Of a DNA stretch of 54,488 bases, positions 1 to 54,488 are shown piece after piece. This DNA is from a virus. The stretch lies in the IMG/VR virus record IMGVR_UViG_3300003324_000108, positions 1-54,488 of that record; one strand, 5' to 3'. Under the pieces are notes generated by a model, which saw only the letters and a program-made list of their open reading frames with translations, did not search any database and was not told the DNA's origin. Positions within the stretch are counted from its first letter, which is position 1; each line of letters begins with the position of its first letter. The position numbers and the translations under genes were made by a program.

Positions 1-132
1 GCGGGCAACGTGTCCACACCATGCGCCACCGAAGACTCCACGTGGTGCACGTGGCACGCCGACACGCAGGGCAATGGGCAGGGTCGATCCTTCGTCACAT
101 TGTGGGACGGGGCGACGATCTACCTCCCGTAG
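1..132 (+). CDS. C-terminal end of a small phage protein (5' truncated)
   Basis: Frame 1 is open from the first base to TAG at 130-132, giving 43 residues whose start lies outside the window. Visible features are two cysteines in the spacing C-ATEDSTW-C, then a GNGQG turn followed by SFV. Small actinophage proteins with a similar C..ED...C.W.A...GNG.G.SF layout are common and uncharacterised; that resemblance is from memory and not tested. It is on the same strand as the early genes that follow, so it is probably the last gene of the preceding early operon. No function can be given. Confidence 0.6.
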   Translation, partial: AGNVSTPCATEDSTWCTWHADTQGNGQGRSFVTLWDGATIYLP

Positions 133-137
133 GGACA

Positions 138-154
138 GGGCCCTTTCCGGGCCC
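138..154 (+). terminator. Short GGGCCC hairpin after the truncated gene
   Basis: GGGCCC at 138-143 and 149-154 can pair around the loop TTTCC, six bases after the TAG stop. There is no U-rich tail, so it is only a weak terminator candidate. The rest of 155-326 holds one arm of a 17-bp inverted repeat and the leader of the next gene. Confidence 0.35.
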
Positions 155-228
155 CGATCCCGACACGACATACGCGGCTAGGCGCGTCAATACCTACGCG
201 ATTGCACAATGACAATTCCATAGCGATT

Positions 229-245
229 TAGATAGATCCTCGGTG
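229..245 (+). repeat. Left arm of a 17-bp perfect inverted repeat
   Basis: The 17 bases TAGATAGATCCTCGGTG are repeated exactly, in reverse complement, at 1123-1139. The two arms flank the gene at 327-1094 and each lies about 80 bp upstream of a start codon (327 and 1219). Exact 17-bp identity is far beyond chance in this length. The role is unknown: operator, recombination site or transcript-level pairing are all possible. Confidence 0.85.
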
Positions 246-326
246 TCTGCACAACCGAATATCGGCAACACCTGTTCACACACATCACACAATGACACGC
301 AAAATGCGTGCGGAAGGAGGGACATT

Positions 327-1094
327 ATGTCCACCAAGCAGAACACCAAGACCATTTCCCGCGAGGCCCTCGCCGACACGTCGAACGAGGAGCTGGCGCG
401 TAGCGTCGCCGCCGAACTCGTCGCATCGTTCTCGGCTGGGAACATGTCGGCGAAGGAGCGCACGTTCGAGCAGGCGCGTATCGCCTACGCGGGCAACCAG
501 TCCGGCGCAACCGACGCCGACGTGGCGCGGGAGACGACCGTCGCGCTGGCCGCGACGTTCCCGAAGGCCCAGCAGGAATGGGCGCGGGAGACCAGCGTCA
601 GCAAGGGCGGGGCCTCCGTAACCCGCGTGACGATCACCCAGCGCCGCACGGCGTGGAGCGACGTCACCGATGCGGGCATGACGCCGACGCTGGAGGCTGT
701 CGCCGCCGCGTTCGCGCTCACCAGCGCCGGGGCGAAGGGTCTCGCCGAACTCCGCAAGGAGCTCATCGAAGACACGAAGAAGCAGGCGAAGGCGCGTCGT
801 GAGGCGTTCTACGTCAAGCAGTCCTTCGAGCGCTTCCAGGAGCTGGTCGCGAAGAACAAGGCAGCGTCGAAGCGCGCCGAGAACGCCGCGACCGCGTCGG
901 CTGACGAGAAGGCCGAGTCCGTCTCGTTCGAGGTCACCCTCGACACTGTGGAGGACATCGCCGCCTACGTGGCCGCCACCGTGGCGCGTCGCTGGTCGGA
1001 GGACGAGGCTGCTCGCCTCGCCGTCATCTTCACCGATGCGACGGAGCGCCTGACCGGTTTCGTCGCGGACGAGGCCGAGGAGGACGCCGCCTGA
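327..1094 (+). CDS. Hypothetical early protein, 255 aa, Ala/Glu-rich and helical
   Basis: ATG at 327 follows a strong GGAAGGAGG Shine-Dalgarno; an upstream in-frame ATG at 243 has none, so 327 is preferred. The protein is rich in Ala, Glu, Lys and Arg, lacks cysteine and membrane segments, and looks largely helical, with a basic stretch in the middle (KKQAKARREAF) and an acidic end (ADEAEEDAA). I do not recognise a family. It stands alone between two inverted 17-bp repeats and ends in TGACAG, the base of a small hairpin. An abundant nucleic-acid or host-interacting early protein is conceivable, but nothing in the sequence proves it. Confidence 0.85.
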   Translation: MSTKQNTKTISREALADTSNEELARSVAAELVASFSAGNMSAKERTFEQARIAYAGNQSGATDADVARETTVALAATFPKAQQEWARETSVSKGGASVTRVTITQRRTAWSDVTDAGMTPTLEAVAAAFALTSAGAKGLAELRKELIEDTKKQAKARREAFYVKQSFERFQELVAKNKAASKRAENAATASADEKAESVSFEVTLDTVEDIAAYVAATVARRWSEDEAARLAVIFTDATERLTGFVADEAEEDAA

Positions 1095-1122
1095 CAGGCG
1101 GCTGTCCCCCACCACACACGGG

Positions 1123-1139
1123 CACCGAGGATCTATCTA
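1123..1139 (-). repeat. Right arm of a 17-bp perfect inverted repeat
   Basis: CACCGAGGATCTATCTA is the exact reverse complement of 229-245. It lies 14 bp before the TTGACT box of the promoter for the next gene, so it could act as a regulatory site there. Confidence 0.85.
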
Positions 1140-1152
1140 GACCGCTATGGGA

Positions 1153-1185
1153 TTGACTCCAGGATGCACTACCGTATAGCATCCT
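1153..1185 (+). promoter_or_regulatory. Promoter with TACCGTATAGCAT motif and embedded inverted repeat
   Basis: TTGACT at 1153-1158 and TAGCAT at 1177-1182 are separated by 18 bp, a sigma70-like layout. Between them is TACCG, shared with four other intergenic regions of this arm. AGGATGC (1161-1167) and GCATCCT (1179-1185) form a perfect 7-bp inverted repeat across the -10 region, as expected of an operator. It drives the gene starting at 1219. Confidence 0.6.
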
Positions 1186-1218
1186 GAGGGAAACACAAGG
1201 GAAGGGAAGGCCCACATC

Positions 1219-1689
1219 ATGACCACCACACTGCACGGCACGGCTCCGGAGATCCTCCGCATCCCCGCCGATATTCACGCCAAGGCGCTCGCGGCGAACC
1301 TCGTCGCCGAAGTCCGCGCGCACCAGCCTGCAGGGCACGAGTACAGCGGGTACTTCACGTACACGCTCTCGAAGGTCGCAATCGTCGCAGGAGCGCCGGA
1401 CCTGATTTCCATGGTCCGCGGCGTTGTGTCCTCACAGGAGCGCGCCTGGAGCGCCATGCGCGAGGCGCTGGATGGGCTGTTCCCGAGGGCGGAGCGCCTG
1501 CAATGCGACCATGACCGCGCATGCAGGGAGCTGGTCGGCCACATTGACGACAGCGGGTATGTCTACTGCCTGCGTCACGGGCTGGACCGCGCACGCATGG
1601 GACACCGCACGCGCCTGCTGTCCGCCGCTGAGGCGGAGCACATCATGATGGGCGGGACTATCGCCTTCGACGCCCCGGAGGGCCTCTAG
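1219..1689 (+). CDS. Hypothetical protein with Cys/His metal-site-like motif
   Basis: ATG follows the leader AAGGGAAGGGAAGG. The 156-residue protein has a cluster C-DHDRA-C, H, then C-LRH near residues 95-120 that could bind a metal; the remainder is mixed helix and strand without membrane segments. I do not recognise the family. It is the first gene behind the promoter at 1153 and is followed by a run of small genes, so it probably opens an early operon. Its TAG stop is followed in the same frame by 41 open codons; see the small entry at 1708. Confidence 0.85.
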   Translation: MTTTLHGTAPEILRIPADIHAKALAANLVAEVRAHQPAGHEYSGYFTYTLSKVAIVAGAPDLISMVRGVVSSQERAWSAMREALDGLFPRAERLQCDHDRACRELVGHIDDSGYVYCLRHGLDRARMGHRTRLLSAAEAEHIMMGGTIAFDAPEGL

Positions 1690-1707
1690 GCGGGCTGGGA
1701 ATGGCTG

Positions 1708-1815
1708 GTGTGCGTGTTCGTCATCACACACCTGCCTCTCGCGGTCGGCATGGCCGCTGTCCTACGCGGGCAGCTGGCTGACAAACGATCATCACTCAGG
1801 AAGGGAAGATCATGA
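1708..1815 (+). CDS. Possible 35-aa membrane miniprotein
   Basis: From GTG at 1708 an open frame runs to TGA at 1813-1815, which overlaps the next start as ATGA, the coupling style used across this arm. It would encode a hydrophobic segment (residues 1-19) followed by a basic tail (DKRSSLRKGRS), a plausible single-span membrane peptide. The start has no convincing Shine-Dalgarno. The frame is also in phase with the preceding gene beyond its TAG stop, so readthrough would append this segment. It could be a chance frame. Confidence 0.35.
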   Translation: MCVFVITHLPLAVGMAAVLRGQLADKRSSLRKGRS

Positions 1816-2066
1816 GTGCAATCACCGTTCAGCGCGTTGTGCGCACGCTCCCCAGCCGCTGGGTTGCGACCGTCGTCTTCGACCGCGGGAACGCCGTCTG
1901 GACAGAGCGCGTCGCGTTCAGCCGCACGCTCACCGGGGACCGGACCATGATCGTCAGCGTCACCGATGACGACTATCCAGACGACCGCCAGGAGCGGCTG
2001 TTCGTCAACTCCAGGCGTGACATGCGCCAGCTGATCCGCGACTACCTGATCGCCGGACGCTGGTGA
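1812..2066 (+). CDS. Hypothetical protein, 84 aa
   Basis: ATG at 1812 follows AGGAAGGGAAG. The protein alternates strands and charged turns (FDRGNAVWTERVAFSR, VTDDDYPDDRQ) and ends in a helix (RDMRQLIRDYLIAGRW), suggesting a small alpha/beta fold. No family recognised. The stop TGA at 2064-2066 forms the base of a perfect 7-bp hairpin, TGACAGG-GA-CCTGTCA (2064-2079). Confidence 0.8.
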   Translation: MSAITVQRVVRTLPSRWVATVVFDRGNAVWTERVAFSRTLTGDRTMIVSVTDDDYPDDRQERLFVNSRRDMRQLIRDYLIAGRW

Positions 2067-2079
2067 CAGGGACCTGTCA
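2064..2079 (+). terminator. Stop-codon-embedded palindrome TGACAGG-GA-CCTGTCA
   Basis: Perfect 7-bp arms with a two-base centre, the first arm starting with the TGA stop of the upstream gene. A two-base loop is tight for RNA, so it may be a DNA palindrome or protein site; similar TGACAG...CTGTC contexts follow the genes ending at 1094 and 8687. Confidence 0.4.
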
Positions 2080-2107
2080 AACAAACAAGGGAAGGGAAGC
2101 CCACATC

Positions 2108-2617
2108 ATGGGAAAGGCAATCAAACTGGGCCGTACGATGCACGGGGAGACCGTGTTCGTGGAGATCCGTATCGACCAGCCGCGCGATGGACGCGAGGTG
2201 CAGTACGTCGATCACACGTTCGCCAAGCCGCCTGTCGAAGTCGGAATCCAGTTCACGGTCATCGGCAAGGGTGCACCCAACCTCCCGCTCAACGAGACCC
2301 CCGATGGATGGTGGCGTCAGAGTGGGCAGGTGCCTCCGGAGGACCGTGTCATCGTCACCGAAAAGCATCCTGACCTGGACTTCATCGAGGAGGTCTGGGA
2401 CAGGTATCACCTGAACACGATGCGCGCCGGGTGCGAGCACATGACCGAGGAGATGCTGGCCCGTCGCGAGGGTGAAAACACCCACGACTGGCAGACCCGC
2501 ATGCTGGGCGAGTGCAAGTGCCCTGTCACCGGGTACACCTGGGGCCACGCCTGGCTCGCGACCCACGTGCCCGACGAGGTCATCGAACGGCTCACCCAGA
2601 TCGTGCAGGGCGCGTGA
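2108..2617 (+). CDS. Hypothetical protein, 169 aa
   Basis: ATG at 2108 follows AAGGGAAGGGAAGCCCACATC, nearly the same leader as the gene at 1219; the upstream in-frame ATG at 2063 lies inside the previous gene and lacks a ribosome site. The N-terminal half is strand-rich (EIRIDQPRDGREVQYVDHTF), the C-terminal half helical with C-EHM and C-KC cysteines. No family recognised. Its TGA overlaps the next ATG. Confidence 0.85.
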   Translation: MGKAIKLGRTMHGETVFVEIRIDQPRDGREVQYVDHTFAKPPVEVGIQFTVIGKGAPNLPLNETPDGWWRQSGQVPPEDRVIVTEKHPDLDFIEEVWDRYHLNTMRAGCEHMTEEMLARREGENTHDWQTRMLGECKCPVTGYTWGHAWLATHVPDEVIERLTQIVQGA

Positions 2618-2718
2618 TGGGGCCGCGTAAGCGCAGGGTCCACTGGGATCTCGTACTCGTCGCCCTGGTCACTGGCGTCGCCGCCAGTGCCATGCTCACC
2701 TGGGGTTTCGGTCAATGA
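2617..2718 (+). CDS. Small single-span membrane protein, 33 aa
   Basis: ATG at 2617 overlaps the previous stop as TGATG, so it is translationally coupled. A basic head (MGPRKRRVHW) is followed by a hydrophobic stretch, residues 11-29, long enough to span a membrane; positive-inside rules put the N-terminus in the cytoplasm. Several such miniproteins occur in this arm. Function unknown. Confidence 0.65.
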   Translation: MGPRKRRVHWDLVLVALVTGVAASAMLTWGFGQ

Positions 2719-2740
2719 AAATCCCAGGTGAGCACATGAT

Positions 2741-2777
2741 TTGACTGCTAGTCAAGTCGTGTACTACCGTAGTGCAT
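2741..2777 (+). promoter_or_regulatory. Promoter region with TTGACT-GCT-AGTCAA palindrome and TACCGTAGTGCAT
   Basis: TTGACTGCTAGTCAA (2741-2755) is a perfect 6-bp inverted repeat with a three-base centre. TACCGTAGTGCAT (2765-2777) matches the motif in the promoters at 1153, 5994, 8802 and 19012. The palindrome may be an operator covering the -35 region. It precedes the operon starting at 2808. Confidence 0.55.
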
Positions 2778-2807
2778 CATCCAAAATTCCAAGGGAAGGA
2801 AATCATC

Positions 2808-3020
2808 ATGGCAATCACGGTCAGCTCTTTCGATCTGCCCCAGGCGGTCGGTGTCACGGTCGTCTCCAGCGACAATCGCGAGCGTGTCGACTACCTCCTG
2901 GGCATCGCGCAGAAGGAGGAGAACGGTCCCTACACAGTCGAGGTGATGAAGGTCGGCTGGGTCAAGGGCGAGCGGGACGAGGGGGAGATCCTGCTCTCGG
3001 TCCCCGTGGGGGTGCAGTGA
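2808..3020 (+). CDS. Hypothetical protein, 70 aa
   Basis: ATG at 2808 follows AAGGGAAGGA. The protein looks like a small beta sandwich or barrel with a hydrophobic core and charged turns (DNRERVDYLL, QKEENGPYTVEV); no motif recognised. First gene of an operon of at least five overlapping genes (2808-4497) behind the promoter at 2741. The downstream gene shares a similar pattern (A..LLG..KD...ELI.V), so the two may be distant duplicates; this is by eye only. Confidence 0.8.
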   Translation: MAITVSSFDLPQAVGVTVVSSDNRERVDYLLGIAQKEENGPYTVEVMKVGWVKGERDEGEILLSVPVGVQ

Positions 3021-3340
3021 TGGGCTACTTCGTCCGTCCCCTCAAGCGGGAATCCTCCGCAGGCATCGTCATCCACGCGGAAGACGAACACGACAAGCGC
3101 GCCGAGGCGTACCTGCTCGGCCTGCGCAAAGACGGCGTGGTCGAGCTGATCCGCGTCCCCCTCGGGCAGGCCGAAGCTGAACTCGGCGAGTTCAACAACG
3201 ACGTGGAGATGCTCTTCGAGTACGCCTCGCCGCTCGCGGAGAAGCTGGAGCAGGAAGACAGGGACAGTGACCTGTCGCCCGAGGAGATCCAGAAGGCAAT
3301 CGACGCCATGCTAGCCGGGGAAGAAGGTGGGGGGTCATGA
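3020..3340 (+). CDS. Hypothetical acidic protein, 106 aa
   Basis: ATG at 3020 overlaps the preceding TGA. Residues 1-55 look strand-rich; residues 65-106 are acidic and helical (EKLEQEDRDSDLSPEEIQKAI). No cysteine, no membrane segment, no family recognised. It ends in GGGS overlapping the next start by four bases (ATGA). Confidence 0.8.
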   Translation: MGYFVRPLKRESSAGIVIHAEDEHDKRAEAYLLGLRKDGVVELIRVPLGQAEAELGEFNNDVEMLFEYASPLAEKLEQEDRDSDLSPEEIQKAIDAMLAGEEGGGS

Positions 3341-3663
3341 CCGCCTACCGGATCAAGTCCCGCTTCGTGAACATGGAGAAGGCGCACGTCAGCCTGCGCT
3401 CCTACGATGACGGATCCACAGCCCTCGTCGCCGAAGAACTCGTGCAGGAAGACGGCTACACCGAGCTGGATCGGGAGACCCTGAGCGTCAACCTCGGCGC
3501 ATACGGCATGTACCCTCCCCTGGGCCACGTGTACGTGCGCAACTACGCCGAACACGAAGGGCTCCCGCAGGCGCTCGCTGACGCTGGGATCGTGCGGCTC
3601 GTGGAGCCGATCACCTTCGGCCCGTTCAACGTGGCCGGGTATCTCGTGGAGGTGACACTGTGA
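3337..3663 (+). CDS. DUF4313-like small protein, 108 aa
   Basis: The central part (TLSVNLGAYGMYPPLGHVYVRNY, written here in pieces: strand, PPLGHVYV, then NYAEHEGLP) resembles the strand-PPG.aYV-n-W.E..G layout of the DUF4313-type proteins found in mobile elements and phages. This is recognition by pattern, not a search. Start ATG 3337 overlaps the previous stop. The role of that family is unknown. Confidence 0.7.
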   Translation: MTAYRIKSRFVNMEKAHVSLRSYDDGSTALVAEELVQEDGYTELDRETLSVNLGAYGMYPPLGHVYVRNYAEHEGLPQALADAGIVRLVEPITFGPFNVAGYLVEVTL

Positions 3664-3995
3664 CCTGGAGCTTCGATCACGTTAGTAGCGAGCACAATCC
3701 CGCAGTGGGCAGGGAAATGCGGATGGACGTAGCCCAGCGTCCCAGTGTCGAACAATTCCTGGCGCTCCCCAATGACACCGAGATCTACGCCGTGGAAATC
3801 GGCCCCTTCGGTCTCGGCGTTTCCATGCAGGGGCTCATCATGAGTGATGCGAACCGGGAATTGTCCCGGGAATGGGCGAAGGAAACGGGAAATGACAGCA
3901 TGCCATTCCAGTTCATGTTCTACCTGCTCCCGGACGGGTATGACATCACCGCAGAAATGCACAACAAAGGAGAGGGAAATGCCGTACCAGACTGA
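3660..3995 (+). CDS. Hypothetical protein, 111 aa
   Basis: GTG at 3660 overlaps the preceding TGA (GTGA). A helical N-terminal part with PSVEQFLALPND is followed by strands (EIYAVEIGPFGLGVSMQGL) and a helical end. A similar phrase, PTLESVLALEPP, occurs at the start of the next gene, so the two neighbours may be distant paralogues. No family recognised. Confidence 0.75.
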   Translation: MTWSFDHVSSEHNPAVGREMRMDVAQRPSVEQFLALPNDTEIYAVEIGPFGLGVSMQGLIMSDANRELSREWAKETGNDSMPFQFMFYLLPDGYDITAEMHNKGEGNAVPD

Positions 3996-4497
3996 GACAC
4001 TCGTGAACCGCAACCAACACCTGGACCCCATCCAGGTGGACATGCAACCCACCCTGGAAAGCGTTCTGGCACTGGAGCCACCGTTCTCCTTTCACCTGAT
4101 CGGCACACTGGATGGGCCGGATGGGAAGTTCGAGCAGGTTCACGTCGGGCTCGGCGTTCGCACGGAGGCTCAGGCCGTGATGTTCCGCGAGAGAATGCGG
4201 ACCTGGCCCGTGCCGTGGGATGTCACCATCGCCTTCTGGTCGAAACTGGCTGACGAGGAGGAGCAGCCGCTGACCCCTGTCGTGGACATTTCCGGACGGC
4301 TCGCTCCGGGGGAGATCGCGGACACAATCATCCAGACCTACCTCGAAACCCAGCGGGAGTACGAGGAGGACATGTCCGTGAAGAAGCAGCTCCAGGAGGC
4401 TATCGACTCCGGGATGCTCAACGCCGACGACCTCCACCAGCTGCTCCGGGATGCGGTGAAGTCGGCACGCACCGGCTGGCAGCGCAAGCCGTTCTAG
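3979..4497 (+). CDS. Hypothetical protein, 172 aa
   Basis: ATG at 3979 follows AAGGAGAGGGAA and overlaps the previous gene by 17 bases. The N-terminal 100 residues look alpha/beta; residues 110-172 are helical and charged (YEEDMSVKKQLQEAIDSG, MLNADDLHQLLRDAVKSAR), a possible coiled coil. It ends the operon just before a strong hairpin at 4501-4543. Function unknown. Confidence 0.8.
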   Translation: MPYQTETLVNRNQHLDPIQVDMQPTLESVLALEPPFSFHLIGTLDGPDGKFEQVHVGLGVRTEAQAVMFRERMRTWPVPWDVTIAFWSKLADEEEQPLTPVVDISGRLAPGEIADTIIQTYLETQREYEEDMSVKKQLQEAIDSGMLNADDLHQLLRDAVKSARTGWQRKPF

Positions 4498-4500
4498 ATC

Positions 4501-4597
4501 CCTGGGTGGGGTGTCAATCCTTCCCTTCCGCACCTCACCCAGGCCACCTGGGACCGCCTTACGGTGCCCCGCAGATGTGTCATCGTGGGGCGGTCCC
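4501..4597 (+). terminator. Double-hairpin leader/terminator region
   Basis: CCTGGGTGGGGTG (4501-4513) pairs with CACCTCACCCAGG (4531-4543) over 13 positions with a single G-U, loop 17 nt: a good terminator of the operon ending at 4497. A second stem pairs GGGACCGCC (4550-4558) with GGCGGTCCC (4589-4597), and inside it GCCCC (4566-4570) can pair with GGGGC (4587-4591), which competes with the outer stem. The following 66 bases before the start at 4664 show no clear promoter. Confidence 0.6.
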
Positions 4598-4663
4598 CCA
4601 ACATCTTTGATATCCCGTTTTCAGTCAACGAATATCGACAACATCACGGTCGAAAGGACCACC

Positions 4664-5281
4664 ATGACAACCGCAATCGAAAGTTACCTGTCGGCCCTGG
4701 GCTGCGTCATCGAGATCATCGAGTACGAGATCGCTATCGGACGTACCGCATCCCACACGCTGGGAGTCGTCATGCCGAACGACATGGAGAAGGGCTGGAA
4801 CTGGGAGATCTCGTTCGCCATCGGGACGGATACCTTCTACCAGACTCACACTGTCGCCTGCGTTGACGGCATGATTTCCCTTCCCGGACTGGTCCCGATC
4901 CTGGCGAAGAAACAATCCCCGCTGCGACTGAACTCGCTCATCTGCGCATCAATCCTCGGCGTGCAGGAGATCCCCGCACCCAGCCGTCGCGCTATCCGCC
5001 AGGCGGAGCAGGCGGCGGCGCTCATCGTCGCGCAGGAACTCAAAGCCGCGCTGGCTACCGGCAACATCGATGATCGGTTCTTCGCCCGCGAGGACGAGGC
5101 TGAGGTGTGGGACGAGATCGTCACCATGGCGGATATCCCCCACCCTTACGGACGGATGCGGACCAACTCCATCCCCTCGTACCTGCTGTCGGCATTCGAT
5201 GACGTCTACTACGAGGCGGCATCGGAGGCTATCGGTGCCAAGTGCGCCGCGGCTCGTCGCCGTCTGGGGGTGCAGGCGTGA
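4664..5281 (+). CDS. Hypothetical protein, 205 aa
   Basis: ATG at 4664 follows GAAAGGACC; an upstream in-frame ATG at 4511 lies in the hairpin region and is rejected. The N-terminal 100 residues are strand-rich, the C-terminal half helical (RRAIRQAEQAAALIVAQEL) with aromatic patches near DDVYYEAA. Three cysteines are scattered. No family recognised. It starts a three-gene operon ending at 5981. Confidence 0.8.
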   Translation: MTTAIESYLSALGCVIEIIEYEIAIGRTASHTLGVVMPNDMEKGWNWEISFAIGTDTFYQTHTVACVDGMISLPGLVPILAKKQSPLRLNSLICASILGVQEIPAPSRRAIRQAEQAAALIVAQELKAALATGNIDDRFFAREDEAEVWDEIVTMADIPHPYGRMRTNSIPSYLLSAFDDVYYEAASEAIGAKCAAARRRLGVQA

Positions 5282-5595
5282 GCAAGTACGACAACATCGC
5301 CACGCTCAAGTCCAACCTCGCATTCCACGAGGAGATGGCCCGGAGGCTTCGGGACAGGCTGGAGCGCACGCTTCCGAAGGAGCCGGAAAAGGGAACTGTC
5401 ATCAAGTTCCTGGTGCAGTTCCCGCCGCGCCCCGTTACCTACCAGTACTGGGCCGCTCGTTTCCATGACAAGCTGTGGACCATCACTGGCAAGGAGGGCG
5501 CGTACACCTGGCCCGAGGTAGTGGCGTTCATGCGCCTGGATGAGGGTATCCAGATGGGCGCGCGCAAGGTCGAGTTCTCGGTGGTGGGGAAATGA
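5278..5595 (+). CDS. Hypothetical protein, 105 aa
   Basis: GTG at 5278 overlaps the previous TGA. A helical N-terminus with many charges (HEEMARRLRDRLERTL) precedes a strand-rich part with aromatic residues (YQYWAARFHDKLWTITG), which resembles small phage proteins that describe a wrapped beta sheet around tryptophans. No firm family. It overlaps the next start by four bases. Confidence 0.75.
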   Translation: MSKYDNIATLKSNLAFHEEMARRLRDRLERTLPKEPEKGTVIKFLVQFPPRPVTYQYWAARFHDKLWTITGKEGAYTWPEVVAFMRLDEGIQMGARKVEFSVVGK

Positions 5596-5981
5596 TCGTC
5601 ACCCGCAGGACCATCGTGAAGGGTGCCGCATGGAGCATCCCGGTCATCATGGCCGCAACCGCCGTACCGCACGCCGCCGCCAGCGCACAGCCGGGGAACG
5701 CATGCCTGCGGTTCATTGGGAGCAACTTCACCCGCGATGGGCTCAAGGTGAAGGTGCAGAACCAGTGCGGCATGATCGCTCGTGACGTGCAGATCATCGT
5801 GTCCTACGAGAACGGACAGGCTGCTGTCGCTCGCGTCTTCCCACAGGGGGAGCTCGACCCTCACGCTCATGCTCCCGCGGAGCACCTGCGCCTGGATGAC
5901 ATTCCCGACGAGATCAGTCAGGTGACTGTCACTGTCAAGGCGGAGAACGCCGATGCTGTGACTGAGGTGTTCACCCGTTGA
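5592..5981 (+). CDS. Secreted protein with twin-arginine signal
   Basis: Residues 4-8 TRRTI are followed by VKGAAWSIPVIMAA and the cleavage-like site AAAS-A near residue 31. This TRRTxxKGAAW signal is the form widespread in actinobacterial Tat substrates. The mature part of about 98 residues is a probable beta sandwich with one cysteine pair (C-LRF near 37 and C-GM near 58) that could form a disulfide outside the cell. A folded protein exported by the host Tat system during infection could modify the surface, for example against superinfection; that is inference. It ends its operon just before a promoter. Confidence 0.75.
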   Translation: MIVTRRTIVKGAAWSIPVIMAATAVPHAAASAQPGNACLRFIGSNFTRDGLKVKVQNQCGMIARDVQIIVSYENGQAAVARVFPQGELDPHAHAPAEHLRLDDIPDEISQVTVTVKAENADAVTEVFTR

Positions 5982-5993
5982 TCATCCCCCGAT

Positions 5994-6031
5994 TTGACAC
6001 TATGTATTACCGTATGCCATAGTGTTATACA
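5994..6031 (+). promoter_or_regulatory. Promoter/operator: TTGACA, TACCGTATGCCAT and ACACTATG inverted repeat
   Basis: TTGACA at 5994-5999 is a perfect -35 box. ACACTATG (5997-6004) and CATAGTGT (6018-6025) are perfect 8-bp inverted arms centred on the shared motif TACCG (6008-6012). The most likely -10 is within TGCCATAG; a further TATACA lies at 6026-6031. The arms cover the whole core promoter, so a repressor bound there would block it. Confidence 0.6.
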
Positions 6032-6057
6032 TCAGGTCGTTCCGATCCGGCCTGGTG

Positions 6058-6103
6058 AAGGACCGCATCGCCTCCCACACACTCGGGCGGTGCGGTCCTT
6101 TTT
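6058..6103 (+). terminator. Rho-independent terminator with U tract, between promoter and gene
   Basis: AGGACCGCATCGCC pairs with GGCGGTGCGGTCCT (14 positions, one G-U) and is followed by TTTTT: the best canonical terminator in this arm. It lies downstream of the promoter at 5994 and upstream of the gene at 6132. A short stem CAGGTC/GGCCTG (6033-6054) precedes it. The unit could be an attenuator, or make an RNA of about 75 nt. Confidence 0.8.
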
Positions 6104-6131
6104 CCTACCCCCGATGAAAGGGCACTGACCA

Positions 6132-6773
6132 ATGTCGGCAGTCATCACCATGCTCCCGAACGACCTCCGGGACATGACGGCAGCTCTTGTCCCGCACGCC
6201 GAGGACCACAGGAAGAGCATCACCCCCATCCTCCAGTGCATCCACATCGACCCCACTAAGGGCAACTACGCCTGGGCCACCAACAGGTACACCGCAGGCC
6301 GGTTGAACCTGCGGGCGTTCGACAAGCTGGTCATGCCCGAGGAGCCCATGCTGATCCCCGCCTACGTGCTGACCATCCTCAGCCGCATCGGACCCGGAAC
6401 CCTGCCCGCACCGTTCGAGCAGTACGTGATCCGCATCGAGGAGACCGCGAAGGGAATCGTCACGCAGTTCGTGTGGGCCTCGGAGGACAAGGAGCTGGAG
6501 GAGGTCCACTGGCAGCGTGTGTTCTTCCTGCACGGCAGGTACGGTGACTTCCCACCCGTCCAGAAGCTGTTCGACAAGTTCCAGGAGACCGAAGTCCCCA
6601 CGAAGATCGCGGTGAACGGTGACGGCTTGGACACCTTCGTCAACTACGCGATGCGTAAGCATCTGCCGGTGCGGTTCACGGCGGACGGTGGCAAGAATAC
6701 GAACCCGATCCTCGTGGAGATCGGCACCGAGTTCCGCGGGCTCATCGCGCCCAGCATTCGAGGTGAGTTCTGA
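6132..6773 (+). CDS. DnaN-like sliding clamp protein (probable)
   Basis: Residues 25-60 read like the start of a DnaN domain: PILQCIHID, then a WATNRYTAGR phrase where clamps have a T..DLE strand. The C-terminal 40 residues have the order seen at clamp C-termini, with PVRFTADGG, NPILVEIG and a final hydrophobic strand. At 213 residues it is far shorter than bacterial beta (about 370), so it would have two rather than three domains, like trimeric clamps; a partner role is inferred. No polymerase is visible in the window, so it may load onto host machinery. ATG 6132 follows GAAAGGGCA and sits behind an attenuator-like terminator. Confidence 0.5.
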   Translation: MSAVITMLPNDLRDMTAALVPHAEDHRKSITPILQCIHIDPTKGNYAWATNRYTAGRLNLRAFDKLVMPEEPMLIPAYVLTILSRIGPGTLPAPFEQYVIRIEETAKGIVTQFVWASEDKELEEVHWQRVFFLHGRYGDFPPVQKLFDKFQETEVPTKIAVNGDGLDTFVNYAMRKHLPVRFTADGGKNTNPILVEIGTEFRGLIAPSIRGEF

Positions 6774-7195
6774 TGCGCGTCACAGTCCGCGGTGAACAGG
6801 TCGAACTGCACGGCACCGCCAGTGCCAACGCGATCTTCGGCGACTTCCCCAAAGCCATGGAACCCTACGGGGTTGTCATCGCCAGCGACGGGTACACGCA
6901 GGAGGAGCTGACAGTCGCCTGTCGCCACGTCCTGGCCGTCATGTTCGGCGACCACGAGGCGGGCGAACAGCCCGGAGGTTTCATCACCTCCCTCATCGAG
7001 ACCATCCTCCGCGCCGATGCATCCAACGCACAGCGCCTCGCCCTCGGCTTCCCCGCGTACACCGCGGCGGTGGAGCTGTACAAGACCGTGCCCTACGGAG
7101 AAGACGCGCTCCGTGTTTGGGCCACACAGACCCCCGCCACCACTCCCGGTGACGGGTCATCCCCGAAAGAAGAGAAAGAAGACAGCAATGGCTGA
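6773..7195 (+). CDS. Hypothetical protein between clamp-like protein and AAA+ ATPase
   Basis: ATG at 6773 overlaps the previous stop (TGATG). The 140-residue protein begins with strands (MRVTVRGEQVELHG), is helical in the middle (FITSLIETILRADAS), and ends in a charged, Pro/Gly-rich tail (PGDGSSPKEEKEDSNG). No family recognised. It overlaps the AAA+ gene by eight bases, so the three products at 6132-8687 are made together and may act together. Confidence 0.8.
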   Translation: MRVTVRGEQVELHGTASANAIFGDFPKAMEPYGVVIASDGYTQEELTVACRHVLAVMFGDHEAGEQPGGFITSLIETILRADASNAQRLALGFPAYTAAVELYKTVPYGEDALRVWATQTPATTPGDGSSPKEEKEDSNG

Positions 7196-8687
7196 CACCA
7201 CCACCCAGAACCTGCCGGACATCACCACGCTCATGGCGCAGGTGATCGCGGAGACGCAGAAGGCGGACTTCGGCGCGAAGGTCATCACCGGAGACGAGGT
7301 CGAGTTCCACGACGGAACCAAGATCGGCCTGCCGAAGGGCATGACCTACACCAAGGCGAAGAAGGTGCTCACCCGTCTGGAGGAGGAGGCAGAGACGCCG
7401 ACCCACTTCCTCCAGGACTTCCGCTACCGTCCCGACGACGGCGCGTACGCTGCGCTCCAGGTCATCAAGAAGCGCTGGGGCATGGCGCTCGGCAAGGTGC
7501 AGCACACCTTCTTCGGCACCATCCCGGCGTCGAAGCGCACGATCAACATCGGCGTGGGCCAGACGATGCAGGTTCCGTGGGGCCTGCTGGAAGTCCCGAT
7601 CTTCGAGGGGCTGGAGCTGTACCTGGACCAGGTCCGCGACCGTGACTACGGCATCATCTTCCGCATCCACGGCAAGGGCCCGCGCAAGTACCAGGACGAG
7701 ATCCAGGGCTTCTTCGATGATGTGGAGGACTACCTGCGCACCAACTCCATCTACCGCGGGCGTGCCATCGTCGGCTCCGACGACCCGGAGTTCCTCGACA
7801 CGAGCAACTTCGACGCCTCGAAGATCATCTTCTCCGACGAGGTCACGGCGACGCTGAACGGGACGCTGTTCGCGCCGATCCGCTACACCGACGCCATGCG
7901 CCGGGAGGGTGTGCCGCTCAAGCGCGCCCTGCTGCTGGAGGGCCCGTACGGTACGGGCAAGACCTCTGTCGGCCAGATGACGGCCCAGGTCGCCACCGAC
8001 AATGGCTGGACCTTCATCAGCGCCAAGCCCGGTCGCGACAAGGTCGAGGATGTGCTGCGTACCGCTCGCCTCTACCAGCCCGCCGTCGTGTTCATCGAGG
8101 ACATCGACACCGAGGCGAACAACGGCGAGGCCGACGCGGTCACGAAGCTGCTGGAGGCGTTCGACGGCATCACCAGCAAGGGCGGGGAACTCCAGATCGT
8201 CATGACGACGAACCACCTGGACCGCATCCACAAGGGCATGCTCCGCCCGGGTCGCCTCGACGCTGTCGTGCACATCGGCTCGCTCGACCGCAACGGCGTG
8301 GAGCGTCTGTGCCGCGTCGTGATCGATGAGTCGCACCTCGACGCGGATGTGGACTTCGACGCCGTCTGGGAGGCCATGGAGGGCTTCCTCCCGGCGTTCG
8401 TGAAGGAGTCCATCACCCGTGCGGTGACGTTCGCCATCGACCGCCTGGAGGGTGGCCGTGGTTACAGCATCGCGACCGCCGACCTGGTCAACGCGGCGCA
8501 CTCCCTGCGTCCGCAGCTCGACGCGCTGAACGACGCCGGGGAGGGCACGCGCAAGCCGACCCTCGATGCCGCCCTGGCCAACACGGTCAAGACGGCGCTG
8601 AACCAGATGAGCACCTACGACCCCAACTACGAGGTGCACTCGCGCATCGAGGAGCTGGACAGCGAGGGCAACGTCATCGAGAAGTGA
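7188..8687 (+). CDS. AAA+ ATPase (FtsH/Cdc48-like class)
   Basis: The C-terminal half is a classic AAA+ module: Walker A GPYGTGKT near residue 252, Walker B VVFIEDID near 300, a sensor segment MTTNHLD near 342, and RPGRLD with the arginine finger of the classical AAA clade near 352. The N-terminal 230 residues are unrelated to a known domain that I recognise. ATG at 7188 follows AAAGAAGAGAAAGAA. Such ATPases remodel or unfold protein complexes; no protease or membrane segment is present. With the clamp-like gene upstream, a remodelling or loading role at the replication fork is possible but unproven. Confidence 0.85.
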   Translation: MADTTTQNLPDITTLMAQVIAETQKADFGAKVITGDEVEFHDGTKIGLPKGMTYTKAKKVLTRLEEEAETPTHFLQDFRYRPDDGAYAALQVIKKRWGMALGKVQHTFFGTIPASKRTINIGVGQTMQVPWGLLEVPIFEGLELYLDQVRDRDYGIIFRIHGKGPRKYQDEIQGFFDDVEDYLRTNSIYRGRAIVGSDDPEFLDTSNFDASKIIFSDEVTATLNGTLFAPIRYTDAMRREGVPLKRALLLEGPYGTGKTSVGQMTAQVATDNGWTFISAKPGRDKVEDVLRTARLYQPAVVFIEDIDTEANNGEADAVTKLLEAFDGITSKGGELQIVMTTNHLDRIHKGMLRPGRLDAVVHIGSLDRNGVERLCRVVIDESHLDADVDFDAVWEAMEGFLPAFVKESITRAVTFAIDRLEGGRGYSIATADLVNAAHSLRPQLDALNDAGEGTRKPTLDAALANTVKTALNQMSTYDPNYEVHSRIEELDSEGNVIEK

Positions 8688-8693
8688 CAGGCC

Positions 8694-8742
8694 CCTGGCA
8701 CCCTGAACACCTGTCCCCTAGCTGGGTGAGCAGGGTGCCAGG
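8694..8742 (+). terminator. 12-bp hairpin terminator after the AAA+ gene
   Basis: CCTGGCACCCTG (8694-8705) pairs perfectly with CAGGGTGCCAGG (8731-8742). GACAGG just before it (8686-8691, including the stop codon) could pair with CCTGTC in the loop (8710-8715), which would make a pseudoknot. No U tract follows. Confidence 0.6.
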
Positions 8743-8801
8743 TTCTGAGTACCTCTTTCGGGGGTACGTGATCTGACGTACGGAGCCCGCAGGTTCTGCA
8801 C

Positions 8802-8814
8802 TACCGTGTAGCAT
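8802..8814 (+). promoter_or_regulatory. TACCGTGTAGCAT promoter motif directly at a start codon
   Basis: The motif matches the promoter at 1153 in 12 of 13 bases. If TAGCAT (8809-8814) is the -10 box, transcription would start at about the ATG at 8821, giving a leaderless or nearly leaderless message. No good -35 is seen at 18 bp; a CTGAC lies further up at 8773. Confidence 0.5.
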
Positions 8815-8820
8815 GAGGAC

Positions 8821-9225
8821 ATGGATCGCAGGCCCATCACGGTCGCCGAACTGATCGAGGCGCGCATCACATTCGTGGGCTCGTGCTGGATCTGGGACGG
8901 CTATCTTCTTGATGGGCGTCCTGTGATTGCATCCTCTACCGGAACCGTAGGCGTCATTTCACTCCTGTGGACGCAGAAGAACGGCCCTGTACCTAAGGGC
9001 AAAGTTCTTATCTGCGACCACCCTCGGGCCGGGTCGGACGTGTGTGTCAATCCTGACCACTACCGACCCGGCCTGGGGAATCCGGGCGGCCCCAATGTGT
9101 GCCGCTTCGGGCACGATCTCTCTGACGAGGTCAACGTCTGGTACTCGGGTGGTAAGCGCTACTGCCTGCTGTGCATGACGAGACGGAAGGTAGGAAGTCC
9201 AAGACCCCGTCCCGAAAGGAAGTAG
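8821..9225 (+). CDS. HNH-like endonuclease (degenerate core)
   Basis: The layout C-WIWDG, a turn, CDH, then C-VNPDH followed by a zinc pair C-RFGH and C-LLC is that of phage HNH_3-type endonucleases. The CVNPDH strand-helix is intact, but the first histidine of the usual H-R-x-x-Y helix is missing and the second metal site reads CDHPRAGSDVC, so activity is uncertain. Length, 134 residues, is normal for these free-standing nucleases. It has its own promoter and is followed by a small DNA-binding protein. Confidence 0.7.
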   Translation: MDRRPITVAELIEARITFVGSCWIWDGYLLDGRPVIASSTGTVGVISLLWTQKNGPVPKGKVLICDHPRAGSDVCVNPDHYRPGLGNPGGPNVCRFGHDLSDEVNVWYSGGKRYCLLCMTRRKVGSPRPRPERK

Positions 9226-9226
9226 C

Positions 9227-9538
9227 ATGCCTGGTCTGCCCATCCACTCCCTCTGGATCGACCCGTATTTGCGGGCCGCCCTCAGGGAGTACGCATACAA
9301 CAAGCGCACTTCCATGTCGGATGTTGTCCGTGCCGTCTTCCGGGACATCGTCCGAAACCCCAACAATGAAAGCGTTCTGGCACCCGATGGTGCCACCGCA
9401 ACGTTCCGCCTGTCCGTGAAGATGGAGGACGAGCTGTGGGATGAGGCACGCGAGGCCGCTCGTGGTGCCGGTCACAGCCTCAACAGTCTCGTCCGCCGTC
9501 GCCTGCGGAAGGTCATGATCGAAGAAGGATTGCTATGA
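9227..9538 (+). CDS. Tandem ribbon-helix-helix DNA-binding protein
   Basis: Two repeats of the Arc/MetJ-type pattern are visible in 103 residues: a short strand (HSLWID, residues 7-12) with two helices (LRAALREYA, SMSDVVRAVFRDIV), and again TFRLSVKM (residues 59-66) with DELWDEAREAA and SLNSLVRRRLRKVM. RHH units dimerise to bind palindromes, so a single chain holding two may bind as a pseudo-dimer. It is a candidate for the repressor acting on the inverted repeats in this arm. ATG 9227 follows CGAAAGGAAG. Confidence 0.75.
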   Translation: MPGLPIHSLWIDPYLRAALREYAYNKRTSMSDVVRAVFRDIVRNPNNESVLAPDGATATFRLSVKMEDELWDEAREAARGAGHSLNSLVRRRLRKVMIEEGLL

Positions 9539-9804
9539 CCAACGTCAACCCCGTGTCCAAGTCCGAGGATCTCCGCGAGAGTGCCGAGCGACTGGTTCTC
9601 TCCATCGAAAACGAGGTGTCGGCCTTCGAAGGATACGACCGCGTCCATACCCTGGGTGTCATCGCCGACCTCAAGCAGCGAGCGCTGGAGCTGGAGCAGC
9701 AGGAGATCGCCAACCTCCTGCGCGTGGTCGAGTCCGAGGTGTTCCCCAACGAGATCCGCGTCGAGGCTGCCCGCATCGTGCAGAAGGTTCTGGAGCTGGG
9801 CTGA
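9535..9804 (+). CDS. Hypothetical helical protein, 89 aa
   Basis: ATG at 9535 overlaps the previous stop (ATGA). The sequence is almost wholly helical with heptad-like leucines (LRESAERLVLSI, DLKQRALELEQQEIANLLRV). It could be a coiled-coil partner of the RHH protein encoded just upstream; there is no direct evidence. Confidence 0.75.
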   Translation: MTNVNPVSKSEDLRESAERLVLSIENEVSAFEGYDRVHTLGVIADLKQRALELEQQEIANLLRVVESEVFPNEIRVEAARIVQKVLELG

Positions 9805-9805
9805 C

Positions 9806-10045
9806 ATGGCTACCTTCATGGCAACGTTCGGGGTGCAGTACAAGACCGTGCCGCACCCCAGTGGCCTGGACGCTAACCCGGACGGGTATGTGCGCATCGA
9901 GGCTCCGAACTACGACCTCGCCGTCGAGGCGATGCAGGCCGTCTACGGGGTCGAGTACGCGTTCATCTATCGGGAGGAAGATTTCGCGTACGAATACCAC
10001 CCGGACGGCGTCATCAACGAGATCAGTGTGATGGGGAGCGCGTGA
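9806..10045 (+). CDS. Hypothetical protein, 79 aa
   Basis: ATG at 9806 lies one base after the previous stop. A small alpha/beta protein rich in tyrosine (VYGVEYAFIYREEDFAYEY), with the helix-turn DLAVEAMQAVYG. This resembles small phage proteins that predict a ferredoxin-like fold; no firm family. Confidence 0.75.
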   Translation: MATFMATFGVQYKTVPHPSGLDANPDGYVRIEAPNYDLAVEAMQAVYGVEYAFIYREEDFAYEYHPDGVINEISVMGSA

Positions 10046-10206
10046 TGGCAGGCGACAACAGGAAAATCGCTGAGGATATCATCGACTCAGCCGAGCTAAT
10101 GAGTGCCGAGGGGTTGCGTGCGGAGGTTATTGCCCGAGCGATCCTCGACGTTGCCGATGCAATCCGGGAATCAGCGCGTGCGCAGATGACAATGAGGGGC
10201 TTGTGA
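10045..10206 (+). CDS. Hypothetical helical protein, 53 aa
   Basis: ATG at 10045 overlaps the previous TGA (TGATG), and the TGA at 10204-10206 overlaps the GTG of the methyltransferase. The product is helical and acidic (AEDIIDSAELMSAEGLRAEV). Overlaps on both sides support it as a real coupled gene although it is short. Confidence 0.7.
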   Translation: MAGDNRKIAEDIIDSAELMSAEGLRAEVIARAILDVADAIRESARAQMTMRGL

Positions 10207-10871
10207 CAGGAATCCTTTTCGATGATGAGCTGACCACCATCATCCATGGCAAATGGCAGGACCACCTCGACATCATCGCCGAAGCTAACGTGCTCATAAC
10301 CGATCCTCCATATGGGATGCAGTACGTGAGCAACTCGTCCAAGCTTGGGCCGACCGCACCCGTGCGAGGAGACCAGGACACGGACGAGCGTGATGGCCTG
10401 CTGGAGGAGTGGTACGCGCAGGGCAACCGGCCCGCCATTGTGTTCGGCACCTGGCGAGTCCCCCGTCCCGCGTTCCCCGTCCGTCAGCTTCTCGTGTGGC
10501 ACAAGGGCGACAGCCCCGGCATGGGAGACCTGACCCTGCCGTGGGGCCCCAGCCACGAAGAGATCTACGTGATGGGTGGCCTGGGTCCGGAGCATTGGAC
10601 GGGCAAGCGCGGCCCGAGTGTGATCCGTTCGCGGGTGTCCGAGGGCAACGCGAAGGGTGAGCGCGACAGGCACGGGCACCCCACCCCGAAACCTGTTCTG
10701 CTCATGCAGGACATCATCAGCCACACCACGGGGAGCCTGATCCTTGACCCGTTCCTGGGATCTGGGACCACGTGTGTGGCAGCAAGGCTTCTCGGTCGCC
10801 GTAGCGTCGGCATCGAGATGGATCGCGGCTACGCGGAAGCTGCGGTCGAGCGCGTGAAGCGGATTTCATAA
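10203..10871 (+). CDS. DNA methyltransferase, beta-class amino-MTase
   Basis: Catalytic motif IV, DPPYGM, is at residues 34-39 and the SAM-binding motif I, DPFLGSGTT, at about 182-190. Motif IV before motif I marks the beta class, which methylates adenine N6 or cytosine N4 in DNA. GTG at 10203 is coupled to the preceding gene. No matching restriction enzyme is nearby, so it is an orphan that probably protects phage DNA from host restriction. At 222 residues it is short for the class; the recognition domain between the motifs has about 140 residues. Confidence 0.88.
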   Translation: MTGILFDDELTTIIHGKWQDHLDIIAEANVLITDPPYGMQYVSNSSKLGPTAPVRGDQDTDERDGLLEEWYAQGNRPAIVFGTWRVPRPAFPVRQLLVWHKGDSPGMGDLTLPWGPSHEEIYVMGGLGPEHWTGKRGPSVIRSRVSEGNAKGERDRHGHPTPKPVLLMQDIISHTTGSLILDPFLGSGTTCVAARLLGRRSVGIEMDRGYAEAAVERVKRIS

Positions 10872-10891
10872 CCCCGCGGAACCGCAACAGG

Positions 10892-10923
10892 GAACCCCCG
10901 GTCATGGCATAGGCCGGGGGTTC
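10892..10923 (+). terminator. 10-bp hairpin terminator after the methyltransferase
   Basis: GAACCCCCGG (10892-10901) pairs perfectly with CCGGGGGTTC (10914-10923), 12-nt loop, followed by TTCAA. It ends the operon starting at 8821. Confidence 0.75.
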
Positions 10924-10944
10924 TTCAACCCCGAAGGAGAAAAC

Positions 10945-11322
10945 ATGTCGAAGTTTGTTGATGACGCAGCCGAGTTCATCGCCGGGGCTCAGCCCGATCA
11001 TGACTGCTCGCGGGACAGAACCTGCAAGGTGTCGCCCGCGTACTACCTGATGATGCACGAGAGGCCGGATGGAGAGACCATCATCGTCACTCACGGCGTG
11101 CACCAGATGAACGCGAAGCAGGTGATGGAACTCATGATCCAAGCTGTGGAGCAACTGTTCATCGACGCAGCGGACGGACAGATCCCCGACTTCATCGCTG
11201 TCATGGAGGCCCGACGCAGGTTCCGGGACGCTCTGGATGAAGCGTCCCTCAGCGAGGAGGGGAAATCCTCCATCGCAGAGTTCCTTTCCCGCCTCATGGA
11301 GGGTCGTGGCGAAGATGTGTGA
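10945..11322 (+). CDS. Hypothetical protein, 125 aa
   Basis: ATG at 10945 follows GAAGGAGAAAAC. The middle contains ETIIVTHGVHQMNAKQVMEL and the end is helical (RRRFRDALDEASLSEEGKSS). Two cysteines form C-SRDRT-C. The next gene has the same overall plan (strands, then helices), so they may be diverged duplicates. Function unknown. Confidence 0.8.
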   Translation: MSKFVDDAAEFIAGAQPDHDCSRDRTCKVSPAYYLMMHERPDGETIIVTHGVHQMNAKQVMELMIQAVEQLFIDAADGQIPDFIAVMEARRRFRDALDEASLSEEGKSSIAEFLSRLMEGRGEDV

Positions 11323-11701
11323 GGCGCGGCATGGGTCGGCAACCATCACGTTCAGCTATGACGTGTGTGCAGAGCATGATGCAGTCAGGTTCACGGGTGG
11401 AACCATGGAGGTCATCGGCGTCGGCCCCGTGGATGTCGTGGACGGAATGCTCTCGTATTGCGAATACCTGATCTCGAACATGATCGAGGGGCGCGAAGAC
11501 ATTTCCGAACTGCTTTCCTCGACATTCCCTTCCGCCGTGAAGAAGAGCAATGGGGACTGGTCTTTCAATGACGAGGACAAGCATTTCCTCCTCAATCTAC
11601 TGGCGCATAATCTCCTGATGCGCCAGGTTGTCAGCCGTGAATACCCGAGGGGTGGCAAGGGAGCAATCCTGGATATGACCCCCCGCGATGACCACGGCTG
11701 A
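11315..11701 (+). CDS. Hypothetical protein, 128 aa
   Basis: ATG at 11315 overlaps the previous gene by eight bases. Strands at the N-terminus (SATITFSYDVCAEHD, VRFTGGTMEVIG) precede helices (DMIEGREDISELL-like and FLLNLLAHNLLMR). No family recognised. Its stop is followed by a perfect terminator. Confidence 0.8.
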   Translation: MCEARHGSATITFSYDVCAEHDAVRFTGGTMEVIGVGPVDVVDGMLSYCEYLISNMIEGREDISELLSSTFPSAVKKSNGDWSFNDEDKHFLLNLLAHNLLMRQVVSREYPRGGKGAILDMTPRDDHG

Positions 11702-11721
11702 TCTTCGGGGATGAAGAGAAA

Positions 11722-11759
11722 GCCCCCCGGGTGTGTCTAGGTCAGCATGCCCGGGGGGC
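11722..11759 (+). terminator. 10-bp GC-rich hairpin terminator
   Basis: GCCCCCCGGG (11722-11731) pairs perfectly with CCCGGGGGGC (11750-11759), 18-nt loop, no U tract. Confidence 0.7.
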
Positions 11760-11786
11760 GAGTTGAAATCACAAGGGAGTGGAGTC

Positions 11787-12044
11787 ATGACTATTTCGGA
11801 AAGCAGTTCCACACCATCCGGGTGGTATCCGCACCCGGAGGGAAAGCCCGCTGTCATGTGGTGGGACGGGAATGCTTGGGACGTTTCCCGGCAGCGCTGG
11901 TTTGGTGCTGTTGTGGAGCCTCAGCAGACCGTGATCGTGAACCAGCGGAAACAGGTGAACCATGCTTTGCACCTGATCCTCACGTTGCTGACGTGTGGGT
12001 TGTGGCTGCCGGTGTGGATCATCGTCGCCATTGCAAAAAGCTAG
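11787..12044 (+). CDS. DUF2510 domain membrane protein
   Basis: Residues 12-38 contain GWYPHPEGKPAVMWWDG with a following W-RW, the DUF2510 signature seen in actinobacterial membrane proteins. The C-terminal 30 residues form one hydrophobic segment with LTLLTCGLWLPVWIIVAI, very like the end of many host membrane proteins of this type. Length is 85 residues; ATG at 11787 follows AAGGGAGTGGAG. The host-like architecture suggests capture from an actinobacterial genome. A role in changing the cell envelope or blocking other phages is inference. Confidence 0.8.
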   Translation: MTISESSSTPSGWYPHPEGKPAVMWWDGNAWDVSRQRWFGAVVEPQQTVIVNQRKQVNHALHLILTLLTCGLWLPVWIIVAIAKS

Positions 12045-12052
12045 GAGGAGAA

Positions 12053-12325
12053 ATGTCAGAGAAGGCTGCGAAGTATCTGACGAAGGAGATCGCGAAGCGC
12101 ACACCGAAGGTGGAGGAGAACACCATCGTGCGTTTCAAATCGCGTGGCCGCAACGGGATCGACTACACCTACGCCGCCCTGTGGGTGGCCGGGTTCTGGT
12201 GGATCACGGGCGTCGCGAACTACTTCGGCGGCACGAAGCTGACGAATGAGCGCTTCCTGGAGATCGTGTCCGATGGGACGATCTTCGGCATCGAGGTGGC
12301 CGACAGCTTCGTCATCGTCAAGTAG
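12053..12325 (+). CDS. Hypothetical protein, 90 aa
   Basis: ATG at 12053 follows AGGAGGAGAA. A basic, helical N-terminus (KAAKYLTKEIAKRTPKVEEN) precedes strands and an aromatic stretch (YAALWVAGFWWITG) and ends in DSFVIVK. The hydrophobic part is interrupted, so membrane insertion is doubtful. Co-transcribed with the DUF2510 gene and ended by a strong hairpin. Confidence 0.8.
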   Translation: MSEKAAKYLTKEIAKRTPKVEENTIVRFKSRGRNGIDYTYAALWVAGFWWITGVANYFGGTKLTNERFLEIVSDGTIFGIEVADSFVIVK

Positions 12326-12333
12326 GCAAAGAA

Positions 12334-12374
12334 CTAGCCGCCTGGTCTTCCAAGAGATGGAACCAGGCGGCTAG
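12334..12374 (+). terminator. 13-bp hairpin terminator
   Basis: CTAGCCGCCTGGT (12334-12346) pairs perfectly with ACCAGGCGGCTAG (12362-12374), 15-nt loop. It ends the DUF2510 operon. Confidence 0.75.
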
Positions 12375-12388
12375 GCTGATGTTTGTTC

Positions 12389-12428
12389 ACGACACCACGG
12401 TGACAGCATACCTGTCGCGTGGTGTCGT
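12389..12428 (+). promoter_or_regulatory. Strong leader hairpin before the replication initiator
   Basis: ACGACACCACG (12389-12399) pairs perfectly with CGTGGTGTCGT (12418-12428), and inside it GACAG (12402-12406) pairs with CTGTC (12412-12416) around CATAC: a 16-bp stem with a small internal loop. It begins 14 bases after the previous terminator and ends 22 bases before the start codon. It could be a DNA site for initiation, an operator or an RNA control element. Confidence 0.6.
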
Positions 12429-12450
12429 AGCGCAACCCGCGAAGGAAAAC

Positions 12451-13218
12451 ATGAGCGTCAAGGTCATCACCTGGGCTTTCGATCAGGACCTTCCCCCCGT
12501 GAAGAAGTTCATCCTGGTAGCCCTCGCAGACTGGGCCGATGGGGATGGTGTCGCCTTCCCCGGCCAGCTGTCTCTGGCATCTAAGACTGGCATCTCGGAG
12601 CGAACCCTGCGCACCCACCTCAAGGAGCTGGAGGAAGCAGGCTTCCTCACACGAGCGAAGCGGTACACGGAGGGTGGCAAGCGGACCTCTGACGAGTACC
12701 GGCTATCGCTACTACCGGCAAATATTGCCGGTAGTTCTACCGGCAATCTGCGTCGTGACTACCGGCAAACTGTTGCCGGTACAGAAGCTATAAGGAAGGA
12801 ACCGTCAGAAGAACCGTCAGTAGTTAACGCGCGCGTGAGGACGAAGGACTTCGACGCTCTCCTGGATCGGTACTTCGAGGGGTTCTGGAAGAACTACCCC
12901 CGCAAGGTTGGCAAGGTCGCTGCGAAGGCTGCGTACATGGCGGCGATCAAGCGCAAGGTCAGCCCGTTCGTCATCGCGGAGGGGCTGGACAGACAGTTGC
13001 CTGACCTGTCCTCGCGGGAGGAGCGGTACATCCCGCACCCGGCTACGTGGCTGAACGGCGAACGCTACAACGACGATGTTGCGACCGGTCAGTCCGTCGT
13101 GAACACCGCGAACCGTACGAACCCCCACAGCGTCCGGGACAAGATGCCGATGGACAGGGCCAGGGAGATCATGAACATTCAACCCCTCACTGAAAGGCGA
13201 CACGATGAACTTCGATGA
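12451..13218 (+). CDS. Replication initiator (lambda O / DnaD-like, HTH_36 type)
   Basis: Residues 1-75 form the winged-helix pattern of phage initiators: SVKVITWAFDQDL, then FPGQLSLASKTGISERTLRTHLKELEEAGFL. Residues 90-130 are a low-complexity linker, whose DNA is full of iterons. Residues 135-205 carry the C-terminal module FWKNYPRKVGK and HPATWLNGERY, typical of phage replisome organisers that contact the helicase or loader. ATG 12451 follows GAAGGAAAAC; an in-frame ATG at 12379 lacks a ribosome site. The neighbour is a probable helicase loader. Confidence 0.8.
   Translation: MSVKVITWAFDQDLPPVKKFILVALADWADGDGVAFPGQLSLASKTGISERTLRTHLKELEEAGFLTRAKRYTEGGKRTSDEYRLSLLPANIAGSSTGNLRRDYRQTVAGTEAIRKEPSEEPSVVNARVRTKDFDALLDRYFEGFWKNYPRKVGKVAAKAAYMAAIKRKVSPFVIAEGLDRQLPDLSSREERYIPHPATWLNGERYNDDVATGQSVVNTANRTNPHSVRDKMPMDRAREIMNIQPLTERRHDELR
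12697..12820 (+). other. Candidate replication origin: iteron cluster inside the initiator gene
   Basis: Five exact copies of TACCGGCAA occur in 69 bp: forward at 12713-12721, 12738-12746 and 12760-12768, reverse at 12725-12733 and 12773-12781; a sixth (TACCGGCTA) is at 12697-12705. The first pair forms an 11-bp-arm palindrome. Just downstream GAACCGTCAG is directly repeated (12799-12808, 12811-12820). The location in the linker-coding part of the initiator gene is exactly that of lambda ori within O. Confidence 0.75.
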
Positions 13219-13630
13219 GACGAAGAAGCTTCTGATGCGGGTCAACGTCCATGACAACCGCAAGGTGGATGGCCTGGTTGTCGAACACTGGGCGGATATC
13301 CTTCGCGACTACACCGAGAAGGAGTGCATGGCTGCGTTGCGGTGGTTCATCATGACGAACACCGAGGACTACCTCAAGCCTGCTCACCTCGTGCAGTACA
13401 TGAACCAGCGTCGCCGTGAGCATGCCTGGGCGAATCCGGCGATGGAGGCGGGGAAGTATTTCCTCGACGGTTGGGTGGACCAGGACGAGGCGATCCAGCG
13501 TGCGTCCGAGGAGAACCGCAGGCTGCGGGGTGGCAAGCCCACCGCCGTCGATGTCGCCGAGTCGTACACCAAGGAAGAACTCGAAGAGTTCAAGGGCATG
13601 ATGATCCCCCCGCCCGAGGGGTTGGGCTGA
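13205..13630 (+). CDS. Probable helicase loader
   Basis: The 141-residue protein has the helical pattern VEHWADILRDYTEKEC followed by AALRWFI and KPAHLVQYMNQRRRE, which matches small phage helicase loaders (G39P-like) where a W-x-x-x-L helix precedes a P-x-x-I/L turn. ATG at 13205 follows GAAAGGCGAC and overlaps the initiator gene by 14 bases. Initiator plus loader would bring a hexameric helicase, host or phage, to the origin. The C-terminal tail (YTKEELEEFKGMM) is acidic. Confidence 0.55.
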   Translation: MNFDETKKLLMRVNVHDNRKVDGLVVEHWADILRDYTEKECMAALRWFIMTNTEDYLKPAHLVQYMNQRRREHAWANPAMEAGKYFLDGWVDQDEAIQRASEENRRLRGGKPTAVDVAESYTKEELEEFKGMMIPPPEGLG

Positions 13631-13637
13631 GACACCA

Positions 13638-13657
13638 CCCCTGCGTCACGCCAGGGG
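13638..13657 (+). terminator. Short hairpin after the loader gene
   Basis: CCCCTG (13638-13643) pairs with CAGGGG (13652-13657) around CGTCACGC. The rest of 13658-13750 shows no gene or promoter motif that I can support. Confidence 0.4.
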
Positions 13658-13750
13658 GGCTACGAGCGCCGATCACACCCCACCTGGCCCAACTACACCA
13701 GCCCGCAATTTCTAGGCCGTTAGCAAGCCCTTACCCGAAAGGTCACTGTC

Positions 13751-14230
13751 ATGGGTAGTTCTCTCCTTAGCCTGTCCAACGCGTGGAAGATCGCACTCTC
13801 CCATCCCTCGCGGAGGATCCGAGTGTTCCGCCGCCTGGAAATCTGGTTCTACATCTTCATGACAACGACGGAACTCGGTCTGGCCGTGCAGGCATTCGTC
13901 GCTGGCGATGGCCTCCGCGGCTTCACTGACATCACATACGCGGTTGTCATCGCTTGCATCGGGATCACGTTCCTGCACATCTGGGCTCGCGACGTCATCG
14001 CGCAGGATCTTGCGAAAGCCATATTGGGATTCGAAGCCGTGGACAGCAGCGGTAAGACCGTAGGCACGGGGCAGATCGTCAACGTCGTCCCGTCCGAGGA
14101 AGCCACAGACCCGAACACGTACGCGATGATGCGGGCACTGGAAACTGGGAAGCCCATACACATCGAAGTGCGCGACGGAGTCTGGTACGAGAACGGGAAG
14201 CCGATCCCGCACGTGAAGGGCAACGAGTGA
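13751..14230 (+). CDS. Membrane protein with two spans and cytoplasmic tail
   Basis: Residues about 30-51 (LEIWFYIFMTTTELGLAVQAF) and 60-78 (TYAVVIACIGITFLHIW) are hydrophobic spans, preceded by a basic head (HPSRRIRVFRR). The last 75 residues are soluble, with small strands. No family recognised. ATG at 13751 follows CGAAAGG. The length, 159 residues, and spans would also suit a phage-encoded inner membrane exclusion protein; inference only. Confidence 0.75.
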   Translation: MGSSLLSLSNAWKIALSHPSRRIRVFRRLEIWFYIFMTTTELGLAVQAFVAGDGLRGFTDITYAVVIACIGITFLHIWARDVIAQDLAKAILGFEAVDSSGKTVGTGQIVNVVPSEEATDPNTYAMMRALETGKPIHIEVRDGVWYENGKPIPHVKGNE

Positions 14231-14721
14231 TGGGAACCTGCAAGTCATGGACTAGAGAATCGTGGACCGACAGAGAGGCTACGGAGGCGTTGCGCTGCAT
14301 GCTCCCCGAAGAGCACGGGATTGTGCGGGCTTTCGACCTGCACGGACACATCGCCCGTGATTCACGTGGTCAGCTGTGGACCTGGGACAGTGGTGGGCTG
14401 CCCCGCCGCCTCGTGGTCCAGGAGGATCCATCCGACGAGCGGGAAGCGCTGCAAGCTGAGCTGGCCGCGTGGCAGCGACACACAGGTGACACCGCGCTTT
14501 CCAACCTGCTCAGGCGAGCAGCATCCGCTCTGGCGGCCATTACCGCGGAGAAGGAGAGATGGCGAATCCGATGCGCCGAGAAGACGATCGCGGGGGCTGA
14601 CGAAGTGGCCGCACATCACCGCACCGTGCAGGGTGAGCCGTGCGATTGCATGGACCAGTACTGCCCGAAGGACCACGATTACCAGGCCCAGGTCGAGGCA
14701 GGTCGCGCAGGAGAGGAATGA
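14230..14721 (+). CDS. Hypothetical protein, 163 aa, with Cys-rich end
   Basis: ATG at 14230 overlaps the previous stop; the GTG one codon earlier is an alternative. Residues 40-60 contain a strand set (RDSRGQLWTWDSGG), then a helical coiled-coil-like stretch, and near the end C-D-C and C-PKDH residues that may bind metal. No family recognised. Confidence 0.75.
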   Translation: MGTCKSWTRESWTDREATEALRCMLPEEHGIVRAFDLHGHIARDSRGQLWTWDSGGLPRRLVVQEDPSDEREALQAELAAWQRHTGDTALSNLLRRAASALAAITAEKERWRIRCAEKTIAGADEVAAHHRTVQGEPCDCMDQYCPKDHDYQAQVEAGRAGEE

Positions 14722-15002
14722 CTGTGGCATTAGTGGTTGATCTAGGAATCACTGCCGTAGCAGGTGGTGTGAAACGCATTGAAGTTCTGGAGATTCGACG
14801 CCTCGAAATGCTCCAGGATCGCAGCCAGCCATTCGATGAAGTCCACACATACCGGGTAAGGCGATACAGCAAAGAGCAGGGGAACCCTGTTCAGGATGGG
14901 CTCACCTATCTGGATGAAAAAGAAATTGAGCACAGATACGGTGACGGCGCGTGGGTGCTCGTGCGCAAAGCAATGGACGCTCTCGGATTGGGAGAACAAT
15001 GA
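14718..15002 (+). CDS. Hypothetical protein, 94 aa
   Basis: ATG 14718 overlaps the previous TGA (ATGA) and follows GGAGAGGA. Strand-rich (MTVALVVDLGITAVAG, RIEVLEIRRLEML) with a basic helix at the end. Resembles no family I know. Confidence 0.7.
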   Translation: MTVALVVDLGITAVAGGVKRIEVLEIRRLEMLQDRSQPFDEVHTYRVRRYSKEQGNPVQDGLTYLDEKEIEHRYGDGAWVLVRKAMDALGLGEQ

Positions 15003-15190
15003 CGTACTCGGAACAGACAATGCAAGCCATGAACAAGGCGCTCGGAAATGCGCCGAAGCCCCAGAGCTTTTGGGAGGAGATCGATGCAAACCTCCCGGCA
15101 CCCCTCGAAGAGTTCCGCATCGAGGACACGTGCTGCGGGAAATGTCCCATCGGAACCACCTGCTATGTAGATGAAGTGACAGGAGCCTGA
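14999..15190 (+). CDS. Hypothetical Cys-motif protein, 63 aa
   Basis: ATG at 14999 overlaps the previous stop (ATGA). The end has CC-GK-C and a later C (TTCYVDE), enough for a small metal site. No other feature. Function unknown. Confidence 0.7.
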   Translation: MTYSEQTMQAMNKALGNAPKPQSFWEEIDANLPAPLEEFRIEDTCCGKCPIGTTCYVDEVTGA

Positions 15191-15191
15191 C

Positions 15192-15416
15192 ATGTATGAC
15201 GACGATGATGACGACGACAAGGAAGTAACCGTCAAGCTCACATTGACGGTGGACGAATGGGCGCGGATCAGTGCACTCATCAAGACGGCAATCATCGTCA
15301 GCGAGAACGGGGCCAGGAACAACGGGGTCCCCATGCCGGACGTGATCGCCGACATGTGCCGCACGGGTGAATGGTTCATCTTCCGGGTCGGCGTCGAGAT
15401 CGATAAGCAGTCATGA
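15192..15416 (+). CDS. Hypothetical protein, 74 aa (paralogue of 15984 gene)
   Basis: The protein starts with seven consecutive Asp residues, then LTLTVDEWARISALI. The gene at 15984 has LTFTMDEWADIGSML at the same place, so the two look like duplicated copies flanking two other genes. The remaining halves differ. Function unknown. Confidence 0.75.
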   Translation: MYDDDDDDDKEVTVKLTLTVDEWARISALIKTAIIVSENGARNNGVPMPDVIADMCRTGEWFIFRVGVEIDKQS

Positions 15417-15619
15417 AGAAGAAGCTGGCCGCGATTGCATTGCTCGCGCTCGTCCTCACCGGGTGTGGGTACAAGGCGGCGGAGAACGCGAACTACGACA
15501 AGGGCTCGTTCTACGAACAGAACGTGGAGCTGAATGATGGCCGTTCAGTGCACTGTCTGTTCTGGGCTTCCGACAGCGACCTGGGCGGCATGTCGTGCGA
15601 CTGGGGGAGCGCAGGATGA
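15413..15619 (+). CDS. Small lipoprotein, 68 aa
   Basis: A basic head (MKKK) and hydrophobic helix (LAAIALLALVL) end in the lipobox LTGC, with Cys18 as the lipidated residue. The mature 50-residue part has two further cysteines (C-LF and C-DW) that could pair. ATG 15413 overlaps the previous TGA. Phage lipoproteins made early often stay on the outer face of the host membrane and block superinfection; here this is inference. The reading frame and lipobox are clear. Confidence 0.8.
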   Translation: MKKKLAAIALLALVLTGCGYKAAENANYDKGSFYEQNVELNDGRSVHCLFWASDSDLGGMSCDWGSAG

Positions 15620-15987
15620 AGTACTACGACAAGCAGGGCCGCGAGATCGACATGATGGAATGGGGTCGCCTGCACTCTGCCCCATACAAGCGCGTCGCTG
15701 AAACCACGCTGGAAGACGGCACATGGATCTCCACCGTGTGGCTCGGGATCGATCACCGGCTCGGCGGCGACGGCCCGCCGCTCATTTTCGAGACCATGGT
15801 GTTCGCCAGCAAGGATGACCTTTCTGAGAAGGACATGGCACGCTACTCCACAGAGGCGGAGGCCCTGGCTGGTCACGCCGAGATGGTGAACATCTGGTCG
15901 CTGGATCTTGCCGCGGAGTCCACCGACAACCCTGAACTACAGCGCCACATCAAGCAGGAAGAACTCGCGAGGGACGAAGAAGAATGA
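15616..15987 (+). CDS. Conserved phage protein of unknown function, 123 aa
   Basis: The phrases YYDKQGREI, YKRVAETTLEDG, STVWLGIDH and GPPLIFETMVF match a small protein seen in many actinophages and some other phages; its function is not known. ATG at 15616 overlaps the lipoprotein stop. The C-terminus is acidic (QEELARDEEE). Confidence 0.75.
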   Translation: MKYYDKQGREIDMMEWGRLHSAPYKRVAETTLEDGTWISTVWLGIDHRLGGDGPPLIFETMVFASKDDLSEKDMARYSTEAEALAGHAEMVNIWSLDLAAESTDNPELQRHIKQEELARDEEE

Positions 15988-16211
15988 CGAAGGACTTGAA
16001 CGAACCCCTCACCATGGAACTCACCTTCACCATGGATGAGTGGGCTGACATCGGGAGCATGCTCATGACCATCGCCGCGGATATTGCCCAGGAGGTGTTG
16101 CACGCGGGCGACGCGGAGAAAAGAGCGAGGGGTAGGGTCATGGTGCACCGTGCACACTCCATCGCGGAAACGATAAAGGCCAAGTGGCACGAGGCGAACA
16201 ATGCAGGTTGA
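15984..16211 (+). CDS. Hypothetical protein, 75 aa (paralogue of 15192 gene)
   Basis: ATG 15984 overlaps the previous stop. The N-terminus LTFTMDEWADIGSML resembles that of the 74-residue protein at 15192, and the rest is helical (AHSIAETIKAKWHEA). A duplicated pair with divergent ends. Confidence 0.75.
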   Translation: MTKDLNEPLTMELTFTMDEWADIGSMLMTIAADIAQEVLHAGDAEKRARGRVMVHRAHSIAETIKAKWHEANNAG

Positions 16212-16344
16212 CGCCGACAAGCTCGTAAAGTTCTGCAACGAGCGCATCGAAAAGATGCACAACCCCCTGACCAAGGCCATCTACGCGGGTCTGCGTGATC
16301 GTGTTCTGCGCGGGTTCTTCTCTAAGGAGTACGACGGTGACTGA
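16201..16344 (+). CDS. Hypothetical helical protein, 47 aa
   Basis: ATG at 16201 overlaps the preceding stop and the TGA at 16342-16344 overlaps the next GTG. The product is helical and basic (KFCNERIEKMHNPLTKAIYA). The overlap on both sides supports it as a coupled gene. Confidence 0.6.
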   Translation: MQVDADKLVKFCNERIEKMHNPLTKAIYAGLRDRVLRGFFSKEYDGD

Positions 16345-16669
16345 GGAAAAGATCCCTGTACGTCTCACCACGGCGGCTACTGCGTACACCCAGAAACACG
16401 TCGGTGGCATGCAGCCAGTAGAGACTGTCGGCGACAAGGTCTACGCTGCATTCCTCGCTGGCGCACGGTGGATGGCTGTGCGGGCCTGGTCCGAGGGTGC
16501 AGCCTGGGCCGCCGTAGAAATTGGGGCGATAGATCACGAAGACCAGTCGTGGGAGGCTCCCGGCGACAACCCGTACGCGCGGCACGACCACGCCACGCGG
16601 GACATCAAGCCGCTCGGACAGTGCCCTGGCTGTGACGAGTACCACAACCGCAACCTGGACCGGGCATGA
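16337..16669 (+). CDS. Hypothetical protein with terminal CxxC, 110 aa
   Basis: GTG 16337 follows AAGGAGTACGAC. Helical (VYAAFLAGARWMAVRAWSEG), with CPGC-DEYHN near the end that could bind zinc with the histidines. ATGA overlap with the next gene. No family recognised. Confidence 0.75.
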   Translation: MTEEKIPVRLTTAATAYTQKHVGGMQPVETVGDKVYAAFLAGARWMAVRAWSEGAAWAAVEIGAIDHEDQSWEAPGDNPYARHDHATRDIKPLGQCPGCDEYHNRNLDRA

Positions 16670-17004
16670 GCTACTACGGCACCGAGTCCCACCCCAACTG
16701 CAACAGCAAGGCTGGTCACGTCTGTCAAGACCTGACCGGCAAGACATGCTGGACGGATGGATGCGAGGAACCAGCCGGGACTCTGTGGGGTCCGTACTGG
16801 TGCCCCGACCACGACGCCGAAAGATTGGATCGCATCTCAGCCGGGATGAGGTCCATACTGGAGGAGTTCAACGACACGAGCCAGTGCATAGGCACCACCG
16901 CGAAAGGTGTCCGGTGCAGGCGCACACACAAAGGCCATGCCGAAGGTGGGTATCTATGCCCCACGCATCGCTGGCAGGACGGGGTAGAAGATGGCAACAG
17001 GTAG
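16666..17004 (+). CDS. Cys/His-rich zinc-binding protein, 112 aa
   Basis: Two metal-type clusters are visible: C-QDLTGKT-C, C-EEPAG and WCPDH, and then C-IGTTAKGVRC-RRTHKGHAEG and CPTH. Each C...C...C..H set could hold one zinc. Such small proteins are frequent in actinophages and unassigned. ATG overlaps the previous stop. Confidence 0.75.
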   Translation: MSYYGTESHPNCNSKAGHVCQDLTGKTCWTDGCEEPAGTLWGPYWCPDHDAERLDRISAGMRSILEEFNDTSQCIGTTAKGVRCRRTHKGHAEGGYLCPTHRWQDGVEDGNR

Positions 17005-17098
17005 TCCGCGTAGTCCCTGGTTTTGGCCGGTGGTAACGCTCGCCGCCCTGATCGTTCTCGTCGTCGGCGGTACGATCATCGCCCTCATCCAGTCATGA
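16991..17098 (+). CDS. Single-span membrane miniprotein, 35 aa
   Basis: ATG at 16991 overlaps the preceding gene; its TGA overlaps the primase ATG (ATGA), so translation is probably coupled. Residues 11-33 are hydrophobic (WFWPVVTLAALIVLVVGG). No function known. Confidence 0.6.
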   Translation: MATGSPRSPWFWPVVTLAALIVLVVGGTIIALIQS

Positions 17099-18714
17099 CG
17101 GGACAGGCAACTGTCCGCCTCCTGGATGCACTCCAGGCGCACGGCGCGACCATCAAGCAGGCCCCCGGGGGATGGCTGGCAACATGCCCCGTCCCCTCCC
17201 ATGAGGATCGCAACCCCAGTTTCTCCGTGCAGGAGGGGAACGGCATGGTCCTGTACCGGTGTCGTTCCGGGTGTGACCAGGCTGTGGTCACTGACGCGAT
17301 CTACAACGTCCTCGGGCTGACGCGTGACGACCTGTACGACAACCGGCGTGGTGTCGAGTATGTCTACCGTGACAAGCCTGGCGGGCGTGACGTGCGCAAG
17401 GTGCGGCGGTTCAATGACCGTACCAGCGGCACCAAGACATTCGCGCAGGTGGGGCCACAGGCCAGGTCCACACGGGGTGCAGCACTGTACCGCCCCAACG
17501 ACTTCGACCTGGAGAAGGTTCTCGACAAGGACGTGTGGATCGCGGAGGGGGAGAAGGACGCTGACATCCTCTACCGCTACGGGATCCCCGCCGTGTCCGG
17601 TGCTGCTGGTGCTGGCAACTGGGACAAGCATGATTACTCAACAGTGGCAAGGGCGGCACGGGTCACCATCGTCGTGGACGACGACAAGGCCGGGTACGAG
17701 CGGGGCTATGGGCTGTACCACCACCTGACCAGCGTGTACGACGCCAACGTGCGGCTCGTGGTTCCCATGGCAGGGAATGACGTGACAGACCACTTGCTCC
17801 AGGGTCTCACCGTGAACGACTTCAAGGAGATCCCGGGCGATCCGGATTTCGAGGAGCAGGTAGCGGAGCAGCGGCGGGCATGGAAGATCACACGCGAGGC
17901 GAAACGGCGGGACGGTCAGGCGTTCGCTGCTGCGGCTATCGAGAACTTCCACCCGAAGACGCTGGGGGAGATCCAGGACGCCACAGAGGAAGCCCGGGAC
18001 TGGATCATCCCTGACCTTCTGGAGCGGCACGAGCGGTTCGTCCTGACGGGCGCTGAGGGCGGTGGTAAATCGTGGTGGATGCGGCAGGTGATGATTACCG
18101 CGGCAGCTGGGCTGAACCCGTTCTATCCGCACCTGGAGTACACGCCCGTGAAGGTGCTCGCCATCGATGCGGAGAACACCGAACTGCAGTGGCAGCGTTC
18201 CACGAAGTACCTGACGAACCTGGTGCAGGCAAAGGGTGGCAGGGATCCGCGTGACCATGTCATCGTGCAGGCGGGGTATCGCCTCGACTTTACCCAGCAG
18301 GCGCACATCGATCACGTGCACCAGCTGATGGATCTGCACAAGCCGGACATCGTGTTCCTCGGCCCGCTGTACAAGCTGGTCCCGAAGGAGATCACGAACG
18401 ACGACGATGCGGCACCGCTGCTCGCAGCTCTCGATGGGATCCGGGAGCGCGGGGTGGCACTCCTGATGGAAGCCCACGCTGGCAAGTCGAAGGAGCAGGG
18501 TGGGGAACGGAACCTGGCACCTCGCGGTTCGTCGGCGTTGTTGGGCTGGCCGGAATTCGGGTACGGGCTGCGACCATTGACGAATGACCCGGGGATGGCG
18601 ACGATGGTGGGATGGCGTGGGGATCGCGAGCAGCGCCCCTGGCCGAAGATGATTAGGCGCGGGGAGGCTGGGGAGTACCCCTGGGTTCCCACGAATGTTC
18701 AGGGGATGCAATGA
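17095..18714 (+). CDS. Primase-helicase (Toprim plus RecA-like domain)
   Basis: Three modules in 539 residues. The N-terminal zinc domain has C31-PVPSH-x-DRNPSF and C-RSGC near residue 56-60, as in DnaG/CHC2. The Toprim core has EGEKDADILY near 149 and DDDKAG near 195. The C-terminal RepA-like AAA_25 ATPase has Walker A GAEGGGKS near 320 and Walker B PDIVFLGPLYKL near 420. It would make primers and unwind DNA at the fork, like the T7 or P4 type fusions. It overlaps the miniprotein upstream by four bases. Confidence 0.88.
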   Translation: MTGQATVRLLDALQAHGATIKQAPGGWLATCPVPSHEDRNPSFSVQEGNGMVLYRCRSGCDQAVVTDAIYNVLGLTRDDLYDNRRGVEYVYRDKPGGRDVRKVRRFNDRTSGTKTFAQVGPQARSTRGAALYRPNDFDLEKVLDKDVWIAEGEKDADILYRYGIPAVSGAAGAGNWDKHDYSTVARAARVTIVVDDDKAGYERGYGLYHHLTSVYDANVRLVVPMAGNDVTDHLLQGLTVNDFKEIPGDPDFEEQVAEQRRAWKITREAKRRDGQAFAAAAIENFHPKTLGEIQDATEEARDWIIPDLLERHERFVLTGAEGGGKSWWMRQVMITAAAGLNPFYPHLEYTPVKVLAIDAENTELQWQRSTKYLTNLVQAKGGRDPRDHVIVQAGYRLDFTQQAHIDHVHQLMDLHKPDIVFLGPLYKLVPKEITNDDDAAPLLAALDGIRERGVALLMEAHAGKSKEQGGERNLAPRGSSALLGWPEFGYGLRPLTNDPGMATMVGWRGDREQRPWPKMIRRGEAGEYPWVPTNVQGMQ

Positions 18715-19010
18715 GTAAGAAGCCTGTCTTGGTCTCCATTGCGAAGGAGTCCGTACGTGTCTTGGAACTGGCGAAGGGCGAGGACGACGTTCTCGCTGTT
18801 CCTATGGGCCGTCCGTGGCGTTATGTGGGGGACGTTTTCAGGGATGAGATCGTCATCGATGGCACGGCTCGTAAGCGCTGGTTCTCAACTACGAGCATCG
18901 ATGTCACGCTGGGTCCGTTCACGACGAAACGGGAAGCCGTGACGCAGATGCTCGACTGGTACAACCTGGCGGAAGCGCACGTGAAGGACACCAGCGCACC
19001 GCTGTTCTGA
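18711..19010 (+). CDS. Hypothetical protein, 99 aa
   Basis: ATG 18711 overlaps the primase stop (ATGA). Strand-rich with charged loops; the C-terminal helix VTQMLDWYNLAEAHV is preceded by FTTKREA. No family recognised. The gene ends 2 bp before the promoter for ssb. Confidence 0.75.
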   Translation: MSKKPVLVSIAKESVRVLELAKGEDDVLAVPMGRPWRYVGDVFRDEIVIDGTARKRWFSTTSIDVTLGPFTTKREAVTQMLDWYNLAEAHVKDTSAPLF

Positions 19011-19011
19011 T

Positions 19012-19047
19012 TTGACCGTAGCCGTCATACCGTAGTACAATATGTAC
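19012..19047 (+). promoter_or_regulatory. Promoter of the SSB-recombination operon
   Basis: TTGACC at 19012-19017 and TACAAT at 19036-19041 are 18 bp apart; TACCG at 19028-19032 is the shared motif. GTACA-ATA-TGTAC (19035-19047) is a perfect 5-bp inverted repeat at the -10 and start region. The leader to the GTG at 19088 is about 40 nt. Confidence 0.65.
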
Positions 19048-19087
19048 AGGACCCAAGGTCCAATAATCTACAACGAGGGAGCTGTAA

Positions 19088-19528
19088 GTGGATAGCACTC
19101 TGACCATTGCGGGGAACGTCGCCCGAGGCCCGGAGCTTCGGCAGACCGCATCAGGAAAGTCAGCTGTCGGCCTCACCATTGCGGTGAACAAGCGGCGGTA
19201 CAACCAGGATACGAAGCAGTGGGAAGACGGTGACGCCACATTCATCGACGCCAGCGCCTTCGACACCCTCGCCGACAACATCGCCGCATCCATCAGCACA
19301 GGTGACCGTGTGATCGTCAACGGATCCATCCGCCAGGACAACTGGGTGGACAAGGAATCCGGCACGAACCGCTCCAAGCTGGTCATGGTCATCGATGAGA
19401 TCGGCCCGTCCCTCAAGTTCGGCACCACCCAGTTCAGCAAGGGTGGCGGCGGCTCCCGCCAGGCTCAGCAGAACACCACCGAGGACTCCTGGGCATCGTC
19501 CGGGATCGACACGCAGACCCCCTGGTGA
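19088..19528 (+). CDS. ssb: Single-stranded DNA-binding protein
   Basis: The OB fold of bacterial SSB is clear: TLTIAGNVARGPELRQT, TIAVNKRRYNQDT, then FIDASAFDTLADNIA and GDRVIVNGSIRQDNW. The C-terminal tail is short and ends in SGIDTQTPW, not the acidic D-D-I-P-F tip that recruits host partners, so host interaction may differ. GTG 19088 follows GAGGGAGC. It heads the recombination operon. Confidence 0.9.
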   Translation: MDSTLTIAGNVARGPELRQTASGKSAVGLTIAVNKRRYNQDTKQWEDGDATFIDASAFDTLADNIAASISTGDRVIVNGSIRQDNWVDKESGTNRSKLVMVIDEIGPSLKFGTTQFSKGGGGSRQAQQNTTEDSWASSGIDTQTPW

Positions 19529-20010
19529 CGATCCTCCAGTTCACCGCCTACGGGGTTCCGGCCCCGCAAGGCAGCGTGAAGTCCATCCCCCTCAAAGGCG
19601 GCAAGGGCGTGCGCACCGTAGCGAAAACGCCACGACTCGTTGAGTGGCGTGAGGTTGTTCGCCATGCTGCCGAGATGGCAGCGGGTCCCACCTGGCAGAC
19701 TCAGGATGGACCGGCCATCATCCGCATGACGTTCTGGGTTCCTCGCCCAAAGAACGCGCCTAAGACGGTGGACGTTCTCCCCCTCCGTGGGGAGGACAGC
19801 GATAAGTATGCGAGGGCTACTAATGACGCCATCACAAACGCCGGGATCTGGACGGATGATAGCCGGGTTATCCGCATGGAGGTTGAGAAGCTCTATGCGG
19901 TAGGGCCAGACCTCCCCAAGATTTACGACCCGGCAATACACAAGTCGATGCCCTGTGTGGAGGTGGTTATCCGATGGATACCCAACGACGCCACATCACT
20001 CCGTGGATAG
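19525..20010 (+). CDS. RusA-like Holliday junction resolvase
   Basis: The RusA signature is visible: PAPQGSVK at the N-terminus and DSDKYARATNDAITNAG followed by WTDDSRVIRMEVEK, with the aspartates of the active site (D-D-K, DD). Length 161 residues fits. GTG at 19525 overlaps the SSB stop. It would cut branched DNA late in replication or recombination. Confidence 0.85.
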   Translation: MTILQFTAYGVPAPQGSVKSIPLKGGKGVRTVAKTPRLVEWREVVRHAAEMAAGPTWQTQDGPAIIRMTFWVPRPKNAPKTVDVLPLRGEDSDKYARATNDAITNAGIWTDDSRVIRMEVEKLYAVGPDLPKIYDPAIHKSMPCVEVVIRWIPNDATSLRG

Positions 20011-20537
20011 TCGAGGAGATGGTCCGCGCCCTTGAGGTCGGACAGGACACTTGCATCCTGCTCCACCCGGGGATGCTCCCGCAGAACAAGATGCCGCGGG
20101 TGCGTGTGCCGGACGGACGCCGCATGTTCCTGCACCGCTACCTGTACTGGCGGGCGACGGGTGAGGAACTGGAACCGGAAACCGCTCTCCTGCGGAACTG
20201 CAGGAACAGCACATGCCTGAACCCGTTCCACTATCGGCAGTCCCGACGCCGGTCGATGCAGCGGGTGGTGTGCCCGAACGGTCACCGCTACCCGAAGCAG
20301 GAAACGGTGAAGTTGAAGTGGGGCTACCGGTGCGTCACCTGCTACCAGGACAGGTTGCGGCGCAACAGGAAAGGTGAGCACGGGAAAGGGAAGTGCAGGA
20401 AGGGCCACCGGTTGACCGGGGACAACGTGTATTGGTACACGAGACAACGTGACGGGAAGCGCATCCGGAAGTGTCGCAGGTGCGCGAAAGAAGTACAGCA
20501 GCAGTATCGGGACAGGAAGGCAACATCACATGGTTGA
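19974..20537 (+). CDS. HNH endonuclease with two zinc fingers
   Basis: An HRYLYWRATGEEL helix and RNCRNSTCLNPFHY strand-helix give the HNH_3-type core, followed by two zinc pairs: CPNGHRY with CVTC, and CRKGHRL with CRRC. The first strand has H-R; the histidine is present, unlike the HNH-like gene at 8821. It overlaps RusA by 37 bases in another frame, as expected of a mobile gene inserted in an operon. Free-standing homing endonucleases of this type cut a related allele and help copy themselves. Confidence 0.75.
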   Translation: MDTQRRHITPWIVEEMVRALEVGQDTCILLHPGMLPQNKMPRVRVPDGRRMFLHRYLYWRATGEELEPETALLRNCRNSTCLNPFHYRQSRRRSMQRVVCPNGHRYPKQETVKLKWGYRCVTCYQDRLRRNRKGEHGKGKCRKGHRLTGDNVYWYTRQRDGKRIRKCRRCAKEVQQQYRDRKATSHG

Positions 20538-21156
20538 CGAGAAGCGGGGCCTCACGAGGGCGCAGGTAGAGCGGCTGCTCCAGCCCATCGACCCCACTCA
20601 TGTGGACAAGAAGCAGGGAAAGCTGTCTTACATGTCCCAGCATCAGGTGCGTGCCGAGCTGACGCGCGTGTTCGGGCCGACCGGCTGGGACTCGCAGGTA
20701 GAGCGCATGGAGTTCCTCTGGGAAGACTCCTACGAGAACAAGGGCAAGACCTACTACCGCGCCTGCTACATGGCCCAGGTCCGGCTCAACATTCGCGACT
20801 ACTGGGGGAACGCCGTCGCGTCCTTCGTGGAATGCCACGCGGAAGCGAACAGCGGCCTGCCCGACCGCGGCGAAGCACATGCCATGGCGATCACGTCCGT
20901 GGAGTCCTACGCCCTCCGTCGCGCCGCCATTGGTCTCGGTGACCGGCTCGGCCTGGGACTGTACGATGACGGCTCCACTAAGGCCCTCGTGAAGGGCAGC
21001 CTCGTCCTGGTGGACAAGGACTCCCCGCTCTATTCGGGCGGGAAGCCGACGCCTCCTAGCGATGTACCTGAGGAACCGCCTGCTCCCACGGCTCAGCCTG
21101 TCAGCGCTCGCCTGCAGAAGGCCGTACACGCGGGAGCCGGTGTTGAGTCTCGCTGA
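20530..21156 (+). CDS. Rad52-family single-strand annealing protein
   Basis: Residues 15-175 show the Rad52/22 pattern: RVFGPTGWDSQVERMEFLWED, GEAHAMAITSVESYALRRAA and GLGLYDDGS. This family promotes annealing of complementary single strands and is often paired with a nuclease. ATG at 20530 overlaps the end of the HNH gene by eight bases. A disordered tail follows (PPSDVPEEPPAPT). It works with the SSB, resolvase and Cas4-like nuclease of the same operon. Confidence 0.8.
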   Translation: MVDEKRGLTRAQVERLLQPIDPTHVDKKQGKLSYMSQHQVRAELTRVFGPTGWDSQVERMEFLWEDSYENKGKTYYRACYMAQVRLNIRDYWGNAVASFVECHAEANSGLPDRGEAHAMAITSVESYALRRAAIGLGDRLGLGLYDDGSTKALVKGSLVLVDKDSPLYSGGKPTPPSDVPEEPPAPTAQPVSARLQKAVHAGAGVESR

Positions 21157-22054
21157 CGAACTCCTGGTAGCCCTCAAGGCTCACGAGGAGGAGAGGCCCC
21201 GTAGCAAGCAGCTCACCCTCGGGCCGTCCGAGCTGGGCGGGTGCAGGGAATACATTCGCAACGTCATGATGGAAACCCCGCGGCAGGTTCCTGATGAATG
21301 GCCCACCGCGGCGGTCGTCGGAACCCTCGTGGGCGAGCACGTGGAGAAGGTGGCCGAGAAGCACATGGGGGCCATGACGGAGGTCCCCGTCGTGACAGTC
21401 CTCCCCAACGGCCTCACCGTCGCCGGTCACGCAGACATCGTGCTGTTCGAGCGCAACATGGTCATGGACGTGAAGAGCAAGGACAAGTTCGACGGTGTCA
21501 AGCGCGAAGGACCCAGCCTGGAGAACTGCGTCCAGATCAGCGTCTACGCGCTCGGGCTCGTGCAGGAGGGAATCCTGGAGGAAGGGTGCACCGCGCACCT
21601 GATCTACGTGGATCGTTCTGGGGAAACCCAGATCCTCCACGAGGAGATCCTGGACTGGGACCAGCAGCAGCAGTACATCGAGGTTGCAATGAACCGCTTG
21701 CAGGACGTGGTGGACGCGCAGGATCGCATCGACCGTGGCGAGGTGGAAGCCGCCCGGGAGTTGCGGGACAAGACGCCGCCGTTCTGCTACTCGAAGAAGG
21801 TGCAGTGTCCGTTCCGTGATGCGTGCTGGCTCGGGTCCGAATGGGTGCCGCACGAGGTGATCGAGGATCCGGACATTCTCAAGATCATCGACGTATACAA
21901 GGATGCTCGCGACACCGAGAAGATCGGGGGGAACATGCGCCGCGAATATCGCGAGAAGCTGCGTGGCGTGTCCGGGGTTACGCCGGATGGATGGGCTGTG
22001 ACATGGGCCGGTTCGGAGGAGCGCCCCATGCTGTACGTGACTCGGGTTCGATGA
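21140..22054 (+). CDS. Cas4-like PD-(D/E)XK exonuclease
   Basis: GTG 21140 overlaps the annealing gene. The core has VAGHADIVLFER, then MDVKSKDKF (catalytic D and DxK), and QISVYALG (QxxxY motif). A lone cysteine early (GGC near residue 35) and three later (FCYSKK-VQC-PFRDAC near 215-230) match the 4Fe-4S ligands of Cas4/AddB-type nucleases. It would resect DNA ends for the annealing protein. No cas genes or CRISPR repeats are present, so the role is recombination, not adaptation. Confidence 0.8.
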   Translation: MLSLADELLVALKAHEEERPRSKQLTLGPSELGGCREYIRNVMMETPRQVPDEWPTAAVVGTLVGEHVEKVAEKHMGAMTEVPVVTVLPNGLTVAGHADIVLFERNMVMDVKSKDKFDGVKREGPSLENCVQISVYALGLVQEGILEEGCTAHLIYVDRSGETQILHEEILDWDQQQQYIEVAMNRLQDVVDAQDRIDRGEVEAARELRDKTPPFCYSKKVQCPFRDACWLGSEWVPHEVIEDPDILKIIDVYKDARDTEKIGGNMRREYREKLRGVSGVTPDGWAVTWAGSEERPMLYVTRVR

Positions 22055-22055
22055 C

Positions 22056-22439
22056 ATGGAGACGATCCTGGAGTACATCGAAGAGGTGATGCTTCCTCGG
22101 CTCGACCGGGACCGTGCGGAAAGGATCCTGTCACGTGCACGTGGCTGCGTAGACGGCTACGGCGCACAGCACAGGGCCATCACAGCAGCCCGAATGAACG
22201 GCATTGAGGCGGAAGCTGTGGAAGCTTCCGAACGCCTCCGTGCAGCCGCGTGGGACACCGTATGGGATTCCACGCAGACGGAAGCCTGGCTGATGAGTTG
22301 GGTGATGAGCCGGGTCGGGCTCGCCATCGCAACCATTGACCACGTCGGGGATGGGCACTACGGGTTCCAGGATTACATCGACCTGGTTGACCCGTTCGCC
22401 GCAGGGTTCCCCGACTTCCCGATACCTACGAAGGAGTGA
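22056..22439 (+). CDS. Hypothetical protein, 127 aa
   Basis: ATG at 22056 comes one base after the nuclease stop. Mostly helical and rich in Trp and Ala, with a conserved-looking centre (ASERLRAAAWDTVWDSTQTEAWL). One cysteine. No family recognised. Confidence 0.8.
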   Translation: METILEYIEEVMLPRLDRDRAERILSRARGCVDGYGAQHRAITAARMNGIEAEAVEASERLRAAAWDTVWDSTQTEAWLMSWVMSRVGLAIATIDHVGDGHYGFQDYIDLVDPFAAGFPDFPIPTKE

Positions 22440-22442
22440 GTG

Positions 22443-22799
22443 ATGGAGATATACGAGCAGTTGACCCTGGGTGCCCTGATCGATGCGCTGGATGAGCTGG
22501 GCGATGACTACGTGCGCGGCCTCGGCAGGGAGATCGACTCCTACCGCGGCTACTACGAGCGCAACACCATCGAGCCGGATCCCGATGAGGTGAACCGGGC
22601 GAGGGTGCTGGCCGAGATCTACCGCAAGCAGATCGGCAAGTACATCCAGGGCTACAAGGGCGGTGACTACCGCGTGAGCACCGACGAGAACGTCTACTGC
22701 GCTCCCTACGGAGCCACCGGCCCCGCCATCTGCGGATTCATTCGTACCGACGATGGTGTGTACGAGCCGCTCCTGGTGCACGTTTTCCCGTGGGGTTGA
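22443..22799 (+). CDS. Conserved phage protein with SYRGYYE motif, 118 aa
   Basis: ATG at 22443 follows GAAGGAGTGAGTG. The phrases LTLGALIDALDE and SYRGYYERN and YKGGDYRV occur in a small protein widespread in actinophages; the function is unknown. No membrane segment. Confidence 0.75.
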   Translation: MEIYEQLTLGALIDALDELGDDYVRGLGREIDSYRGYYERNTIEPDPDEVNRARVLAEIYRKQIGKYIQGYKGGDYRVSTDENVYCAPYGATGPAICGFIRTDDGVYEPLLVHVFPWG

Positions 22800-22801
22800 T
22801 G

Positions 22802-22966
22802 ATGAGGACCGTGTTCACCTTCGGTGACATCAAGAAGGTCAGGATCATCGGACCAGACCTTGTCGGGTTCGGATCGTTCGGAACCTACCATGACGGCGTG
22901 ACGCTGGAGCTGCAAGACGATGGTCAGACACTGCGGATCGCGCCCATCGAGAAGGAGGAGTCGTGA
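22802..22966 (+). CDS. Hypothetical protein, 54 aa
   Basis: ATG at 22802 (or 22799, one codon earlier) overlaps the preceding stop; its TGA overlaps the GTG of the next gene. A small strand-rich protein (FTFGDIKKVRIIG, GVTLELQDDGQTLRI). Both overlaps support it. Confidence 0.65.
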   Translation: MRTVFTFGDIKKVRIIGPDLVGFGSFGTYHDGVTLELQDDGQTLRIAPIEKEES

Positions 22967-23349
22967 GCGAGATCGATGACCTGATCGCACGTGCGCGTGC
23001 CCGCGTGATGGGGCACCGCGACTTCGCGAAGCATGCCCGGACAAGCGCAGAGCTAGATGCCCTGTACAACGACCACGAGGAGCTGGCGAAGGCCCTTGAG
23101 GAGGCAGTCCGGGAGATGCACGCGCGGGAGCTGCACCATTTCGAGGAGGAGAAGTTACGGGCGGAAGCCGAGACCGAACGTGACGCCCTCCGCGCCGCGA
23201 TCCAGCCCGTTCTCGATGCCTGGAACATCCCTGGGATTCGACCGGACTATCACGAGTGGGCAAAGCGCGAACTCTGGCGCATGTGGTCCACTCTCAGCGT
23301 TGCGCTGGACGAGATGGCCCGCGCTATCGACATGAAGGAGAAGGAATGA
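22963..23349 (+). CDS. Coiled-coil protein, 128 aa
   Basis: GTG 22963 follows AAGGAGGAG. Residues 35-75 form a heptad-rich coiled coil (LEEAVREMHARELHHFEEE). The tail is helical and charged (MAIDMKEKE-like). No family recognised. Confidence 0.75.
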   Translation: MSEIDDLIARARARVMGHRDFAKHARTSAELDALYNDHEELAKALEEAVREMHARELHHFEEEKLRAEAETERDALRAAIQPVLDAWNIPGIRPDYHEWAKRELWRMWSTLSVALDEMARAIDMKEKE

Positions 23350-23573
23350 CCAAGGGAGTCCCTGACGGATGCAAGCTCCGTGACGACTACGAAGAAGAGG
23401 AAGTCCTGGAGCCGGGGCATTGGACGGTAGCCAATCTCATCGCAATGCTCCAAGGCCATGACCAAGACGCCCGCGTGTGGATCGTGGACGACTGGGCCGT
23501 GGATAGCGATGACGACATGACCATCCACCCCATGGACATCATCCTCGGGAACAACGGCGAGGTGTTCCTGTGA
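23346..23573 (+). CDS. Hypothetical acidic protein, 75 aa
   Basis: ATG at 23346 overlaps the previous stop. Residues 40-70 have many acidic positions (DDWAVDSDDDMTIHP). Strand-turn-strand is likely at the end. Function unknown. Confidence 0.7.
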   Translation: MTKGVPDGCKLRDDYEEEEVLEPGHWTVANLIAMLQGHDQDARVWIVDDWAVDSDDDMTIHPMDIILGNNGEVFL

Positions 23574-23830
23574 CCGTCAACCCGCCCATCAAGTTCCGCA
23601 TCATCCCCGAACGGCTGGGGCGGCACACGGACGTGAAGCCGTTCACCATCCAGCTGTACGAACACCGCAGGCACACCGCGGACATTCTCGCAGAGAAGCT
23701 GCACAAGGCGGTCAGGAAGTACTTACTCAGCGACCGCTATTCCACCGTCGTGGACCTCGACAAGGGAGTGTTCCACATCACGCTTGGCCGTCACGGTCAG
23801 GGCACTATCGAGAAAGTTGAGGAGGAGTAA
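23570..23830 (+). CDS. Hypothetical protein, 86 aa
   Basis: GTG at 23570 overlaps the preceding stop. Alpha/beta pattern with a basic helix (ILAEKLHKAVRKYLL) between strands. TAATG overlap to the next gene. No family recognised. Confidence 0.7.
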   Translation: MTVNPPIKFRIIPERLGRHTDVKPFTIQLYEHRRHTADILAEKLHKAVRKYLLSDRYSTVVDLDKGVFHITLGRHGQGTIEKVEEE

Positions 23831-24084
23831 TGAGCAAATCATCAGCGCAAGATCTACTGGACGGCCTCGGCAGGCTGGGCGTGGAACTTGCGGCACGTTC
23901 AAAAGAAAGCCTGGCACGGGGGGACACGGCCATGTCTGGCGCGTGTGGTGTCGTCGTCGGCTTCATCCAAGACATCGGACCAAGGTTGGAGCATGCGTTC
24001 AACCACGGCGCTGACATCGGCGTAGGCGCGGAACTCGACCAGTTCTACGCGGGGATGCGCGACTCCATCAAGGAGGGGGAGTAA
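23830..24084 (+). CDS. Hypothetical helical protein, 84 aa
   Basis: ATG at 23830 shares bases with the previous TAA stop. Helical, with a small hydrophobic stretch (GACGVVVGFIQDIGPRL) that is too short and polar for a clear membrane span. Function unknown. Confidence 0.75.
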   Translation: MSKSSAQDLLDGLGRLGVELAARSKESLARGDTAMSGACGVVVGFIQDIGPRLEHAFNHGADIGVGAELDQFYAGMRDSIKEGE

Positions 24085-24965
24085 TGGCAAGTTACACAAG
24101 CCGGATCATGGCTGACCTGGAGAAGCAAGGCGCGAAGGTGCGCATGACAAAGAAGGGGATCATGGTGACCACGTCATACGGATCAACCACCCTGCACAAC
24201 ACACCCAGCGATCACCGGTACCTACAGAATGACGCCGCGGAGTTGAAGCGGATCGGCCTGGAACACCCGGACGTGTCGAAGCCACAGAAGCCGAAGCAGA
24301 AGAAAATGCACGCTCACATGGCAGGGGAATATCCCGATTACATCAAGAACGATGTGTCGCAATCGTTCATCCGCCAGGCCCGCAAGGAGCTGTGGGAGAA
24401 GGGTTGGCCGCTGGAGGTAACCACGTCCGACCTCAGTGTCGCCAAGACGGTAGGCACGAAGGGTGCAATCCTCTACTCACTCGGATACCGCTGGCACCCC
24501 GAGGGGAAGAAGCGTGGCCGGTTCCTCATCTGGGTCGCACCCGATGAAATCGTGAAGGCCCACCATGAACTCAAGAAGGTCCGGGAGACGGGTGGACCGA
24601 GCCCGCTGGAGATGGCTAAGCGTGCACGGTTGGGTGCGAACCTACCGCCCCTTGACTTCGTGAAGCCGGTAGGACACGAGGGGGAACATCATCCCGTGAA
24701 GTTCAACGAGGGGGATATCCCAGTCCCGGAAGTGAAGGTGGTTCATGAGTTCATGCCCGAGGGTGCCATCGTGAACCCGACACCCCAGCCGGAACCCGAG
24801 GTGGTTGTGCACAAGGAGGCGGACATGGAGTTCATCGATACCCGCGACAGCTGGGTGCTCGGCGAACTCCCCGGCTACACCACGATCAACTCCATGAGGG
24901 AGATGGCGAATGCCATGGGCCTGGAGCTGGAGATCAGGGTGTGGCGGAAGAAGACAGAGGACTGA
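24084..24965 (+). CDS. HicA-like-fold N-terminal domain protein, 293 aa
   Basis: Residues 1-62 (ADLEKQGAKVRMTKKG, then TTSYGSTTLHNTPSD and LKRIGLEHP) have the strand and helix order of HicA-type dsRNA-binding-like domains as they occur in actinophages. The usual active-site histidine may be the H in TLHNTPSD. No HicB antitoxin gene lies next to it, and the protein continues for 230 residues with a Pro-rich linker and a helical end, so a toxin role is not supported. TAATG overlap upstream. Confidence 0.5.
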   Translation: MASYTSRIMADLEKQGAKVRMTKKGIMVTTSYGSTTLHNTPSDHRYLQNDAAELKRIGLEHPDVSKPQKPKQKKMHAHMAGEYPDYIKNDVSQSFIRQARKELWEKGWPLEVTTSDLSVAKTVGTKGAILYSLGYRWHPEGKKRGRFLIWVAPDEIVKAHHELKKVRETGGPSPLEMAKRARLGANLPPLDFVKPVGHEGEHHPVKFNEGDIPVPEVKVVHEFMPEGAIVNPTPQPEPEVVVHKEADMEFIDTRDSWVLGELPGYTTINSMREMANAMGLELEIRVWRKKTED

Positions 24966-24966
24966 C

Positions 24967-25098
24967 ATGGCCCTCGCAATCATCGGCATCGCAACCACGA
25001 TGATCCTCCTCGGAGGCATCGTCACCCTGCTCGCCATCATCGTTTTCGGAGCGAACAACAAGCTTCGGAAGTCCCGCAAGAATGACCCTGAAAGGTAA
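24967..25098 (+). CDS. Single-span membrane protein, 43 aa
   Basis: ATG 24967 lies one base after the previous stop, RBS GGACTGAC weak. Residues 3-27 are hydrophobic (IIGIATTMILLGGIVTLLA) and the tail is basic (NNKLRKSRKNDPER). It precedes the SPFH gene by three bases, so the two may act together at the membrane. Confidence 0.65.
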   Translation: MALAIIGIATTMILLGGIVTLLAIIVFGANNKLRKSRKNDPER

Positions 25099-25101
25099 AC
25101 C

Positions 25102-26037
25102 GTGTTCCTCTTCATTCTCGCCTGCGTCGCGGCGCTGGTGATCGTCATCGCCATTGGCACGGCGGTGTTCTCCGAAGATTTCCGTTTCGGTGCCATCATC
25201 GTCGCCGTCATCGCACTCATCGCTGGCGCTATCTGCTTGTTCTTCGCCACGTTCTACTCGAACAGTCAGGGCGAGGCGAAGGTGCTGGTGAACAACGTTG
25301 ACCGTTCCATCGTCGGCACTGTGACCGAGCCGATGGCCGGGTTCAAGGCCCCGTGGATCGACTACGAGGCGTTCGACCTGTTCAGCCAGGAACTCGTCTA
25401 CGCCGGGTCGAAGAATGACGCCCCGTCGTACACGGGCGGATCCGTGAACGGGGCAGAGGTGACTGCCTCCGTGGGCGGTGCGAGTGGCGGATCCACGCAG
25501 GCGAACATCGACATCGCGATCACCTACTCCATCGACCCGAGCAAGGTGGCTGACATCTACAAGACGTACCGCACGCAGGAGCGTTTCACGAAGCAGGTGA
25601 TCGAGAAGACGGTACTCGCCACGATTCGTTCCGTCCCGTCGCAGTACACGACCACCCAGTTCCGTGGTGACAAGCGCACCGAGGCGAGCGACAAGATCAC
25701 CTCGGCCCTCAAGAGCAAGCTGGGGACGCAGGGTGTGGAGATCGACTTCGTCAACATTCAGAACATCTCCTACCCGGCTGAGGTCGAGAAGGCGTTGAAG
25801 GCGGTGGAGGTCGCGAACCAGAAGCAGCAGCAGGCGGAAGCTAACCTGCGAGCGGCGGAGGTCAGCGCCCAGCAGAAGGTGGTGGAGGCGAAGGCCGAGG
25901 CAGATGCCAACGCCGTCCTGGCAGCGTCGCTCACGGAGCCGATCCTGCGTCAGCGGATGATCGACGCCATCTCGAAGTCGGGGAGCACGATCATTGTCCC
26001 CGACACCTTCACCAGCCTGGGGAACCTGACCAAGTAG
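25102..26037 (+). CDS. SPFH/band-7 (prohibitin-like) membrane protein
   Basis: Two N-terminal hydrophobic spans (residues 1-22 and 29-50) anchor the protein. Residues 60-225 have the SPFH order, including PMAGFKAPWIDYE, ITYSIDPSKVADIYKTYRT and GVEIDFVNIQNISYP. Residues 225-275 are a long Ala/Glu-rich helix (AEANLRAAEVSAQQKVVEAK), typical of oligomerising SPFH proteins. These form ring cages in bacterial membranes and organise proteases or lipids. GTG 25102 follows GAAAGG. A phage copy could protect or remodel the host membrane. Confidence 0.85.
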   Translation: MFLFILACVAALVIVIAIGTAVFSEDFRFGAIIVAVIALIAGAICLFFATFYSNSQGEAKVLVNNVDRSIVGTVTEPMAGFKAPWIDYEAFDLFSQELVYAGSKNDAPSYTGGSVNGAEVTASVGGASGGSTQANIDIAITYSIDPSKVADIYKTYRTQERFTKQVIEKTVLATIRSVPSQYTTTQFRGDKRTEASDKITSALKSKLGTQGVEIDFVNIQNISYPAEVEKALKAVEVANQKQQQAEANLRAAEVSAQQKVVEAKAEADANAVLAASLTEPILRQRMIDAISKSGSTIIVPDTFTSLGNLTK

Positions 26038-26046
26038 CAGACAGGT

Positions 26047-26131
26047 GGTGGCGTGGACAGCGACATAAGAATGAGGGCGACCGCGCTGGCTGGCTGGGCG
26101 CGGACGATGATAAGTCTCCCTCATCGCCACC
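26047..26131 (+). ncRNA. Candidate structured RNA (three nested stems)
   Basis: Three perfect stems nest in the 110-nt gap: GGTGGCG/CGCCACC (26047-26053, 26125-26131), ATGAGGG/CCCTCAT (26071-26077, 26118-26124) and CCGCGC/GCGCGG (26081-26086, 26098-26103). The 3' end is about five bases before the next Shine-Dalgarno TAGGAGG. It is not a tRNA: no T-loop is found. An RNA element or 5' leader control is possible. Confidence 0.4.
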
Positions 26132-26147
26132 CCCCTAGGAGGAAATC

Positions 26148-26471
26148 GTGCTCAAGCGTTACGTGCCTAAGTTCGTCCAGATGGTCAAGGACACCGTCCA
26201 GCGTAACTACTACACGCCACCGGACAGTGAGATGGAAATGTACTGGTGGGACAACTGCGCCCCTAAGTGGCAAAGCCGGGTAGGCAGGGCAAAGCTGGTC
26301 AACCACGAGGCGGCGACCAGGGCCTCGGAGCTTCTCGACTCCATCAGCCTCGCGGCATACCCGAACGATCTGGACATGAAGGATCTGATCCGGGATGCGC
26401 GTGACGCCGCGGATGCCTTGTGCCGCGCTATCGCTCGCGACAACTGGGACCGCATGGAAGGCAAGAAGTGA
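26148..26471 (+). CDS. Hypothetical protein, 107 aa
   Basis: GTG at 26148 follows TAGGAGGAAATC. An N-terminal basic part (LKRYVPKFVQMVKDTVQR) with aromatic residues is followed by helices (LIRDARDAADALCRAIARD). No family recognised. It follows the structured gap at 26047-26131. Confidence 0.8.
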   Translation: MLKRYVPKFVQMVKDTVQRNYYTPPDSEMEMYWWDNCAPKWQSRVGRAKLVNHEAATRASELLDSISLAAYPNDLDMKDLIRDARDAADALCRAIARDNWDRMEGKK

Positions 26472-26698
26472 GCGATGACGAGAAGGTGATGCGCGTTGCC
26501 GCAGCCATTGCGCAGGCGTACGAGTTCGACGGCACCGTGAACAAGTACGACGTGCAGGCGGCTGAAAGTTTCCTGGCATCGGACATCCTGGCCGACATGC
26601 TGGATGAGGCGTGGGGGCTGGGGGTGGATGCAGCTTGGAATGCATCCCAGCCATTCCTGCGCCCCATGCGGAGCCCATACAGAAAGGAATCGACATGA
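26468..26698 (+). CDS. Hypothetical protein, 76 aa
   Basis: GTG 26468 overlaps the preceding stop. A helical protein with acid-rich ends; AAAIAQAYEFDG and SFLASDILADML. ATGA overlap to the next gene. Function unknown. Confidence 0.7.
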   Translation: MSDDEKVMRVAAAIAQAYEFDGTVNKYDVQAAESFLASDILADMLDEAWGLGVDAAWNASQPFLRPMRSPYRKEST

Positions 26699-26955
26699 CG
26701 TACAAGTGGAAGGCGTTCTGCCCTGAGTGTGACTCGAAGAACGACGGATACACCGGAGTCTCCGATTCGACCGCAGTGCCCGAGGATGGCGACATCTCCA
26801 TCTGCGCGTACTGCGGGACGATCTCGAAGTTCGCCATCGCTAACGACGTGGTCAAGCTGGAGCGAGCCAGCGATGAGGAGATGAAGCACCTCATGGAGAA
26901 CCCTGACATTCGCCGCGCTCTTGCCAGCCTGCGCGCTGTTGGGGCATCCAATTGA
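26695..26955 (+). CDS. Zinc-ribbon protein, 86 aa
   Basis: CPEC at residues 9-12 and CAYC at about 37-40 give a four-cysteine zinc ribbon; the rest is helical (SDEEMKHLMENPDIRRAL). ATG 26695 follows AAAGGAATC. Probably binds nucleic acid or protein; not known. Confidence 0.75.
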   Translation: MTYKWKAFCPECDSKNDGYTGVSDSTAVPEDGDISICAYCGTISKFAIANDVVKLERASDEEMKHLMENPDIRRALASLRAVGASN

Positions 26956-27101
26956 GCGACACTAAGACAGTCCACAAGAAGATCCTCCGCCCATGCGCCC
27001 GGTGCGGGATTCTGCGACAGGTAAACGGCAGGCCGTCCAACCTGTGTCGTGACTGCTCGGGGAACATGACCCCCGAAGAAAGGAAGGTTTGGAATGAATG
27101 A
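26952..27101 (+). CDS. Small zinc-ribbon protein, 49 aa, TTG start
   Basis: TTG 26952 overlaps the previous TGA; no ATG or GTG alternative exists. CARC at residue 15-18 and CRDC at 32-35 give a second four-cysteine ribbon. The reading frame ends with TGA overlapping the next gene's start region. Rare start, but the ribbon supports coding. Confidence 0.6.
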   Translation: MSDTKTVHKKILRPCARCGILRQVNGRPSNLCRDCSGNMTPEERKVWNE

Positions 27102-27243
27102 AGTAGAGATCGATAAGCACAAGGATGTCAGTCGCCGGAACATTGCTGTCGGCTTCGGGTGCCTGGGGTTCGTGGTCATCACAGTGGCTGTCATCGTGCC
27201 CCTCGCCATCTTCCTGTACCGTCTCGCGTTTGGGGTGAACTGA
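27094..27243 (+). CDS. Single-span membrane protein, 49 aa
   Basis: ATG 27094 follows GAAAGGAAGG. A polar head with basic residues (DKHKDVSRRN) and a long hydrophobic stretch, residues 17-43 (GCLGFVVITVAVIVPLAIFL). Overlaps the previous gene by eight bases. Function unknown. Confidence 0.65.
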   Translation: MNEVEIDKHKDVSRRNIAVGFGCLGFVVITVAVIVPLAIFLYRLAFGVN

Positions 27244-27244
27244 C

Positions 27245-27424
27245 ATGGACCATGTGTGCACCATTGAATGCTTCCGGGCTGGCGTCGTCATGTCGCATAC
27301 TTACGCCACCGCCAGAGCGCGTCAGGACCGCTTGCTCAAGATCAAGGAACACAAGAACAGTCGGGTACGCGGACGTATCAAGCTGAGGGTGGGACACCTC
27401 GCCGGATGGGGGACAGGGGCATGA
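27245..27424 (+). CDS. Basic hypothetical protein, 59 aa
   Basis: ATG at 27245 lies one base after the previous stop; TGA overlaps the next ATG. Rich in Arg and Lys (ARARQDRLLKIKEHKNSRVR), so it may bind nucleic acid. Two cysteines. Confidence 0.55.
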   Translation: MDHVCTIECFRAGVVMSHTYATARARQDRLLKIKEHKNSRVRGRIKLRVGHLAGWGTGA

Positions 27425-27696
27425 GTGAGAAGGATGTACGCGAGCGTATCCAGCAGATTGATACCCTCCGCAGGACCATCGAGTCGATAGACGCCATGCT
27501 GGATGGCATGTTCATCACCGCTGACGTTTCCATGGACGTTCCCCGCACGGTACGTCGCCGCCTCCGCTACCAGAACCGTGTCGAGGAGTACAAGATGAAC
27601 ACGGAGGAGGTCCGCATTTTCAACGACTACCTGAGAACCAGACGCTACCAGCTGGAGAAGGATGTCCAGAAGCTGTCGGCTGAGTTTGAATCCTGA
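27421..27696 (+). CDS. Coiled-coil hypothetical protein, 91 aa
   Basis: ATG 27421 overlaps the previous stop. Long helices with heptad pattern (RIQQIDTLRRTIESIDAML, LEKDVQKLSAEFES). Last gene of the rightward arm, ended by the convergent terminator. Confidence 0.75.
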   Translation: MSEKDVRERIQQIDTLRRTIESIDAMLDGMFITADVSMDVPRTVRRRLRYQNRVEEYKMNTEEVRIFNDYLRTRRYQLEKDVQKLSAEFES

Positions 27697-27743
27697 CAGA
27701 CGAAAGCCCCCGAGCACATGGAGTGCAAGGGGGCTTTCGTCTG
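27697..27743 (+). terminator. Bidirectional terminator between the two arms
   Basis: CAGACGAAAGCCCCC (27697-27711) pairs perfectly with GGGGGCTTTCGTCTG (27729-27743), a 15-bp stem with 17-nt loop. It lies between the last rightward gene (27696) and the last leftward gene (27757), so it can stop both convergent transcripts. Confidence 0.9.
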
Positions 27744-27756
27744 CAAGTTCCACCGC

Positions 27757-29466
27757 TCAGAGGGTGTAGGCGTAGATGTACCCGAACGCCACGAAAGCGC
27801 GGGAGGCGTCGGGGGTGATGTGCGTGGCGGTCCACACCTTGCCAGCCGACATGTTCACGTACTGCCAAGACGTGTTCACGTCGTAGGAGAGGTACACGCC
27901 ACTCTGGTAGGTATCGGCGATGATCGCCTGGTACCCATTGGACGCGACGGAGATGTGGTCCCAACGTGCTGACGGGGGCGGGGCATATCCGCCCGTGACA
28001 CCCCACGAATCGCCCGTGTCACCCGAGACCCACGTGCCGCCGAAGGAATCGGAACCAACCATGTCGGACCCATCTGTGGACATACCCACATAGAGCCAGC
28101 CGTTGTTGCGCGGCTCGTCGTAGGAGCCCCGAGCCCAGGCGCGGAAGACGCCCCACGTGGTACCACCATCCTTGCTGATCCGGAACCCGTTGACGCCGTT
28201 CATGTAGCCGTTGGCGTAGATGACGCTGCCGTTGCCGGAAATGCTCACAGGCGTGTTCCAGATGTCCGTGTCCGATACGTCAATCGGGGAGGACCAGGTA
28301 GTACCCAGATTCGTGGACGTGTACACCTTGCCGCCCCGGCCAAGGACGATCTTGGCGAGGGTGGAATCACCTGCCAGATTTATCGTCTGCGTGGAGGTTG
28401 ACGGGATGGTGGGCGTGGTGAAAGACGTTCCGCCATTGCTGGACACCAGGAGGATCTTCGTGTCCGACGTGATGGCTGCGATCTTGCTGCCGTCAGCGGA
28501 GGTGATGACATCCGCCCACTTGCGCGATCCCGCCGCCGTCAGGGCCGTCCAAGTAGCTCCCGAGTCCGTAGACCGGTACAGGTTCCCCGCCGTGTTGATG
28601 CCCGCAGCGGCCACCAGAATGGCCCCATTCGTGGAGGAGGAAATGGCGGCCCACTCGCGGTTGCCCGCGCTCGTGAGGGCAGTCCAGGGGATCGTAGTCG
28701 GCTCCGTGTAAGCGGTCGCCGAGATGGTCCCGCTGGTCGAAACCTTGATGCGCCACTTGCCTCCGGAGCTGTCCTCCAGAATGATCCCCGTCTCGGGTCC
28801 AGTCGGGTAGTCTCCGAAAGGATCCACGCCGATGGGGCGGCGAATGTGAAGATCACGCGCCCCGATCTGAGCCTCCTCGTGGCGGATGATCGCCGGGGCA
28901 TTGCCGTTGTACCCGTAGCCGTTGATGGAGGTGTTGTCCGCACCCCAAGGCTTCGGGCCAGATCCGATCTGGACGGATCGCTGGCCAAGAGCGCTGGCGT
29001 CCTGTCCTATGGCAACAGACTTTGTGCCATACGCCTTGGACGCGGGGCCGATGGCGACCGAGTCAGTGCCGGACGCTTCCGCTCCAGTCCACGAGCCGAT
29101 GGCGATGGAGTTCTCGCCGTCCGCGGCGGCGCGCCAGCCGATGGCGACGCTGTAAGGGCCTCTTGCACTGGACCATCCCGCTGCCAGTGTCCCGTCCATC
29201 CCCGTGAACGCGTCAGCCGTCATGGTGTACGTGTGGTCCAGGACGGGGTCGGCAGGGATGGGGCCACCCACGGACCCGATGGGCACGGTCATGCCATTCT
29301 GGAGCGTTGCCTGCATGACGCCGCTGCTGATCGTGAGGCCGGTGATCGCCAGGCCGCCCGACGTCTCCAGACCATTGACGAACGAGGCGATGGCATCTGC
29401 CCACGCCTTGAAGGGGATGAAGTAAGGGTTCGTCCCCCGTGCCGGGATCTGGGTGTTGAACGGCAT
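27757..29466 (-). CDS. Tail fibre: YadA-like head plus Asp-box propeller
   Basis: 569 residues. Residues 104-170 have repeated SVAIG/SIAIG motifs (SVAIGWRAA, NSIAIGSWTG, DSVAIGPAS, KSVAIGQDA), the left-handed roll of YadA/Hep_Hag-type trimeric adhesins. Residues 260-535 have six Asp-box-like motifs (S.D.G.TW: STDSGATW, STNLGTTW, SKDGGTTW, SGDTGDSW, with weaker ones near 343 and 527), which form beta-propellers in sialidase-type proteins. This is probably a receptor-binding fibre. ATG at 29466 follows GAGGTAGG. Confidence 0.8.
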   Translation of the reverse strand: MPFNTQIPARGTNPYFIPFKAWADAIASFVNGLETSGGLAITGLTISSGVMQATLQNGMTVPIGSVGGPIPADPVLDHTYTMTADAFTGMDGTLAAGWSSARGPYSVAIGWRAAADGENSIAIGSWTGAEASGTDSVAIGPASKAYGTKSVAIGQDASALGQRSVQIGSGPKPWGADNTSINGYGYNGNAPAIIRHEEAQIGARDLHIRRPIGVDPFGDYPTGPETGIILEDSSGGKWRIKVSTSGTISATAYTEPTTIPWTALTSAGNREWAAISSSTNGAILVAAAGINTAGNLYRSTDSGATWTALTAAGSRKWADVITSADGSKIAAITSDTKILLVSSNGGTSFTTPTIPSTSTQTINLAGDSTLAKIVLGRGGKVYTSTNLGTTWSSPIDVSDTDIWNTPVSISGNGSVIYANGYMNGVNGFRISKDGGTTWGVFRAWARGSYDEPRNNGWLYVGMSTDGSDMVGSDSFGGTWVSGDTGDSWGVTGGYAPPPSARWDHISVASNGYQAIIADTYQSGVYLSYDVNTSWQYVNMSAGKVWTATHITPDASRAFVAFGYIYAYTL

Positions 29467-29474
29467 GGCCTACC

Positions 29475-29789
29475 TCACTGGGCGCTCGGGAACACGGCGA
29501 GAATCGCCGCCCGCAGGTGATCGTCGGTGACAGCGCCAGGGTTCAGCCCAGGCGGGAGGGCGCGGGTGTCCGACAGGTATTCACTGCGCACCGCATTCGC
29601 GTAGGCGTGGACTGCAGTGACGGTCGTCTCCTGGCCAGCCACAGTGATGGGGGTGGATACGATCCTCCCCAGCTGGCCGTCGATTGCCGCGGCGGGCGAT
29701 AGGATCCCCAACTGCTCCGCCGCCGCGACAAGACGGTTGCGCAGATCGCCGTCGTCACGTGCTGCGATGTGTTCAGCGGTGGTAGGCAT
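29475..29789 (-). CDS. Small tail-region protein, paralogue of 35122 gene
   Basis: 104 residues. It shares with the 35122-35427 product the start MPTT, a D-L-x-x-RL helix, SPA, VYAYA/VHAYA, and PPG.N.GAVTD.HL followed by AI.AV. The two flank the lysis and fibre genes, so they are duplicates or functional siblings, probably chaperones or tail tip parts. ATG 29789 follows AAGGAGC. Confidence 0.7.
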   Translation of the reverse strand: MPTTAEHIAARDDGDLRNRLVAAAEQLGILSPAAAIDGQLGRIVSTPITVAGQETTVTAVHAYANAVRSEYLSDTRALPPGLNPGAVTDDHLRAAILAVFPSAQ

Positions 29790-29802
29790 GATGCTCCTTC
29801 AT

Positions 29803-32256
29803 TTACCAGGTTGCGATGGCGACGCGCTTCCACGTGTTCGTGGCAACGCAGATGTAGATGTAGTTCGCATCATAGGCGCGCTGGCCCGCAGTTCCAGCAG
29901 CCGTGGCCGTGGCGGGCACAGCTGCCCAGGCCACGTTGAGGCCGTCAACATACCCCTTCGTGGCGATGTCTCCCGCAGCAGAGGGGGTGGCGACCTGAGC
30001 GCGCCCGCTCGCATCCCGGAGCATAACGGTGTTCGCCGTGGCCGCAGCAGTCATGGCGGCAAGGTATCCGCCGTTGACCCAGTTCAGCGGGATGCGGGTC
30101 CAGGTGTTCGTGGCCGTGCAGATGTAGAGGTAGCTCGCGTCGTAAGCCCTCTGTCCAGCCGTGCCGGTAGCGGTCGCAGAAGCGGGAGCCGCAACCCACG
30201 TGACATTGAGTCCATCCACGTACCCCTTAGTGGCAATGTCACCAGAAGCGGAAGGCGTCGCCACCTGCGCGCGACCAGCGGAGTCACGCTGCACAACGGC
30301 GCTGGCAGTCGCGGCAGACGTGGCGAGGCCCTGGGTGTCACGCTCGATAGTCGCGTACACCGTGTTTCCGTACCACGTGAACGTGACGATATCGGTGGCG
30401 TTAGCGGCGGTGGACAGTGCGAACCCCGGGGCACGCTTCACGCTGGCAGGGATCGTCAGCGTGCGCCCTCCCGTGGCGTCCTGGATGAGCACGAGGACAA
30501 TCTTGCTCACCTGCCGATACCCGTCAGGCGTCAGAGCGGTGAACGTGACATTCAGGTTTGCATTCATGTTGATGCGGAAAACCTGCGTGCCGTAAAGGTA
30601 GTAGGAACCCCCAGCACCGTTCGAGAAGTCGAAGTTGAGCGGGTTCGGCTGCGCAGATGCGTTCAGCGTGTTGACCGGGGCGACGCCAGACTGAGCGTTC
30701 ACGTAATACGCAGATGTTGCGTTGTACAGCCCCGCAGCACCGGCCTGTGGGGCAACGGGCACAGTTATCTGCCCTGCCCCATTCTTGACGACGATGTTGC
30801 CGGGATCTCCGATGTACCTCGAAACCCAGCTCTTTGACGTGTTGTCCCACACAAGAAGCGTTCCATCGAATGCCGCGGTGGGGAGCGAAATGGGAGCGAA
30901 TGACCAGTACGGCGCAGCTTCGTAGTTCTGCCACGCGGTAGCACTCAGGAGGGTAGGCCCGCCCCCACCACGAACGTACGTGAACAGGGCCATAACCTGC
31001 TTCACGCCGGGGATGATTTCATCGTAATCCACGATGAAGATCTGGCCCGCGTAGTCCGTGGGTGCCGGATCCAAATATGCATTCGGATCCATGGGGGGAT
31101 TCATCGCCCTGGCGGGATCCCAGTGGAAGATTGCCGGACCAGCCTTGGTCACATTTTGCAGGTCGCCAGCCTGGTAGACGTGGAAAATCTGGTCATCCAC
31201 ATACTTCTTGTTGGCAATGTGGACGTCGTACGTCGGCGTAGTGACAGCCGAGTTCCCCGTGGCGTCTCTGCCCATCACACTGTGGGGGGTGGAGGTAGCA
31301 TCGGGAAGCTCTACCTGGAATGAATATCCACTGGACGAGGTAGAATCGGCGCGAGCTACGAGGATGACTCCGTCCTGATACGGCTGGGCCGGGAACGGCG
31401 CTTTCCAAATTGTCCACGCATTCTGCGTGGTATCTGCCGGATAGTACCTGGCCGTGAGTTCATCACCATGGTCCGTCACCACAAAGAACTCGATGGCCCA
31501 AATGACGCCAGAATCAAGAATGTGTCGAATCTCGCCGGACCATTCATTCCCCGCCCCGACCCATTCGTAGTATGCCTTGTAGTAGTCCGGAAGGTCCGGA
31601 TCGTACGTCACGTCGGCGCTGTAATGCCACACGGCGGGACCAGGCTCTGCGTTTGCCAGCTCACTGATCTGCTGGAAATGCAGAATCGGCTTCCCCACCG
31701 GCCCAATGTCCAGGTCGGTGCCGCCATGGGTGAAGAGGTGCAGCTCCTCGTTCGTGATCGTGCCGCCCACAACAGCCGGATTGAGGGCAACATCAACGTC
31801 ACCCGCAGCCGCTTCCGCGCGATCCGCCGCGGCGTCCGCCCGGTCAGCATCCTCCTCTGCGGCTGCGGCTGCCGCCTCCGCACGGATGCGCTCTGCCTCG
31901 GAAACGATGATGACCGTATCCGGGTATGGAATCGGAGGCTGTGCCGTGTTCAGATCCAGCGGTGCCAGTGGTGTGTGCGTGTTCTCCACGCGCACCGGGA
32001 ACACCGGCATGGAGGTGCCGTCCGAGAAAGTGACCCGCACGTTGTACAGGCCGGTGACCAGCCAGCCAGAGATCTTTCCATCCTGGGTGAACTCGATCTT
32101 CTCGGTAATCCGGCCAGCCGTGCGCGAAGGGTCAGCGAGGTGACGGATCTGATGCGGCATGAAGGTGACGCACCCGAGGGCGGGTCGATCTGTAGGCGCA
32201 GGGGATCCCAGGGGGTGGATGAACGTACCAACCACATAGCCGTAGTCGTCAGCCAT
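29803..32256 (-). CDS. Large tail fibre/minor tail protein with C-terminal repeats
   Basis: 817 residues. The N-terminus (to about 110) looks like a tail-attachment domain with strands; residues 118-155 are an Ala/Glu coiled coil (SEAERIRAEAAAAAAEEDA). The C-terminus has two repeats of 75 residues (about 653-726 and 743-817), each with RD..GRAQVATPSA, DIATKGYVDGLNV, GTAGQRAYDA and YIC.ATNTW. A third partial copy of the RDA.G...V..P phrase is near 340. This repeat is common in fibre tips that trimerise. ATG 32256 follows GAAAGGGC. Confidence 0.75.
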   Translation of the reverse strand: MADDYGYVVGTFIHPLGSPAPTDRPALGCVTFMPHQIRHLADPSRTAGRITEKIEFTQDGKISGWLVTGLYNVRVTFSDGTSMPVFPVRVENTHTPLAPLDLNTAQPPIPYPDTVIIVSEAERIRAEAAAAAAEEDADRADAAADRAEAAAGDVDVALNPAVVGGTITNEELHLFTHGGTDLDIGPVGKPILHFQQISELANAEPGPAVWHYSADVTYDPDLPDYYKAYYEWVGAGNEWSGEIRHILDSGVIWAIEFFVVTDHGDELTARYYPADTTQNAWTIWKAPFPAQPYQDGVILVARADSTSSSGYSFQVELPDATSTPHSVMGRDATGNSAVTTPTYDVHIANKKYVDDQIFHVYQAGDLQNVTKAGPAIFHWDPARAMNPPMDPNAYLDPAPTDYAGQIFIVDYDEIIPGVKQVMALFTYVRGGGGPTLLSATAWQNYEAAPYWSFAPISLPTAAFDGTLLVWDNTSKSWVSRYIGDPGNIVVKNGAGQITVPVAPQAGAAGLYNATSAYYVNAQSGVAPVNTLNASAQPNPLNFDFSNGAGGSYYLYGTQVFRINMNANLNVTFTALTPDGYRQVSKIVLVLIQDATGGRTLTIPASVKRAPGFALSTAANATDIVTFTWYGNTVYATIERDTQGLATSAATASAVVQRDSAGRAQVATPSASGDIATKGYVDGLNVTWVAAPASATATGTAGQRAYDASYLYICTATNTWTRIPLNWVNGGYLAAMTAAATANTVMLRDASGRAQVATPSAAGDIATKGYVDGLNVAWAAVPATATAAGTAGQRAYDANYIYICVATNTWKRVAIATW
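29806..30030 (-). repeat. Second copy of 75-residue fibre repeat
   Basis: Encodes the last 75 residues of the large fibre. It matches the copy at about 30079-30300 in most amino acids, but third codon positions differ often. See the finding on synonymous divergence. Confidence 0.75.
30079..30300 (-). repeat. First copy of 75-residue fibre repeat
   Basis: The upstream copy (residues about 653-726) of the repeat at 29806-30030. A 16-residue spacer, VNGGYLAAMTAAATAN, separates the two. Confidence 0.75.
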
Positions 32257-32288
32257 CGTCAGCCCTTTCGTCCCCTGCGCGTAGGATA

Positions 32289-32621
32289 TCAGTCGCCCTG
32301 CGCGTAGTTCACGCCATTGCTACCGATAGCCTGCAACTTCTGTGGCAGACCCGTGGCCTTCCAAAGGCCGAGGTACATACCAACAGAGGTGATGAACGCA
32401 GGCAATGCCAGGAGCAGGCCCCGGCCAAGGTCGTACGTCACACCCTCCTGGACTGCCCGGAGCAGTTCGGTTCCGAGGGTGGAGATGAGCGTGAACACGG
32501 CGAGAAGCACGGCGCGCACCCAGGACTTGGAATCGAGCTTCGTCACCAGCCCGACCAGCAGGGGCAGGAGGCTGGACACGACCAGCTGGATAACCAGGGC
32601 GGGGTCAAAGGTGATGGTCAT
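32289..32621 (-). CDS. Holin-like membrane protein, 110 aa
   Basis: Three hydrophobic segments (about residues 8-27, 33-55, 67-88: PLLVGLVTKL, VLLAVFTLISTLGTELL, LALPAFITSVGMYLGLW) with charged turns between, and a short polar tail. Next to the endolysin in the leftward arm, it is a good candidate for the holin that lets the lysin through the membrane. ATG overlaps the previous stop (ATGA). Confidence 0.65.
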   Translation of the reverse strand: MTITFDPALVIQLVVSSLLPLLVGLVTKLDSKSWVRAVLLAVFTLISTLGTELLRAVQEGVTYDLGRGLLLALPAFITSVGMYLGLWKATGLPQKLQAIGSNGVNYAQGD

Positions 32622-33199
32622 TTCTTCTGTCCTTCCATGAAGTTCACGACCGCGTCAGCCAGTCGTCCTAGATCCCCCCGGAGCGCGTTCATGCCCTCCT
32701 CGGTAGACTTTCGCAGACCGCCGATCTCCGCACCGACAGACTTGCGCAAATCGGAGATATTCACAGCTTGTGTGTGCAGGCGTTCATGCGTCTCCCGACG
32801 TGAATCTTGTAGTTCCCCGCGGATCTGCTTGATGTCGTCCTGGATGTCCTTCACGTCCGTCTTCACATCTGCGACTTCCTCCTTGATATCCGCAGCATCG
32901 GAAGCTGCACTCGCCGAGGAATCCTTCACCACGTCCACGTCCGCTCGGAGGTTTGTCTTGTGGCTGTTCTGGACCTGGTGACGTACGTCGTTCTGCCGCT
33001 GGAGGATGATGCTCATGAGAGTTACCGCACCACCAATCAGCGCCAGCAGGATCTTGGTGACACCATCATCGAGAAATGTGTCACCGTTGGGGTCTGGAAC
33101 GTTCGACACCCAGATGATCGCAGCCCCCGTGCCAACAATCCCCAACCCCAGGACCATCCACTCTGGGAGTCGGAACCTCCGGTCATCCTCGCCGCTCAC
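32618..33199 (-). CDS. Two-span membrane protein with long coiled coil
   Basis: GTG at 33199 (coupled to the lysin stop, GTGA) gives 193 residues. Two spans (about 14-33 and 47-66) are followed by about 120 residues of charged coiled coil (DIKEEVADVKTDVKDIQDD). In lysis cassettes a second membrane protein beside the holin may be an antiholin or a spanin-like partner; the coiled coil suits a large oligomer. A longer frame starting at 33241 exists but overlaps the lysin and lacks a ribosome site. Confidence 0.6.
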   Translation of the reverse strand: MSGEDDRRFRLPEWMVLGLGIVGTGAAIIWVSNVPDPNGDTFLDDGVTKILLALIGGAVTLMSIILQRQNDVRHQVQNSHKTNLRADVDVVKDSSASAASDAADIKEEVADVKTDVKDIQDDIKQIRGELQDSRRETHERLHTQAVNISDLRKSVGAEIGGLRKSTEEGMNALRGDLGRLADAVVNFMEGQKK

Positions 33200-35067
33200 G
33201 ACAGGAAGCCCTCGATATCGGTGGCGAGCTTCTCCAGCCACGCGCGCGGTACCTCTACCTCCTCCGGTTCCGGCTCGGGCTCAGGCTCGGGATCAGGTCC
33301 AGCGGTGACAGGGTTCTGTCCGAACTCGGCGACGGTCGCGCGGAGGAAGTCCACCTGACCGCCCCACTGGCCATTGCAATACTGCTGGATCTGGGCGCGA
33401 GAATCCCACTTGCCACCAGACCAGGCGTACGTCTGGAAACCCCAGGTGATGAGGCCCGCGTCGAACATGAGGGTGAGCACGTTGTACCCGGCGTAGAGGC
33501 CGACGCGCTGGAGGCCGATGACCTCCGCGATGGCACGCAGAGCGTCGCCGATCTTGTTCAGGTCGTCGCCGGAAGCGTCGTAATCCACATTGAAGTAGAT
33601 GGGAACCTCGCCGAGGCCCAGCTTCACCCGGTACTCTTCTGCCGCCTTCGCTACCCGCAGACCAGCCTCACGCCCGCCAGCAAGCTCCTTGCCGTCCTCC
33701 TCGTAGATGAAGAACACGGTGAACCCGTTGCGGTGCAGCTCGGCAAGCTCGGTGACGCTCAGCCCCTTGTTAGTCCGACCATCCGCGTACTTCTCGTTCC
33801 ACAGGTAGCGGCCAGCAACCTTGAAGCCGAACGAGGAAAGCTCGGTGATCGAGGGGCGCGAGAACGAGTAGTCGATGCCCTCCCACTGGGGGTTGGCCGG
33901 GAACCCGCGACCATCCGAGCAGGAACCCCACAAGCCGTCCGTGTCCATGCGGTTCTTGCCCTGCCACACCGTGACGGCCTGCGCGGTGGGCGCATCCCAC
34001 TTGCCGGTGACGGGTGCGCCGACAAGCTTCTGGATGTCCGACGTAGGGCGAGACGTGTAGTTCCCGTCGTTCGGGTCAGGATCCGGCTCGGGGTCCGGAT
34101 CGGGATTCGGGGGAGTGATCGGCGCAGTCCATGCACCGGTCCACGTCTCGGGTCCGATCAGGCCGTCTGCCTTGTAACCCTTCTCCTTCTGGAAGGCGAG
34201 CGCCGTGCGGCCCGTCTCCGTGTCCGTGCTGTCGGAACCCTGCGGTCCATACAGTCCATCGGGGTCGATGGTCCACCCGCGGTCCTTCATGCGCTGCTGC
34301 CAACGGCGGAGGTCTTCGCGGTGCCCGTGCCACCCGGAAACGGACTCGACGCCACCCTGCTCGGGGCCAAAGTAGGAGCCTGCGGGGAGCGGGAACGGGG
34401 GGACACCGGTCTCCTGCTCTGCCAGAGCCCTGTCAACGTAGTCGTTCGTGTTCGGGCCGTAGACGCCGTCCACGTTCAGGCCAGCCTTGCCCTGCACGTC
34501 ACGCACGGCTGCCTGCGTATTGGCCCCGTCGTAGCCGTCAGCGCCGTCCGGGCCGAGATCGTAGCCGAGCTTGATGAGCTTCTGCTGGGCGGCGACAACC
34601 CAGTCGGCACCGTAGAGGTTGCGCGCGGGCCACTGCAGGCTGGTGTCGCCGCCGCTGCTGCCACCAATGTCACCACGGAAGGTCTTGTGCCACGGCTCCC
34701 CAAACAGGTAGCCCTCGTTCTCGAAGCCGTAGTTGCCTGCGTTCCAGCGCATCCAGTTGTCGCGTGCGGTGCCAGCCCACGTCACGCCAGGGTCGTCGCA
34801 GCTGTCGTAGATGTCGATGGAGCGGGGGCCATTGGGACCATCGATCTCATGGTTAGAGGTGCCAGGCTCGGCCACGCGTGGGGGTGCGTAGCCGCGGGCT
34901 ACGTATGCATCCCACTCGGCCTGCTGCTCTTCACGGGTGCGGGACCCGTCACGGACATGCAGGGAGCAGCCAGTGTCGCGCTCGAAATCGGCGGCCATGC
35001 GGTAGAACGCCGCGGCCACATTCACCTCGACCCGCTTGCCGTCGATGCTCGTGAACTCGTACGCCAT
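33196..35067 (-). CDS. Modular endolysin (M15-like peptidase, PG-binding, DUF1906)
   Basis: ATG at 35067 follows GGAGAGGACACC; an upstream in-frame GTG at 35091 is less good. 623 residues: an N-terminal M15/VanY-like domain with RDGSRTREEQQ, SNHEID and SIDIYD, and PWHK near 130; three peptidoglycan-binding units (YGADWVVAAQQKLIKLGYDLG; DPDGLYGPQG...GYKADGLIGPET; TGKWDAPTAQAVTVWQ); and a C-terminal DUF1906 (GH-like) domain, GIDYSFSRPS through NVDYDAS and YAGYNVL, at about 395-590. Asp/Glu-Pro repeat linkers (PDPDPEPDPDPN and PEPEPEPE) divide them. A two-enzyme lysin for mycolic or thick walls. Confidence 0.85.
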   Translation of the reverse strand: MAYEFTSIDGKRVEVNVAAAFYRMAADFERDTGCSLHVRDGSRTREEQQAEWDAYVARGYAPPRVAEPGTSNHEIDGPNGPRSIDIYDSCDDPGVTWAGTARDNWMRWNAGNYGFENEGYLFGEPWHKTFRGDIGGSSGGDTSLQWPARNLYGADWVVAAQQKLIKLGYDLGPDGADGYDGANTQAAVRDVQGKAGLNVDGVYGPNTNDYVDRALAEQETGVPPFPLPAGSYFGPEQGGVESVSGWHGHREDLRRWQQRMKDRGWTIDPDGLYGPQGSDSTDTETGRTALAFQKEKGYKADGLIGPETWTGAWTAPITPPNPDPDPEPDPDPNDGNYTSRPTSDIQKLVGAPVTGKWDAPTAQAVTVWQGKNRMDTDGLWGSCSDGRGFPANPQWEGIDYSFSRPSITELSSFGFKVAGRYLWNEKYADGRTNKGLSVTELAELHRNGFTVFFIYEEDGKELAGGREAGLRVAKAAEEYRVKLGLGEVPIYFNVDYDASGDDLNKIGDALRAIAEVIGLQRVGLYAGYNVLTLMFDAGLITWGFQTYAWSGGKWDSRAQIQQYCNGQWGGQVDFLRATVAEFGQNPVTAGPDPEPEPEPEPEEVEVPRAWLEKLATDIEGFLS

Positions 35068-35121
35068 GATCGGTGTCCTCTCCACCGACATGCTACAGCC
35101 GTTAGTTGCTGACGACAGGTA

Positions 35122-35427
35122 TTACGGGGCGGGCGGATTTAGCACGGCATTGATCGCGGTCTCCAGATGCGTATCAGTCACGGCCCCGAGGTTTGCGCCA
35201 GGGGCGGGAGGGGTGGCCGCAATGTGTGCTTCGCGGGTTTCCTTCGCATAGGCGTACACGCTGACAATGGTGTCATAGGGTCCAAGTTCTGCCTGCATCA
35301 GGTCAGAGAGGTGCTGCTGTACCCACTCCGCAGGACTGGGGATTTTCATCATCTCCGCCTGTGCAATGAGACGCATGAGGAGGTCACTGTCCTGTTTGGC
35401 GCTGATGTATTGCTGCGTGGTAGGCAT
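35122..35427 (-). CDS. Small tail-region protein, paralogue of 29475 gene
   Basis: 101 residues: MPTTQQYISAKQDSDLLMRL, then SPAEWVQQHL, VYAYAKETR, PPAPGANLGAVTD and HLETAINAV. It matches the 29475-29789 product in layout and phrases. ATG at 35427 follows AGGAGAAA. Confidence 0.7.
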   Translation of the reverse strand: MPTTQQYISAKQDSDLLMRLIAQAEMMKIPSPAEWVQQHLSDLMQAELGPYDTIVSVYAYAKETREAHIAATPPAPGANLGAVTDTHLETAINAVLNPPAP

Positions 35428-35438
35428 GCTATTTTCTC

Positions 35439-36191
35439 CTAGCTGGTTACGAGAGGTGGTCCGATGTATTCCATTGTCATGAAGCTCTCCGCGTCACCCA
35501 CGGTCCAGGATGCCGCGATGGTTTGGAAGTAGCAACGTCCGGTCGGGAAGAGCAGGATGTTCTTGAAGTCGAATGTGGCAATCTGCCCATAGCCGCTAAG
35601 GAGGGGGGCGGGCTGGTCGCGGATGACAGCCGGGTTGACCCCATCGAGATACGCGAAGCGCCAGACACCGGTCCCTGCTCCGCTCGGCAGTGTCATGCTG
35701 ACAGCGCAGCGGTAGCGGCCAGCGAGGTTCGTGCGGATAGTGGCGAGATCCCCGGGGAGCGGGCGGTCGATGAGCGTGGAGCTGCGCCACGACCCACCCG
35801 TGCCGAAGTTGTTCCAGTTCGTGAAATAGGAGCCATTGCCGTGCGCTTGGCCGCCCGCCGCCATCAGCTTCCCGTACGGACCGTCATCGCCCACCGGATA
35901 CCACCCCGCAGGCGCGCCAGATGCAAGTCCTCTTACCGTGAGGCCAGCAGAACCAGTGGGTGCGTAGTAGCTTTCCGTCCACCCAGTGTCCGTATTGATC
36001 CAGGTGAGCTGCGAGTTTGCAAGATATACCTGCTCCGCGACGGTGGACGGGGGAGGAAAGTCGGCGTCCCGCTGAGCGATGGACCCGCGACCCAGGCCAG
36101 AGATGATCCCCTTCCCGAGGCGGCGCTGGAGGAGATTGATATCGCGGCGCATCTCCGCGAGCATGCCGCGAGCCGACTTGTCGATAGTCAT
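35439..36191 (-). CDS. Minor tail protein, 250 aa
   Basis: Glycine-rich with strands (LSGYGQIATFDFKNILLF) and a central GNGSYFTNWNNFGTGG stretch. The N-terminus is helical (MLAEMRRDINLLQRRLG). Positioned between the Gp37-like protein and the lysin region, so a tail tip part is likely. No family recognised. Confidence 0.65.
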   Translation of the reverse strand: MTIDKSARGMLAEMRRDINLLQRRLGKGIISGLGRGSIAQRDADFPPPSTVAEQVYLANSQLTWINTDTGWTESYYAPTGSAGLTVRGLASGAPAGWYPVGDDGPYGKLMAAGGQAHGNGSYFTNWNNFGTGGSWRSSTLIDRPLPGDLATIRTNLAGRYRCAVSMTLPSGAGTGVWRFAYLDGVNPAVIRDQPAPLLSGYGQIATFDFKNILLFPTGRCYFQTIAASWTVGDAESFMTMEYIGPPLVTS

Positions 36192-36203
36192 GTGGTCACG
36201 CTC

Positions 36204-37616
36204 CTAGAGGAGGTAGTCGGCGGATCCGGAAGTCCACGGACCCGCTCCATTGAGGGTGATCTGGATGGTGGCCCAGCTGTCCCCGAGCACGGAGGCGAGC
36301 GCCACATCAACACCGTTAGCCATGGTGCCACTAACCGTGAAGTCGTGGTACTCACCGGACCCCACATTGTAGAAGCCGTCCGGGATGTGCTTAGTGTCAT
36401 CGGAGGGGGCAGGGGAATTGGTGCCCGGGTTCACCGTCACAGTGACAGTATTGCCGACACGCGTAAAGGTGGCTGTCGTCCCATCCGCCCAGGTGAGCGT
36501 GGCGGGCTCGGGAATGATCTCATCAGAGTCCGCCTTGTTCGCGGGGCTGAGTGTCACCTGGACGGTCTCACCATCGGAGTTCTCCGTCACAGTCACCAGG
36601 TCCAGCTTCTGCGTCTGCTGCATGCGTCGCGCGTTCAGCGTGGCACGGAGGGGCATCTGCACTCCGGGGAAAAGATCATCGACCGTCAGGTCGTAGGACA
36701 GCCGCAGGCTGGAGTTGTCGGGGATGCGGACCTCAACCGGGACGGGCGTGCGCCCCGCAATGTTGCGTGCAGCCTGCGAGTCGAGTTCCTGCTGCGTCGG
36801 TGCATCCGTGCCCTCCTCGTTGTAGACGGTAAAGATCTTCGTCCACGGCCCGTAGTAACTGGATGCCGTACCAGCCTTGCCGTATGTCCCATCATCGGCA
36901 ACCACGTACGCAATCTCGGTGTGGTCGGACCCATACGCGGTGATGATGATCTCGCCGAAGAAGTCCGCCTCCGTGAGGATGCGCGTCTTCCCCAGGGAAC
37001 GCGACGTGTCCCAGATATGGATGGCGCGCCCTACGGCGGCGTAGTCGATTCCGGAAGCGCGGGCCAGAGAGTCCAAGTGCTCACCCACGGTCATCTCGAA
37101 CGGTGCCGTCTTCGCTGTGGTCCGCGCCTCATTGGGGAAGTGGTGCACAGACAGGTAGGGGAGCACGTTCGCTGGTGCGTCGATTGTCTCCCAGACCACC
37201 ATTTCATTCTGGATGATCTCCTCGATACGGGTGGTCACCTCTGTGGCATTCGCCCCGGCATTGTTGTACGCCTGCGTCAGCGGCGTCCCGAAGAGGTACT
37301 GAGTCACGTCGTGTGCGTAGATCTCCACAGAATCAGAGCGCCACGCCACGCGCATGATCGGCCCCTCCCATACGCGGACGTTGCCACGGTAGATCACAAG
37401 CTCATGCCGCTTCGGCTCGATGAGAGCCAGCTGGTCTGCCTGAGCCTGACATGCGCGACCAGCGATGACGACCGTCGCCTCGCTCGTCTCGTCACGGCGG
37501 CGCGACCACTGCACACTGAAAGCGTCGATCAGGGAAATGAGGCGCTTCGTGCCCCCCCGGTCGTAGATCTCGGCACGGTGATGCTGAACACAGGGACCGC
37601 CATACGTGGATGCCAC
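36204..37616 (-). CDS. Minor tail protein, ReqiPepy6 Gp37-like family
   Basis: 470 residues. The pattern AEIYDRGGTKRLISLIDAFS, VVIAGRACQA-like and then LVIYRGNVRVWEGP, RSDSVEIYAHDVTQYLF is the actinophage tail family named after ReqiPepy6 Gp37. C-terminal residues 370-470 form an Ig-like/carbohydrate-binding-like end (TWADGTTATFTRVG). GTG 37616 follows AGGAGGGCC. Confidence 0.75.
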   Translation of the reverse strand: MASTYGGPCVQHHRAEIYDRGGTKRLISLIDAFSVQWSRRRDETSEATVVIAGRACQAQADQLALIEPKRHELVIYRGNVRVWEGPIMRVAWRSDSVEIYAHDVTQYLFGTPLTQAYNNAGANATEVTTRIEEIIQNEMVVWETIDAPANVLPYLSVHHFPNEARTTAKTAPFEMTVGEHLDSLARASGIDYAAVGRAIHIWDTSRSLGKTRILTEADFFGEIIITAYGSDHTEIAYVVADDGTYGKAGTASSYYGPWTKIFTVYNEEGTDAPTQQELDSQAARNIAGRTPVPVEVRIPDNSSLRLSYDLTVDDLFPGVQMPLRATLNARRMQQTQKLDLVTVTENSDGETVQVTLSPANKADSDEIIPEPATLTWADGTTATFTRVGNTVTVTVNPGTNSPAPSDDTKHIPDGFYNVGSGEYHDFTVSGTMANGVDVALASVLGDSWATIQITLNGAGPWTSGSADYLL

Positions 37617-37624
37617 TGGCCCTC

Positions 37625-39745
37625 CTAGAACCGGTTCGTCAGAGCTACGTCTACAGTGAGGTTACCCGCGGGTGCATCCAGGGGAACATCCACGCTCATC
37701 AGGTATGCGATGCCACACTTCATGATGGGCCACGAGGCGGGTCCACCACCCGACCCGAACAGAAGGTGGTCGGCGCGCACCGTCTGATCGCCCACGGTGG
37801 CGCGAGCCGTCTCCGAGACCCCGTCCAGGACGAAAGTTGCACCCGGGGGGATGAAGGAGACAATCTGCTCAGACACCCAGTCCTGGGATCCGATGAAGGA
37901 ATCGGGGTCCAGTTCGTCCGGGTTCTCCCACAGGCGAATGCGCGCCTGGCGGGTAGCCTGGTTGCCGCTCGTCAGGGTGATCGTCGGGACGTTTGCCAGC
38001 CACTTAGCGATGTTCTCCGCGGGGATGATCGCCCAATAGCGACGCCACGTCCCCACCTCATCGATGCACTCGTCTTCGATGATCGGAGGCCGGGGAGGTG
38101 CGGGAGGGGGCGGGCAGTCCGGGTCTGCGAGCGGGTCCACGGTAGAGGTGAGCACCACCGTTGCAGTCGAAGTGGACTCGTCGGGGGTGCCCAGCCAGTC
38201 GTACGTAAAGTTCGCATCGTCCGGGGTAGCGCCGTCGAAGTACGGGTAGAGACCCAGGGAAAGCATGGCGTTGTCAGCGATGACAACATCGCCACCCACC
38301 CACGCCGTCCACCCCGTGCCCGCCACGTCGGTGAAGAACAGGGCTGCCTCAACCGCACCGGCAGGCGCTGTTGCCGACACAACAAGGCGCGTCCAGAGGC
38401 CGGGGTTGGGTCCAGTCAGGACGCTGTCCCCCATGTCCGTACCCAGGCTGGTGCCGCTACCGTCGAACCATTCGATGCCAGCGCCCATGAGCTGATCCCG
38501 AGCGGGGATCTGCACATAGATGGACCCGTTGTATCGGCCACCCTCGGCGACCTGGGACCGGCTGTCAGTGCGCTGGCGCACGATGATCTGACCAGGGGCG
38601 GTCGTGTCCGCGGTGTACGTGATGCGTGCAGCGTAGGTACGCGTGCGACCACCCACCTGCTGGGAGAGGATTCCTCCGTAGCCAGTGGTGATCGCCCACC
38701 CCCTGACACTCTTGCCGTTCGCCTGGCTGACGGAGTTGTTGGTAGTGCCGAGCCACGAGAAGGTGGCGTCACCAGTCGCCGCACTGGACCCATCGAAATA
38801 CGTCCCGGGGCTCGTGTTCGGATTAGGCTGCTGCACCGCCTGCCACGAGCTGTAGGGAGACGTGTAGGTGACGCCGTTCTGGGTAACCCGCGCAGCGACT
38901 CGCCATTCATAGATGGTGCCCTGTGCAAGCCCGGTAGCCGTGTAGCTGGAGGTGCTGAACGAGTAGGACGTGACGGGCGTCGTAGTCCCCTGCACACGTC
39001 GATCCACCAGCCAGGTATCCACGGATGGCATGGTGTTGCTGAGCGTGGGCGTCAGCGTCGCAGATGTCCCCTGGATGGAAGCGGCGACGTTCATGGTGGA
39101 GGCGCTAGCGGCGAGAGTCGTGCCCTTCGCTACGGAAGACCACGGGCCAGCACCGATGGCATTCACACCACGCGCGTGCCAGTTCCACTCTGTTGCGGGG
39201 AGGAGGTCATTGCGCGTCGTCGTCCCCGAAGAGGTGCCGAGACCGGTGGGCGCACCACCAGTCGGCCAGCACTCGTATTCCCAGCGGATGATTCCGGATC
39301 CGCCGTCTCCGTTGCCAGTGAACTGGTAGCGCATCCCGCGCGTCGTGATCTGGTCAGGGGTGCCCGAAACATTACTCGGTGCGGGGGGCACGGTCGCCAC
39401 CGACTGATAGCCGGAAACGCCACCGTACCCGGCACCGCTCGTGTCCGTGTTGAAGTACCCGGCACAGAGCGCGCTGCCGACAGCGCCCACGTTGTAGCTG
39501 CCGCCGCCGATGTACTGCTCGCCGATGGGACCACCGGCAGGCCCCTGGAAGTTGTATGAACCCGATGCGACAGATACGCCCTGGATGGTGACGTTGTAGG
39601 TGGCTCCGCCGTTGTACGAGGTGTATCCCACCGATCCGGTGCGCTGCCAGTACAGGCTGACGTTGACAACCGTGCCGCTGTTCGAGGTGTAGATGACGAC
39701 CTCGTAAGGGCCGGTACCATCCATCGCTGCTGCATAGCGAGGCAT
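37625..39745 (-). CDS. Minor tail protein with FN3 and CBM-like modules
   Basis: 706 residues. An N-terminal beta-sandwich is followed by two FN3-like units (PPAPSNVSGTP to GPWSSVAKGT at about 118-215, and the next to about 310) and two jelly-roll-like modules with YFDG...WLGT phrases (near residues 315 and 515), which resemble carbohydrate-binding tail modules. C-terminal Pro-rich patch PPPPAPPRPP. ATG at 39745 follows AAGGAGC. It may bind the cell wall glycans. Confidence 0.75.
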   Translation of the reverse strand: MPRYAAAMDGTGPYEVVIYTSNSGTVVNVSLYWQRTGSVGYTSYNGGATYNVTIQGVSVASGSYNFQGPAGGPIGEQYIGGGSYNVGAVGSALCAGYFNTDTSGAGYGGVSGYQSVATVPPAPSNVSGTPDQITTRGMRYQFTGNGDGGSGIIRWEYECWPTGGAPTGLGTSSGTTTRNDLLPATEWNWHARGVNAIGAGPWSSVAKGTTLAASASTMNVAASIQGTSATLTPTLSNTMPSVDTWLVDRRVQGTTTPVTSYSFSTSSYTATGLAQGTIYEWRVAARVTQNGVTYTSPYSSWQAVQQPNPNTSPGTYFDGSSAATGDATFSWLGTTNNSVSQANGKSVRGWAITTGYGGILSQQVGGRTRTYAARITYTADTTAPGQIIVRQRTDSRSQVAEGGRYNGSIYVQIPARDQLMGAGIEWFDGSGTSLGTDMGDSVLTGPNPGLWTRLVVSATAPAGAVEAALFFTDVAGTGWTAWVGGDVVIADNAMLSLGLYPYFDGATPDDANFTYDWLGTPDESTSTATVVLTSTVDPLADPDCPPPPAPPRPPIIEDECIDEVGTWRRYWAIIPAENIAKWLANVPTITLTSGNQATRQARIRLWENPDELDPDSFIGSQDWVSEQIVSFIPPGATFVLDGVSETARATVGDQTVRADHLLFGSGGGPASWPIMKCGIAYLMSVDVPLDAPAGNLTVDVALTNRF

Positions 39746-39756
39746 TGCGGTGCTCC

Positions 39757-41094
39757 TTACGGGATGGTGACGGCCAGGGCGTCGGCGAACAGATTGACCA
39801 CGTTCCCACTAGCAATACCAGAAACGGCTACGGTCACGTACACGCGCGCCTGTGTTGCCGTGGCGGGAGGGAGAATGTGAGACTTCGTAACGGCCCCGCC
39901 GCCCGCGGGGGCGGTACCCACTGCATCCGTGCGCAGGACAGTGTTGGATGCGTTCAGCCAATCCACCGAGAACGACAGGGAGCTGAGCGTAGGGGTTCCC
40001 GTAGTAGCCAGGGCGGCACCCCACATGTTGACCGAGTAGCGCGTTCCCGTAGGGACGGACGGGAGGGCCACTGTCTGCAATGCGGACATGGTTCCCGTTC
40101 CCGTGGTGGTGGACGTGAAAACCACCTTGTAGGAGGCCGTTCCCACGGCGGCAAGCTCAGTGCTGCGCGATGCCGACATCTGCCCTGCGGTAATGACGCC
40201 GGACTGCCCGAAGGACCAGCCCGTTGCATTGGTCTCGCTGGAAGGGTTCGTGGAGTAGTTCTGCGCCAGAATCACGGTGGAACCACCGTCGAGTTCCATG
40301 GACGGATACGGGATCAGGTTGTACCGGATGTCCTCCACAATGCTCGGGGTGGTGACGGGAAGATCGACAGTGCGAGTAACCCCGTACACCCACGGGCGCA
40401 TGGATGTAACGGTGAACTCGATGACCTCCCCTACCGCATCTTCACGGGCGAATTCCTGGATGGTGAGCGGCCCGGACGTGGTCACTGCCCCATGCAGGAA
40501 CCGGCGCTGTGCGTCAACGGCCTCTTCCCACGCCGTGTCATCGCCACCACCGAAATCGCCCTCACCGAAAGACCCCTCACCGAAACCCTCCGAGGTGGAC
40601 TCACGGGTAGGGGGGCACGCGGCGAAGAATGCCATGTCCGTCGTGCCGCACTCCTCGCCGTGCTGTCCGCAGGCATCCGGGTCTAGTGCCGCCTCCAGCC
40701 AGGAGCGCCCATAGGAGAGGGCGTCCCGACCGCGGGCGAGAATGGCCGCCCGGACACGCACAGATCGGACGCCCTTCCGGATGGAGCCAATAGCGCCACC
40801 GTCTGCAAGACCCTCTGTCACCTGGACCTGACGGGTGGAGTCTTTCACTCCGGAGAACCCCAGCCCGAACACGCCGTAGAACCGCTCAGATTCAGGGCGG
40901 GTCGGGTCGTACCACGGGGCAGCCTGGATGTTCTGCGCCTCGTATGGCCCATCGCCCAACGCCTCCCGCAGGGACTCACATTCGTCGCTCACGAGCCACG
41001 GGATAGGGCATGACGCGGAACGGCTAATGCCGATGGCACGAGAGTTGTTGATGACCTCGTTTCCACCGAACGCCAGGTAGCCGTCGTAGACCAT
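39757..41094 (-). CDS. Minor tail protein (distal tail-like)
   Basis: 445 residues, the first gene after the tape measure, the usual place of the distal tail protein. N-terminal Cys residues (C-PIPWLVSDEC), beta-strand content, and the end (AVTKSHILPPATATQARVYVTV) resembling the CBM-like modules of its neighbour. ATG at 41094 follows AGGAGAGGTC. Confidence 0.7.
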   Translation of the reverse strand: MVYDGYLAFGGNEVINNSRAIGISRSASCPIPWLVSDECESLREALGDGPYEAQNIQAAPWYDPTRPESERFYGVFGLGFSGVKDSTRQVQVTEGLADGGAIGSIRKGVRSVRVRAAILARGRDALSYGRSWLEAALDPDACGQHGEECGTTDMAFFAACPPTRESTSEGFGEGSFGEGDFGGGDDTAWEEAVDAQRRFLHGAVTTSGPLTIQEFAREDAVGEVIEFTVTSMRPWVYGVTRTVDLPVTTPSIVEDIRYNLIPYPSMELDGGSTVILAQNYSTNPSSETNATGWSFGQSGVITAGQMSASRSTELAAVGTASYKVVFTSTTTGTGTMSALQTVALPSVPTGTRYSVNMWGAALATTGTPTLSSLSFSVDWLNASNTVLRTDAVGTAPAGGGAVTKSHILPPATATQARVYVTVAVSGIASGNVVNLFADALAVTIP

Positions 41095-41102
41095 GACCTC
41101 TC

Positions 41103-44100
41103 CTAACCGAGGGAGTCAACCCGCTCAGCGATGCGATCCAGAACCTCTACGGCAGTCCGTGCAGGATCACCAGAGTCCTGCACCACGATAGCGCCCGACT
41201 CGATGTTCACCGCCTTGCCACCGCCGACGACACCACCACTTCCCATCGCCGGGGTCTTGCCCTGGGCGAGAGCGGAAAGCCACCGCACGGAGGGATCCAC
41301 CTGCGACAGGGGGCGACGCAGCGGGACGATGGCCTCCGGTCCCGCCTCGCCAGCGAGGATGCGACGAGGGCCATTGAGGAGTCCACCGGACGCGAAACCG
41401 CCACCGGATCCGCCGCCACCGCCCCGACCAGCAGCACCCTGCGCACTGGACCCTGCGGATGCAGCCGCGTTAGCCGCGCCGAAGAGGCTCTGGAACCATC
41501 CGATAGCGTCTTGAATCCACCCGATCATCCCACTGATGGCATCACCTACGGCACTTGCCATGTCGTAGAAGAAGTTCCCGATAGGGGTAACGAACCGCGC
41601 GACACCGTTGTACATGTCCTGTACCCAGCTAACGAACTGGTCGAAGTCCCCGCCGAGGGTGTGGAATACGCCACTGACCGTGGTGTACATCGACTCGAAT
41701 GCTCCCGAGAAATCACCGCGTAGCAGGGCGGAAATAGTGTTCAGAATGCCGCTTGCCACCTGGAAGAAGACGGAGATGATGTTCGCAATAGCCTCGAACG
41801 TCACCCGCACAACTTCACCAACGACGATAATCGCATCCCCGAAGTCCTTCGCGCTCACGTTCGTTCCAAAGATCGCGTTCGTGAGCGCGACAAGGTAATC
41901 CGCCACCTGCGGCAGGATCGCAAGCAGGGGGGGGAGGGCGTTCGCGACGATGACGGCGAGCAGCTCGATGAAGGGGGTGAGTATCTGAACGATCTGCACG
42001 AATGCATCCACCACGGGGCCAAGGGCATCGAGCAGCGGCGGGAGCACGGCGAGTAGCGCCTTGCCGAGGATCTCCACCACCGGGACAAGAGCCTGGCCGA
42101 GGCGGGTCAGCGGTCCTTCCAACTTCGCAAAAGCCGTCACCAGCAAGCTACCGATGTTCTCGGCCAGCTGCCCAAGGACAGGCATGAGCGGCTGGAGAAT
42201 GTCGGCGATGCTGTTCAGGATCCCGACGAAGATGTTGAGCACGTCGAGCTTTCCGATGACGCCCAAGATCTGCGATGCCACCGGGAGGAAGTTGCCCAGG
42301 CCATCGATGAAGGACAGCAACCTGTCAATAGTCTCGGGCGTTACGAGGTCCGCCAGAGCCGAGCCCAGCTTGCCGGACAGGGTGAGCAGGGCGTTGAAGA
42401 TGCGCTCACCGTTTGCGAACCAGGTCTCCAGCGCCTTCTGCCCCTCGATGGACTTCATCCAGTCATTCCACTGGTTGAGCAGTCCAGTGAGGGTGTTCAG
42501 CATGGAGTTGCCCGTGGCGGCACCAGCCTGGAAGAGGGTGTTGAGGGCACTGCCGAGGGATCCGACGACGCCGAGGATCGCATTGATGGATTCCAGCGCC
42601 TTGTTGAAGAACGTTTGCAGAGAGCCATCCTGCGCAGCAGCAGTCATCGTGTCCGACCACTGCTTAGCCCAGGTGTCGAACTGCCCTGCGAACGTCTCCA
42701 GGGCCGGGGATGCAGCAGAGAACACTGCGGCCAGGCCGCTGGCCAGAGATGCAGCGCCCGTTCCAATCGAGGCGATGGCGTTGGGGATAGTGGTGGCGAG
42801 CGCCTGGTAGAACAGCTGGAACCCGGGGGACGAGAGCGCGGCGCTGAACGCATCCGTGATACGGGACAGGCTTGCCGCGAACGCATCCACGATGGACGTG
42901 TTGGACAGCACTGTCGTCAGCGTGTCCAGGAAGTTCGCGACAGACGGCCCCCAGGCGGCGGCAAATCTGCGGCCCGAGTCCTCCGCCGCCTTCGACAGCC
43001 CAGACAGGGCGTCGGCGACAGCGGGCACCTCCTCCTTCATGAACCGGAAGGAGTTGATCGCCAGACCAGCGGCAGCAGCGAATCCGGCTACGGCTGCCCC
43101 GGCGAGACCGAGTGCACCGACAAGTGCTACACCGATGCTGGAGATGAGGGCCGTAAGCCCTGCCCCCACGCCGGACCCGAGGGATGCCGTCCCCTCACCG
43201 ATAGCGGCGACAAGCGCTGTCCACAGAACAATCAGACGGGCAACACGCGACTTGAGTACGCGCTCATTGCCACCGAACTGCGCGTTCAGGTTCTTGTTGC
43301 CGTTGCGTACGGCGTTGACGGCGCGGGCCATGCCAACCTCTGCCTCGCGCCCGAACGTTCCCCAGCGCCGCCCATTCGAGTCGAAGAACCGCGTGAGTTC
43401 ATGGTCGCCAGACAAGCGCTTGGACTCGTTCACGAAATTGCTGACCTCGGAGCGGAACCCGCGGAGAGCAGATGCGGAGCCACTGAGGCGGCCGAACGAT
43501 GCACGCAGGCGATCCACGGCAGGACGAACGGCGTCAATGTCGATGACGCTGTCCCGCACGCCACGCCCGAAACGCACGACACGATCACGCGCACCCTCGA
43601 TGACAGGGTTGAGTCGCTGTAGCTGGGTGCGCAGCAGGCTGACAGCACTGTTTGTGCGAGTGCGAACCTCATCGCCGAATTCCCGAACACCGCCGAGGGT
43701 ATTTGCGAAACCTCGTCGCACATTCTCCACTGCACGCACGAGTCCAGGGAAAGTGTCCCTTACATCCTGCGCACTAATGCGCAGATCACGCATGCCCTGG
43801 ACGAACGGGGACAGATTGCGTGCAGATGCATCCCGGAGCATCTGCCCGAAATCACGCAGGCCCGTGGAGATCCGTCCAATAGTCCGGTCCAGACCTCCAC
43901 GGATAGCCGTGCGCAGGTTGCGGAAGCTCGTCGCCAGGCGGTTGATAGCAGGGCTGGTGCGCAGGGCCGTGGTGAGAACCTGGCCCAAGCTGCGGGCCAC
44001 GTCACGGGAACCCTTGCGCACTTCCGCATTGAGCGCCTTGTTGAGTTCCTTGCCGCCGATAGCGCCAGCGGTACGCCCGACACGACGAAGATCGCGGGGG

Positions 44101-44156
44101 AGAAGTGTGCCGTCAGCGCCGACGATGAACTCGACGCGCCCAATGTTTGTTGCCAC
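41103..44156 (-). CDS. Tape measure protein
   Basis: 1017 residues, the longest gene, directly after the tail assembly chaperone. It is Ala/Val/Gly-rich with several hydrophobic stretches (about residues 320-385 SLGSGVGAGLTALISSIGVA region) and helical N-terminal part. The end (AGEAGPEAIVPLRRPLSQVD) has the phrase common to many actinophage tape measures. It sets tail length; by rule of thumb, about 1.5 angstrom per residue would give about 150 nm. GTG at 44156 follows GAGGAGG. Confidence 0.9.
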   Translation of the reverse strand: MATNIGRVEFIVGADGTLLPRDLRRVGRTAGAIGGKELNKALNAEVRKGSRDVARSLGQVLTTALRTSPAINRLATSFRNLRTAIRGGLDRTIGRISTGLRDFGQMLRDASARNLSPFVQGMRDLRISAQDVRDTFPGLVRAVENVRRGFANTLGGVREFGDEVRTRTNSAVSLLRTQLQRLNPVIEGARDRVVRFGRGVRDSVIDIDAVRPAVDRLRASFGRLSGSASALRGFRSEVSNFVNESKRLSGDHELTRFFDSNGRRWGTFGREAEVGMARAVNAVRNGNKNLNAQFGGNERVLKSRVARLIVLWTALVAAIGEGTASLGSGVGAGLTALISSIGVALVGALGLAGAAVAGFAAAAGLAINSFRFMKEEVPAVADALSGLSKAAEDSGRRFAAAWGPSVANFLDTLTTVLSNTSIVDAFAASLSRITDAFSAALSSPGFQLFYQALATTIPNAIASIGTGAASLASGLAAVFSAASPALETFAGQFDTWAKQWSDTMTAAAQDGSLQTFFNKALESINAILGVVGSLGSALNTLFQAGAATGNSMLNTLTGLLNQWNDWMKSIEGQKALETWFANGERIFNALLTLSGKLGSALADLVTPETIDRLLSFIDGLGNFLPVASQILGVIGKLDVLNIFVGILNSIADILQPLMPVLGQLAENIGSLLVTAFAKLEGPLTRLGQALVPVVEILGKALLAVLPPLLDALGPVVDAFVQIVQILTPFIELLAVIVANALPPLLAILPQVADYLVALTNAIFGTNVSAKDFGDAIIVVGEVVRVTFEAIANIISVFFQVASGILNTISALLRGDFSGAFESMYTTVSGVFHTLGGDFDQFVSWVQDMYNGVARFVTPIGNFFYDMASAVGDAISGMIGWIQDAIGWFQSLFGAANAAASAGSSAQGAAGRGGGGGSGGGFASGGLLNGPRRILAGEAGPEAIVPLRRPLSQVDPSVRWLSALAQGKTPAMGSGGVVGGGKAVNIESGAIVVQDSGDPARTAVEVLDRIAERVDSLG

Positions 44157-44167
44157 TACCCACCTCC

Positions 44168-44467
44168 TCAGCTACTAGTCTGCCGCTTGAGGTCGTTGAA
44201 TAGCGACATTTCCTCCTCGATAACATCACGCGTCACCCTATCCGGGTTGCGCCCTGCCGTCGATTCGGCCCACATTTCCTCATGCCAGCGCCTGTAGTCC
44301 TCCTCCGGTGCCATTGACATTCTCTCCACGCACCAGGCATAGACGAGATTGAGGAAACGGGTGACGGGGAGTTCTACTGGATCGAACCCTTGCCGCGCGC
44401 ACGCCCCGTCGATCTCGTGCCAGTATTCGCCCGCGACCCAGAAGAGGCGACGGGCGACGGGGTAGGG
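44168..44467 (-). CDS. Tail assembly chaperone, frameshift extension (gpT)
   Basis: The -1 frame entered at GGGTTTC (44473-44467) runs 99 more codons to 44168. It encodes PYPVARRLFWVAGEYWHEIDG and VTRFLNLVYAWCVERMS, the typical gpT part that contacts the tape measure. A GTG in this frame at 44479 could start it alone, but no Shine-Dalgarno is near. Confidence 0.75.
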   Translation of the reverse strand, partial: PYPVARRLFWVAGEYWHEIDGACARQGFDPVELPVTRFLNLVYAWCVERMSMAPEEDYRRWHEEMWAESTAGRNPDRVTRDVIEEEMSLFNDLKRQTSS

Positions 44468-44838
44468 AAACCCTGCCACTTCTCCATCAGCATCTCGAAG
44501 ATCTCAGTGATGAGTTCGGAGTCAACATCCACATCCTCCGGGTCGCGCAGGCGCTTCACCAGGCGGCGGTAGTCCTTGTCGCTCAGAACGTCCTTGAAGA
44601 AGGAGACGATGGCGTTGACCTCGTCGGCGACGGTTGCCTCAGAGTTGCCACCGTAAGCCATCATGAGCATGAGCTGCTCTTCGGTGGGGGCTGTCGCGGT
44701 GTAGTCATCGCGACTGACGATAATCTCGTTGCCATCCTCGTCTTCGTCGGTGACCTCGATGAAGAAGGGGATGGGCTCCCGTTCCTTGGTGACGCGATCC
44801 TTGACGCGGCGGCGGAATCCCTGCGCGGCTGTTGCCAT
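44374..44838 (-). CDS. Tail assembly chaperone (gpG)
   Basis: ATG at 44838 follows GAAAGGAC. 154 residues: helical, with an acidic middle (EVTDEDEDGNEI), and the last part (SSGSRANTGTRSTGRARG) is the unshifted end. Lies between the tube genes and the tape measure, and has a slippery site at 44467-44473, matching the gpG/gpGT pattern. The fused product would be about 223 residues: complement(join(44168..44467,44467..44838)). Confidence 0.85.
   Translation of the reverse strand: MATAAQGFRRRVKDRVTKEREPIPFFIEVTDEDEDGNEIIVSRDDYTATAPTEEQLMLMMAYGGNSEATVADEVNAIVSFFKDVLSDKDYRRLVKRLRDPEDVDVDSELITEIFEMLMEKWQGFPTPSPVASSGSRANTGTRSTGRARGKGSIQ
44467..44473 (-). other. -1 ribosomal frameshift site GGGTTTC
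   Basis: On the minus strand the frame reads CAG-GGT-TTC, so G-GGT-TTC is an X-XXY-YYZ slippery heptamer. After -1 slippage the frame reads GGG-TTT-CCC-TAC, opening the 99-codon extension to 44168. It is in the right place near the end of gpG. Confidence 0.8.
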
Positions 44839-44849
44839 GGTCAGGTGTC

Positions 44850-44868
44850 CTTTCTGTCCTACAGAAAG
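44850..44868 (-). promoter_or_regulatory. Hairpin overlapping the gpG Shine-Dalgarno
   Basis: CTTTCTGT-AGG-ACAGAAAG (minus strand, 44868-44850) has an 8-bp perfect stem with a three-base loop. Its 3' arm contains AGAAAG of the gpG ribosome site (GAAAGGA). It may dampen or gate translation of the chaperone. Confidence 0.5.
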
Positions 44869-44878
44869 AGTACAGCGA

Positions 44879-45301
44879 TCACAGGAACGGGGCGAGAGCG
44901 ACTTCCCCGGCGCGGGTGATCCACGGGTTGGCAGCCTGCCCCCTAACGGACGTAACTGCATGGCGAGGGAAGGGGAGGCCCCGATACACGGGCACCCACA
45001 GGCCGAGGTCGCCATTCGCCGTGATGGGGCCGTTCGTCCCCTCGTGCACGTACAGTGCGTAGTCGGCATCATTCCGGATCGTGTACCGCGCACCACGCTG
45101 GCCACCAGTAGTGTAGGAGGTCATGATCGGGGCCGGGTAATGGCTGGCCTTGAGGTGACCGGTGCGGGCTGGCGCGAAGGCGATAGCCAGGTTCAGGTGT
45201 TCCGTCCCGAGCAAGCCCAGCCAGTTCCACGCATCACCACCGGGGCGGAAGAGTCCGTCCACGGCGGTGTCGTAGATGGTGACACGAACAGGTGCGGCCA
45301 T
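44879..45301 (-). CDS. Tail terminator/completion-like protein, 140 aa
   Basis: Strand-rich with GRPGGDAWNWLGLL-like N-terminal part (DTAVDGLFRPGGDAWNW) and a GARYTIRNDADYALYVHEGT phrase, reminiscent of HK97 gp10-like neck proteins (the Y..Y.HEGT motif). ATG 45301 overlaps the previous stop (TGATG). Position between connectors and gpG fits. Confidence 0.65.
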   Translation of the reverse strand: MAAPVRVTIYDTAVDGLFRPGGDAWNWLGLLGTEHLNLAIAFAPARTGHLKASHYPAPIMTSYTTGGQRGARYTIRNDADYALYVHEGTNGPITANGDLGLWVPVYRGLPFPRHAVTSVRGQAANPWITRAGEVALAPFL

Positions 45302-45843
45302 CAGACGCTCCAGACCGTAACCAACCAGAACCCGCCGCCACAGTCTCCCGTGATCTGGAGCGGCTGATACTGGCCGATGGTGTAGGTGAGATCAAGGTCG
45401 GTGAGGCAGCAGTTGATCGCGGCCTTGATCGCGGCCTTATCCGCCATCTGGAGACGCGTTGCCTCGACCAGCTCCTCTGTCGTCGGGACGGTGATTCCAG
45501 TGATCGCATTGCCCTTCCCTACCGGAAGGCAGCGCGCAATCCCCACCTCGAAGGTTGACGCGACAGGGGACTGACACGACGCCCCGGAAGTATCCGGCTG
45601 CGGAAAGTTGGAGGAGGGGAACTCTGTTTGCAGACGCACCCACCCCTGTCCGCCACATGCCTTCCGTCCAGGTAGCGCAGTGTCACTGCAGGAGCCGCAG
45701 GAGTCCATGATCGCCAGTGGACCGGGCACGGGCGCGCAACGGCACACACCTGGCAGCATGCGATCCTCCAGGGCCTGCTGCACGCATGCCGCAAGACTGA
45801 CCATCGTCGGCCAGGCGTCGCGATCCTCCACGTATTCGCTCAT
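45301..45843 (-). CDS. Cys-rich head-to-tail connector, 180 aa
   Basis: About a dozen cysteines (C-RCAP, CGSC, CGGQG, CQSP, CCLTD, CGGG). The end (LTYTIGQYQPLQITGDCGGGFWLVTVWSV) has strands. It overlaps its neighbours by ATGA and TGATG. Positions after the adaptor suggest a head-tail stopper; the cysteines may be stabilising disulfides or metal ligands. Confidence 0.6.
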   Translation of the reverse strand: MSEYVEDRDAWPTMVSLAACVQQALEDRMLPGVCRCAPVPGPLAIMDSCGSCSDTALPGRKACGGQGWVRLQTEFPSSNFPQPDTSGASCQSPVASTFEVGIARCLPVGKGNAITGITVPTTEELVEATRLQMADKAAIKAAINCCLTDLDLTYTIGQYQPLQITGDCGGGFWLVTVWSV

Positions 45844-46637
45844 GCCGTACGGATCCTTCCCCGCAGGGTGTCCGGGCTGACGACGCGGGAAGGCGTCTTG
45901 AGGTTGTTCGGGTTGTACATGCCGACAATCTCATCGACCATCCGGACGCCGCTCATGCCGATGCGCTCGGGGATGGTGATGACAACACCCTGGCGCACAA
46001 CCTGCGTTGTTCCATCCGGGAGAGCGCAGGGCTGGCCGATGCACGCCTTGTACCACTCGATGGCAAGCAGTCCCGCCGCATACGTCAGTGCCTCGTCCGG
46101 GCCGATTCCCGGGTAGTAGCTGACGGAGAGAGTGTTTACGGACGGATTGGGCGTGCTCGGGAGCGGCTCCGACATGTCCTGGCACAGCGGCCAAGTCCCG
46201 CCATCCTGGCGCACCAGACGGTTCCCGTTGTCCACCCGATAAGCGGACGGATCCAGGACCGCCCCGTTGAGCTTGACAACAATGGGTCCCGACACTTCCT
46301 GGTTCGGCAGGACAATCTCGCTCACCGACGAGCAGGAGCAGTCAGAAGGCCGCGTGCAGCCGCAGGAGTTGTACCAGGTTCCATCCAGCATGTACGGGGA
46401 AAACGACGTGCCAAACGCATTTACCGAAGCTTCCAGCCATGCGCCAGGGTGGCACCGTGCAGCACACGGACGGATGGTGACGGGGCACAGCGACAGGCGG
46501 TAGCCGGTCATGCGCTGGAGCATGTTCCACGCCAGCAGTTCCGACCTGGCCCGCATGGTGGGGTCAAGCTCAGCAACCTCTTCCGGAGAGAGGGAACAAC
46601 CCCAATCCGTGGTGTCTGGATAGCAGTTCGACAGCAT
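45840..46637 (-). CDS. Cys-rich head-to-tail adaptor, 265 aa
   Basis: About fourteen cysteines, including CGCTRPSDCSC. The N-terminus (LSPEEVAELDPTMRARSELLAWNML) is the helical connector motif common to actinophage adaptors, and the end (EIVGMYNPNNLKTPSRVVSPD) resembles their C-terminus. ATG 46637 follows GAAAGGACGC. First connector after the major tail gene. Confidence 0.65.
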   Translation of the reverse strand: MLSNCYPDTTDWGCSLSPEEVAELDPTMRARSELLAWNMLQRMTGYRLSLCPVTIRPCAARCHPGAWLEASVNAFGTSFSPYMLDGTWYNSCGCTRPSDCSCSSVSEIVLPNQEVSGPIVVKLNGAVLDPSAYRVDNGNRLVRQDGGTWPLCQDMSEPLPSTPNPSVNTLSVSYYPGIGPDEALTYAAGLLAIEWYKACIGQPCALPDGTTQVVRQGVVITIPERIGMSGVRMVDEIVGMYNPNNLKTPSRVVSPDTLRGRIRTA

Positions 46638-46686
46638 GTCAGCGTCCTTTCAGTCCGAGGATACCCGGGCACCCCCCGGATATGGC

Positions 46687-46721
46687 ACAGCCCCCGCCAG
46701 GAGAAACCCAGCGGGGGCTGT
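46687..46721 (-). terminator. 11-bp hairpin after the major tail gene
   Basis: ACAGCCCCCGC (46687-46697) pairs with GCGGGGGCTGT (46711-46721). It follows the tail gene stop (46734) on the minus strand. No long U tract, so termination may be partial. Confidence 0.65.
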
Positions 46722-46733
46722 CGTCGTTGCCGA

Positions 46734-48011
46734 TCAGGGGAGCGGGATGGTAACCGTCGTGCTCACCCACACGCCGTTCTGCGAGGCGCGGGCGGTGTAG
46801 GTGCCCGCCTTCGCGTACTTGTGCGTGGTGACACCAGGGGCGGCCACGTAGTCCCAGGTGTCGTCGCCGAAGTCGTAGAACACCGGACCAATCGACGCGG
46901 GGGTGGGGGTGAACTTCGCCGTGTACCCGGAGGTCTCCACCGTGTCCTTCACGCCCGCGAGGGAGGTCAGGGTGGGGAGAGTCGGGTCCAGGAGCGGACG
47001 AGCGCCACATGCGGCGGCAGGCGGGGCCAGGTCCACAACCATGGTCCGAAGAGCCGTGGTCGTGGAAACCGGGGCAGACATGGCACCCGGCTTAGCGTCC
47101 ACGCCAGGCGTGGTCGTCGTCACCGCGACTGCCGGGGTGGTGCCACCCGTGAAGGCTCCCGTCGCCGTCATCTGTGCGACATCGCCGAGCGACGAGGCGA
47201 AGGTGACCACGTAGGGGGTGCCCGGGCCGGGGCCACCCGTGACCGTAGCGTTACCTGCACCGACGTTGCTCAGGTTCGTGATCGCCGTCTGCACCGCAGC
47301 AGCAGCCGCGTTGTACGCGATGTTCGCGGTGGTCTGACCAGCGTACGTCAGGGTGAAGTTTCCACCCGTGGGCGTACCCGTGATCGTCACCGTCTGCACC
47401 TCAGACGACGCCGACGCCGGGTTCAGCATGATGTCCTTGTACGGACCCACCCCCCAGGCGTTGCCCTCCTTGGTGTTGGCACCCGTCACCGTGAAGGTGA
47501 CGCTGTTGTTCTCCACCGTGAAGTCGCCGAGGATGCCACCCGAGAGGAACGGCAGGAGGATGTACCCGTACGACCCCGTCGCGTTGGCACTGGTGCATGC
47601 ATCTCCGGTCGGCGCACCAGCCCACAGCTCCAGGGCGAAGCGGGAGTTGCTCAGGTTCACCTTCGTGTCCACGTCGAAGCCGATGACCGTAGTTCCGTCC
47701 GGACCGAGCACCACTTCCTGGCCGGTGACCAGGCTGAGCAGTTCGGGGTCCACGTTGCAGAACTGGATCTCCAGCCCGTACCCGACGAGCGAGGTCACGC
47801 TGGCCTCGTACACGCAGACCTCGCCAGCGGCGTTGGTCACGTTGATCTCATCGGAGTCCGTGGTGTTGGCGGTGAAGTTGACGGTGATGAAACCAGACGA
47901 AACCGCCTGGGAGTCAACACCATAGACAGGCCGTCCACAGCCGTCGAGGCGCGTAACACGGATGCGACGCCCCTTGACAAAGGACAGGCACTTCGTGACG
48001 TGCGAGGCCAT
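46734..48011 (-). CDS. Major tail protein with Ig-like and PKD domains
   Basis: 425 residues; ATG 48011 follows GGAGTAAGGA. Residues 1-200 form the tube part (VTKCLSFVKGRRIRVTRLDG; PTGDACTSAN). Residues 203-302 are a phage-type Ig-like insert (VQTVTITGTPTGGNFTLTYA, GGPGPGTPYVVTF). Residues 345-425 are a PKD-like domain (YDFGDDTWDY, APGVTTHKYAKAGTYT). The extra domains would decorate the tail surface and may bind carbohydrate. Confidence 0.8.
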   Translation of the reverse strand: MASHVTKCLSFVKGRRIRVTRLDGCGRPVYGVDSQAVSSGFITVNFTANTTDSDEINVTNAAGEVCVYEASVTSLVGYGLEIQFCNVDPELLSLVTGQEVVLGPDGTTVIGFDVDTKVNLSNSRFALELWAGAPTGDACTSANATGSYGYILLPFLSGGILGDFTVENNSVTFTVTGANTKEGNAWGVGPYKDIMLNPASASSEVQTVTITGTPTGGNFTLTYAGQTTANIAYNAAAAAVQTAITNLSNVGAGNATVTGGPGPGTPYVVTFASSLGDVAQMTATGAFTGGTTPAVAVTTTTPGVDAKPGAMSAPVSTTTALRTMVVDLAPPAAACGARPLLDPTLPTLTSLAGVKDTVETSGYTAKFTPTPASIGPVFYDFGDDTWDYVAAPGVTTHKYAKAGTYTARASQNGVWVSTTVTIPLP

Positions 48012-48015
48012 TTCC

Positions 48016-48207
48016 TTACTCCTTCGTGTTGGTGCGCTTACGCGCGGTCTTGGTCGGCTTGGGGTCGGTGGACTCGTCGGCCCCCGGGATAAGGAAGCCC
48101 TCACGGGTGGTGAGAACGTCTTCCTCCTTGAAGCCCCGCTCCACAGCGAGGGCCAGGGCCTTCTTCGCGTTCTCGGCGTCAAGGCCGGGAAGGATGTCGT
48201 ATGCCAT
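48016..48207 (-). CDS. Small hypothetical head protein, 63 aa
   Basis: ATG 48207 follows TAGGAGGAAG. Helical (AENAKKALALAVERGFKEED) with a basic tail (TKTARKRTNTKE). The stop lies four bases before the tail gene start. It may be a head-tail or decoration factor; no family recognised. Confidence 0.7.
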   Translation of the reverse strand: MAYDILPGLDAENAKKALALAVERGFKEEDVLTTREGFLIPGADESTDPKPTKTARKRTNTKE

Positions 48208-48217
48208 GTTCTTCCTC

Positions 48218-48958
48218 CTAGGACACCGGGACGACGTTGATGTAGTTGCAGTCCACGAGGAGCGCAAACACCTGCTCGGCGATGGCGTACTCCTTGTTGT
48301 ACGTGTAGTTCTGAACGCGGTTGACCTCAGGGGTGGAGATCAGGACCGTGAGGCCACCGATGACAGCGACCTTTCCAGCGGTGATCTGACTCGACGCCAG
48401 GACAGGTGTTCCGTTTCCGGTCCACAGGTTCCCAGTGCCGTCACCCTCCAGAGCGCGGGCGGCGAAAGCAGCCTCCGCATCTGCACGGTTCAGGACAATG
48501 ATCGGCAGTCCCACGTAGGCACCGTCAGCCGCGTTCTCGGCAGCTGCGATAGCTGCCGCCACACCCGTCTTTGCGGCTCCCGGAGTCGCCGCCTGGATCC
48601 AGGTGTTGAGCGCAGCCTCAACGGCCCGGTCGGATCCGTTGCTAAGAAGGTTGAGCGCGTCCTGCTCGAAGTCGGATCCATCCAGGAAGCACTCGACTCC
48701 CGCGTAGATTCCGGCTACCGGTGCGATGCCGGTGAGCGTGTTGATGCCTGCGCGCGTCTTCGTGGGCTGCGCCGCGGCGGGCGACGGGTAGCACAGCTTG
48801 ACGTCGCCGACAGCGATCTGACACCCGGGGGACGTGTACTCCACGACACCACCCAGGCCAAGGCGGTTGGGGGCGTCGCGGAACTCAGCGACACTCCGTA
48901 CACCACCACGACGCGGGGAGCGACGGGGGGCGTCCACGTAATGCGTTGCATCAGCCAT
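48218..48958 (-). CDS. Second capsid-like protein, 246 aa
   Basis: The last 70 residues (GTPVLASSQITAGKVAVIGGLTVLIS, then NYTYNKEYAIAEQVFALLVDC, written in pieces) have the order of an HK97-type capsid C-terminus: a PV..S stretch, G..AVIG and an ending NVVPVS. In some actinophages separate genes encode hexamer and pentamer subunits; here a 566-residue main capsid gene lies just upstream. ATG 48958 follows GGAGGGC. Confidence 0.5.
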   Translation of the reverse strand: MADATHYVDAPRRSPRRGGVRSVAEFRDAPNRLGLGGVVEYTSPGCQIAVGDVKLCYPSPAAAQPTKTRAGINTLTGIAPVAGIYAGVECFLDGSDFEQDALNLLSNGSDRAVEAALNTWIQAATPGAAKTGVAAAIAAAENAADGAYVGLPIIVLNRADAEAAFAARALEGDGTGNLWTGNGTPVLASSQITAGKVAVIGGLTVLISTPEVNRVQNYTYNKEYAIAEQVFALLVDCNYINVVPVS

Positions 48959-48983
48959 GTGTTGCCCTCCTCTCGGTAAGAGA

Positions 48984-49016
48984 ACCCCCGGGCCAGCGGG
49001 CTACTGACCCGGGGGT
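48984..49016 (-). terminator. 9-bp hairpin between capsid genes
   Basis: ACCCCCGGG (48984-48992) pairs with CCCGGGGGT (49008-49016), following the main capsid gene stop (49022) on the minus strand. Probably partial termination. Confidence 0.6.
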
Positions 49017-49021
49017 ATCGC

Positions 49022-50722
49022 TCACGGGATGGTGACGCCCGTACCGGCACCGACCTTCGGGAAGCCGGTGGAGCCGAGGGCGTTGATGGTCACGGAGACC
49101 TTCACGCCACCAGCGCAGGTGTTGGCGACGGCGATGCCCTCCTCGAAGAAGGCGGCGGTGTAGACGTTGGTCCCGAGGCCGACGCTGTCGTAGATCGTGT
49201 CGATGGAGAGCACGTCCTTCGCCAGCTTCGTGTAGGAACCAGCGGGCCACATCATGAACTCCAGCACGGTCGGCCAGTTCTTCCACGTCGTGGTGTTGCC
49301 AGTCGCGAGGGGCTGGTAGTCGTACACGAACTGCGGGGCGATGCCGCGGACCGCGAACCACTGCTGGATGGCGGCATCCGTCACGTTCAGCGGGTTGTCG
49401 ATGTTGAGGCGACGACCCACGTCAGCGCGGATGGCACCGAGCGCCCAGATCGGGAACACGGCCTCGATGGTGGCGTTGGGAGCCATCGAGTAGGTGTAGC
49501 GCAGACGAGCCGCCTGCAGTTCCGCGGCGTCCAGGATGTCGGAGGTGGAACCACCCACCTCGGTCCAGTCGATGGCCGCACCGATCAGCGTGCTGATCTT
49601 GTTGATGATGTAGGCGTTCACCTTGTGGGCGTGCGCCACGGCACCGATCTGGAGGACGCGGTTCACCAGCTCCGGGAACGCCGCCTCAGTCAGGACCGGA
49701 GCGGTGACGCAGAAGCCGATGGCGTCGAGGCGAACCTCGGACCACGGCGGGCAGTCGATGGTGTTGCACACCTTGGCGGTGCCAGCGATTGCCTGCGCCT
49801 CGGTCTGGAGGAAGCCCCAGGTCGCGGCGAGGGTCGCGTAGTCGGGACCCTTGGTGAACGAGATGCCACCACGCTTGGCCTGCACCTCCGGGAGGGACAG
49901 GAGGCCGGACACCGTCTCCAGCTCGCAGAAGCCGTAGACCTGCTCAGACGGGGCGCACCAGCCACCAGCGGCGACCAGGTTGCCCCCCGGGAGGCGGGCC
50001 TCCTTGGTGGCCGCGATCATGGTGTCGTACTGGTCCTGAGCGCTCATGCGCTCCTCCAGCGTGAACTCCTGCTCGGCCTTCTGAACCTGCGCGACACCGA
50101 AACGGCGGTGGTTGTCAGACAGCTCGTACTGGCCGGGGTTGATGACCTTCGGCTTCTCGCCACGGCCACCAGCCACGAAGCCCTTGGACCGCGACTGGAA
50201 CGCCTTGGCGACCTCCAGCATGTCCGCAAGCTCAGAGTGCGCCGGGATGCCGGGGACATCCGCCGAGGCGATGAGGCTGAACGCCTTGGGCGTCTCGACC
50301 TCCTCCTCGACCGGAGCCTTGGGGGCGGGGGCGCGGGTGGCCGCGCTCTTGACGGTCTTGGCCGGGGCGGAAGCCACGACGACCTCCTTCTCCGACTCGG
50401 CCTCAGCCTCGTCCTCACCAAGCTCGACGGCGGGGTTCTCCTCGTCGTCCTCTTCTGCCTCGACCTCGTCGGCCTCAGCAAGACCATCCTGGAGGGCGGC
50501 GAGACGCGCGGCACGGTCAGCCTCAGCTGCCTCCATCTCGGCGATCTTCGCGTCGATCTCCTGGGAAGCGGACATCAGGCCCTCGGCCTGCGCCAGCTCG
50601 TCGTCGTTGAGGTCGCTGCCCTTGGCAGCAAGCTCACGGCCCTCGGAACGGGCCTCGTTGCGCAGCTTGCGAAGGTCCTCAATGCTGAGGCCATCGAAGC
50701 TCTCGGGCTTCTTGAATGCCAT
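49022..50722 (-). CDS. Major capsid protein with N-terminal scaffold part
   Basis: 566 residues. ATG at 50722 follows CAGGAGTGAAAATC; an in-frame GTG at 50731 is rejected. Residues 1-150 are acidic, helical and linker-like (LDAKIAEMEAAEADRAARLA region; EVEAEEDDEENPAVE), likely the scaffold-like delta part, cut by the protease during assembly. Residues 200-566 have HK97-fold elements (GNLVAAGGWCAPSEQVYGFC, VCNTIDCPPWSEV, FPELVNRVLQIGAVAHAH). It makes the head shell. Confidence 0.85.
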   Translation of the reverse strand: MAFKKPESFDGLSIEDLRKLRNEARSEGRELAAKGSDLNDDELAQAEGLMSASQEIDAKIAEMEAAEADRAARLAALQDGLAEADEVEAEEDDEENPAVELGEDEAEAESEKEVVVASAPAKTVKSAATRAPAPKAPVEEEVETPKAFSLIASADVPGIPAHSELADMLEVAKAFQSRSKGFVAGGRGEKPKVINPGQYELSDNHRRFGVAQVQKAEQEFTLEERMSAQDQYDTMIAATKEARLPGGNLVAAGGWCAPSEQVYGFCELETVSGLLSLPEVQAKRGGISFTKGPDYATLAATWGFLQTEAQAIAGTAKVCNTIDCPPWSEVRLDAIGFCVTAPVLTEAAFPELVNRVLQIGAVAHAHKVNAYIINKISTLIGAAIDWTEVGGSTSDILDAAELQAARLRYTYSMAPNATIEAVFPIWALGAIRADVGRRLNIDNPLNVTDAAIQQWFAVRGIAPQFVYDYQPLATGNTTTWKNWPTVLEFMMWPAGSYTKLAKDVLSIDTIYDSVGLGTNVYTAAFFEEGIAVANTCAGGVKVSVTINALGSTGFPKVGAGTGVTIP

Positions 50723-50951
50723 GATTTTCACTCCTGTGCTTCGTATGGCGGGTGGGTTATTACGTGAAATCTGCGGGTGAGCTACGCTTCACGACCACCG
50801 CCTACGGCGGAGTGCTAACGGTGACTTTGTACCACGAATGTCATTCCGGCACAAAGAACAGAACCCCGACACGCCGTGTTTCGTGTCAGGGTTCTGTCGT
50901 TTTAGGGAAATTAGTCCGGTTTATCCGGAACGTCTTTAAGGTTCCTTTAGG
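50723..50951 (-). promoter_or_regulatory. Intergenic block with terminator and possible capsid promoter
   Basis: The stretch between the small gene (50952) and the capsid start (50722). A hairpin with U-rich tail on the minus strand is at 50859-50896. Nearer the capsid gene, the minus strand has CACCGTTAGCA at about 50820-50810, close to the TACCGTATAGCAT promoter motif of the other arm, and an ATGACA-like box 21 bp before; weak evidence for a capsid promoter. Nothing else seen. Confidence 0.35.
50859..50896 (-). terminator. 15-bp terminator before the capsid gene
   Basis: On the minus strand CAGAACCCTGACACG pairs with CGTGTCGGGGTTCTG (15 positions, one G-U), loop AAACACGG, followed by TTCTTTG. 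It ends the portal/MuF block on the minus strand and could reset expression before the capsid gene. Confidence 0.75.
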
Positions 50952-51095
50952 TCAGGCCGGACGCCAGGTCCCACCGACACGACGGGCGGCTGCGATGGCC
51001 TCCACCTCCGTGCGATACGACTGCTTCGTGCCATCCGGCTTCGTGACTACATACGACTGCGGCTTGCTGGAACCGCCCTGGCATGCGCACCCCAT
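50952..51095 (-). CDS. Small phage protein, 47 aa
   Basis: ATG at 51095 follows GAGGAGGACTGAG and lies one base after the MuF stop. C-A-C at residues 3-5, then YVVTKPDGTKQSY and a helix (VEAIAAARRVGG). Similar tiny proteins occur near head genes of many actinophages. Function unknown. Confidence 0.75.
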   Translation of the reverse strand: MGCACQGGSSKPQSYVVTKPDGTKQSYRTEVEAIAAARRVGGTWRPA

Positions 51096-51096
51096 C

Positions 51097-53424
51097 TCAG
51101 TCCTCCTCGAAGAAGCTCACGATGCGGGCGGCCTGTTCCGCACGCACCTCGTCATAGAACGGCTCAATGGCAGCGAGACGGCGCTGCCGATCCTCCGCAG
51201 AACGGTACTCGTCCACGGCGGTACGCACGATACCCGCGATCTCCTCGTTCGAGGGGAACAGTCCAGCCGTGATGCTGTCGCGAGCGACCGGGCTGATTCC
51301 GTAAACCGCGTCCAGGTCGTCCGCGTCGATGGCGATGTCCTCCAGGCGCTGACCCTCCTCGCCCTCAGCGACGGCGGACGCTGCCAGCGCGGGACGCGGA
51401 ACCGGGAATCCAGGCACGTTGACGGCGAGCGCGGCGACCAGTTCCAGGCCAGCGGCGGTACGCCGCCAGTCGCCCGAGAGGCACGAAGCCGCCAGGGCGG
51501 TAACCTGCTCCTCGGTGAGGTTGGGGCGCAGCATGCCCGCCACCCAGATGCCGAAGCTGTCCTCGCCCGCGACGACATCAGCCACGACAGTGCCCGTGTT
51601 GTCGTAGTGCTCCACCGCATTCTTCGCGTTGGATCGGATGCTGGCGTGGCCGGTCCCCATGGTGATCTGTCCGACAGGGATCTTTCCCTCGTCGGTCACC
51701 ACGACGCCCGTGCGGTAGAACGCATACCCAGTGTTCGAGTGCGGGGCGGTAACGCACGTGTCCTGGATGCCGATGTGGCAGACGCCCCACGTAGCGAGGT
51801 GCCCGAAGATGCGGCCACCCTCGATGGTGATGGGGGTGGGGCCGGTGAGCCCCGGATCGCGGAACGCCTCCGCGGGCTTGACGGCGATATCCGCCGATGC
51901 GGTCAGAACCATGGCGGTTACCTCCGTGTTGTGATGGCCCTTGCTTCCCTTGCTCCCACCGGCTTCCTGGCCAGGCCAGATGCCGATGGCCTCCTTGTGC
52001 ATGTTCGCACAAGCTCCTGCCAGCCAGTCGGGGTTGGCAATGTACTTCGCCAGCTGTCGGCGGCAGCGATTGAAGTCGCCGGGGACGCCCCAGCGAATCT
52101 TCGCCGCGCCCTTGCCGTGCGTCCAGTAGCGGCGGATGCGTCCGGTCGGGATCGGGTGGGTGATCCACCCGGGTCCGTCATGCGTGCCCGGTGCGAACGC
52201 ATTCTCTCCCTCGTCCGCGAACCGCTCTTCCTCCGCCATCTTCTCGGCGCACTCGGCGCATGCAGCCAGGGCCTCGTCGCTCATCTCGTCCGGGAACTCC
52301 GGACCGAGGGCGATGTACGCCTCCTGGAAAGCGCCGGTCGGAACCATGTCGAACCGGCGCACGCGCACCTGCGAGAACGTCTGCGTGAGGATGTGGCCGT
52401 CCGCGGTGTCGGCGGCGTCGGCCTCCGTGGTCTCAAGGTCGAGCGCCATGGAGTCGGCGATGATCGACACGCCACCGCGGGTACCGTCGATGATGCCGTT
52501 GATCGCATCCGAGGCGTACGGCTTGTCGGGGAAGATAACGCCGCGGTAACGGATCTCCGTGTACTCGCCGTTGTCCACCTTGAAGAACTCGTCCGCACGC
52601 CCGATGATCGCGACGCGGGAGTTGTCGGACCCGTGACCGGACTCATACTCGTAGCCAATGGGCTGCGGCATCTGTCCGAACTCGACAGCGCCGACAGCGA
52701 ACTTTCGCCCGTCGCCCGTGGGCTTGCCCTCGATGGCTGCGACGCCATGCACGGGGATCTCGGTGACCAAGTCCTCGCCGTCCTCGGCCTCGTCCATCGG
52801 CATCTCATCGGCCTGGTCGTCCGCGACAACCTGATCCGTGCTGGCCGCAGTGATGGTGCTCACGGTGAGCGCTCCTTCCACGCGTGCACTCACGAGAATG
52901 CATCGGCAGTTGATCCAGATTTCCGGGGGGCCAACCGGCTCTCCGGGGTAGTGCAGTTCAAATCCTCCAATGTCAAAGGTGCCATCGGAACCGGCAACCT
53001 CCCCATTGGCGTGCCGGTGAGTCTCGCGCACGGCGTCATCGTTCATCGTGACCCAGCGCATGCCCTTGCCGCCATGGGCGCGGTTGCCCAGGTAGGTGGC
53101 ATTGTTGATCGTCGCGGTGGACAGCCAGTACGTAACCCGCTGCACCTCAGCGTCCGTGGGTGGGCTGGAGGGCTTCGCCGTCTTGGACAGCGCCTCGCCG
53201 AGCATGTCGTGGAAGCGCCCGATGAAGATGTCCGGATCTGCGTTCGGGGCTTCCTGCTCGAAGAACTCCAGCCACAGCACGGAGGCGTCCTCGATAAGCT
53301 GCTTGTACCAGTCGCCCTTGGCAGACCAGTTCTCCAGTGCCTTGCGAACCTCGGGGCCGAGATCCTTGTCGGCACCGTTCATGCGGTCGCGGCGGGCAGC
53401 TGCGAAGGCCATGACGGCGTCCAT
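51097..53424 (-). CDS. MuF-like minor capsid protein fused to protease-type region
   Basis: 775 residues from ATG 53424, coupled to the portal stop (TGATG) with GGAG eight bases upstream; an earlier ATG at 53442 is possible. Residues 85-180 have the MuF-like end with MRWVTMNDDAVRETHRHANGE and WINCRCIL. The middle (residues 195-370) has VAAIEG to RRFDMVPTGAFQEAY in a pattern that suggests a prohead protease; a Cys/His segment GGWITHPIPTGRIRRYWTHG to NMHKEAIG follows. Such fusions, called MuF-like fusion proteins in actinophages, join the internal head protein and maturation protease. Confidence 0.75.
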   Translation of the reverse strand: MDAVMAFAAARRDRMNGADKDLGPEVRKALENWSAKGDWYKQLIEDASVLWLEFFEQEAPNADPDIFIGRFHDMLGEALSKTAKPSSPPTDAEVQRVTYWLSTATINNATYLGNRAHGGKGMRWVTMNDDAVRETHRHANGEVAGSDGTFDIGGFELHYPGEPVGPPEIWINCRCILVSARVEGALTVSTITAASTDQVVADDQADEMPMDEAEDGEDLVTEIPVHGVAAIEGKPTGDGRKFAVGAVEFGQMPQPIGYEYESGHGSDNSRVAIIGRADEFFKVDNGEYTEIRYRGVIFPDKPYASDAINGIIDGTRGGVSIIADSMALDLETTEADAADTADGHILTQTFSQVRVRRFDMVPTGAFQEAYIALGPEFPDEMSDEALAACAECAEKMAEEERFADEGENAFAPGTHDGPGWITHPIPTGRIRRYWTHGKGAAKIRWGVPGDFNRCRRQLAKYIANPDWLAGACANMHKEAIGIWPGQEAGGSKGSKGHHNTEVTAMVLTASADIAVKPAEAFRDPGLTGPTPITIEGGRIFGHLATWGVCHIGIQDTCVTAPHSNTGYAFYRTGVVVTDEGKIPVGQITMGTGHASIRSNAKNAVEHYDNTGTVVADVVAGEDSFGIWVAGMLRPNLTEEQVTALAASCLSGDWRRTAAGLELVAALAVNVPGFPVPRPALAASAVAEGEEGQRLEDIAIDADDLDAVYGISPVARDSITAGLFPSNEEIAGIVRTAVDEYRSAEDRQRRLAAIEPFYDEVRAEQAARIVSFFEED

Positions 53425-54488
53425 CACTGGCGCTCCATCCATGTGTGGAAGCCGTCAACGCTGAACGGCTCGTTGCTCATTAGCAGGTGCCGCGCGTAGG
53501 CGTCCATCTTGGTCGGCGGGACGGTGATCCCCAGGGCGGCGGTACACTCCCACGCGCCCACGAGAAGGTCGTCAATAACGTCGTCGGGAATGTTCGCGTA
53601 GCGGTAGACCACATCGTTGGTAACCCTGTCGCCACCGGGAACCAGGAGGCCCGGGTGCTTGGACTTGAGTCGTGCCCCGGCCCGTTCCAGCGCGCGCCAA
53701 ACCACCACAGACGCTGCGGGAATTGCGTCCTGAACAGGGATTTCCCTGGTGGGATGATCCTGCAGGGACGGATCCGGTCGAGCGTCCGTGGGCTGCGCCT
53801 CCGGGACCACGAGCGCCTGGGCGGGGATCGGCACGCCCAGAATGTTCAGCGCCCACGCCACCAGTTCCGGGGTCGTGGATCCACCCGCCACCTTCTTCGT
53901 CAGCCACGCGGCACGCTCCTTGTCGTCCATGATGTCGGACGGGTCGAAACCGTTCTCTCGAACCATCGCCGCCATCGACAGCGCGCCCTCGTTGTACAGC
54001 TCGATGGCCTCCTTGGAGCGGTTCGGGCGCAGACGGATCTTCGACGTGTCCGCGTAGATCGTGAACGCGCGGGCTTCCTCCTCGGACATGCCCGACGCCT
54101 CCAGATACGGACGCAGGTAGGCATCCGTCAGGGACGTGGTGATGATCTGGAGAAGCGGCTCGGTGTGCGCCTTGATCGACGCCTCCTCCACCTGCCACGA
54201 GTTCCAATGGTTCATGTCACCCGTGCCGGTCAGGATCTCCGGGGGCATGTCCATGCCGAGGGCGAGGCGGCGAATGTTCTCCTCGCGGAGTTCCTTCGCG
54301 TGCTCATCCAGCTGCGACCAGAACGTCAGGTGGTTGACCTTGTCGATGTACTCGCCGGGACCCTGCAGGATGATCGGGGTGCGGGCGGAAGCGTCGGTCG
54401 GGTCGGACACTGCGGTGTTGATCGTCTCCACGAGTTCGCGCAGGAAGGCGTCAATCCCGGTATCCGTTGTCGCGCCCGTGTCGTTGAT
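53424..54488 (-). CDS. Portal protein (5' truncated)
   Basis: The frame is open to the window end at 54488 (354 residues here); a GTG at 54431 lies inside. ILQGPGEYIDKVNHLTF, REENIRRLALGMDMPPEILTGTGDMNHWNSWQ and TEPLLQIITTSLTDAYLRP match the crown and stem of phage portals, the dodecamer that carries DNA entry. Terminase would lie beyond the window. First gene of the leftward virion operon. Confidence 0.85.
   Translation of the reverse strand: MNDTGATTDTGIDAFLRELVETINTAVSDPTDASARTPIILQGPGEYIDKVNHLTFWSQLDEHAKELREENIRRLALGMDMPPEILTGTGDMNHWNSWQVEEASIKAHTEPLLQIITTSLTDAYLRPYLEASGMSEEEARAFTIYADTSKIRLRPNRSKEAIELYNEGALSMAAMVRENGFDPSDIMDDKERAAWLTKKVAGGSTTPELVAWALNILGVPIPAQALVVPEAQPTDARPDPSLQDHPTREIPVQDAIPAASVVVWRALERAGARLKSKHPGLLVPGGDRVTNDVVYRYANIPDDVIDDLLVGAWECTAALGITVPPTKMDAYARHLLMSNEPFSVDGFHTWMERQ

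Follow-up and report, generated by a model that had tools for sequence, protein, structure and literature searches.

The replication initiator gene of this phage probably contains a two-part origin of replication in the stretch that codes for its interdomain linker: a cluster of iterons private to the phage, followed by a short oriented repeat, GAACCNTC, that is shared with dissimilar phages and likely serves in unwinding or strand capture. The window, by which we mean the whole stretch of 54,488 bp that was analysed, would thus add one more case to a familiar arrangement, the lambda-like origin inside an initiator gene. Judged from the sequence, the GAACCGTC repeat is the conserved part of this putative origin and the iterons are its variable part, a point that an earlier note on this DNA had missed.

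The gene and the domains of its product are placed as follows.

12451..13218, (+): replication initiator gene P0002, 255 aa, with HTH_36 and phrog_270 matches
12451..12708, (+): N-terminal winged helix, DnaD-N-like, residues 1-86 (AF2 pLDDT mostly >90)
12733..12831, (+): disordered linker, residues 95-127 (pLDDT <50 at 95-115 and 117-127)
12844..13062, (+): helical C-terminal module, residues 132-204 (FxxFWxxYPRK ... PATWLN)

The ATG at 12451 is favoured as the start over that at 12379, with GAAGGA upstream of it and relatives aligning from it. By profile, P0002 belongs to the phrog_270 / HTH_36 phage initiators: it matches HTH_36 (E=1.4e-10, above cutoff) and the phrog_270 'replication initiation protein' profile (E=3.2e-44), the latter over residues 7-226, which take in both the winged helix and the C-terminal module. 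Together with the fold that AlphaFold2 predicted from 33 aligned sequences, that of P0002 itself and those of 32 relatives, which includes a helical C-domain, these matches bear out the earlier description of an initiator with an N-terminal winged helix and a C-terminal module. In a profile search the solved sequences closest to the winged helix were the DnaD N-domains 2v79, 2vn2 and 8ojj, and Foldseek returned generic winged helices and DnaD, and nothing else. A search with the initiator protein alone gave a single weak viral relative, no DNA-level relatives of the window were found in the phage collection, and scans for RNA families and tRNAs gave no matches.

The first part of the proposed origin is a cluster that spans 85 bp in total (12697-12781), in which TACCGGCAA occurs five times exactly and once as a near copy. 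The exact copies start at 12713(+), 12725(-), 12738(+), 12760(+) and 12773(-), and they fall into the following units.

12697..12705, (+): near-copy iteron half-site, TACCGGCTA
12711..12735: dyad iteron 1, ACTACCGGCAA-ATA-TTGCCGGTAGT, 11-bp arms (12711-12721 and 12725-12735), 3-bp spacer
12738..12746, (+): iteron half-site, TACCGGCAA
12760..12781: dyad iteron 2, TACCGGCAA-ACTG-TTGCCGGTA, 9-bp arms (12760-12768 and 12773-12781), 4-bp spacer

The earlier note had counted three forward and two reverse exact repeats with a near copy in 85 bp, had seen two tight inverted pairs, one of them with 11-bp arms, and had remarked on the unequal forward spacing of 25 and 22 bp. All of this holds, with arms of 11 and 9 bp and forward spacings, near copy included, of 16, 25 and 22 bp. 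Its placement of the repeats in the linker-coding part is also right for most of them: the bulk of the cluster, along with the two GAACCGTC copies, falls within the linker (nucleotides 12733-12831), and its first iterons reach back into the last stretch that codes for the winged helix.

Outside the cluster, TACCGGCAA occurs exactly once more in the 54,488 bp, at 5056-5064, an isolated copy that is probably there by chance. No other 7-10-mer was found to cluster comparably within the window. When the initiator gene was codon-shuffled with its protein and codon usage preserved (n=2000), 0/2000 shuffles had a 9-mer with four or more copies in a cluster, against the five observed, and the six iteron copies use all three codon phases (0, 1, 1, 2, 0, 1); the repetition was therefore kept, or arose, at the level of DNA. 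In the pattern-selected set described below, many phages have a dyad as their last iteron, for example GGGTGCA..TGCACCC, and the best reading of the inverted pairs is accordingly as two complete dyad iterons, lambda-like, accompanied by two half-sites. Binding of initiator dimers to the inverted pairs is plausible. It is very unlikely that the TACCGGCAA cluster is no origin and acts instead as an operator array, or as RNA hairpins, regulating the initiator gene. Iteron-type initiators do often autoregulate, and as RNA the inverted pairs are predicted to form stable folds (z=-4.6), but the array lies ~250 bp into the coding region with no promoter-like site nearby, and relatives carry in the same place mostly direct repeats at 17-23 bp, which would not be expected of RNA hairpins.

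The iterons are followed at 12799-12822 by the sequence GAACCGTCAGAA GAACCGTCAGTA, which holds the second part.

12788..12798, (+): CTATAAGGAAG spacer preceding the element
12799..12806, (+): GAACCNTC element, copy 1
12811..12818, (+): GAACCNTC element, copy 2, at a spacing of 12

A directly repeated GAACCGTCAG after the iterons had been mentioned in passing before; we find it at 12799 and 12811, thus at 12799-12818 with a spacing of 12 bp, and the interval given at the time, which ended at 12820, included nearly all, if not quite the whole, of this second repeat element. As a working definition, the GAACCNTC element consists of at least two oriented copies, spaced by 10-13 bp, that follow iterons inside an initiator ORF, and the window carries such an element. 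Its surroundings (12760-12849) have an AT fraction of 0.47-0.50 and a purine fraction of 0.62-0.68, compared with an AT fraction of 0.30-0.48 elsewhere in the gene, and are thus not strongly AT-rich. The window has two copies only and they are in frame (EPSEEPS) at 12 bp, so that in this phage taken alone the repeat could be one of protein.

We therefore turned to relatives. The protein-selected set comprised 49 non-redundant sequences, namely 48 relatives picked by protein only and the window. A de novo motif search with a Markov background was used, k-mer counts and plain EM being confounded by AT-rich background and redundancy, and it recovered aGAACC.TCca with an objective of 93, compared with at most 42 in five codon-shuffled sets; the shuffled sets retain a weak trace of the motif, imprinted in the protein. 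AACC.TC reaches a density of 4.59/kb in the linkers of the 49 sequences against 0.22/kb elsewhere in the same genes (~20x), and GGTT, the reverse complement of AACC, is without enrichment in the linkers of this set. Tandem AACC is present in 25/49 sequences, where codon shuffles gave 7.4 expected and a maximum of 13 among 300. The GAACC tandem is not universal, even within the initiator family: about half of the protein-selected relatives, including Sansa, Pam4 and phiPsal1, have no clear one. The linkers of four metagenomic viral relatives of this kind (L135, L146, L137 and L178) carry other tandem T-poor words in the same place, such as AATACTAAAGATAATACTAAAGAT, which are perhaps a second class of element.

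These results make it scarcely credible that the repeats belong to the protein, as a low-complexity linker (EPSxNRxxTV) repeating by chance. The linker is indeed disordered in the predicted fold and the weak trace in the shuffled sets is what such an origin would leave, but the enrichment exceeds that of the codon shuffles, and across carriers the copies occupy all three reading frames at spacings of 10, 11 and 12 bp (16, 20 and 24 of the non-seed copies, respectively), so that one DNA word yields different peptides.

Searches of IMG/VR with the word itself point the same way. Initiator ORFs held 96/120 of the matches listed for GAACCGTC pairs at 11 bp (at least 120 loci), 79/134 for pairs at 12 bp, the spacing in the window, 77/117 for GAACCATC pairs at 11 bp and 13/53 for pairs at 15 bp. 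Two decoys gave none: the reversed word CTGCCAAG was in an initiator at 0/37 loci, and the one-base variant GAAGCGTC had just 12 loci, with 0/12 in an initiator. Over four GAACC searches the opposite-strand orientation was seen in 1/289 ORF matches among those listed. Counts from such pattern-selected sets are biased towards the query word, and our argument therefore rests on the protein-selected set and the decoys.

The iterons differ from phage to phage. Among ten dissimilar named-phage relatives some linker repeat was found in 10/10, mostly as iteron-like arrays: the Arthrobacter phages and JBD68 have 22-bp direct repeats, Sansa repeats CAACCGGCA, EBPR podovirus 2 repeats AAACCCGG, BK5-T has an annotated repeat region at the linker, and Vibrio D65 has a two-copy word only. 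The Arthrobacter phages carry three or four GAACCGTCCTT-type copies at the same place, although their iterons are different. At least three exact iterons are present in 62/67 non-redundant carriers of the element, with spacing peaks at 17-18 and 21-23 bp, and the iteron words of these 62 phages are 47 different ones. The distance from the centre of the last iteron to the first AACC has its mode at 17-19 bp (~two helix turns). TATAAGG-type spacers like that of the window recur in some relatives (L088, L108, L116 and a Sulfitobacter plasmid), and TATA is found in the spacer of 6/67 against a 1% background, a weak excess. Local GC at the element is 0.49-0.56 versus ~0.61, the GC minimum of the high-GC relatives; a specific sequence is nevertheless kept there, and base composition alone is therefore insufficient to account for it.

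Carrier phages and prophages span Actinomycetota, Alpha-, Beta- and Gammaproteobacteria, Deltaproteobacteria and Campylobacter. The few matches in bacterial genomes come from hosts including Paraburkholderia, Campylobacter, Paracoccus, Saccharopolyspora, Salinispora, Actinopolyspora, Streptomyces and Piscinibacter. The Sulfitobacter plasmid has iterons and then GAACCTGTAAAGAACCTAAAAGAACCC, and may be a phage-plasmid. What has been observed directly is that the repeats exist and are conserved, where they lie, and how they are oriented and spaced.

Two further explanations deal with what reads the element. The GAACCNTC repeats might be low-affinity variants of the iterons, bound by the same winged helix, and in the window TACCGGCAA and GAACCGTCAG do have ACCG-CA in common; over 46 iteron words, however, similarity to the element was 4.17 versus 4.07 for shuffled words (p=0.19; p=0.08 for the window iteron), and we regard this explanation as improbable. 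The main rival, unlikely in our judgement but the least so of those considered, is that the repeats are bound as duplex, and not as a melted strand, by a conserved host or phage protein, be it an architectural or bending protein, DnaA or the helicase loader. A spacing of 10-12 bp would set the copies on one face of the DNA, and the word stays constant while iterons, winged helices (median identity 31% among carriers) and C-termini (~24 clusters) vary. On the other hand, carrier hosts are so diverse that such a partner would have to be nearly universal, GAACCNTC is unlike the DnaA box, and strand capture would account just as well for the dip in GC and for the strictness with which the copies keep to one strand. 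As a candidate reader of the motif, the C-domain was considered and set aside in view of its many different clusters among carriers.

Our preferred reading remains that of a two-part origin. Unwinding or strand capture is the most likely role of the element because it stands in place of the AT-rich tract of lambda and because repeated single-strand words have precedents in other origins. The binding, melting, strand capture and helicase loading that we infer would proceed as follows. The winged helix would bind the private TACCGGCAA dyads and half-sites as double-stranded DNA, probably with the initiator as dimers at the inverted pairs. The GAACCNTC repeats, which other phages share, keep to one strand at intervals of roughly a helix turn and begin a fixed distance downstream; distortion of the DNA by the initiator array would open the duplex at these repeats. 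One of their strands would then be held by the initiator or by the helicase loader, leading to helicase loading. More broadly, GAACCNTC at one-turn spacing may well be a widely shared phage-origin element and a counterpart of the DnaA-trio: a sequence-specific site of unwinding or strand capture that initiators have kept in common while their iterons, winged helices and C-terminal modules diverged, and that some conserved activity would recognise in hosts of very different kinds.

Neighbouring genes offer candidate partners for these steps.

13205..13630, (+): P0003, overlapping the 3' end of the initiator gene, in the position of lambda P; candidate helicase loader
17023..18714, (+): primase-helicase (Toprim + AAA_25); possible helicase partner

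P0003 matches the 'replisome organizer' of phiPsal1, which lies beside RepO there (E=1e-7), and more weakly Inhibitor_G39P, the SPP1-type loader family (E=0.16, below cutoff). Several other features of the window were recorded. Just 5' of the initiator gene is a perfect hairpin with 13-bp arms (12334-12374; RNA fold -31.2 kcal/mol, z -6.4) and no T-tract, a possible terminator or regulatory hairpin. Between it and the initiator start is an inverted repeat, ACGACACCACG/CGTGGTGTCGT, with 11-bp arms (12389-12428), a candidate operator. Upstream in the early region, 7017-8687 codes for an AAA+ ATPase of 556 aa (phrog_10440, function unknown). A gene at 27757-29466 (-) combines YadA head repeats with a sortilin/BNR-like part and possibly codes for a receptor-binding protein. 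From a tail protein we would guess at a Microbacterium-type host.

In the usual view, an iteron origin is specific to its replicon and the region to be melted is merely AT-rich. That one precise word recurs in phages whose iterons differ and whose initiators have diverged suggests common sequence rules for strand opening or helicase delivery, and with them a common, apparently undescribed step in the opening of phage DNA. No description of the GAACCNTC element was found in open-access full text on phage origin repeats. Pairs of GAACCNTC at 11 bp also provide a simple finder of phage and prophage origins: in viral contigs they fall mostly in initiator genes, among the matches listed, unlike in whole bacterial genomes, where chance matches dominate (10-11/119 in initiators).

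One close comparison is with lambda. The earlier label of a lambda-like origin stands as regards placement, the iterons lying in the initiator linker as in a lambda-type origin and dissimilar relatives having iterons of their own there, but direct kinship with lambda O is not supported: lambda O and P0002 have no detectable pairwise similarity (BLASTP E=20), which by sequence leaves P0002 outside the lambda O family, and 'O-like' PHROGs match only its N-terminal part. With lambda ori and O, and also P22 gp18, the window shares the siting of its putative origin inside the initiator gene, where it separates the part for DNA binding from the C-terminal one, as well as dyad iterons ~20 bp apart, a second element immediately downstream of them, on one side, that is presumably easier to melt, and an adjoining gene that is a candidate loader. 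The minimal unwinding unit of lambda is two iterons and the adjacent AT-rich tract, whose single strand is bound by O (PMC7466680). Lambda and P22 differ in that they lack a GAACC tandem and have an A-rich tract (ACAAAAGAC...), whereas the second element here is a definite word maintained in DNA of 63% GC. In lambdoid origins (L422-L426) the corresponding place is taken by ACAAAAGAC-type repeats (ACAAAAGACAATATACAAAAGACAATA in P22).

The phrog_270 initiators of named phages (Arthrobacter Eesa, Cupello and Galaxy, Pseudomonas JBD68 and EBPR podovirus 2) share the family, the position of the iterons and GAACCGTC-type repeats at 10-13 bp. They differ in their own iteron sequences, as direct repeats mostly of 22 bp (14 and 22 in EBPR podovirus 2), where the window has two dyads and half-sites.

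Beyond phages, repeated single-strand words beside duplex initiator sites are known from the DnaA-trio, V. cholerae ori2 and plasmid Rep systems (PMC10797057), and the DnaD recognition element is a single-strand word of bacterial oriC near such sites (PMC10201434). The DnaA-trio and the DnaD element have in common with the window short specific repeats in an unwinding region, a proposed one in the window, next to the duplex sites of the initiator, and for DnaD the likeness extends to its N-domain, the closest solved relative of the P0002 winged helix. These elements are 3-nt trios or TnnT, chromosomal and read as single strand, whereas that of the window is an 8-mer at one-turn spacing with a putative single-strand role. 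Iterons accompanied by a repeated unwinding element that Rep binds as a single strand are also found in RK2 (13-mers) and V. cholerae ori2 (RATCA) (PMC10797057). The unwinding repeats of iteron plasmids, however, are specific to each replicon, whereas GAACCNTC is common to dissimilar ones.
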